A stretch of 36,646 nt of DNA, taken from contig NZ_FQTR01000006.1 in assembly GCF_900128535.1 (NCBI RefSeq), positions 1-36,646 on the forward strand, in the 5' to 3' direction. Numbering within the stretch: the stretch's first letter is position 1; each line of letters starts with the position of its first letter. The position numbers were made by a program, and so were the translations under genes. The notes below the pieces were generated by a model. That model made no database searches. It saw only the letters and a list, made by a program, of their open reading frames with translations, and had not been told where the DNA came from. Positions 1-36,646 of this stretch are shown in pieces. The DNA is from a bacterium endosymbiont of Bathymodiolus sp. 5 South (lineage in GTDB: Bacteria > Pseudomonadota > Gammaproteobacteria > PS1 > Pseudothioglobaceae).

Positions 1-1
1 C

Positions 2-1102
2 ATTGCAGATTTTTCTAACGACAGTGATGCTTTGGGTGATGCTTATGAGTATTTAATTGGACAATTTGCCGCAGGCGGGGGGAAAAAAGCAGGGGAGTTT
101 TATACGCCGCAACAAGTCTCTACCATCCTTTCTCGTATTGTCTCACTTGATAGCCAAGACCCAAGTATGGATAAAAAGAAAAAATTGGGTAGCGTGTTTG
201 ATTTTGCCTGTGGCTCTGGCTCGTTAATTCTAAATGTGCGTAAGCAGATGGGTGAATACGGCGTGAGTAAAATCTTTGCTCAAGAGAAAAATATCACCAC
301 TTATAACCTAGCACGAATGAATATGTTGTTGCACGGGGTGAAAGATAACGAATTTAATATTTCTCATGGCGATTCTTTGACCAATGAGTGGGGCATTCTC
401 AGTGAGGAAAATCCAGCCAAAAAAATGCGCTTTGATGCCATCGTTGCTAATCCACCATTTTCACTGCGGTGGAATCCGACTGAGGAATTGGCTAAAGATT
501 TTCGCTTTGCAAATTATGGCTTAGCCCCAAAAAGTGCGGCTGATTTTGCTTTTTTATTGCACGGTTTTCACTTTTTGGACAATGAAGGAACAATGGCAAT
601 CATCCTACCACATGGTGTCTTGTTTCGTGGCGGAGCGGAGGCGAGAATACGCACAAAATTACTTAAAGACGGGCATATAGATACAGTGATTGGCTTGCCT
701 GCCAAACTGTTTTTTTCTACAGGTATTCCTGTGTGTATTTTGGTTTTAAAAAAATGCAAAAAAAGTGATGATGTGCTTTTTATCAATGCCAGCGAGCATT
801 TTACCAAAGACAAACGGCAAAATCGTTTGGACGACAGACATATTGATAAAATTGTGGATACTTATCAATACAGGGTAGAGGAAGCACGATATTCTCGTCG
901 TGTTGAATTAAGTGAAATAGAAAAAAATGATTTTAATTTAAATATTTCAAGATATGTCAGTACTGCCAAGCCTGAGAAAGTGATTAATTTAGCAGAAGTT
1001 AACCAAGCATTGGCAAAAACTGAAAGCGATATTAAAAAATTTACTGATGAGCATAATGCATATTTAAAAGAGTTGGGCGTCAATTTATTAAAATCTCCTT
1101 GA
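2..1102 (+). CDS. hsdM: Type I restriction-modification DNA methyltransferase subunit M, 5' end outside window
   Basis: N6-adenine methyltransferase subunit of a type I restriction-modification system; with HsdS it methylates the target, and with HsdR it forms the nuclease complex. The open frame runs from the window edge with no start needed, so the gene is cut at its 5' end; 366 residues are visible, and the family is usually about 480-530. Visible hallmarks are the GEFYTP segment near the left edge, the AdoMet-binding motif FDFACGSGSL (around base 200) and the catalytic NPPF motif at 449-460. No hsdS or hsdR follows within the roughly 300 bp before glnA, so any partners must lie upstream or be missing. 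The gene ends in a lysine-rich coiled-coil-like tail typical of the M subunit contact with S. The identification is firm; whether the system is complete cannot be seen. Confidence 0.93.
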   Translation: MADFSNDSDALGDAYEYLIGQFAAGGGKKAGEFYTPQQVSTILSRIVSLDSQDPSMDKKKKLGSVFDFACGSGSLILNVRKQMGEYGVSKIFAQEKNITTYNLARMNMLLHGVKDNEFNISHGDSLTNEWGILSEENPAKKMRFDAIVANPPFSLRWNPTEELAKDFRFANYGLAPKSAADFAFLLHGFHFLDNEGTMAIILPHGVLFRGGAEARIRTKLLKDGHIDTVIGLPAKLFFSTGIPVCILVLKKCKKSDDVLFINASEHFTKDKRQNRLDDRHIDKIVDTYQYRVEEARYSRRVELSEIEKNDFNLNISRYVSTAKPEKVINLAEVNQALAKTESDIKKFTDEHNAYLKELGVNLLKSP

Positions 1103-1124
1103 TAACAGCCATCATTCCAAATTA

Positions 1125-1144
1125 AAAGGATAGCACTATCCTTT
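1125..1144 (+). terminator. Weak hairpin after hsdM
   Basis: A perfect 8-bp stem (AAAGGATA / TATCCTTT) with a 4-base loop lies 22 bases after the hsdM stop. It has little GC and is followed by GTTAAC rather than a T run, so it is at best a weak terminator. Confidence 0.3.
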
Positions 1145-1415
1145 GTTAACGGATTTTAAAATGGATGTTTCTGCTCAATTTAAAAAAAAGTTAATAACAA
1201 ACACTTAGGGTTTTTTACAAATTATCACCACAAACTTTTAAGAGCATTGTCTAAACCGCTATCCAGCCATTATTTATAGATTTTGGAAATAATGACATTG
1301 AAAATAGGGTAGAATTATGCGATTGTTTTTATGATAATAAGAATTTTGTTTGCAACGGCGCAGACTGCTTAACAATGATTGTTAGAACTAACTAATTTAA
1401 AAAATAGGAGAAGAT
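1145..1415. other. Non-coding leader region of glnA
   Basis: About 270 bases with no gene, tRNA or copy of the window's foldback repeat. I found no convincing sigma-54 (GG-N10-GC type) or sigma-70 promoter pair; TTGAAA at 1298 and TAGAAT at 1310 are not correctly spaced. A 15-base palindrome (TAACAAT-G-ATTGTTA, 1370-1384) sits about 30 bases before the glnA start and could be a regulator site or a leader hairpin. Confidence 0.4.
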
Positions 1416-2831
1416 ATGTCCGCAAAAAATGTAATGAAAATGATAGGGGATAACGAAGTTAAATTCATTGATTTTCGTTTTACCGATACGATAGGTAAGG
1501 AGCAGCATGTAAGTGTGCCAGCTCACACCATCAATGCTGAGAAGCTAGAAGAGGGGCAAATGTTTGATGGCTCTTCGATTGCTGGCTGGAAGCCAATTAA
1601 TGAATCTGATATGATCATGAAGCCAGATACAGCAACGGCAGTTTTAGATCCGTTTACCGAAGAATCTACTTTGAATATTACTTGCGACATTATTGAATCC
1701 AATGATATGAAGGGCTATGAAAAAGACCCTCGTTCTATTGCCAAACGCGCTGAAGATTATTTAAATGAAACAGGAATTGGCGACACGGCTTATTTTGGCA
1801 ATGAGCCAGAATTTTTTGTTTTTGATAGCGTCAAGTGGGACACAGGTTTTGGCTTGGGTAAGGCGTTTTATGAAATTAATTCTGAAGAAGCAGACTGGGA
1901 GTCGGGTTCTGATTTTGAAGGTGGCAACAAAGGACACCGCCCTAGAATTAAAGGCGGCTATTTCCCAGTACCACCTGTGGATTCACTGCATGATTTACGC
2001 TCACAAATGTGTTTGGCCATTGAAGAGATGGGGGTGGTCACTGAGGTGCATCACCATGAAGTAGGCACAGCAGGTCAATGTGAAATTGGTGCTTTGTATA
2101 ATACTTTAGTCAAGAAAGCCGATGAAACTCAAATTTTAAAATACTGCATCCATAATGTAGCACATATGTATGGCAAAACAGCAACTTTTATGCCGAAGCC
2201 AATTGCGGTTGACAATGGTAACGGTATGCATGTTCACCAGTCAATTACCAAAGATGGTAAAAACTTATTTGATGGTGATGAATATGGTAAGTTGAGTCAA
2301 ATGGCACTTTACTATATTGGTGGCATTATTAAGCACGCTCAGGCGCTTAATGCTTTCACTAACTCTTCTACCAACTCTTACAAGCGTTTGGTACCTGGCT
2401 TTGAAGCACCAGAAATGTTGGCATATTCGGCTAAAAACCGTTCTGCTGCTATTCGTATTCCTTTTGTGTCTAATCCAAAAGGTCGTCGTATTGAGGTGCG
2501 TTTTCCAGATCCAACGGCTAATCCATATCTTGCATTTTCAGCGATGCTCATGGCGGGTCTTGACGGTATTAAAAATAAGATTGACCCAGGCAAGCCAGGT
2601 GATGAAGATTTGTACGAATTAAGCGAAAAAGAAAAAGCATCTATTCCTAAAGTTTGTAGCTCACTAGATCAAGCACTGGCAGCACTTGATAAAGACCGTG
2701 AGTTTTTAAAGCAAGGTGGTGTGTTTACTGATAATGTGATCGATTCATTTATTGAACTTAAAATGGGAGAGGTAACAGCGTTGCGCGCTTCCCCTCATCC
2801 CGTTGAGTTTGATCTGTATTACAGCTGTTAA
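1416..2831 (+). CDS. glnA: Glutamine synthetase, type I
   Basis: Makes glutamine from glutamate, ammonia and ATP; the main route of ammonium assimilation in the cytoplasm. The 471 residues match the usual length of the dodecameric bacterial enzyme (about 470). Visible signatures are FDGSSIAGW near residue 50, the metal/glutamate-binding [10 protein letters not shown] segment, [13 protein letters not shown] and NRSAAIRIP. Tyr400 in DEDLYEL corresponds to the adenylylated tyrosine of the GlnE-regulated form, so adenylylation control is likely. The start is supported by AGGAG about 7 bases upstream. It is transcribed alone: a long leader precedes it and a strong terminator follows. The usual ntrBC neighbours are not present. 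Confidence 0.98.
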
Positions 2832-2851
2832 TAAACTTAGTTTTAACCCAT

Positions 2852-2880
2852 AAAAAGCCGTGTTTTTGCACGGCTTTTTT
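2852..2880 (+). terminator. Intrinsic terminator of glnA
   Basis: An 11-bp perfect stem (AAAAAGCCGTG / CACGGCTTTTT) with a 6-base loop, ending in a T run, 20 bases after the glnA stop. It cleanly separates glnA from bioB. Confidence 0.93.
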
Positions 2881-2938
2881 ATGTCTAAAAGCCTGTAAAA
2901 TAGCAAAACTTATTTAATGAGATAAAATGAGATAATTT

Positions 2939-3898
2939 ATGAAAGAATTAAGACATGATTGGACATTGGCAGAGGTGGAGGCCTTATTTGCACTGCCTTT
3001 TAATGATTTGTTATTTCAAGCGCATACGCTTCATAGAGAAAACTTTAATCCAAATCAGGTGCAAGTCAGCTCTTTATTAAATATTAAAACAGGTGCTTGC
3101 CCTGAAGATTGTTCGTATTGTTCGCAAAGCTCTAAATACGATACAGGTTTAGAGCGTGAAAAATTAATGGAAGTTGATGCGGTTCTCAAGCAAGCACAAG
3201 AAGCCAAAGATAAGGGCGCAACACGCTTTTGTATGGGTGCTGCGTGGCGCAATCCTACCGATAAGAGTTTAGATAAGGTTATCCCGATGATTCAAGGCGT
3301 AAAGGCGATGGGAATGGAAACCTGTGTTACTTTAGGTATGTTGACGCCAGCACAAGCATTTACCTTGAAAGAGGCGGGATTGGATTATTACAATCATAAC
3401 CTTGATACCTCAGAAGAAAACTATTCAAATGTGATTACCACACGCAATTTTCAAGACCGATTAGACACATTAGAATCGGTGCAAAATGCTGATATTAATG
3501 TCTGTAGTGGCGGTATTTTAGGTTTGGGCGAAGGGCAAACCGATAGGGCATCTATGTTGCGTTCTTTGGCTAATTTAGAAAAGCACCCAGGCAGTGTACC
3601 GATAAATCTCTTAGTGCCAATCCCTGGTACACCGTTCGAAAAAGTCGCGCCACCAACAGAAAGTGAATTTGTCCGCACTATTGCAGTGGCACGCATTATG
3701 ATGCCAAAATCAGTGGTGCGTCTATCAGCAGGGCGTACAGAGATGGGGGAGGCAATGCAAGCACTGTGTTTTTTTGCGGGTGCAAACTCTATCTTTTATG
3801 GCGAACAGCTATTAACAACGGATAACCCAGATACCAATACGGATCAAATTTTATTTAAAAGATTGGGTATCAATCAAGCGTTGTCAAACCCTCATTAA
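2939..3898 (+). CDS. bioB: Biotin synthase
   Basis: Radical-SAM enzyme that inserts sulfur into dethiobiotin, the last step of biotin synthesis. The radical-SAM 4Fe-4S cysteines are C54, C58 and C61 in the segment CPEDCSYC. Other family segments visible are [31 protein letters not shown] and RLSAGRTEM. At 319 residues it lacks most of the C-terminal tail of the E. coli enzyme but keeps the TIM-barrel core. No other bio gene is adjacent. The ribosome site is poor; the start lies just after a short direct repeat (AATGAGATAA twice). Its last 15 bases overlap the end of the convergent murG. Confidence 0.97.
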
Positions 3899-4909
3899 AT
3901 AATCACTGATTAGTTTTGCAGCATCGGGCTTTGCCAGTTTTTTGATATTTTCTGATATTTGTTGTGTCTGTGTTTTATCGAGTTTAAGTAGCGTTTTTTC
4001 AAGCAATTCAAGCGTTAAATCTTTTTGCTCAATTAATATTCCAGCCTTATTGTCGGCTAAAATTTTAGCGTTATAAAATTGATGGTTATCAATAGCATGC
4101 GGCAGGGGGATTAAAATGCTGGGCTTGGCTGATAGTATTAATTCTGATACGGTCATCGCACCAGCACGACACAAAACCACATCTGCCCACGCATAGGCCT
4201 GTGCCATATCGTCAATAAATGGGGTTATTTTTGCATTTTTATTGCTATATTTACTCCTAACAGTGTCTAAGTGTTGTTTGCCAGTTTGATGCCAAATGTT
4301 GATATCAAGTTGCAGTTGGCTAACAATATCGTTGATAGGTTTAGAGCCTAGACTGCCACCAACGATCAATAAATTAAGTTTGTTGTTGGTGGTACTATTC
4401 GTTTTAGGCTTAAACAACACAGGGTTTCCAGAGGTGATTGCACTACTAAATGTACCGTCAAAGGCTTGAAAGGTTTGTGTGGCAAATTTAGAGAGGATTT
4501 TGTTGGTCGTGCCAGGAATGGAGTTTTGCTCGTGAACCACTAGAGGGATACGCAGCAACCATGCTACTATACCGCCGAGTCCTGAGGCAAAACCACCCAT
4601 ACCTAGCACGACATCAGGTTTAAGGTTAAGAAACACTTTAAAGGTTTGAAGTAGGGCGATTAACAACAAAAAAGGTGCCTTGATCAGTGTTAATAGATTT
4701 TTGCCACGCAAACCAACGGCACTGACGCTGTGGAGTTTGATATTGTGTTTAGGCACAAGCGTGTTTTCCATACCGCGTTTTGAGCCTAGCCATTCAATAT
4801 TAACAGAATGCGTGCTTAGTTCTTTAGCAATTGCCAAGGCAGGAAATATATGCCCACCAGTACCACCTGCCATAATTAAAATAGTTTTTTTTTGTGTTGT
4901 TTTAGACAT
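3884..4909 (-). CDS. murG: UDP-N-acetylglucosamine:lipid I GlcNAc transferase
   Basis: Adds GlcNAc to lipid I to form lipid II, the peptidoglycan precursor, at the inner face of the cytoplasmic membrane. The 341-residue protein has the N-terminal glycine loop GGTGGH at residues 15-20, the HEQNSIPG segment, and the C-terminal donor-binding region with RAGAMTVSE and [11 protein letters not shown]. It starts inside the 3' end of ftsW (8-base overlap), so the two are probably translationally coupled. Gene order ftsW-murG is that of the dcw cluster, but murC and ftsQAZ do not follow; instead the gene runs into bioB tail to tail. Confidence 0.97.
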
Positions 4910-6029
4910 AGGATCTTCGTTTACTGTAATCTGCTCTGTTTTCCATATCTATTCTAAGCAATAACGCCAGTGCAATAATAGTAAAAATCATACTACTACC
5001 ACCATAACTAATGAGTGGTAAAGTAAAACCTTTAATAGGCATTAGACCGATATTCATCGCAATATTGACACTAATTTGCATGGCAAACCATGAACAAATA
5101 CCGTAGGCAACATAGTAGCTGTATTTTCTACCATCTTTGGACGCTTTGGCAGCAATTTTGAAGCCTTTGGTTAAAATATAAGCAAAACTCAGTAAAATAA
5201 ACAACATGCCAGCAATACCAAGCTCTTCACCTGTTATCGCAAAAATCATATCGGTATGAGGCTCTGGTAATTTTGTGTATTTTTGAATGCCAGAGCCTAA
5301 TCCTGTGCCAAACCAATCACCTCTAGCAATGCCGAGTAACGCTTGTTTGGTTTGATATACGCCATCTTTGCCCCATAGGTCATTAGTCCAAAACGATATG
5401 ACTCTGTTCCACCTTGCTGGGTTGAAATAAACAAAAATAGCAAACCCAGATAGAATTGTAGCGCCAATATAAAATAACTCTTTGACATAAGAGCCCGCTA
5501 TAAACACCATAATAAGTGCCGTTACGGTAATAATGATGGTAGCACCAAGGTCGGTTTCCGCTATCGTGAGTGCGCCAGACAAACCAACAATAAATAAAGC
5601 CCCGAAAAAACCTTTTAACGATTTAGTTATATGCTCTTCTTGTTCAACTAAAAAATTAGCCATAAATAAAATCATAACCACCTTCATCATCTCAGAAGGC
5701 TGAAAGTTAAACAATCCTAAATCAATCCAACGATAAGCACCGTTAATTTTTCCCGCACCAATACCAGGAATAAACACGAGAAAAAGCAAGAAAAGTGTCA
5801 GCCCAAAAACGAGTAGAGAGTGTTTTTTAAAAAATGAAAGTGGCAATTTCAAGATAACAACACCAGTAACAACACCTAAAAGAATAAAAACACCTTGCTT
5901 GAATGCAAAAGAAAAAGTGCCAAAATGCCCAACTGAAGCAGAAGATGACATTATCCAACCAAATAGGGTTAATGCCAAAATGGCAAGTAATAATTTTTTG
6001 TCGGGTTTTTGCTCAATCGTGTCAAACAT
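4902..6029 (-). CDS. ftsW: Lipid II polymerase / cell division protein FtsW (SEDS family)
   Basis: Integral membrane glycosyltransferase of the divisome that polymerises lipid II with its partner PBP3. The 375-residue protein is hydrophobic throughout, with roughly ten membrane helices, and carries SEDS signatures: FQPSEMMKV in the middle and [11 protein letters not shown] near the C-terminus. RodA is the close alternative; the adjacent overlapping murG favours FtsW. It is the first gene of this minus-strand pair and is divergent from ybiT across a 50-90 bp gap that must hold both promoters. Confidence 0.93.
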
Positions 6030-6059
6030 AAGTCCTGCATTTTATCCTATTTATTTAAG

Positions 6060-6086
6060 TTGGACTAACGGCTGATATGGGATAAT
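6060..6086 (+). promoter_or_regulatory. Possible sigma-70 promoter for ybiT
   Basis: TTGGAC (6060-6065) and GATAAT (6081-6086) are separated by 15 bases and lie 32 bases before the favoured ybiT start at 6118. The spacing is short, so this is a candidate only. If it is right, the upstream ATG at 6085 sits inside the -10 and cannot be the start. Confidence 0.35.
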
Positions 6087-6117
6087 GTTGCGTTTTATAA
6101 ATTCTAAATACATACCT

Positions 6118-7704
6118 ATGATTTCTACTGCTAACATCACCATGCAATTTGGTGAAAAACCTTTATTTGAAAATATTTCTATCAAATTTTCTGACAACAA
6201 CCGTTATGGCTTGATTGGTGCAAATGGTTGCGGCAAATCAACTTTTATGAAAATTTTGACGGGTGAATTAACCCCAACGAGCGGTACGGTTGGCATTAGT
6301 GATGGTGAGAGATTGGGGGTTTTGCGTCAGGATCAATTTGCTTTTGAAGATTTTCGTGTGGTTGATGCCGTTATTATGGGGCATGAAAAGCTTTGGAAAA
6401 TTAAAGCAGAAAGAGACCGTATTTACGCTTTGCCAGAGATGAGCGAAAAAGATGGAGTTAAGGTTGCAGAATTAGAGATGGAATTTGCTGAAATGGATGG
6501 TTATATGGCAGAATCTTCAGCCAGTGAGTTGCTGTTAGGCTTAGATATCCCTGAAGACCAACACTACGGACTAATGAGTGAAATCGCACCAGGTTGGAAA
6601 CTGCGTGTACTATTGGCACAGGCTTTATTCTCTGATCCTGAAATTTTACTACTTGATGAGCCAACCAACAATTTAGACATTAACTCAATCCGCTGGTTAG
6701 AAGGGGTATTAAAAGCCCGTAAAGCCACAATGGTGATTATTTCGCATGATAGACATTTCTTAAATGGCGTGTGTACACATATGTCGGACTTGGATTATGG
6801 CGCGCTAAAGACTTTTCCGGGTAATTACGATGATTTTATGATTGCAGCGACCGCTATTCAAGAGAAGATGCAAAGTGATAACGCCAAAAAAGAAGCAAAA
6901 ATGAAGGAACTTAAGCACTTTGTTTCACGATTTTCAGCCAATGCTTCTAAATCCAAGCAAGCGACTTCACGCCTAAAACAGCTAGATAAGATTGTGCTAG
7001 ATGATATGAGACCGTCATCACGCGTTAGTCCTTATATTAATTTTAGACAGGATAAGGCGCTACACAGAAACATTATTGAGGTAGAAGGTTTAAGCAAAAG
7101 TTTTGGTGATTTACAGGTATTAAAAGATATTAATTTTTTGTTTGAAGTGGGTCAACGTGTCGCCATTATTGGGCAAAATGGTATTGGTAAAACCACACTG
7201 TTACGCACGCTGGTTGGCGAACTTGAAGCTGACAAAGGGAAAATAAAGTGGAGTGAAAATGTTAATATTGGCTATTACGCACAAGACCATAGCGCTGATT
7301 TTGAAGAAGATATGAGTGTGCTGGACTGGATGGCACAATTTAAAAAGCCCAGTCAAGAAATACAAGATATGCGCTCTGTTCTAGGCAAGATGTTATTTGG
7401 TAAAAATGATATTGACAAAAGCATCAAAGCGCTTTCTGGTGGCGAGAAGGGTAGAATGTTATTTGGCAAGTTAATGCTGCAAAACCCAAATGTGTTGGTC
7501 ATGGATGAGCCAACCAACCACTTGGATATGGAGTCTATCGAAGCACTCAATCTGGCGTTGGAAAACTACGAAGGCACCCTTATCTTTGTTAGCCATGATA
7601 GAGAGTTTGTCTCTTCTCTATCTACCAAAGTGGTAGAGTTAACAGAAACTGGCGCTCACTATTATTCTGGCAATTACGAAGACTATTTGAAATCACAAAA
7701 ATAA
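6118..7704 (+). CDS. ybiT: ABC-F family ATPase YbiT
   Basis: Cytoplasmic ABC-F protein with two ATPase domains and no membrane part; members act on the ribosome in translation. The 528 residues read closely with E. coli YbiT along their whole length. Domain 1 has Walker [10 protein letters not shown] and Walker [12 protein letters not shown]; domain 2 has Walker [10 protein letters not shown], signature [11 protein letters not shown] and Walker [11 protein letters not shown]. The linker segment [16 protein letters not shown] lies between them. An ATG at 6085 would add 11 residues, but homology begins at the ATG at 6118 ([12 protein letters not shown]), so I take that start. Confidence 0.95.
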
Positions 7705-7715
7705 AGTCAATCTTT

Positions 7716-9197
7716 ATGTCAGAATCAAAATGCAAACACATTCTCTATAGAAACGAAAAGATAGATGTAGGGGAGGATGGTTGGGTAACAATAGAAAATG
7801 AGCGATACCTAGTGATAAATTCCTTAAGGGAATGTGAAGAAAATTTTAAAGTAACAAAAGGAGAAGACTTTAAGTTTTTAGACGATATAAGTACAAACAA
7901 GAAATATCTCGATGAAAAATGTATCTTTAATTTTGAGCTACCTTTAATTGATTTTTCTTCATCAACAGAAGTAGAATCGGTTTTATATATTTTTTGTAAT
8001 AATATTTTTTTAAAAAAAGTAACAATAAAGCAAGGGTATGGTGTTTTTGGTGTTTCTGGTGTTTCTGATCGGCTTTTTAAAGTTGGAGTTATAAGTATTC
8101 CAAATTTTGCTTTTTGGAATGCAAAATTTGAAGATGAATGTTTAATAGAGTTTGACCATAATAAAAATGACTTATCGTTTATTTTTAATCAGTGTCATTT
8201 TTCTAAAAAACTTAAAATTAGAAATAGTGAACGAAGACTGCAATTGCCAGGTGGAACAGATTTTAGCGAATATGAAATTGCTCAAAAAACAAAACTACAC
8301 CTTAGTAAATTACATTTAAAAAATTGTTCTGTTAATGATGGAGTATATTTAAGAATTGGCTTTGTTAGTGTTGAGGATTTTGTTTTATCAAATTTAAAAC
8401 TTCCACAAAATACAGAATTAAGTATCGGGGATTGTCATTTTAAAAATTTCCAGCTTACAAATTTTAGGAATATAGGGAATTTTAAACTTTATAAAATCAA
8501 TATTTTAAAGATCAAGCATAAATATTTCGATAACCCTTGTGAAGAAGATGAAACAAAAGGCAATAAAAAGTTTCAAATTGACAATACCTCTATTGGCAAA
8601 ACAAACTTCCAGAGTATTAATTTATCAAGTTTTACAGAAATAAAAATATTTGATAATATTTTTACTGAAATTGATTATACAAATATAATTTGGAGTGATA
8701 AAGTTGTAGGGGTTGGGCAATGTAATAATGACACCTCTAAACTTAGCAAACAACAAGACTCCTACAGGACTTTAAAAAATGTAGCATTGAGAAATAACGA
8801 CCAGCCACAAGCAGTAAAGTTTTATGCCAAAGAAATGGAGTTTTATAGAAAATTGGTCAAAGGAAATAAAAGCTACTCGTGGTCGGATAGAGCGACTTTG
8901 TGGTTTAATAAGCGTACAAATAATTTTGGTTTGAGTTTTTGGAAACCTTTACGTTTGTTGCTACTTCTTTCTATTGTGTTTTATTTTTTTGTTTTGTGTA
9001 GTTTTCTTGATGGTTATAATTCAAACTATTGGAGGAATATATTTGAATTTTTAAACCCCACACATAAGGTGTTATTTATTAACGAATATCATTGGAGTGG
9101 GTGGAGTTATTTCTGGGATTTTTTGTTTAGAATTATTGAAGGGCTGTTGATTTACCAAACTATTCAAGCATTCAGAAAATACAGCAAAAAATTATGA
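7716..9197 (+). CDS. Pentapeptide-like membrane-anchored protein of unknown function
   Basis: A 493-residue protein with no function I can name. Residues about 50-340 are rich in spaced Phe/Leu/Ile with Asn/Ser/Lys between, e.g. TNFQSINLSSF, suggesting an irregular pentapeptide or beta-helix fold. A helical segment follows (DSYRTLKNVALRNN), then two predicted membrane helices near the C-terminus (FWKPLRLLLLLSIVFYFF and the last about 30 residues) ending in LLIYQTIQAFRKYSKK. This order (degenerate pentapeptides, YR.LK helix, two membrane helices, GxLIYQxIxAFRK end) is one I associate with uncharacterised pentapeptide membrane proteins. It is more AT-rich than its neighbours and has no clear ribosome site. 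It sits with a decayed kinase gene between two conserved genes, which suggests an inserted accessory segment. Confidence 0.7.
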   Translation: MSESKCKHILYRNEKIDVGEDGWVTIENERYLVINSLRECEENFKVTKGEDFKFLDDISTNKKYLDEKCIFNFELPLIDFSSSTEVESVLYIFCNNIFLKKVTIKQGYGVFGVSGVSDRLFKVGVISIPNFAFWNAKFEDECLIEFDHNKNDLSFIFNQCHFSKKLKIRNSERRLQLPGGTDFSEYEIAQKTKLHLSKLHLKNCSVNDGVYLRIGFVSVEDFVLSNLKLPQNTELSIGDCHFKNFQLTNFRNIGNFKLYKINILKIKHKYFDNPCEEDETKGNKKFQIDNTSIGKTNFQSINLSSFTEIKIFDNIFTEIDYTNIIWSDKVVGVGQCNNDTSKLSKQQDSYRTLKNVALRNNDQPQAVKFYAKEMEFYRKLVKGNKSYSWSDRATLWFNKRTNNFGLSFWKPLRLLLLLSIVFYFFVLCSFLDGYNSNYWRNIFEFLNPTHKVLFINEYHWSGWSYFWDFLFRIIEGLLIYQTIQAFRKYSKKL

Positions 9198-9463
9198 ATA
9201 ATCCCACTTTAACAATTATTGCAAGAGTTAACGGTTTTAGAAAAACCACCTTGGCATTGGATTGTTTTAAAAACAGTCAGGCAACTTTTATTAACGCAGA
9301 TTTAATTGTTATAGGAATTTCATCTAATACCCCTGATTTATCTCAATTTAGAGTGGTAAATTTATGCTTATTGAGATTGAAAAATATATTAAAAGACAAT
9401 CTCACTGTTTATAATCAAAACACAATGGGTGAAATCTTAAGGGTCAAAAATGCTAAACGATAA
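9194..9463 (+). pseudogene. Internally deleted zeta-toxin-like P-loop kinase gene
   Basis: An 89-codon frame whose start overlaps the stop of the previous gene (ATGA). Residues 4-40 resemble the N-terminus of zeta-toxin-like P-loop ATPases: TLTIIARVNGFRKTTLAL corresponds to a family pattern TxIAGPNGAGKTT, and FINADLI is the usual next block. The P-loop is damaged (RVNGFRKT). After about residue 65 the frame jumps to LTVYNQNTM, which resembles the extreme C-terminus of these proteins. The catalytic middle, normally over 100 residues, is absent. I read this as a decayed gene with an internal deletion; an expressed short protein is possible but would not bind ATP normally. Confidence 0.55.
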
Positions 9464-9617
9464 AGAAGTTCTAATATCTATGAAAAAGAATGTTAGTAAA
9501 GCTTTAGCCATTAAAAAAGCTTTGGGGCAGTATGTCGTAGCATGGGACAGTGAAAAAAAACAGGTTAAACGCATTGAGGCAAAAGATTTGCCAGAGTACG
9601 CTTACAAAGAATCGTGA
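9450..9617 (+). CDS. Small protein (55 aa), likely partner of the zeta-like kinase
   Basis: An ATG at 9450, inside the 3' end of the kinase remnant, opens 55 codons ending at TGA 9615-9617. The peptide begins MLNDKEVLISMKKNVSKALA and contains KKALGQYVVAWDSEKKQVKRI. Small proteins with an ALxxKxxLGQYxVxWxxGKVxxI pattern commonly accompany zeta-like ATPase genes, so this is probably the surviving partner. Overlaps on both sides (14 bases with the remnant, and GTGA with the next gene) suggest the original coupling is preserved. Confidence 0.5.
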   Translation: MLNDKEVLISMKKNVSKALAIKKALGQYVVAWDSEKKQVKRIEAKDLPEYAYKES

Positions 9618-10399
9618 ACATCTTAAAATCAGCGCTAACGCATTTAAAGGCAAAAAATGGCTTAGACTCAGCAGCGGTTTTGGCGTTTTCCACATTGTTT
9701 GCGGTTGTACCAACGCTGACTTTGGTATTTAGTGTGTTTTCTTTATCGCCATATTTTGCTGATTTACAGCAACTTTTAGAGGATTTTTTGTTTCAACAGT
9801 TATTGCCACAAAATTACGAAGCAGTGAATCACTACATTCATCAATTTATCGCTAGTGCACAAAAACTTAAAGGTATTAGTGTGTTATTTTTATTGGTGGC
9901 AGTATTTTTCTTATTTCGTGAAGTGGAGCATCGTATTAACTCAGTATGGGAGGCAAAAAAAACGCGTCATTTTGGTTTGGATTTGCTCATATATTTATTG
10001 GTGTTGGCTTTAGGTCCGCTGTTCTTAGCGGGGTCTTTGTTTGTTAGTTCCTACTTGAGTGCTTCAAATTTTTTTGTATTCGTGCCAATAGGTGGAATTT
10101 TTGTCTCTAGCTTGCCCATTATCCTTTCAGCAATTGGGCTAAGTTTGTTGTATTATTTTATCCCAAGTGAAAAAGTTACTTTTAAAAATGCAATTAAATC
10201 GGGTTTTATGACGGCATTTTTCTTAGAAATTTTAAAATATATTTTGTTTATTTACATTAACTATTTCTCACTATATGAATTGATTTACGGTGCATTATCA
10301 ATGTTACTTTTATTTATGCTTTGGGTTTATTTTTCTTGGGTATTGATATTATTTGGCGCCAGTGTGAGTTTTTGTTTGCATCAAAAAGAGAGTCAATAA
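9614..10399 (+). CDS. YihY/BrkB family inner membrane protein
   Basis: A 261-residue integral membrane protein of the YihY family (once called ribonuclease BN, a name now known to be wrong). It has about six hydrophobic helices. The family's N-terminal pattern is present (DSAAVLAFSTLFAVVPTLTL), as is the FFLFREVEHRINSVWEAKK segment after the second helix. The GTG start at 9614 overlaps the stop of the 55-codon gene; no better start lies nearby. Its stop is followed immediately by the ribE ATG, making it the first conserved gene of the rib-nusB run. The transported or sensed substrate is unknown. Confidence 0.85.
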   Translation: MNILKSALTHLKAKNGLDSAAVLAFSTLFAVVPTLTLVFSVFSLSPYFADLQQLLEDFLFQQLLPQNYEAVNHYIHQFIASAQKLKGISVLFLLVAVFFLFREVEHRINSVWEAKKTRHFGLDLLIYLLVLALGPLFLAGSLFVSSYLSASNFFVFVPIGGIFVSSLPIILSAIGLSLLYYFIPSEKVTFKNAIKSGFMTAFFLEILKYILFIYINYFSLYELIYGALSMLLLFMLWVYFSWVLILFGASVSFCLHQKESQ

Positions 10400-10993
10400 A
10401 TGTTTACAGGTATTATTCAAGCCATTGGTCAAGTTAAAAGCAAAACTATGTATGACAAAGGCGCAGTGTTTACTTTTTCCTCAAGTGGTTTGGACTTTTC
10501 TACGGTGGCAATTGGTGATAGCATTGCAGTAAATGGCGTGTGTTTAACTGTCATTGAAATTGAAAAGGAGTGTTTTACAGCAGATGTCTCTCAGGAGACG
10601 CTAAATTGCTCTACTTTTGATGACTTATCAATTGGTGATGCGATAAATCTTGAAAAGGCATTAACCCTTAATCAGGGTATTGATGGACATTTAGTGAGCG
10701 GGCATGTGGATGGGCAGGGTAAAATTATTGATAAAACATTGGAAGGCGAGTCAATGCGTTTTAAAGTCAATGTGGCTCAGTCTTTGGTAAAATACATTGC
10801 TAGAAAAGGCTCAATTACCGTCAATGGGGTAAGTCTCACAGTCAATAGCATTGAAGCCAATGATTTTGACATTAATATTGTGCCACATACATTAACAGCA
10901 ACGACGCTAGGGCGTTTAAACACAGGCGATAGTGTTAACTTGGAAGTAGATATTATTGCCCGACACCTTGAACAGTTGATAAAAAATAAATAA
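10400..10993 (+). CDS. ribE: Riboflavin synthase, alpha subunit
   Basis: Converts two molecules of 6,7-dimethyl-8-ribityllumazine to riboflavin, the last step of the pathway. The 197 residues form two homologous lumazine-binding halves: residues 1-about 90, starting [10 protein letters not shown] with [11 protein letters not shown], and about 95-185, with GHVDGQGKI and [11 protein letters not shown]. The start directly abuts the yihY stop (TAAATG). It is followed after 5 bases by the DHBP synthase gene. No FMN riboswitch is seen upstream. Confidence 0.97.
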
Positions 10994-10998
10994 TAAAA

Positions 10999-12036
10999 AT
11001 GAAGATTAAAGCCAGCATTGAAGCAATATTGGAAGATTATAAGCAAGGCAAGATGATTATCTTGATGGATGATGAGGGGCGTGAAAACGAAGGGGATTTA
11101 ATCATCCCTGCAGCCACTTGTACCAAAGAAGATATTAACTTTATGGCAACGCATGGCAGGGGTTTGATTTGTTTAACTCTGACTCAAGAGCGCTGCAAGC
11201 AGTTAAATTTACCACTCATGGTAACGCAAAATAACGATGCCAATGGCACTAACTTTACCGTTTCTATTGAGGCTTCTACAGGGGTTACAACAGGCATCTC
11301 AGCAGCAGATAGAGCAAAAACTGTACTCGACGCTGTCGCACCAAACGCCCGACCTGCTGATATTGTACAACCAGGGCATATTTTCCCATTAATGGCACAA
11401 CCCGGTGGCGTGTTGATTCGTCCAGGACACACAGAAGCAGGTTGTGACTTAGCACGCCTTGCAGGTTTGGAGCCCGCCTCAGTGATTGTTGAGATTTTAA
11501 ATGAAGACGGTTCAATGGCACGCCGTGATGATTTGGGGTTGTTTGCTGAAAAACACGATATTAAGTGGGGTACGATTGAAGATTTGATTTCTTACCGAGT
11601 GGAAAATGAAAAAACCATTGAGCGTATTGATGAGCGCCCATTTAACACCAAATACGGTGAATGGACATTAGTCTCATTCTTAGATAGTATCCACCAACAA
11701 ACACACACTGCTTTAGTCAAAGGTAATATCGACAAAGACACCCCCGTTTGTGTGCGCGTGCATATGGAGAATGTGTTTGCCGATATATTGCAAGAAAACA
11801 CCAAATCTCTGCATGTTAATGATGCACTGGCATATATTAGCAAGGAACAAAGTGGTGTGTTTTTACTTATTCGTCCACACGAAGCCAGTAGCGATGTTAA
11901 AACCTATGGTGTTGGTGCACAAATTTTGTCTGATTTAGGTGTTGGGAAAATGCGTATTTTAGGCAGCCCAAGAAAGCTAAATGCCTTAAAGGGTTTTGGC
12001 TTAGAAGTGGTTGAATATATTACAGGTGGAAAATAA
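10999..12036 (+). CDS. ribB: 3,4-dihydroxy-2-butanone-4-phosphate synthase with degenerate GTP cyclohydrolase II-like domain
   Basis: The first ~200 residues are DHBP synthase, which makes the four-carbon precursor of riboflavin from ribulose 5-phosphate; [12 protein letters not shown] near residue 25 and [17 protein letters not shown] near residue 140 are the active-site blocks. Residues ~210-345 align with GTP cyclohydrolase II but lack the zinc cysteines (family pattern C-x10-C-x-C) and the RQEGRNIGL-like catalytic block; the region reads [18 protein letters not shown] cyclohydrolase activity is therefore unlikely from this protein. Such proteins are often labelled RibBA. Its stop overlaps the ribH ATG by one base. 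Confidence 0.93.
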
Positions 12037-12509
12037 TGAATTTTAAATTTGATAAAGATAACAATGATAATTTTCTAAAAGATAAGAAAATTGCCATCAC
12101 TGTGGGTTATTTTTACCAAGAAATTGGCGATAAGTTATTAATTGGTGCGCAACAGACGCTTTCTAAATACGGTATTGATGAGAATAATGTTGATATTTTC
12201 TATGCGCCGGGTGCTTTTGAAATCCCATTACTGGCAAAAAAATTAGCAAAAAGTGGCAAATATCACGGCATTGTGACTTTAGGTGCAGTCATTAACGGTG
12301 AAACCCCGCATTTTGATTTTGTATGTAGTGAATGTGCGCGAGGCGTAGCAGATGTATCGTACCAGTATGAAGTGCCGACCACCTTTGGCGTGCTTACCAC
12401 TAGTAATATGGAGCAAACCATCGGTAGAGCAGGCGGTTATAAAGGCAATAAAGGTGAAGAGGCAACCATGGCGATGATTGAAATGCTATATTTATTTGAC
12501 CAGATTTAG
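12036..12509 (+). CDS. ribH: 6,7-dimethyl-8-ribityllumazine synthase
   Basis: Condenses the RibB product with the pyrimidine intermediate to form lumazine, the substrate of RibE. The 157-residue protein has the family blocks YAPGAFEIPLLAKKL, LGAVINGETPHFDFV (with the catalytic-region histidine) and PTTFGVLTT. It overlaps the preceding gene by one base and is 3 bases from nusB, giving the common ribE-ribB-ribH-nusB order. Confidence 0.97.
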   Translation: MNFKFDKDNNDNFLKDKKIAITVGYFYQEIGDKLLIGAQQTLSKYGIDENNVDIFYAPGAFEIPLLAKKLAKSGKYHGIVTLGAVINGETPHFDFVCSECARGVADVSYQYEVPTTFGVLTTSNMEQTIGRAGGYKGNKGEEATMAMIEMLYLFDQI

Positions 12510-12512
12510 ACA

Positions 12513-12941
12513 ATGACGTTCACAACCCCTAAACATCGTTCTAGAGAGCGAGTCGTTCAAGCTTTATATCAATACATGCTATCAGGTGGCGAAGTGCTAC
12601 AAATCGAACAACAATTTTTAAATCAAAAGTCTGGAAAAATTTCAAAAGCCTTCTTTTCCAACCTTTTTATCAATATTTTAAGAAATCGCACTGAGTTAGA
12701 CGAACTCATTGCACCTACCATCAGTCGTGATACTGACGAGCTCGGTTCAGTGGAGCACGCTGTGCTGTATTTGGGTGCATACGAGTTACAAAACTCAATT
12801 GAGGTACCTTACAAAGTCGTCATTAATGAGGCGCTTGAAATTGCTAAACTATACGGTGCTGAAGGTGGATTTAAGCTCATTAATGCTTCACTAGACAAAT
12901 TGGCTAAAAAATTAAGAACAATAGAAACAAACAACGCATGA
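12513..12941 (+). CDS. nusB: Transcription antitermination factor NusB
   Basis: Binds the boxA RNA with S10 (NusE) and promotes antitermination in rRNA operons. The 142-residue all-alpha protein shows RSRERVVQALYQYMLS at the N-terminus and the C-terminal block VPYKVVINEALEIAKLYG. The ribH-nusB neighbourhood is widespread. Its TGA overlaps the next ATG (ATGA), so sulP is probably translationally coupled to it. Confidence 0.95.
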   Translation: MTFTTPKHRSRERVVQALYQYMLSGGEVLQIEQQFLNQKSGKISKAFFSNLFINILRNRTELDELIAPTISRDTDELGSVEHAVLYLGAYELQNSIEVPYKVVINEALEIAKLYGAEGGFKLINASLDKLAKKLRTIETNNA

Positions 12942-14680
12942 AAACTAAATTAATCGCATTATTACCCTTCTTGGCATGGTTTAAAACCATCAATAAAAAC
13001 ACCATCAAAGCAGATATCATTGCAGGCTTTACTGGCGCAGTGGTCGTCTTACCTCAAGGTGTTGCTTTTGCAACCATTGCAGGGTTGCCACCAGAATACG
13101 GCTTATACACAGCAATGGTTACCCCCATTATTGCTGCATTATTTGGCTCATCCTACCACTTGATTTCAGGGCCAACCACTGCCATTTCTATTGTTATGTT
13201 TTCCACTATTAGCAGGCACGTTGAACCAGGTTCGCCAGAATTTATCTCAATGGCACTGACTTTAACTTTTCTTGCTGGGGTTTATCAGTTTGCCTTTGGT
13301 TTGGCCAGATTTGGAACTTTGGTAAACTTTGTCTCACATACGGTGATTATTGGCTTTACCTCAGGTGCGGCAATTTTAATTGCAACCAGTCAATTAAAGC
13401 ACATCACTGGTATTTATGTGCCTACAGGGGAATCGTTTTTGCATGTTTGGATTGATTTATATCAAGGCTTTGCTGGTTTTGATATTTATCTGCTAATAAT
13501 CGCATTAGTAACGCTATTTAGCGCGATCTTATTTAAAAGATTTTTGCCAAAATCTCCTAACCTTCTAATTGGCATGGTGCTGGGTAGTGTTTTAGCCTTT
13601 TACTTACCCAGATTTGGAATATCAACCAATATTGCTTTGGTGGGTGAAATTCCTGCGCATTTACCCCCTTTATCAATGCCTAATTTTTCATTTTCTACAT
13701 TTTCTACGCTAGCATCCGAGGCTTTTGCAATTGCACTATTGGGTTTGATTGAAGCGGTTTCAATTAGCAGGGCGGTTGCTGCAAAATCCAATCAAAGAAT
13801 CAACCCCAATCAAGAATTTGTTGGGCAAGGGCTATCTAATATAGTGGGCAGTTTCTTTTCTAGTTATGCAGGCTCAGGTTCTTTTACCAGATCGGGTATT
13901 AATTATGAATCTGGTGCAAAAACACCACTTTCTGCTATTTTTGCTGCACTGTTTTTGATGATTATTGTATTACTGATTGCACCACTAACGGCTTATCTGC
14001 CAATTGCGGCTATGGGTGGTGTTATTTTACTCGTTGCTTATAATTTGATTGATGCTCGCCATGTTGTCAAGATTTTTAAATACAGTAAATCAGAATCTGC
14101 AATTTTAATCACAACTTTTTTAGCAACGCTATTCCTTGAGCTAGAATTCGCTATTTATTTAGGCGTGTTATTATCTTTAGTGTTGTTTTTAGCAAAAACT
14201 TCAACCCCGAGAATCCCTACTTTGTCAATCGATAACATGAATAATGAAGGCTCTAGAAATTTTGTAAATATTGCTAAAAAGCCACTTAGACAGTGCCCAC
14301 AGTTAAAAATAATTCGGGTTGATATGTCGATTTATTTTGGCTCAATTAACCATATTCAGAAAAAAATTGAAAAGATATCTGATGGGCAAAATATTCACCA
14401 TATTCTGATTGTTGCCAGTGGCATTAATTTTATAGATTTGTCAGGTATGGAAACTTTAGCCTCCGAGCACAACAGATTAAAGAGAAAAGGTGGAGGCTTA
14501 TATTTTGTTGGGCTTAAAGCACCGGTGTATCAGTTTTTAGCACAAGCCCATTTTTTTGAAAAAATTAGCAGAATAAACTTCTTTGATTCAAAAAGTGTTG
14601 CCATTCGTACTATTTATAGGCGACTTGAGCGTGATATTTGTACTCAATGCGATGCAAAAATATTTAATGAGTGTCGTTAG
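12938..14680 (+). CDS. SulP/SLC26 family anion transporter with STAS domain
   Basis: Inner-membrane anion transporter; family members carry sulfate, bicarbonate or other anions, and the substrate cannot be told from sequence. Residues about 20-420 are the membrane domain, with the SulP signature GAVVVLPQGVAFATIAGLPPEYGLYTA cut here as PQGVAFATIAGLPPEYGLY. Residues about 450-560 are a cytoplasmic STAS domain (FIDLSGMETLASEH). The C-terminal tail ends in C-x2-C-x7-C (CTQCDAKIFNEC), which I do not know as a usual part of the family. It takes the place of thiL seen after nusB in many gammaproteobacteria. In a sulfur oxidiser, sulfate export or bicarbonate uptake are both reasonable roles. Confidence 0.92.
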   Translation: MKTKLIALLPFLAWFKTINKNTIKADIIAGFTGAVVVLPQGVAFATIAGLPPEYGLYTAMVTPIIAALFGSSYHLISGPTTAISIVMFSTISRHVEPGSPEFISMALTLTFLAGVYQFAFGLARFGTLVNFVSHTVIIGFTSGAAILIATSQLKHITGIYVPTGESFLHVWIDLYQGFAGFDIYLLIIALVTLFSAILFKRFLPKSPNLLIGMVLGSVLAFYLPRFGISTNIALVGEIPAHLPPLSMPNFSFSTFSTLASEAFAIALLGLIEAVSISRAVAAKSNQRINPNQEFVGQGLSNIVGSFFSSYAGSGSFTRSGINYESGAKTPLSAIFAALFLMIIVLLIAPLTAYLPIAAMGGVILLVAYNLIDARHVVKIFKYSKSESAILITTFLATLFLELEFAIYLGVLLSLVLFLAKTSTPRIPTLSIDNMNNEGSRNFVNIAKKPLRQCPQLKIIRVDMSIYFGSINHIQKKIEKISDGQNIHHILIVASGINFIDLSGMETLASEHNRLKRKGGGLYFVGLKAPVYQFLAQAHFFEKISRINFFDSKSVAIRTIYRRLERDICTQCDAKIFNECR

Positions 14681-14794
14681 TTTGTTAAAAAATATAGAAG
14701 AAGTGGCAAAATTTATCGTTGGTAATAAATTCTCTTAGAAGTGTCTATTAACTTTGTGGGTATTTTTAGTAGAAAATAAAAACGAGAAACAAGT

Positions 14795-17700
14795 TTATTC
14801 TAGATTGGGGGATAGTAATCTTTCCGCTTGTTCAATTGAAACGCCTTTGCGTTTGGCGTAATCTTCTAGTTGCGCTTGGTTGATTTTTGCCACACCGAAG
14901 TATTTAGCATCAGGATTGGCGAAATACCAGCCACTGACGCTAGCAGTGGGTAGCATGGCATACGAACTGGTAAGAGTCATACCTGTGTTTTTCTCAACAT
15001 TAAGCAAATCCCATAGTTTTTCTTTTTCGCTGTGCTCAGGGCAAGATGGATAGCCAGGGGCAGGGCGGATGCCATCAAACTTTTCTTGGATGAGTTGGTT
15101 GTTGTCAAACGCCTCAGAGCTATAACCCCAAAGCTCGGTGCGTAGTTTAAAGTGCATAAGTTCGGTAAAGGCTTCGGCTAGTCGGTCAGCCACGGCTTTA
15201 ATCATGATTGAGTTGTAATCATCATGGTCGGCTTCAAATGCGGCGATGAGTGGCTCGATATGAATGCCAGTGGTTACGGCAAAAGCACCCATATAGTCTT
15301 GAATATCGTTGTCTTTTGGGGCAATGAAGTCGCTTAAACAGAAGTTTGGCATGTTGCCTTTTTTATCTAACTGTTGGCGTAGGTGGTTCAGGGTCATGAG
15401 CACTTCGTCATTTTCATCATATAGCTCAATATCTTCATTAATGCTGTTGGCTGGGAAAATGCCGATAACGGCATTGGCAGTGAGCAGTTTTTCATCAATT
15501 ACTTTTTTAAATAAAGCTTTAGCGTCATCAAACAGTGCGCTGGCAGATTCACCTACAACCTCATCTGTTAAAATATCGGGGAATTTGCCAGCTAACTCCC
15601 AAGTGCGGAAAAATGGCACCCAGTCAATAAATTTAAAAATTTCAGCCAGATCATAGTCTTTAAAAACATGGATGCCTAGTTTTTTTGGTTTAACAATGGT
15701 GTTAAAAGAGATGTTAGGCTTGTTGGATCTGGCTTTTTCTAAAGAGATAAGTTTGCTTTTGCCTTTGTTGGCGCGACGCTGTCGCACCGTTTCATAGTCG
15801 GCTTTGGTGTCGGCTAAAAGTTTTGGCTTTAAGGTTGTGGAGAGTAGGGCGCTTGCTACGCCAACAGATTTGGAAGCATCTTGTACATAGAACACGCCAT
15901 GACTATATTCTGGCTCAATTTTTACGGCTGTATGTGCTTTAGAGGTGGTGGCACCGCCAATCATTAAGGGTAATTCAAAGCCCTGACGGGTCATCTCCTT
16001 GGCGACAAACACCATTTCATCGAGTGAGGGGGTGATGAGCCCAGATAGTCCAATAATATCCACATTTTCTTTTCTGGCAGTTTCTAAAATGGTTTCGGTG
16101 GGCACCATCACACCTAAATCAACAATCTCATAATTATTACAAGAAAGCACTACGCCAACAATGTTTTTACCAATATCGTGCACATCGCCTTTAACAGTTG
16201 CCATTAAGATTTTGCCTTGTGAGGTGGAGGCGCAATCTTGTTTTTCGGCTTGTAAAAATGGGTCTAAGTAGGCGACGGATTTTTTCATCACACGGGCAGA
16301 CTTCACCACTTGTGGCAAGAACATTTTGCCGGCACCAAATAAATCACCAACGATATTCATACCCGTCATTAATGGGCCTTCAATAACAAGAATAGGGCGA
16401 CCCAGCTTATCAAAGGCTTCTTGGGTATCTTCATCAATGTATTTAGTAATGCCTTTAACTAGCGCGTGTTCTAGGCGTTTTTCTACTGCCCATGTGCGCC
16501 ATTCTAAGTCTTTACTGTTGTCTTTTTGTTCAAGCGAACCAGAGAATTGAGCGGCGATATCCACCAGGCGCTCGCCAGCCTGATCATCCGTATTAAGTAC
16601 CACATCTTCAACGCACTTTTTAAGTTTGGGATCAATGTCATCATAAACGACCAATTGCCCTGCATTAACGATTCCCATAGTCATACCCGCTTTGATAGCG
16701 TGATACAAGAATACGGAATGAATTGCCTCGCGTACTGGATTGTTGCCTCTAAATGAGAATGACACATTAGAGACGCCACCAGATATTTTGGCGTAAGGTA
16801 GATTTTTATTAATAATGCGCGTGGCTTCAATAAAATCAACGCCATAGTTGTTGTGTTCTGCAATACCTGTAGCAATGGCAAAAATATTTGGGTCAAAAAT
16901 AATGTCTTCTGCTGGAAAATTAACCTCATCAACTAGGATATTGTAAGCATTGGTGCAAATCTCTATTTTGCGTGCCTGTGTGTCTGCCTGACCTGTTTCA
17001 TCAAATGCCATAACGATAATAGCTGCACCGTAACGCTTGCACAGATGTGCGTATTTAACAAAGTTTTCCTTACCTTCTTTGAGTGAGATAGAGTTAACAA
17101 TCGGCTTACCTTGTGTGCATTTAAGCCCCGCTTCAATAATATCCCACTTACTTGAATCCACCATTATTGGTACTTTGGAGATATCCGGTTCAGAAGCAAT
17201 TAAATTCATAAAACGAATCATGGCAGCCTTACCGTCAAGCATGCCTTCATCCATATTAATATCAACCACTTGTGCGCCTTCTTCAACTTGCGTGCGGCAA
17301 ATATCAAGTGCCCCTTCATATTCTTCGTTAAGAATAAGGCGTTTAAATTTGGCTGAACCTGTAATATTAGCACGCTCGCCAATATTTACAAATAAAGATT
17401 CGCTACCAATGTTAAAGGCTTCTAAACCTGATAATCGGCATTCTAGTGGTATCTTCGGGATTTTCCTAGGGGCTAAACCATCAATGGCGTCAGCAATCGC
17501 TTTGATGTGCTCGGGGGTGGAGCCACAACAACCACCTAAGATATTAACCAAACCAGACTCAGCCCATTCACCAACTTGCTTGCTCATTGTGCTAGCGCCT
17601 AAGTCATATTCACCGAATTCATTCGGCAGTCCAGCATTTGGATGCGCTGAGACAAAGCAATCTGCCACACGCGACATTTCAGCCACATATTGGCGTAATA

Positions 17701-18448
17701 AATCAGGACCAAGCGCACAGTTAAGCCCAATAGAAATAGGTTTGGCGTGTCGCAGTGAATTATAGAAAGCTTCAGTCATTTGACCAGATAGGGTGCGTCC
17801 TGAAGCATCTGTAATAGTACCTGAAATCATAATCGGTAATTCAACATCATCGTCTTCAAATACTTGTTGCACAGCGAAGATAGCCGCCTTAGCGTTGAGT
17901 GTATCAAAGATGGTTTCAATGAGGATGATATCTGCGCCGCCTTCAATCAGTGCGCGTGTTGACTGCGAATAAACACCAACCAACTCATCAAAACTCACAT
18001 TTCTAAAGCCTGGGTCATTCACATCAGGTGAAAGCGAGCAAGTGCGTGAAGTCGGTCCGATAACGCCGGCAACAAAGCGTGGCTTGTCATCTGTTGAAAA
18101 TTCATGACAGGCTTGTTTGGCAAGTTTGGCGCTTTCCACATTAATTTCATACGCCAAATCTTGCATTTCATAGTCAGCCATAGAAGTGCGTGAGGCATTA
18201 AAAGTATTGGTTTCAATAATATCGGCACCCACTTCCAAATAAGCACGATGAATATCTTGAATGATTTTTGGTTGCGTTAAAGAGAGCAGGTCGTTATTAC
18301 CCTGAACAAAAATATGCCAATCCTTAAAACGCGCACCACGATAATCTTCTTCTGAGAGTTTGTGCTTTTGAATCATTGTACCCATAGCACCATCTAACAC
18401 TAAGATTCGTTGTTGTAAAAGGGATTGTAGCAACTTTTGTGTACTCAT
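14795..18448 (-). CDS. metH: Cobalamin-dependent methionine synthase
   Basis: Transfers methyl from 5-methyltetrahydrofolate to homocysteine through bound cobalamin. The 1217 residues match the E. coli enzyme (1227). Domains in order: homocysteine-binding (about 1-330; zinc ligands in GLNCALG and GGCCGSTP), folate-binding (about 350-620), cobalamin-binding (about 650-890; the DVHDIGKN motif provides the lower-ligand histidine) and AdoMet reactivation (about 900-1217; [12 protein letters not shown]). All key residues are present. It is a single gene, convergent with sulP. No cobalamin or SAM riboswitch is seen upstream. A TATAAT (18457-18462, minus strand) lies only about 8 bases before the start codon. 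Confidence 0.98.
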
Positions 18449-18456
18449 CTTTAAGC

Positions 18457-18462
18457 ATTATA
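18457..18462 (-). promoter_or_regulatory. Possible -10 element of metH
   Basis: A perfect TATAAT on the minus strand ends 8 bases before the metH ATG. No good -35 is visible. If it is used, transcription would begin within a few bases of the start codon, giving a nearly leaderless message. Confidence 0.3.
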
Positions 18463-18535
18463 CCCAAAGGTAACTCTTGCTAATAACACGCTTGGTTTTT
18501 AAAGTAGCCTTTAAAAAACATGAATATGTTACAAT

Positions 18536-18696
18536 GAGATCTTTGCATAAATAGGAACAATCATCAAAAATCCACTTTTCACCCACTTGGTGATTTTTTA
18601 AATCCAGCCTTAGTCCTGCTAGGACAAGGTTTAAAGAAATCACCAATTGGGCAAAAATTGGATTTTGCTAATCATCCCTATTTATGTAAAGGTCTC
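18536..18696. mobile_element. 161-bp foldback element (MITE-like) with 5-bp target duplication
   Basis: The left end GAGATCTTTGCATAAATAGG and the right end (read inverted) GAGACCTTTACATAAATAGG pair almost perfectly. The pairing continues with few mismatches through about 70 bases per arm to a centre at 18608-18629 (CCTTAGTCCT-GCT-AGGACAAGG). The element is flanked on both sides by ACAAT (18531-18535 and 18697-18701), an apparent 5-bp target duplication. It encodes nothing, so it would have been moved by a transposase in trans. The GAGACCTTTGCA end recalls IS5-type insertion sequences, which is an inference. It lies between metH and the sulfur-globule-like gene. Related copies are at 24404, 26545 and 36541. 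Confidence 0.85.
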
Positions 18697-18736
18697 ACAA
18701 TATCAAAACTGTTTAATTGTCATACGGAGGAGCAAT

Positions 18737-19066
18737 ATGAAAAAAATATTTACAATCGCACTATTTGCAGTGTCATTGAGTGCCAATGCTTTTTGGGGTA
18801 ATAACAATGGCCCATGGAGTAATGGTTATAACAACAATAATTATGGTTACCAGCAAGATAACGGTATTTTTGGTTATAACCCTTATGAGTTTTGGGAGCC
18901 TAGTTGGTATTTTGAAGAAATGAGTAATATGTTTGATGAGTTTGACAACAATGGTTGGGGTAACAATTATAATAATAATGGTTATGGTTACAATCCATAC
19001 AACTCTTGGAATCGAGGCAACGGTAATAATTACCGTTACAATGGACCTGTGAGAAATGCTAGATAA
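18737..19066 (+). CDS. Secreted Asn/Tyr/Gly-rich protein, sulfur globule protein-like
   Basis: A 109-residue protein with a clear signal peptide (MKKIFTIALFAVSLSANA, cleaved before FW). The mature part is low-complexity: Asn, Gly and Tyr repeats with scattered Trp, e.g. NNNNYGYQQDNG and WGNNYNNNGYGYNPY, around a short acidic aromatic block (EFWEPSWYFEEM). There is no cysteine. This matches the character of the small sulfur globule envelope proteins of sulfur-oxidising bacteria (signal peptide, then NAFxGPW-like Gly/Asn/Tyr repeats). Low complexity makes alignment weak evidence, so I infer the role partly from the organism type. The strong GGAGGAG site 5 bases before the ATG at 18737 sets the start. 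It is followed by its own terminator. Confidence 0.75.
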   Translation: MKKIFTIALFAVSLSANAFWGNNNGPWSNGYNNNNYGYQQDNGIFGYNPYEFWEPSWYFEEMSNMFDEFDNNGWGNNYNNNGYGYNPYNSWNRGNGNNYRYNGPVRNAR

Positions 19067-19084
19067 CACTTACAAGAAAAGTTA

Positions 19085-19115
19085 ATAAAATAGCCTGCTT
19101 TTGCGGGCTTTTTTA
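19085..19115 (+). terminator. Intrinsic terminator of the sulfur-globule-like gene
   Basis: Stem AGCCTGC / GCGGGCT (one G-T pair) with a 4-base loop and a following T run, flanked by complementary A and T tracts. It lies about 20 bases after the stop. Confidence 0.9.
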
Positions 19116-19172
19116 TTGCTAAAAAATTGACAATAGGTAAAATAACGCACTTTCCTTAAACCCACACAAACC

Positions 19173-19580
19173 ATGAGTAATGATTGTATTTTTTGTACAT
19201 TAAGAGATGAGCGAATCATCGGCGAATGCGATTACACAAAAACCTTTATTGATAGCTACCCAGCATCGCCAGGGCATACACTAATTGTGCCTAAAAGGCA
19301 TTTTGCAACCTATTTTGAAGCCACAAAAGAAGAATTGTTAGCCCTCGGTGAGGCTGTGCAAAATGCCAAGAAAATATTAGATGAGGAATTTTCACCTGAT
19401 GGTTACAATATTGGTGTCAATAATGGTCAGGCTGCAGGTCAAAGCGTGATGCATTTACATGTGCATTTAATCCCAAGGTATAAAGGTGATGTTGAAGACC
19501 CTAAAGGTGGTGTGCGTTGGGTGTTAAAGAATAAAGCCAACTATTGGGATGATAAGAAAAATAGGGTTAGAGCAAAATAA
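19173..19580 (+). CDS. HIT family nucleotide hydrolase/transferase
   Basis: A 135-residue histidine-triad protein; family members hydrolyse dinucleoside polyphosphates or nucleoside phosphoramidates, and the exact substrate is unknown. The N-terminal CIFC at residues 5-8 and the active-site triad HLHVHLIPR near residue 100 are clear, as is the SPGHTLIVPKRH segment. It is a single gene between two terminators. A TTGCTA-16-TAAAAT promoter candidate lies at 19116-19143. Confidence 0.94.
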   Translation: MSNDCIFCTLRDERIIGECDYTKTFIDSYPASPGHTLIVPKRHFATYFEATKEELLALGEAVQNAKKILDEEFSPDGYNIGVNNGQAAGQSVMHLHVHLIPRYKGDVEDPKGGVRWVLKNKANYWDDKKNRVRAK

Positions 19581-19588
19581 TACCAAAA

Positions 19589-19622
19589 CAAACAAAAGCC
19601 CGCTAAAGCGGGCTTTTGTTTG
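19589..19622. terminator. Bidirectional terminator between the HIT gene and ssb
   Basis: A long perfect inverted repeat, with core GCCCGCT-AA-AGCGGGC flanked by AAAA on the left and TTTT on the right, extending to CAAACAAAA / TTTTGTTTG. It works in both directions and sits between the convergent HIT and ssb genes. Confidence 0.93.
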
Positions 19623-19684
19623 TCGGTATTTTTTTAAGGATACTTACAAGGTTTCATTAAGATTTGTAAATACCCTTTGGGTGT

Positions 19685-20173
19685 CTAGAATGGAATGTCG
19701 TCATCAAAACCACCGTTATCAACAGGTGTGATAGGGTCAATAGCAGCTTGAGTTTGTTGCTGCATAGGTGCAGTAGGAGCGGGAGCGGCTTGCTGTGGTG
19801 CTGGTGCACCAGCACCTGTATTATTATCACGGCGGTCTAGCATTTGCAAAGTGCCGTTAAAGCCAGATACAACAACTTCAGTCGTGTAACGATCAGCGCC
19901 TGATTGGTCTTGCCATTTACGCGTTTGTAATTTTCCTTCCACATAAACCTTAGAGCCTTTATCTAGGTATTGACCAGCAATTTCAGCCAATTTACCAAAC
20001 AAACTCACACGATGCCATTCTGTTCTTTCTTGTTTTTGACCTGTGTTTTTATCCGTCCAAGATTCACTGGTTGCCACTGATAAATTGGTTACTGCGTTAC
20101 CAGTTGAGCCGTATTTTACTTCTGGTTTTGCACCTAAATTACCGACTAAAATTACTTTGTTAATACCTGCCAT
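19685..20173 (-). CDS. ssb: Single-stranded DNA-binding protein
   Basis: Binds single-stranded DNA in replication, repair and recombination. The 162-residue protein has the OB-fold in residues 1-110 ([52 protein letters not shown]). A Pro/Ala/Gln-rich linker follows, then the acidic tip DDDIPF that recruits partner proteins. It lies 10 bases downstream of an MFS gene on the same strand, an arrangement also seen in other gammaproteobacteria, and the two are probably cotranscribed. It ends before a shared terminator. Confidence 0.97.
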
Positions 20174-20183
20174 ATTGCTTCTC

Positions 20184-21347
20184 CTATAAGGTTTTTTGTT
20201 GTTTCATGGTGAGCATAACGCCCAGCCAAATTATTGCCATTAATGTAGTGAATAAGAATACACTATTTAAATCATATATGTTGTAAATCCACCCGCCGAA
20301 TATGCCACCAACGAACGCACCTAAAAACTGCGAAGTGGAATACAACCCCATTGCTAAGCCGCGTTTATCATCTGTTGCAATCTTGGATATAAGTGAGGGC
20401 AACATAGCTTCCATTGCATTAAAAGCAATAAAAAACAGCGTTAGTAAGGTTGAGAATGTGAGGTAAGTTAAGGAGGTTTGATAAAACAGAATTTGACTGA
20501 TAATCATTATCGTAATCGCAACAAGAATCATCGCTTTATGTTTTTGAAATTTTTCAGCTAAGATAATAATTGGCAACATACCAACAAAAGATAACAGCAT
20601 TACTGGTAAGTAGACACTCCAATTGTCTTTTAAGTCGGCGGCAACAATGTTGTTTTCCACCAGTAACACTGGCATAACGATAAAAGCACAAGTAAGAATT
20701 AAGTGTAGCGTAAAGACACTAAAATCTAATTTAAGCAATTTAGCGGTTAAGACCTGTTTAATGTTGGGTATTGATAGTGAGTATTGTGTATGTGGCTTAA
20801 CATATGGCAATGTGGTAACAATGATCAATGCGACGATAGACAAACCAGCAATGACCCAAAAAAGCCCTGAAATGCCTAAATTTACCGTAATTATTGGTCC
20901 AATCAGTAGTGAGAGCATAAATGCCAGCCCAATTTGCATTCCTACAAAGGCATTTGCCTTAGAACGTTGGCCTTCAGCAACAAAATCTGCCAAGAAAGCC
21001 ATTAATACTGCAGAAATAGCGCCACTACCTTGTAACGCTCTACCAACCACCACATGAATAATATCGGTAGCATTAGCAGTCACCACGCTACCGATAAAGA
21101 AAAAGACCAATCCGATAATAAGTAATGGCTTGCGACCAAATTGGTCAGATAAATAACCAAATGGAATTTGTAACAGTGCTTGTGTTAAACCGTAAATACC
21201 AATTGCCAAGCCAATCAAATAAGGTGTTGTGTTCTTGTATTGCATGGCGTACACTGAGAACACTGGAAATATCATAAATAATCCAAATAGCCGAGTTGCC
21301 ATAATAGATGATATTTTAAGCGCAAAGAAACGCTCTTGTTTAGTCAT
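20184..21347 (-). CDS. MFS transporter, YajR-like without the C-terminal YAM domain
   Basis: A 387-residue, 12-helix major facilitator superfamily protein. It reads closely with the membrane part of E. coli Yaj[31 protein letters not shown] (the MFS motif A), [19 protein letters not shown] and [14 protein letters not shown]. It ends where the membrane domain ends, so the cytoplasmic YAM domain of YajR is missing. Proton-coupled drug or metabolite efflux is the family expectation; the substrate is unknown. It probably forms a two-gene unit with ssb. Confidence 0.9.
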
Positions 21348-21424
21348 ACTAAGCTAACTTAAATAGATAGAAAGCATCCACAAGGCAAACTTTGAAATTA
21401 CTAGCGGGTTTTAAGATTTCCGAA

Positions 21425-22192
21425 CTAGTCATCTAAAGTGTAATGTGGCTCATAGATAGGGTAACTTTTCTTTAAGACGCGGCGTGCATCTTTTGCTAGC
21501 TTATCCATGCCGAGACTATCATAGTTGCGTGCCATTAAATGTAATGCCGCAGGGACTGAGGGTGTATTTGGATATTTTTCAATAATGAATTTGGTACGGT
21601 TAATAGCGGCAATATTCGCCTCTCTTGTGGTGTAATAGACAGCAACGAATAGCTCATGCCTAGCAAGAATATTTCTCAAAATAATTAGGCGTGTTTTTGC
21701 TTCTTCCGTGTATTCGGTGTTAGGGAATTTGTCAATTAAAGCCATGTAGTAGTTGAATGCATTGCGTACGGATTTCACATCACGCTGGGCGTTGTCAGTC
21801 AGGTAATTATCTAAGATGGAGCGAGATTTATCTTCTGAAATAACACCACGAAGGTAATAAGCATAGGGCGTTGAAAAATGCTCAGGATAAAGCTTAATAT
21901 AGTTATTAAGGCGTAAAATCGCTGCATTATAATCTTCATTTTTATAAAGTCGGTAAGCAATCTCTAATTTAGACTGCAATGCATACTTAGAGCCTGGGTA
22001 AGCGGCTTGTAGTTGTTCAAATAATTCAATAGATTCTTCTGTTGAGTCGGAGTTTTTCGCTTGTTGGAAAAAGGTTTTAGGCGACCAACCCTTGGTAATG
22101 GATTCTCTTTTTTTCTCGTTATTCAAAAAGCAACCACTTAGTGATAAACTTAGTAGCGATAGTGTTATGGTTAGTTTGATTATATTTTTCAT
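21425..22192 (-). CDS. bamD: Outer membrane protein assembly factor BamD
   Basis: Essential lipoprotein of the BAM complex that inserts beta-barrel proteins into the outer membrane. The 255-residue precursor has a lipobox LSGC with the acylated cysteine at residue 21. The mature part is made of TPR-like helical repeats (e.g. YKNEDYNAAILRLNNYIKLYPEH and YYTTREANIAAINRTKFIIEKYP in part), as expected. Length matches the family. It is divergent from spoT over 95 bases. Confidence 0.95.
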   Translation of the reverse strand: MKNIIKLTITLSLLSLSLSGCFLNNEKKRESITKGWSPKTFFQQAKNSDSTEESIELFEQLQAAYPGSKYALQSKLEIAYRLYKNEDYNAAILRLNNYIKLYPEHFSTPYAYYLRGVISEDKSRSILDNYLTDNAQRDVKSVRNAFNYYMALIDKFPNTEYTEEAKTRLIILRNILARHELFVAVYYTTREANIAAINRTKFIIEKYPNTPSVPAALHLMARNYDSLGMDKLAKDARRVLKKSYPIYEPHYTLDD

Positions 22193-22226
22193 TATTAAAA
22201 CTGATTATTTATGAATATGCGTAAGT

Positions 22227-22253
22227 ATTATACTGAGACACTTGCATTATAAT
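22227..22253. promoter_or_regulatory. Divergent -10 elements for bamD and spoT
   Basis: The gap between bamD and spoT holds a TATAAT on the minus strand (22227-22232) and one on the plus strand (22248-22253). Neither has a good -35. The plus-strand site is followed by three tandem ATTAAC units (22261-22278) just before the spoT start. Confidence 0.45.
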
Positions 22254-22287
22254 AGGTAATATTAACATTAACATTAACAATATTCAA

Positions 22288-24402
22288 ATGCCTTTATCCG
22301 AAAAAAGAATTCTAATTAGTGACTTATGTATGGTATTAGACACTTATATGCCAAAAGAACAGGTTGAAGGCGTTTATCGAGCTTATATGCTAGCAGCAAT
22401 AGCTCACGACGGACAGTATCGTAGAACAGGCGAGGCTTATGTATTCCACCCAATTAATGTGGCAATGATTTTAGCAAAATTAAAGTTGGATTATCATTGC
22501 ATTGTTGCAGCACTACTGCATGATTGCATTGAAGACACCACGCTTACACGAGAAGATATTGTCCGAGATTTTAATGAAGAAGTGGCACATATCGTAGACG
22601 GGGTTTCAAAATTAACAGGTTTAGAATTTCGCTCAAATATTGAACAGCAGGCGCAAAACTTTAGAAAATTGTTTTTGGCAATGGCTACGGATATGCGAGT
22701 CATTATGATTAAACTCGCTGACCGCCTACACAATATGCGTACACTACAATCAATGACGAGTGAGAAGCAACGAATAATTGCCAAAGAAACCACTGAAATT
22801 CACGCGCCAATCGCACGCCGTTTAGGTTTAAACAATATCAACAAAGAATTAGAAGAATTGTGTTTTGAGTACACTCATCCTTATCGCTATCAGGTGTTAA
22901 ATCGTGAAATTAATAAACGCTACGGCAATTTAAAAGCCATTATTGAAAAAATTCAGGATGAGATTAAATTTCGCTTAAGACAAGAAGGGTTGGCTAATAT
23001 TAAGACCAGTGGGCGTAGAAAAACAACCTCTAGCATTTATAAGAAGATGAAAGGCACTCATCATAAATTTTCTGAAATGCTTGACATATATGCATTTAGG
23101 GTAGTTGTAGACGATATGACTCAGTGTTATCAAGCACTGGGTATTATTCACAATCTATACAAACCTGTCCCTGGTAAATTTAAAGATTATATCGCCCTGC
23201 CAAAGACTAATGGCTATCAGTCCTTACACACGGTATTATTTGGTCCAAGTAAAGTTTATATCGAGGTGCAAATTCGTACAAACGAGATGCACTTTATCTC
23301 TGAATATGGCATTGCAGCGCATTGGCATTACAAGGGTGAAGATGTTAATGCGTCGGTATTGGCTGATAATTGGATAGGTTCATTATTAGATATTCATCAA
23401 AATTCAGACACTTCCATTGAATTTTTGGAGAGTGCCAAAGTTGATCTATCCCCTTCAGAAGTGTTTGTTTTCACCCCTAAGGGGCAAATTATCCAGTTGC
23501 CCTATAAGTCCACAGTGCTAGATTTTGCTTATGCTATCCATACCAATGTTGGTAATAGAACACTTGGGGTTAAGGTCAACCAAACGAATGTTAAGCTTGA
23601 TACTGAACTAAAATCAGGACAAACGATTGAAATTATTACCGATGAAAATGCTAGACCACACCCATCTTGGCTAAAAATTGTAGCTACAACAAAGGCAAAA
23701 GCCTCAATTAAAAACAATTTACAAGAAGAGTCAGCTTCTAAATTAATACGATTGGGTGAACATTTATTAACCAACGCCTTAGATTATCAAGGTGACGGTA
23801 AGCCCATCAGTGAAAAAAAATGGCAGGCTTGTTTAAAAATCTTAAAGTGCAACTCTAAACAAGATTTGTATATGAAAATTGCTTTATCAGAAATTTTAGT
23901 GTCTTTTGTGCTTAATAAAATTCAAGGTAAAAAGGGTGATGAGTTAAATAACCGTATTAGCATCAAGAGCACCAAAAATAACTCTATCAGTTGTGCGCGT
24001 TGTTGTTATCCGATTCCAGGTGATAAAGTGGCTGGCATATTGACCAGTAGTAAAGGGTTGGTGCTACATAGATTTGATTGTGGCAATCTACTTCGTGCCA
24101 AGCAAAAAGACGAGCAATGGTTAGAAGTGGACTGGCAGGCGGATGATGAAGAAGAATTTGAAGTGTTGATTTGCGTAAAAGACGAGAACCGTCGTGGTAT
24201 GTTGGCTTCTATTGCCAATGTTATTGCCAAAGCCAATGTTAATATTGAGAACTTAGAAGTAGAAGAGGACGGTGACTCAATGAGTGCGCTAAAGTTATTG
24301 ATTAGCGTATCGGGTCTTTCGCAATTAGACGAAGTTATAGGCGCCATTAAAAGCCTAGAATTTGTCTATTTAGTGAGTAGAGTTAGCAATAAAAAAAGTT
24401 AA
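22288..24402 (+). CDS. spoT: Bifunctional (p)ppGpp synthetase/hydrolase
   Basis: Makes and degrades the stringent-response alarmone (p)ppGpp. The 704-residue protein has an intact HD hydrolase domain (ALLHDCIEDT and IKLADRLHNMRTL, residues about 40-190). Next is the synthetase domain (YAFRVVVDDM, KDYIALPKTNGYQSLHT, EVQIRTNEMHFISEYGIAAHW), then TGS (about 390-450), a zinc-finger-like CC segment (CARCCYPIPGD) and a C-terminal ACT domain. The intact HD motif favours SpoT over RelA, which has lost it. rpoZ, the usual upstream neighbour, is absent. The last codons run straight into a fragment of the foldback repeat. Confidence 0.96.
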   Translation: MPLSEKRILISDLCMVLDTYMPKEQVEGVYRAYMLAAIAHDGQYRRTGEAYVFHPINVAMILAKLKLDYHCIVAALLHDCIEDTTLTREDIVRDFNEEVAHIVDGVSKLTGLEFRSNIEQQAQNFRKLFLAMATDMRVIMIKLADRLHNMRTLQSMTSEKQRIIAKETTEIHAPIARRLGLNNINKELEELCFEYTHPYRYQVLNREINKRYGNLKAIIEKIQDEIKFRLRQEGLANIKTSGRRKTTSSIYKKMKGTHHKFSEMLDIYAFRVVVDDMTQCYQALGIIHNLYKPVPGKFKDYIALPKTNGYQSLHTVLFGPSKVYIEVQIRTNEMHFISEYGIAAHWHYKGEDVNASVLADNWIGSLLDIHQNSDTSIEFLESAKVDLSPSEVFVFTPKGQIIQLPYKSTVLDFAYAIHTNVGNRTLGVKVNQTNVKLDTELKSGQTIEIITDENARPHPSWLKIVATTKAKASIKNNLQEESASKLIRLGEHLLTNALDYQGDGKPISEKKWQACLKILKCNSKQDLYMKIALSEILVSFVLNKIQGKKGDELNNRISIKSTKNNSISCARCCYPIPGDKVAGILTSSKGLVLHRFDCGNLLRAKQKDEQWLEVDWQADDEEEFEVLICVKDENRRGMLASIANVIAKANVNIENLEVEEDGDSMSALKLLISVSGLSQLDEVIGAIKSLEFVYLVSRVSNKKS

Positions 24403-24403
24403 A

Positions 24404-24440
24404 TTTGCTAATCACTCATATTTTATACAAAGGTCCCATG
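24404..24440. mobile_element. Right-end fragment of the foldback repeat
   Basis: TTTGCTAATCACTCATATTT followed by TATACAAAGGTCCC matches the right arm of the element at 18536 (TTTTGCTAATCATCCCTATT, then TATGTAAAGGTCTC). Only this end is present; the other side is the spoT coding end. It lies 45 bases before iscX. Confidence 0.65.
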
Positions 24441-24484
24441 GTTTGGATTAAAATTAACCGTTATTAGATTTAAGGATAAACTTT

Positions 24485-24679
24485 ATGATTTGGACTGATT
24501 CCCTAGATATTGCTATCGCATTAGACGAGGCACACCCTGAAATTGACCCCACTATCGTTAATTTTGTTGATTTAAGGCAGATGGTGATTGACTTAGAAGA
24601 ATTTGACGATGATAAAGATAAATCGGGTGAGAAAATCTTAGAAGCCATTCAAATGCACTGGATTGAAGAAAAAGAATGA
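24485..24679 (+). CDS. iscX: Fe-S cluster assembly accessory protein IscX
   Basis: A 64-residue acidic protein that binds IscS and iron and tunes Fe-S cluster assembly. The match to E. coli IscX (YfhJ) is clear: WTDSLDIAIAL, HPEIDPTIVNF, DLEEFDDD and EKILEAIQMHW. In E. coli it ends the isc operon; here it stands alone before tolB, and its TGA overlaps the tolB ATG (ATGA). An AAGGA site lies upstream of the start. Confidence 0.93.
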   Translation: MIWTDSLDIAIALDEAHPEIDPTIVNFVDLRQMVIDLEEFDDDKDKSGEKILEAIQMHWIEEKE

Positions 24680-25968
24680 ACTTAAGCAAGTGGTTAATGT
24701 TGGTTTTAATGTTTGCTATAGGTAATATGCATGCAGCATTAAAGGTAACTGTGGTTAAAAAAGATGAAAATGCTTTTCCAATTGCCATTAGTCCATTCAA
24801 ACTGATTGGCAACAAGTCGCAAGACAAAGATATCTCAAAAATTATCCACGACAATCTAGAGCGTTCAGGGCGTTTTGATGCGCTTATTCCTGCCGCTGTT
24901 GTGGATAAAATTGATGCAAAATACTGGAAAGAAAAAAACATAGAGGCGCTTGTTACTGGCAGTATTGTGCAAGAAAGTGATGATATTTATCGACTTTCTG
25001 TCAATTTATTTGATGTTTATAGTCATACACAGTTGTTTACTCGCTCAACACGAGTCCACGCTAGTGGCTTTAGAAAGATAGCACATCAGCTCAGTGATTA
25101 TATTTACGAGGCGTTATTGGGTGAAAATGGTTCGTTTAACACGCTATTAACCTATATCACAGTAAAAGAAAATGCAAAAGGAGTAAAGCAATACAGCCTT
25201 AATATTTCTGACTCTGATGCAATGAATGCTAAAAGTCGTATCAGATTAGACAGCCCGATCTTGTCTCCAGCTTGGTCGCCAGAACATAAATATAAAAACA
25301 AGAAAATCGCCTATGTTTCCTTTCAAAATGGGCGCTCAGAAGTGTTTATTTGGTATCCGTTCTTGCGTAAAAAGATTGAAAAACTACCTCGTTTTGATGG
25401 CATTGCCTCATCACCCAGTTGGCATCCAAATGGCAAAAGTCTTGTGTTAACACTATCTAGAAAAGGCAACAAAGATATTTATTCTTATGATTTAACCAAT
25501 AAAAAACTCACTCGATTAACACTACATAAAGACATTGACACCGAAGCAAGCTATTCCCCTGACGGGAAAAGCCTTGTGTTTACTTCTAATCGTTCTGGAC
25601 AAGCACAGATTTATATTAAAAACTTAGAAAATGGACATATTAATCGTGCTAGCTTCACCGGACGCTATAATGCAAATGCTGTATTCTCCCCAGATGGTAA
25701 GCATTTGGCGCTGGTACACCGTGTTGATAATGATTACCGCATTGCAATGTTAAACATTGAAAGCAAAGAATTAAGTATGATGAGTAATGGTACATTGGAT
25801 GACTCGCCGTATTTTTCACCCAACGGTGATATGATTATCTTTTCCAGTCATCGTGGTGGAAAAGGTTTGTTATCAGTGGTATCCGTGGAAGGCAATCGCT
25901 CTTATGAGTTGTCTGCCTATGACGCGGAAGTAAGAGCGCCGAATTGGTCAAGTAGTTTAGAGAATTAA
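24676..25968 (+). CDS. tolB: Tol-Pal system periplasmic protein TolB
   Basis: Periplasmic beta-propeller of the Tol-Pal system that maintains the outer membrane and helps constriction. The 430-residue precursor has a signal peptide (about residues 1-20, ending MHA). An N-terminal domain follows (about 21-160, with IIHDNLERSGRFDAL), then propeller repeats with the SPDGK signature (SYSPDGKSLVFTSNRSGQ, FSPDGKHLALV, FSPNGDMIIFSS). It overlaps iscX by 4 bases and is followed 16 bases later by pal. tolQ, tolR and tolA are not upstream as they are in most gammaproteobacteria. Confidence 0.97.
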   Translation: MNLSKWLMLVLMFAIGNMHAALKVTVVKKDENAFPIAISPFKLIGNKSQDKDISKIIHDNLERSGRFDALIPAAVVDKIDAKYWKEKNIEALVTGSIVQESDDIYRLSVNLFDVYSHTQLFTRSTRVHASGFRKIAHQLSDYIYEALLGENGSFNTLLTYITVKENAKGVKQYSLNISDSDAMNAKSRIRLDSPILSPAWSPEHKYKNKKIAYVSFQNGRSEVFIWYPFLRKKIEKLPRFDGIASSPSWHPNGKSLVLTLSRKGNKDIYSYDLTNKKLTRLTLHKDIDTEASYSPDGKSLVFTSNRSGQAQIYIKNLENGHINRASFTGRYNANAVFSPDGKHLALVHRVDNDYRIAMLNIESKELSMMSNGTLDDSPYFSPNGDMIIFSSHRGGKGLLSVVSVEGNRSYELSAYDAEVRAPNWSSSLEN

Positions 25969-25984
25969 TAAAAAGGAGAGAATA

Positions 25985-26521
25985 ATGAAAACGAAAATTA
26001 TAGTGATATTACCGCTTATAGCCATATTAAGCGCTTGTTCAACAACAGACAATCTAGATACCAATACAGTTATTATCGAAGACAGAGGTACAGGTGAAGT
26101 TGATGCGATTGCGTACGGGCAAGAGACTTTTGAGTGGAAGGGTGGTGAGCAAGTTGCAAATATTGATGCGATGCCAACAAAAGAAAGAGAAAGCGTGGTT
26201 GCAGCATTAAAGGCTAATGGTGGCAAGCTTGTGTTGTATTTTGATTACGATACTGCTGATATCAGTTCACAGGCCAATCAAGAAATCATGAAGCATATTG
26301 CCTTTATGCAGGACAACCCAAAGATTAGATTGCGCTTAGAAGGGCATGCAGATGAGCGTGGCACGCGTGAATACAACTTAGCTTTAGGTGAAAATCGTGC
26401 TTTAAGCGTTAAACAACTACTGGGCTTTGGCGATAGGATTGAAGTGGTGAGTTATGGTGAAGAAAAACCACAGAGCAGTGAAAATGACAAAAATCGTCGT
26501 GTTGAGTTTATTTACAAATAA
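25985..26521 (+). CDS. pal: Peptidoglycan-associated lipoprotein Pal
   Basis: Outer-membrane lipoprotein that binds peptidoglycan and TolB. The 178-residue precursor has lipobox LSAC (acylated Cys18, next residue Ser, consistent with outer membrane sorting). The C-terminal half is an OmpA-like domain: LVLYFDYDTADIS, LEGHADERGTREYNLALGEN and NRRVEFIYK. A strong AAAGGAGAG site precedes the ATG. The usual next gene, cpoB (ybgF), is missing; a degenerate foldback repeat is there instead. Confidence 0.97.
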   Translation: MKTKIIVILPLIAILSACSTTDNLDTNTVIIEDRGTGEVDAIAYGQETFEWKGGEQVANIDAMPTKERESVVAALKANGGKLVLYFDYDTADISSQANQEIMKHIAFMQDNPKIRLRLEGHADERGTREYNLALGENRALSVKQLLGFGDRIEVVSYGEEKPQSSENDKNRRVEFIYK

Positions 26522-26544
26522 AAACTTTTGTATGGCGATACACA

Positions 26545-26690
26545 GCAACCCTTTAGGAAGGTCATTATGAACAATCATAAAAATACCGCTTTTCATCAAC
26601 TTAACTACCCTCATAAGAGTAGGTTTAAGCCTACTATTAGCAAAATTTGGCATTTTACTAATCATTCATAATTATATAAAAGCCTTACGC
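26545..26690. mobile_element. Degenerate foldback repeat copy
   Basis: About 145 bases between pal and the pabB-like gene. Left arm GAACAATCATAAAAATACCG and right arm ACTAATCATTCATAATTATA align with the element at 18536. The centre has a different stem, AGTAGG / CCTACT (26618-26635). The ends are eroded, and no target duplication is visible. Boundaries are approximate. Confidence 0.65.
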
Positions 26691-26691
26691 C

Positions 26692-26697
26692 TATAAT
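26692..26697 (+). promoter_or_regulatory. Possible -10 element of the pabB-like gene
   Basis: A perfect TATAAT sits just past the repeat edge and 6 bases before the GTG start, without a good -35. Use of this site would give an almost leaderless message. Confidence 0.3.
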
Positions 26698-26703
26698 TTA
26701 ACA

Positions 26704-28020
26704 GTGAAGTCTTTAGAGATACCCAAAGTGGCTTTAGATGCCTTATGTCATCTAAATTCTAAGCGCTATCCTTTCCTATTGGAAAGCGTTAATCATAATC
26801 AGAGCAACCGTTATTCGATTTTGTTCGCTCATCCTAGTGAACAAATTGTTTTAAATGCTTTAGATGATTTTGATTTCCTTTCCGAATTAGAATCAAAGAT
26901 TGACATGCCTACTGTAAATAGTGATTTACCCTTTACGGGGGGGTGGTTTGTCTATCTGTCGTATGAGTTGATTGGACAGATTGAACCAATATTAAAAAAT
27001 GATTTACTGCCAAGCAGTCAAGCAGTAGCGATTGCCGTTAAAATACCTAGCGCAATTGTAGTTGATCATCACTATGAAAAAACCTACCTCTTAGACCAGT
27101 TTGACAACCAACAGCGCATAGACCAAGTGCTATCAGATATAGCACAGTTGCAAGATATTTCGCCTACACCCATCCAAGGGGCGTTATCTTGGGAAGAAGA
27201 GGCTAAGTTTATCAAGGGTGTTGAGCGTAGTCGTGACTATATTGTTGCAGGTGATGTGTTTCAAGTAAATCTATCACGCCAATGGCAATACGAACTCACA
27301 AGCGATATTAAGCCAACACAAGTGTATCAAGCGTTAAAACAGTCTAATCCCGCGCCTTTTGCTGCTTTAGCAAATTTTGAGAGCTTTAGTATTATTTCCT
27401 CCTCACCTGAGCGCCTATTTAGCGTTAATGGCTCTCAAATAGAGACTCGCCCAATTGCTGGTACACATCCACGCGGCAATGGCGAAGAAGATGATTTCCT
27501 TAAACAACAATTAATGAATCACCCCAAAGAACAAGCAGAGCATGTTATGTTACTAGACTTGGAGCGTAATGACTTAGGTCGAGTGTGCGAGTATGGTTCA
27601 GTTGATGTCAATGAAGTGATGGGGCTAGAAACTTACCCTTTTGTGCACCATATTGTTTCCAACATCAAAGGAAAACTCAAACAGGGTATTACTATTAAAG
27701 ACATAATCTGCGCTTTATTTCCTGGTGGCACGATTACTGGTTGCCCAAAAGTGCGTTGTATGCAGATTATTGCCGAGTTAGAGCAAATGCCGCGCCAAGC
27801 CTATACCGGTTCATTGGGTTATATCAGTAGTAACGGCAAAATGGATTTTAATATTCTAATCCGAACTATCAGCAAGCAAGATAAGATTTTAACCTTTAGA
27901 GCGGGTGCTGGTATTGTATTTGATTCTATTGCCCAGCGTGAATTAGAAGAAACTAAACATAAAGCCGAAGGTGTGCTTAAAATATTTCCCAAAGATAAAC
28001 GGAGAAAAACTTACGGATGA
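26704..28020 (+). CDS. pabB: Aminodeoxychorismate synthase component I-like chorismate-binding enzyme
   Basis: Chorismate-binding enzyme of the PabB/TrpE family, 438 residues. With an amidotransferase subunit it would make aminodeoxychorismate for folate. Conserved blocks: VFQVNLSRQW, ISSSPERLF, AEHVMLLDLERNDLGRVCEYG, FPGGTITGCPKVRCM and RAGAGIVFDS. FPGGTITG fits PabB (TrpE usually has AGTVSGAPK-like sequence), but the motif that is PIKGT in classic PabB reads PIAGT here, as in TrpE. PabB is favoured; anthranilate synthase component I is the alternative. The start is GTG at 26704. No glutamine amidotransferase gene is adjacent. Confidence 0.82.
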   Translation: MKSLEIPKVALDALCHLNSKRYPFLLESVNHNQSNRYSILFAHPSEQIVLNALDDFDFLSELESKIDMPTVNSDLPFTGGWFVYLSYELIGQIEPILKNDLLPSSQAVAIAVKIPSAIVVDHHYEKTYLLDQFDNQQRIDQVLSDIAQLQDISPTPIQGALSWEEEAKFIKGVERSRDYIVAGDVFQVNLSRQWQYELTSDIKPTQVYQALKQSNPAPFAALANFESFSIISSSPERLFSVNGSQIETRPIAGTHPRGNGEEDDFLKQQLMNHPKEQAEHVMLLDLERNDLGRVCEYGSVDVNEVMGLETYPFVHHIVSNIKGKLKQGITIKDIICALFPGGTITGCPKVRCMQIIAELEQMPRQAYTGSLGYISSNGKMDFNILIRTISKQDKILTFRAGAGIVFDSIAQRELEETKHKAEGVLKIFPKDKRRKTYG

Positions 28021-28076
28021 AATTAACCAGCATTATTGGTTGAATACTTTAATGCATAGGATGAATTTTTATTTAA

Positions 28077-29951
28077 TCAAGGTTGAAACTTAGAAGTCAT
28101 CGGATAACGGCGCTCTTTGCCAAAGGCATTTTGGCTGATTTTTGGCCCTGGGGCACTTTGTCGGCGCTTGTATTCACTATTAAGCACCATTTTAACCACT
28201 CGCTTTACAGTGTTTTCGTCATGCCCTCGCTGCACAATACGCTCAGCAGAATATTTCTTCTCAATGAACAACTCCAAAATAGCATCAAGTTCGTCATATT
28301 CGGGCAATGAGTCCTGATCGACTTGGTTGGGCGCTAGTTCTGCTGATGGCGCACGGTCTATGACGCGACCAGGGATGACATAATTAATACTATTACGGTA
28401 TTTAGCCAAACGATATACCATGGTTTTAGCGATATCTTTAAGAGGCGCAAAGCCACCTGACATATCACCATATAGTGTCGCATAGCCAACTGCCATCTCA
28501 GATTTATTGCCTGTGGTAAGTAAGATTTTGCCAGATTTATTGGATATTGCCATTAGCAGGGTGCCACGAATGCGTGCTTGTAGGTTTTCTTCGGTGGTGT
28601 CGGCTTGTAGGCCGGTAAATAAAGGGGCGAGTTGCATGTTAAAACTACTGATCATGGGGAAAATATTCACTTCACGATAATCAACATTCATACTACTGGC
28701 TTGTGCTTTGGCGTCTTCTACGCTCATAGCAGAGGTGTATTCATAGGGCATCATAATGGCTTGCACATTCTCACTACCCAGCGCATCAGCAGCAATGGCC
28801 AGTGTTAAGGCAGAATCAATGCCACCTGATAAACCAATGAGTGCACCGTTAAACACACCATTTTTTTGCACATAGTCTTTAGTGGCAAGCACTAAGGCGT
28901 CGTAAATAGTCTTTTCTATTGATTCTGTGCTACTTGCCATAATAGGTGCATCCAAAGCCTGTGTTGTTGCTTGAAAGAAGGGCAGTTGGTGAGTGACTTC
29001 GCCTTTGTTGTTCATGACAAACGAACCACCATCAAATACCAATTCATCTTGTCCGCCGACTGCATTGACATAAATAAAGTTTATTTGGTTTTCTAAAACA
29101 CGCTGGCGAATAGCTTGTAGACGCTGATTGTGCTTACCCACTTGGAAAGGGGAGGCATTGATACTAATGATGGTTTGTGCGCCTTGATTGACTGCATTAT
29201 TAACCGGTGTCTCATCCCAAGCATCTTCGCAAATCACGATACCAATGCGTTGTCTTTGACATTCAAACACCAGTGGCATTTGACCAGAGGTGAAGTAGCG
29301 TTTTTCATCAAATACGCCGTAATTGGGTAAATGTTGCTTGTGGTAGCTGCGAACTTTACCATGTTGTATTAAGATAGCACTATTGTACAAGCATTCGTCA
29401 ATGCGCGTAGGGGCGCCAAATATAATACTCATGGCTTCGGGTAATTGTTTGCGTATACGCTCAATTTCGGTTTCCACCTGAGTGATGAATCCCTCGCGTA
29501 AGAGTAGATCTTCTGGCGGGTAACCACAAAGTGTTAATTCTGGAAAAACCAGTAAATGCACGCCTGATTCAAAGGCTTTACACGAAAAATCAATAATTTT
29601 TTCAGCATTATTACTTAAGTCGCCGACAATGGGGTTAATTTGCGCGATTTCTATTTTTAGAGATTCTGAGTCATGTTTGAGGTTTTCTAGCTGTTCTTGC
29701 CAAAATTTGACCTTTGTTTCATTGTTACTGATTTTTGCTTGTTCAAGTTTGGTGTTTGCCACCACTTCAGCAGGGTTAACACCCAAAATGCCTGCAAACA
29801 GCCAAGCATGGGTTTCTGATAGTGCTAATTTTCCTGATTTATATTTACTTAAATTTGACTGATTGATATCGTATTCTTTTGCTATCTTGTAGTCTGTAAA
29901 CCCAGTCTTGTTACGGACTTTAGCGAGGTAGTCCTTAGTTTTTATTGGCAT
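28077..29951 (-). CDS. nadE: Glutamine-dependent NAD synthetase with N-terminal helix-turn-helix domain
   Basis: Amidates nicotinic acid adenine dinucleotide to NAD with glutamine-derived ammonia. Residues 98-about 340 form the nitrilase-type glutaminase domain with triad Glu138 (FPELTLCGYPP), Lys205 (YHKQHLPNYG) and Cys241 (GIVICEDAW). The synthetase domain follows, with the ATP-loop SGGIDS at 375-380. Residues 1-about 65 are extra: a Cro/C1-type helix-turn-helix (FTDYKIAKEYDINQSNLSKY, then LFAGILGVNPAEV), joined by a charged helical linker and resembling phage-type DUF3693-like HTH proteins. There is no in-frame ATG, GTG or TTG in the linker or at the enzyme start, so the fusion must be the translated form. 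It may regulate its own promoter. The gene is convergent with the pabB-like gene. Confidence 0.93.
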   Translation of the reverse strand: MPIKTKDYLAKVRNKTGFTDYKIAKEYDINQSNLSKYKSGKLALSETHAWLFAGILGVNPAEVVANTKLEQAKISNNETKVKFWQEQLENLKHDSESLKIEIAQINPIVGDLSNNAEKIIDFSCKAFESGVHLLVFPELTLCGYPPEDLLLREGFITQVETEIERIRKQLPEAMSIIFGAPTRIDECLYNSAILIQHGKVRSYHKQHLPNYGVFDEKRYFTSGQMPLVFECQRQRIGIVICEDAWDETPVNNAVNQGAQTIISINASPFQVGKHNQRLQAIRQRVLENQINFIYVNAVGGQDELVFDGGSFVMNNKGEVTHQLPFFQATTQALDAPIMASSTESIEKTIYDALVLATKDYVQKNGVFNGALIGLSGGIDSALTLAIAADALGSENVQAIMMPYEYTSAMSVEDAKAQASSMNVDYREVNIFPMISSFNMQLAPLFTGLQADTTEENLQARIRGTLLMAISNKSGKILLTTGNKSEMAVGYATLYGDMSGGFAPLKDIAKTMVYRLAKYRNSINYVIPGRVIDRAPSAELAPNQVDQDSLPEYDELDAILELFIEKKYSAERIVQRGHDENTVKRVVKMVLNSEYKRRQSAPGPKISQNAFGKERRYPMTSKFQP

Positions 29952-29968
29952 AATGTTTAGTTGTATTT

Positions 29969-29997
29969 TTTAACTATTGTTAAGCATTATAGTTAAA
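29969..29997 (-). promoter_or_regulatory. Candidate promoter and operator of HTH-nadE
   Basis: A perfect 9-bp inverted repeat, TTTAACTAT (29969-29977) and ATAGTTAAA (29989-29997), has its centres 20 bp apart, two helical turns, as expected for a dimeric HTH protein. On the minus strand a perfect TATAAT (29986-29991) overlaps one arm, so a bound protein would block RNA polymerase. The start codon is about 35 bases from the -10. The -35 is weak (TTTAAT or TTAATG). A third, near-match half site is at 30024-30032. Confidence 0.55.
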
Positions 29998-30034
29998 TTT
30001 TACCTGGCATTAAAAGGGATTATTTAGTTAAAAA

Positions 30035-30050
30035 TTACCAATAGTGGTAA
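30035..30050. promoter_or_regulatory. Short inverted repeat between nadE and aapJ
   Basis: TTACCA-ATAG-TGGTAA, a 16-base site with 6-bp arms, lies in the 272-base divergent gap. It could be an operator for either gene. The rest of the gap (30051-30187) is AT-rich with nothing else recognised. Confidence 0.3.
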
Positions 30051-30187
30051 AAGATGCATAATTACTTCATAAGTTATTGATATTAAATTAAAGTTTATTA
30101 ATTCATAGCAATAGTATAAAAATTATAAAATCTACTTTAAGTAAGGTGTTTTCAGTAATTTGATTCGCATAACAAAGCTAACTTATG

Positions 30188-30193
30188 TATACT
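30188..30193 (+). promoter_or_regulatory. Possible -10 element of aapJ
   Basis: TATACT lies 30 bases before the aapJ ATG. No well-spaced -35 is visible (TTGATT at 30160 is 22 bases away). Confidence 0.35.
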
Positions 30194-30223
30194 TTTAAGT
30201 TAATTAAGTAATCAACAAACAGC

Positions 30224-31234
30224 ATGAATACAACATCAAAAAACATTTTCCTATCACTATTAGCGCTTACTGGCGGGCTCTACGCTCAAGCAGACACATT
30301 AAGCGATGTTCAAGCCAAAGGCAGTCTAAGTTGTGGTGTATCCTCTGGCTTAGTCGGTTTTTCGTCCACAGACTCTGCGGGCAGGTGGAAAGGTCTTGAT
30401 GTTGACATATGTCGTGCTGTCGCAGCAGCCACTTTAGGTGATGCAAATAAGGTCAAATTTGTACCATTAACTGCAAAAGAACGCTTTACAGCGCTACAAT
30501 CAGGTGAAATTGACCTGCTTTCAAGAAACACGACTTGGACAACCACACGCGATACCTCATTGGGGTTTAACTTTGCAGGTGTTAATTATTATGATGGTCA
30601 AGGCTTTATGGTTAAAAAATCGTTAGGGGTTACTAGCGCTAAAGAATTAAATGGTGCGACTTTCTGCTTGCAGGCAGGCACAACGACTGAATTAACGCTA
30701 GCAGATTACTTTGTATCAAACGGCATGAGTTACCATTCATCGCCATCTGACACCTCAGCACAATCCAAGAAAGGCTTTTCAACAGGGCGTTGTGATGCCT
30801 TAACCTCAGACCAATCGCAGTTATATGCCTTAAAAACCACATTAAAAGACCCATCGTCTGCTATTATTTTGAAAGATATTATCTCTAAAGAACCACTCGG
30901 TCCTGTGGTGCGTCAAGGCGATGACAAATGGTTTAACATCGTTAAATGGTCATTAAATGCGATGATTGGCGCTGAAGAGTTCGGCATTAATTCAAACAAT
31001 GTCAATGCCAAGTTTAAAAACCCTGAGGCTTTACGCTTGTTAGGGCGTTCTGGTAATCTACACAAGCACTTGGGCTTGAGTAAGAAATGGGCCTTTAATA
31101 TCATTTCTCAAGTGGGTAATTATGCACAAAGTTTTGATAGAAATGTCGGCAAAGACACGCCTTTAAACATCTCTAGAGGGCTTAATGCGCTTTGGCGTGA
31201 TGGCGGTATTTTATATTCACCACCATTTAGATAG
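30224..31234 (+). CDS. aapJ: General L-amino-acid ABC transporter, periplasmic binding protein
   Basis: Captures amino acids in the periplasm and delivers them to AapQM. The 336-residue precursor has a signal peptide (about residues 1-23, ending YAQA). The mature part has the AapJ/BztA blocks LSCGVSSGLVGFSS, GLDVDICRAVAAA, LLSRNTTWTTTRD and PLGPVVRQGDDKW. It is the first gene of aapJQMP. A hairpin after the stop probably raises its expression over the permease genes. Confidence 0.96.
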   Translation: MNTTSKNIFLSLLALTGGLYAQADTLSDVQAKGSLSCGVSSGLVGFSSTDSAGRWKGLDVDICRAVAAATLGDANKVKFVPLTAKERFTALQSGEIDLLSRNTTWTTTRDTSLGFNFAGVNYYDGQGFMVKKSLGVTSAKELNGATFCLQAGTTTELTLADYFVSNGMSYHSSPSDTSAQSKKGFSTGRCDALTSDQSQLYALKTTLKDPSSAIILKDIISKEPLGPVVRQGDDKWFNIVKWSLNAMIGAEEFGINSNNVNAKFKNPEALRLLGRSGNLHKHLGLSKKWAFNIISQVGNYAQSFDRNVGKDTPLNISRGLNALWRDGGILYSPPFR

Positions 31235-31247
31235 ACCAACCCGTCTT

Positions 31248-31280
31248 AAAAGGCAGTCACTCGTTCAGGACTGTCTTTTT
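31248..31280 (+). terminator. Partial terminator/attenuator between aapJ and aapQ
   Basis: An 11-bp stem, AAAAGGCAGTC / GACTGTCTTTT (one G-T pair), with a 10-base loop ends in a T run. The location between binding-protein and permease genes suggests partial read-through and stabilisation of aapJ mRNA. Confidence 0.7.
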
Positions 31281-31293
31281 ATTATAAATTTAT

Positions 31294-32466
31294 ATGGAAA
31301 AAATTAAGTCACCACTTGCATTTCTTAACAATAACCAGATAAGGGCTTTTTTATTTCAAGTTATCATCTTAGTGCTAATTGTGTCTTTCTTTTATAACGC
31401 AGTTGGCAACCTCCTTAACAATATTGAAAGTCGAGGCATACACACTGGGTTTGACTTCTTGGGAGTTGAGTCAGGCTTTGATATTGCCGAACATTTAATA
31501 GATTATTCTTCAACCTCTAGCAACCTTAGAGTTTTCTATGTTGGACTGATAAACACTATTGTCGTGTCCGTCGTGGGTATTATCTTTGCAAGTATTATTG
31601 GGTTAGTCATTGGTATTGCACGATTATCCAACAACTGGTTGATTGCTAAACTGGCTGGGGGATATATTGAATTGTTTAGGAATATTCCTATTCTATTGCA
31701 GATTTTATTTTGGTACAACCTTGTACTGGTAAGCTTTCCATCTCCTAAACAGAGTTTTGAGTTGTTTGGCTCTGTGTTTGTTAATCTACGCGGTATTTAC
31801 CTGCCCAAACCCATTGTAACGGAAGGCTTTATCTGGGTAATGGTTGCTTTGGTGTTGGGTATTGCATTAAGGGCACTGGTTAAGCGTCACTTTAATAGAG
31901 TGCATGACGAATCAGGGGTTGAAACCAATACTTTGGCTTATTCATTGTTGTTATTGCTTGTTTTGCCTGTTATGGTATACCTCATACTGGGATCACCAAT
32001 GGTTTTCGACTATCCAGTACTAAAAGGTTTTAATTTCAAAGGTGGTATGAGTTTATCGCCAGAATTCCTGTCTTTGGCCTTTGCTTTAAGTATTTATACC
32101 GCTACTTATATTGCTGAAGCTATTCGTTCTGGCATTGAGTCAGTCTCTAAAGGGCAAAAAGAGGCAGCACTGGCAATGGGCTTGACGCCAAGACAATCAT
32201 TAAGGCTGGTGGTGCTTCCACAAGCACTTAAATTAGCCATTCCGCCGATTATTAACCAATATCTTAATCTGACTAAGAATTCATCGTTAGCGGCTGCTAT
32301 CGGCTATTCTGAGCTTGTCAGTGTATTTGCAGGCACAATGCTTAATCAAGTAGGGCAAGCACTTGAGATTATTTTTATGACAATGATGGTTTACCTAGCT
32401 ATATCCCTGATGATTTCTTTGATTTTGAATATTGTGAACCACAAAATGAGTATTAAAGAACGATAG
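31294..32466 (+). CDS. aapQ: General L-amino-acid ABC transporter permease
   Basis: One of two inner-membrane permease subunits. The 390 residues contain about eight hydrophobic segments and the cytoplasmic EAA loop (EAIRSGIESVSKGQKEAALA) that contacts AapP. GFDFLGVESGFDIAE after the first helix and the large periplasmic insertion are typical of AapQ/BztB. One base separates it from aapM. Confidence 0.95.
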   Translation: MEKIKSPLAFLNNNQIRAFLFQVIILVLIVSFFYNAVGNLLNNIESRGIHTGFDFLGVESGFDIAEHLIDYSSTSSNLRVFYVGLINTIVVSVVGIIFASIIGLVIGIARLSNNWLIAKLAGGYIELFRNIPILLQILFWYNLVLVSFPSPKQSFELFGSVFVNLRGIYLPKPIVTEGFIWVMVALVLGIALRALVKRHFNRVHDESGVETNTLAYSLLLLLVLPVMVYLILGSPMVFDYPVLKGFNFKGGMSLSPEFLSLAFALSIYTATYIAEAIRSGIESVSKGQKEAALAMGLTPRQSLRLVVLPQALKLAIPPIINQYLNLTKNSSLAAAIGYSELVSVFAGTMLNQVGQALEIIFMTMMVYLAISLMISLILNIVNHKMSIKER

Positions 32467-32467
32467 T

Positions 32468-33565
32468 ATGGCTGTATTCAAACAACAAGTAGCAAAAAAG
32501 GCGCCAAATTTAAAAATAGGCGTGATTCACTGGTTGAGAGAAAACCTATTCTCTAGCGTGGTTAACAGCGTTTTAACTTTACTTGCACTGTATCTCATTT
32601 ATTTAATCGTGCCAACAGTGGTCAATTGGGCGTTATTTGATGCAACTTTTGCACCCGTCACTAATGAGCAATGCGGTAGGGAGGGTGCTTGTTGGAGCTA
32701 CATTATTGAAAAACTTGATTTATTTATGTATGGTTTTTACCCACCAGAATCCTATTGGCGTCCACAGTGGGTGCTGATATTAGCACTGATTTTTGTTTGG
32801 ATTGCCAAATTGCTAAAGCAACATAAATATAAGACAAAAATTGTTACTACTCTAATCATCATTTACCCAATAATAGCTTTATTTTTACTATATGGGGGGC
32901 TAAGCTTAGAAATTGTAGAAACGCACAAATGGGGCGGCTTAATGTTAACTATTGTTGTAGCAACAGCGGGTATTGTTGCTTCATTTCCGATTGGTGTGTT
33001 GTTAGCATTAGGACGCCAATCAAAAATGCCTGTCATTAGGTTCTTATCGGTGGTATATATTGAATTTATCCGTGGTTTGCCACTGATTACCATCTTGTTT
33101 ATGGCATCCGTTGTTCTACCCCTATTTTTTAACGAAGGTATGGATATGGACAAACTGTTACGCGCTTTAATCGGCATTACTCTATTTCAATCAGTCTATA
33201 TTGCTGAGGTTATCCGTGGTGGCTTACAAGTCATTCCCAAGGGGCAATACGAGGCAGCAGATGCTATGGGCTTGAGTTTTGTACAAAAAACTGGGTTGAT
33301 CATCCTACCTCAAGCACTAAAGATATCTATCCCTAATATTGTTGGCTCATTTATCGCGTTATTTAAGGATACAACCTTGCTATTGATCATTGGTTTGTTT
33401 GATATTTTGTCTATGGTGCATCTGACCAGTAGTGATGAAAACTGGCTTGGTAGAAGCACTGAAGGCTATGTTTTTGTTATGGTCGTCATGTGGATTATCT
33501 TGTATTCAATGAGCCGTTACTCAAAGGCGCTAGAGCTCAGATATAGCACAGATCACAAAAACTAA
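32468..33565 (+). CDS. aapM: General L-amino-acid ABC transporter permease
   Basis: Second permease subunit, 365 residues, with the EAA loop EVIRGGLQVIPKGQYEAADA in the C-terminal half. The periplasmic segment with CGREGACWSYI and YPPESYWRPQW is characteristic of AapM/BztC. It immediately follows aapQ and precedes aapP by 15 bases (AGGTAGG site before aapP). Confidence 0.95.
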   Translation: MAVFKQQVAKKAPNLKIGVIHWLRENLFSSVVNSVLTLLALYLIYLIVPTVVNWALFDATFAPVTNEQCGREGACWSYIIEKLDLFMYGFYPPESYWRPQWVLILALIFVWIAKLLKQHKYKTKIVTTLIIIYPIIALFLLYGGLSLEIVETHKWGGLMLTIVVATAGIVASFPIGVLLALGRQSKMPVIRFLSVVYIEFIRGLPLITILFMASVVLPLFFNEGMDMDKLLRALIGITLFQSVYIAEVIRGGLQVIPKGQYEAADAMGLSFVQKTGLIILPQALKISIPNIVGSFIALFKDTTLLLIIGLFDILSMVHLTSSDENWLGRSTEGYVFVMVVMWIILYSMSRYSKALELRYSTDHKN

Positions 33566-33580
33566 AAGGTAGGTAAGATT

Positions 33581-34321
33581 ATGGGTACAAATATTATTAA
33601 AATTAACGCTTTAAATAAGTGGTACGGCAAGTTTCACGCACTTAAGAACATTAATCTTGAGATTAAAAAAGGTGAAATTGTCGTTATTTGTGGACCCTCA
33701 GGCAGTGGTAAATCCACATTGATACGCTGTATCAACTTCCTAGAAAAGTTTCAAGAAGGCTCTGTTACCGTTAATGGCACTGTGCTTAGTGATGATATCA
33801 AAAATATTAGACAAATTAGATCAGAGATCTCCATGGTGTTTCAGCACTTCAACCTTTTTCCACACCTTAGTATTATTGATAATTTGACTTTAGCGCCAAT
33901 CTGGGTACACAATGAAAGTAAACAAGTTGCAAGGAACAAATCCTTGCAGTTATTGGACAGGGTTGGCATTAGGGACCAAGCTGATAAGCACCCAAATCAA
34001 CTCAGTGGCGGACAACAGCAACGGGTTGCAATTGCAAGAGCATTATGCACTTCGCCAAAGATTATGTTGTTTGATGAGCCAACTTCTGCACTTGACCCTG
34101 AAATGATTGCAGAGGTGCTTGATGTGATGGTGGAATTAGCTAAAGAGGGCATCACTATGCTTTGTGTAACCCATGAGATGGGTTTTGCTAAGAAGGTTGC
34201 AGACCGTGTTATCTTTATGGATGAAGGACAGATTATTGAAGAAAACCAGCCAAAAGCCTTCTTTGACAAACCTGAATCTGAGCGCCTACAACTGTTTTTA
34301 GAGCAAATACTAGGTGAGTAA
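33581..34321 (+). CDS. aapP: General L-amino-acid ABC transporter ATP-binding protein
   Basis: ATPase that powers AapQM. The 246 residues carry Walker A GPSGSGKST, the Q-loop in FQHFNLFPHL, signature LSGGQQQRVAIARAL, Walker B IMLFDEPTSALDPE and the H-loop CVTHEMGF, all intact. It is the last aap gene; the next reading frame begins at or just past its stop. Confidence 0.97.
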   Translation: MGTNIIKINALNKWYGKFHALKNINLEIKKGEIVVICGPSGSGKSTLIRCINFLEKFQEGSVTVNGTVLSDDIKNIRQIRSEISMVFQHFNLFPHLSIIDNLTLAPIWVHNESKQVARNKSLQLLDRVGIRDQADKHPNQLSGGQQQRVAIARALCTSPKIMLFDEPTSALDPEMIAEVLDVMVELAKEGITMLCVTHEMGFAKKVADRVIFMDEGQIIEENQPKAFFDKPESERLQLFLEQILGE

Positions 34322-34328
34322 AAGCGTT

Positions 34329-34913
34329 ATGAAGTGGTTTAAAGGCAAAAAAAAACCCCCTATAAATAAAGCTAAAAACGACCTTGATGGCGATTTATTT
34401 GGTTTTGACGATACTCAAAGTGAGGGGTTGAATAACAATACGCAGAAAAATAAACTTTTAGCGTCTCTAAAGGTTCTTAAAGAAAACAACCAACCATTAG
34501 AATCCAGCAAAGAACAAACTAAGAATTTGAAAGAACTGAGTGAATCTGCTAAAGACTTTAAGCGTAACAATATTAACAAAACTGGCATGACACAAGAATA
34601 CTTTAATTTTTCAAAAAACATTGATACAACAGTATTTAATACAATAAACGGGACTAAGAAGGGACTAAGTAAAAATAACAGAGAAATTACCCAAGAACAA
34701 ATCAAAATTTTGAAAAATTGCAAGGAAGAAAACACGGCTTTAGAATTAAGAAAAATTTCAAAAAGAACCAACAAGTCAAAATTCAAAGAAAGTGTTTTAG
34801 ATCCATTAATTCATTTTGGTTTTTTTGAACTGACTGTCCCAAATTCACCAACCAGCCCAAATCAAAAATACCGTCTTACCGGAAAGTTTGTTCGCAGAAT
34901 TCAAAAAAATTAG
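34329..34913 (+). CDS. Orphan protein with C-terminal winged-helix-like segment
   Basis: A 194-residue lysine- and asparagine-rich protein of unknown function. The first about 120 residues are hydrophilic and likely flexible or coiled. The last about 60 (LRKISKRTNKSKFKESVLDP, LIHFGFFELTVP, PNQKYRLTGKF) resemble the winged-helix tail of Fic-type and RecG-like AlbA proteins (pattern RTxRxKFxxxVLxPLLxxGLIExTxPxxPxSxxQxYRLT). An ATG at 34329 with AGGTGAG upstream is preferred; a GTG at 34314, overlapping aapP, would add 5 residues. An A9C5 tract follows the start closely. Function and family membership are uncertain. Confidence 0.6.
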   Translation: MKWFKGKKKPPINKAKNDLDGDLFGFDDTQSEGLNNNTQKNKLLASLKVLKENNQPLESSKEQTKNLKELSESAKDFKRNNINKTGMTQEYFNFSKNIDTTVFNTINGTKKGLSKNNREITQEQIKILKNCKEENTALELRKISKRTNKSKFKESVLDPLIHFGFFELTVPNSPTSPNQKYRLTGKFVRRIQKN

Positions 34914-34932
34914 CACTTTACAGCTTTTTTTG

Positions 34933-34969
34933 AAGTAAGCTCTAAATTTACGATTTAAGCTACTTTTTT
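34933..34969 (+). terminator. Probable terminator after the winged-helix gene
   Basis: AAGTAAGCT pairs with AGCTACTT with one bulged A and a loop of about 16 bases, followed by TTTTTT. The long loop makes it moderate evidence. Confidence 0.5.
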
Positions 34970-35062
34970 ATAAAAATTAAACCAGTAGTTGATTAAGATA
35001 ACAATCGTTGTAATAAATAAATCATTATAAATTTCTATTAAATTATTGATTTTTAATTAAAT

Positions 35063-35091
35063 TTTAACTATTTAAGGTTTTTTGGTATACT
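35063..35091 (+). promoter_or_regulatory. Sigma-70-like promoter of the thioredoxin-like gene
   Basis: TTTAAC (35063-35068), 17 bases, TATACT (35086-35091), about 39 bases before the ATG at 35130. The TTTAACTAT at 35063-35071 equals one arm of the nadE operator candidate, but its partner arm is absent. The rest of 34970-35062 is AT-rich with nothing recognised. Confidence 0.55.
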
Positions 35092-35129
35092 ACTTAATCA
35101 TTTTTTGCCAATTACCCAATATATATTTT

Positions 35130-35480
35130 ATGTCTAGCATTTCCCCAATTGAAGTTTCCATTGATTCCTTCCAAGAATTAGTGATTAAAAAATCACACAA
35201 ACAACTGGTAATTTTGGATATTTCTGCACAATGGTGCACGCCATGCAGAATTTTAGAGCCTATTCTCAACAGTGTTGCAGCAGAGTATAATAACGGTGAA
35301 TTTTCACTAACAAAACTTGAAGCAGAAGATGAAAATATGAAGATTGCTGGGCAGTTTTCAGTGCGTGGATTTCCCACAGTTGTTGCCTTTATTCGAGGTC
35401 AGGAAATAGCGCGTTTTCACTCTGTGCAAACGCATGATTTTGTGCGAGAATTTATTGATAAAAATTTACAGGAGTTTTAA
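35130..35480 (+). CDS. Thioredoxin family protein
   Basis: A 116-residue thioredoxin-fold protein with active site WCTPCR and the cis-proline segment RGFPTVVAF. The sequence around ILEPILNSVAAEY resembles the N-terminal domain of YbbN/CnoX, but the TPR part of that protein is absent. It probably acts as a cytoplasmic thiol reductant or chaperone-type thioredoxin. The ATG at 35130 is chosen because an upstream start at 35082 would lie inside the promoter. The stop is followed at once by the hemH ATG. Confidence 0.9.
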   Translation: MSSISPIEVSIDSFQELVIKKSHKQLVILDISAQWCTPCRILEPILNSVAAEYNNGEFSLTKLEAEDENMKIAGQFSVRGFPTVVAFIRGQEIARFHSVQTHDFVREFIDKNLQEF

Positions 35481-36455
35481 ATGAAAACTGGCGTTTTACT
35501 TACCAATCTTGGGACACCTGATGCACCAACAAAGGTTGCTTTAAGGCGATATTTAAAGGAATTTCTTGCAGATGAGCGTGTTATTCAGCCAAAAAATAAA
35601 TTCATCTGGTGGCTGGCATTGAATGTGGTTATTTTAAACATTAGACCCACAAAATCTGCGCAAAATTATGCCAAAATTTGGGGCAGTTTTGGCAAAGGAT
35701 CGCCGCTGTTAAATATCACCCTATTACAGGCGCAAGGCGTTAAAAAAGTCCTCGCAAATGAATTTGATGATTTGGCACTTGAAGTGGGTATGCGTTACGG
35801 TAACCCATCGATTGATTCAGCGCTTGAAACACTACAAGCTCAAGGTTGTGAAAAAATCGTAGTTTTACCACTTTATCCGCAATATTCAGATACCACAACA
35901 GCCTCAACACTAGATGCAATTAATAAAGCACTTGAAAATTGGAATAATAAGCCAAAATTAGATTTTATTGATCATTACTATACAGACAAAAGCTACATTC
36001 AATCTTTAGCCCTGTCAGTGGTTGAGCACCAAGAACAACACGGCAAGCCAGATAAGTTAATGATCTCATTTCACGGCATACCACAGCGTTTTGTAGATAA
36101 TGGCGATATTTATTACGAGCATTGCGTCAATACGAGTGTATTGCTTGCTGAGGCGCTTAATCTACAAGATAAGGACTATCAGTTGTGTTTTCAATCAATA
36201 TTTGGTCGTGAAGAGTGGATTAAACCACAGACAAAACCCAGTTTAGAGTCTTTGGCACAAGATGGTGTTGAGCATATACAAGTCATCTGCCCTGGTTTCT
36301 CTGCAGACTGCTTAGAAACCTTGGAAGAAATTAATGAAGAGAACAGAGGTTATTTTATACAGGCGGGTGGTAAAACTTTTAGTTACATACCGGCATTAAA
36401 TGACCGTAAAGATCATATTAAAGCACTTTCCAATATCATTTCCAAACATTTGTAA
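35481..36455 (+). CDS. hemH: Ferrochelatase
   Basis: Inserts ferrous iron into protoporphyrin IX, the last step of heme synthesis, at the membrane surface. The 324-residue protein has GVLLTNLGTPDAP at the N-terminus, the catalytic histidine in ISFHGIPQR, and FSADCLETLEEI with the conserved glutamate. Length matches the family. It abuts the thioredoxin-like gene and is probably cotranscribed with it. Confidence 0.97.
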   Translation: MKTGVLLTNLGTPDAPTKVALRRYLKEFLADERVIQPKNKFIWWLALNVVILNIRPTKSAQNYAKIWGSFGKGSPLLNITLLQAQGVKKVLANEFDDLALEVGMRYGNPSIDSALETLQAQGCEKIVVLPLYPQYSDTTTASTLDAINKALENWNNKPKLDFIDHYYTDKSYIQSLALSVVEHQEQHGKPDKLMISFHGIPQRFVDNGDIYYEHCVNTSVLLAEALNLQDKDYQLCFQSIFGREEWIKPQTKPSLESLAQDGVEHIQVICPGFSADCLETLEEINEENRGYFIQAGGKTFSYIPALNDRKDHIKALSNIISKHL

Positions 36456-36540
36456 TAACTTCGCATAATTTATATTATGTTAAATTATTAATCATCATAA
36501 GTTGTGACGCCCTCTTTAAAACAAGACAATCATTTGATTA
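36456..36540. other. Short intergenic stretch after hemH
   Basis: CATAAT-TTAT-ATTATG (36464-36479) is a perfect but all-AT hairpin, a weak terminator at best. The rest runs into the foldback repeat. Confidence 0.35.
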
Positions 36541-36646
36541 GAGACCTTTGCATAAATATGAATAATCATCAAAACGCCATTTTTCACCAACTTGACAATT
36601 TTATAAAACACAGCCATAGCTTTGCTATGACTATATTTCATAAAAT
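36541..36646. mobile_element. Left part of another foldback repeat, cut by the window end
   Basis: GAGACCTTTGCATAAATATG followed by AATAATCATCAAAA matches the left end of the element at 18536. The centre reaches a stem CATAGC-TTT-GCTATG (36615-36629) at the same place as the stem in the first copy, but with other bases. The right arm lies beyond the window. Confidence 0.8.

Follow-up and report, generated by a model that had tools for sequence, protein, structure and literature searches.

A phage-type DNA-binding domain fused to NAD synthetase in the Thioglobaceae/SUP05 group, and a conserved operator array through which it may repress its own gene

Comparison of sequences across the Thioglobaceae/SUP05 group indicates that HTH-nadE, which encodes a glutamine-dependent NAD synthetase with an N-terminal helix–turn–helix (HTH) domain, probably specifies a self-repressing trigger enzyme with a single target, i.e. 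its own gene; we put the probability of this reading at about 0.77. The proposal rests on the fusion itself, on the palindromes that precede nadE and their conservation, on the confinement of the array to this gene, and on the joint weakening of array and HTH domain in one clade. In the mechanism envisaged, a phage-like repressor domain of the Cro/CI type has been fused to the synthetase, and HTH-NadE dimers would occupy a short array of 17-bp palindromes, in which O1 immediately precedes the −35, O2 falls within the promoter spacer and extends into the −10, and O3 is close to the start site; filling of O2 and O3 would block RNA polymerase, and nadE transcription would drop as HTH-NadE accumulates. 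The array would serve nadE alone. We infer both that the NadE HTH domain is the binder of the array and that repression is the outcome of array occupancy. The least certain step, which is taken by analogy with trigger enzymes generally, is that occupancy by NaAD, ATP, NAD or glutamine may alter DNA binding, such that repression would track NAD status.

The window, i.e. the whole 36,646-nucleotide stretch of DNA that was analysed, carries HTH-nadE on its minus strand (28077–29951, 624 residues, ATG at 29951), with an N-terminal Xre/Cro-CI HTH domain followed by CN_hydrolase (glutaminase) and NAD synthase domains. Both enzyme domains are complete by sequence (NAD_synthase, E 4e-70; CN_hydrolase, E 6.5e-25), SGGIDS and the expected Glu138, Lys205 and Cys241 are invariant among the family members aligned, and the protein scores 739.8 bits with PRK13981 (cut-off 479), far ahead of PRK02628, a longer model of 677 positions. 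The nearest solved NadE relatives are 5kha and 4f4h, which come ahead of M. tuberculosis 3dla, and sequence kinship is with type 2 NadE-Gln of the approximately 540-residue class. Type 2 NadE-Gln enzymes of this size class are reported to be dimers (PMC7196632); a dimeric NadE, the oligomeric state here being taken from the class, would suit a palindromic site. A single-chain AlphaFold model of the full-length protein, made from a shallow alignment, is of middling quality (pLDDT 72). With a complete enzyme domain, a DNA-binding domain in the same protein and conserved sites at its promoter, HTH-NadE has, so far as sequence can reveal them, the attributes of a trigger enzyme.

The DNA-binding domain comprises residues 1–92 (29676–29951, minus strand), with a recognition helix assigned by predicted secondary structure to residues 31–39 (QSNLSKYKS; 29835–29861, minus strand). 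It matches HTH_3 at 26.2 bits as an isolated domain (cut-off 23) and at 22.2 bits in the full protein, and it matches two phage repressor families (phrog_4441, E 1.5e-12; phrog_638, E 7e-10); the match to the RstR model NF041951, at 23.6 bits versus a curated cut-off of 80 bits, is that of a distant relative only. The AlphaFold model of the domain has six helices and a pLDDT of 93.9. On alignment of this model by VIA-align the best matches are HigA antitoxins, including the DNA-bound 6chv (Z 8.9, rmsd 2.7, 77 residues), with phage CI and P22 c2 repressors lower in the list; a Foldseek search of the same model against the PDB returned nothing below E 0.001. The lambda-repressor-type fold together with the HTH_3 profile places the domain in the Xre/Cro-CI family.

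Of 83 family genomes, 71, from 11 genera, have the fusion, including all 49 of the clean genomes that are at least 90% complete. Named records show the family to be the Thioglobaceae/SUP05 group; the closest relative that carries a name is a Bathymodiolus azoricus thiotrophic gill symbiont. Outside the family no fusion was found in a class sample of 369 genomes, where, among the matches listed, NadE starts at or after about residue 68 and is without the HTH domain, nor in a phylum sample of 398 genomes, where only a stand-alone HTH protein matched. Within the family, one genome (G009:C1:83890-84178) has the HTH frame of nadE broken between residues 31 and 37 with the upstream operators intact, which reflects either a sequencing error or a recent loss, and another (G005:C1:216187-218041) has the NadE frame broken near residue 552, with the C-terminal part lying in another frame.

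The unit conserved among 71 upstream regions is a palindrome of 17 bp with an A/T centre, TAGKTA-N5-TAMCTA; in a symmetrised, genus-weighted logo the halves appear as GKTA and the five-base centre is about 98% A or T. A palindrome scan finds three copies upstream of the nadE ATG in the window, all of them predicted operators on the minus strand. O1 (TTGGTAATTTTTAACTA, 30025–30041), which is also recovered by a pattern search of the same genome, is centred at −82 relative to the ATG, immediately before the presumed −35, and is the best-conserved block in an alignment of other genera. O2 (CAGGTAAAATTTAACTA, 29990–30006), likewise recovered by both searches, is centred at −47 and its right half enters the −10; TAACTATAAT is kept in 42 of the 71 genomes and in 10 of 11 genera. 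O3 (TAGTTAAAAAATACAAC, 29960–29976), found by the palindrome scan, is centred at −17, at or just past the expected transcription start, and has a weaker right half; its equivalents include TAGGTAAAAA copies in 31 genomes and TAGTTAAAAAATAC in eight genomes of the window's genus. The −10 box, TATAAT (29986–29991, minus strand), is invariant at TAACTATAAT in the cross-genus alignment, and a presumed weak −35, TTTAAT (30009–30014, minus strand), assigned from sequence, lies 17 bp from it. A consensus promoter scan called no promoter upstream of nadE; the −35 is poor.

The sequence-only reading of this region had proposed an autorepressor operator of HTH-nadE, formed by two exact inverted 9-mers, TTTAACTAT (29969–29977) and ATAGTTAAA (29989–29997), with centres 20 bp apart. 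The repeat is there, the only HTH protein beside it is indeed the 624-residue fusion, a perfect minus-strand TATAAT (ATTATA on the plus strand) does overlap the second arm, and the near-match half-site reported at 30024–30032 (TTAGTTAAA, one mismatch versus ATAGTTAAA) is half of O1. The kind of site proposed is well supported by comparative evidence, but the anatomy is wrong: the two arms, given on the plus strand, are not a single operator but facing halves of two, the first being mostly the inner half of O3 and the second mostly the inner half of O2, and the operator region extends over about 29960–30041 rather than 29969–29997. The repeat was rejected as one operator on the count of outward halves at a spacer of 13, which is 18 versus 140 for the 5-bp-spaced palindrome. 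The gap between the arms also varies across genera, the distance between the centres of O2 and O3 being 30 bp for the window and some close relatives and 20 bp for most other genera, a difference of one helical turn, and in genera other than the window's the TAGTTA of the second arm is usually replaced by TAGGTA.

Palindromic arrays precede nadE in all 11 genera. By a simple half-site score, devised after inspection of the alignments (a bias that the held-out model described below and the spacer control limit but do not remove), 140 sites score 17 or more in 70 regions versus 7.8 in dinucleotide shuffles, i.e. 18 times the shuffle rate. These 140 counts are at the 5-bp spacer, whereas the same half-sites at other spacers mostly give 5–40; the 60 counts at spacer 4 are largely the same sites in a neighbouring register. 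The arrangement of sites is not uniform: genera g5, g8 and g10 have four or more tandem sites, genus g3 has a different set of site positions, and in three g1 relatives (G002, G005 and G006) O2 has been rebuilt, with TATAAT inside a GG...CC dyad, e.g. GGTATAATTACC in G005, and not beside TAACTA. The neighbour of nadE varies by genus (aapJ-like; a Sel1-like ORF; argF; in g2 a ferrochelatase region) while the array persists, and the array thus belongs to nadE. Conservation of the arms in relatives that keep the fusion, on which the sequence-only reading had staked its claim, was followed over 71 genomes, and the claim survives.

The positions of the sites bear on the direction of control. O1, the best-conserved operator, is centred about 50–54 bp upstream of the expected start, and the −35 is weak, as in activated promoters; HTH-NadE might then be an activator, or act in both senses, with O1-bound protein aiding RNA polymerase in the manner of lambda CI at PRM and a higher level filling O2 and O3 to repress. 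This alternative is unlikely in our estimation, in that O2 overlapping the −10 together with O3 at the start region is a layout for repression, and in that the upstream site in genus g3 sits elsewhere.

Evidence that a self-repressing NadE would have one target comes from genome-wide searches. A sequence-only array model was built from 18 sequences of nine genera, with the window's genus and g3 left out. Within the window's genus it places the region upstream of nadE first in every one of the 12 genomes, with E values from 2.7e-13 to 4.2e-5; the match in the window spans 29955–30053 (E 1.6e-9). The best match away from nadE has an E of 0.006, in one genome, and the runner-up in the window's own genome one of 0.087. 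In this 2.4-Mb genome the palindrome occurs 11 times when up to one mismatch is allowed; two of these sites, O1 among them, are upstream of nadE. No conserved site was found upstream of nadA, nadB or nadC (about 20 family genomes each), on which ground a wider NAD regulon was rejected, nor upstream of the non-fused nadE of 16 other gammaproteobacterial families, which are a weaker control in that their genomes are mostly less AT-rich. Single sites elsewhere in relatives were rejected as targets; they lie beside unrelated genes and outside arrays, and none was seen at a shared gene.

Sequence by itself assigns no protein to the sites, and an unlinked transcription factor could in principle bind the array, with the NadE HTH domain serving some other role, e.g. 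in protein contacts or oligomerisation. We consider this improbable. The one-gene site set coincides with the one family that has an HTH domain on NadE, and the recognition-helix residues are invariant (INQSNLSK, residues 29–36, in 26 family members), in step with the constant half-site. The HTH domain and the sites also weaken jointly: outside the decayed clade HTH identity is about 68–81% versus 59–72% for the enzyme, whereas in four reduced g2 symbionts (~1.0 Mb) HTH identity is 56–64% with the enzyme still at 67%, and recognisable operators number one or two, down from mostly three or four. Joint weakening is the pattern expected if the domain and its putative operators work together, as judged from one clade and one event; reduced AT-rich genomes shed intergenic sequence anyway. 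Among established NAD regulators, a search of 19 family genomes for the DNA-binding domain of NrtR found none, and NadR is reported to be absent outside Enterobacteriales (PMC5343134); both were therefore rejected as the regulator of the array, and the family may for the same reasons lack the common dedicated NAD regulators, of which these two were considered.

The sequence-only reading had itself cautioned that some inverted repeats occur by chance in AT-rich DNA, and the caution was warranted. The fair test looks for paired inverted 9-mers of any sequence, with no more than 31 bp between them, in dinucleotide shuffles of the 272-bp, 78% AT intergenic region, and finds such a pair in 26% of shuffles; the exact 29-bp pattern, which was picked after the fact, has zero matches. 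Because 26% of shuffled intergenic regions hold such a pair, the inverted repeat alone is not significant, and it is conservation that supplies significance. That the repeat is fortuitous, with the promoter alone conserved, is very improbable and is refuted by that conservation: palindromes at 18 times the shuffle rate recur in 11 genera, favour one spacer and extend beyond the promoter hexamers, the held-out model recovers the nadE upstream region in 12 of 12 genomes, and the divergence of the flanks speaks against a shared recent ancestry of the 11 genera at this locus, which would undo the refutation. Equally improbable is that the conserved sequence works in the messenger leader, as a riboswitch or RNA hairpin, since, although O3 may fall partly within the leader, this is expected to be only about 28 bases long, O1 and O2 are both upstream of the expected start, and an RNA element was dismissed in that Rfam has no match upstream of nadE.

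A self-repressing HTH-NadE would share features with several known systems. In NadR of enterobacteria an N-terminal HTH domain is likewise joined to NAD-biosynthesis enzymes in one protein, which represses NAD genes and answers to ATP and NAD (PMC12421817). By contrast with NadR, in which the enzymes are NMN adenylyltransferase and ribosylnicotinamide kinase, HTH-NadE combines a glutaminase with NAD synthase, acting at the last step; further, the NadR regulon includes nadA-pnuC, nadB, pncB and others (PMC5343134), whereas nadE alone carries the array described here, with no conserved copy before nadA, nadB or nadC. PutA of E. coli, an enzyme with its own DNA-binding domain, confines its binding to its own promoter region and acts as its own repressor (PMC8249747), the same single-target trigger-enzyme layout as is proposed here, from sequence alone, for HTH-NadE; the enzymes and the DNA-binding domains are, however, unrelated, and PutA also serves the divergent putP, whereas the divergent neighbour of HTH-nadE differs between genera. 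In sequence and fold the N-terminal domain is like filamentous-phage and plasmid Cro/CI-type repressors (RstR, phrog_4441/638) and HigA antitoxins. Cro/CI-type repressors typically repress their own genes from several short palindromes close to the promoter. Repressors of the RstR/HigA type are small and stand-alone, whereas the NadE HTH domain sits on a metabolic enzyme, and its score is far below the cut-off of the RstR model. NrtR, NadQ and NiaR also exert transcriptional control of NAD genes, as is proposed for HTH-NadE, but are separate regulators with other folds and motifs, e.g. ttATRCTCannntGAGYATaa for NadQ (PMC5343134).

No description of an HTH-NadE fusion was found in the open-access literature, in which its autoregulation is apparently likewise undescribed. 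If the proposal is correct, the known trigger enzymes, few in number, gain a self-controlled NAD synthetase; a mostly uncultured family of marine sulfur oxidisers and symbionts of mussels and clams gains a small and concrete set of operators; and a phage-type repressor domain has been joined to a core metabolic enzyme and retained family-wide. The reduced symbiont genomes would then provide a natural decay series for a regulator and its sites. A more far-reaching version, which we advance tentatively and with some doubt, is that the NAD synthetase is at once the sensor of NAD status and its own sole target, the DNA binding of the captured phage-type domain being set by whether substrate or product occupies the attached synthetase dimer, an arrangement that would replace the usual NAD regulators.

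Some further observations concern the motif and the domain themselves. Genome-wide, the reversed letters of TAGKTA-N5-TAMCTA outnumber the motif itself by a factor of ~3 to 14, in the window's own genome (71 versus 11 for the motif) and 10 relatives; a general avoidance of TAG/CTA words may explain part of this rarity. A stand-alone HTH protein of 84 residues (L102:2005-2259, G022:C117), about 50% identical to the NadE HTH domain and without the enzyme, is encoded in a genome that also has the fusion; it has, by eye, no obvious palindrome array in front, and may be what remains of a repressor from a mobile element, one related to the donor of the NadE domain. A stand-alone HTH protein of the same type, 34% identical, occurs in another gammaproteobacterial family (L245:1450-1824, G744:C81).
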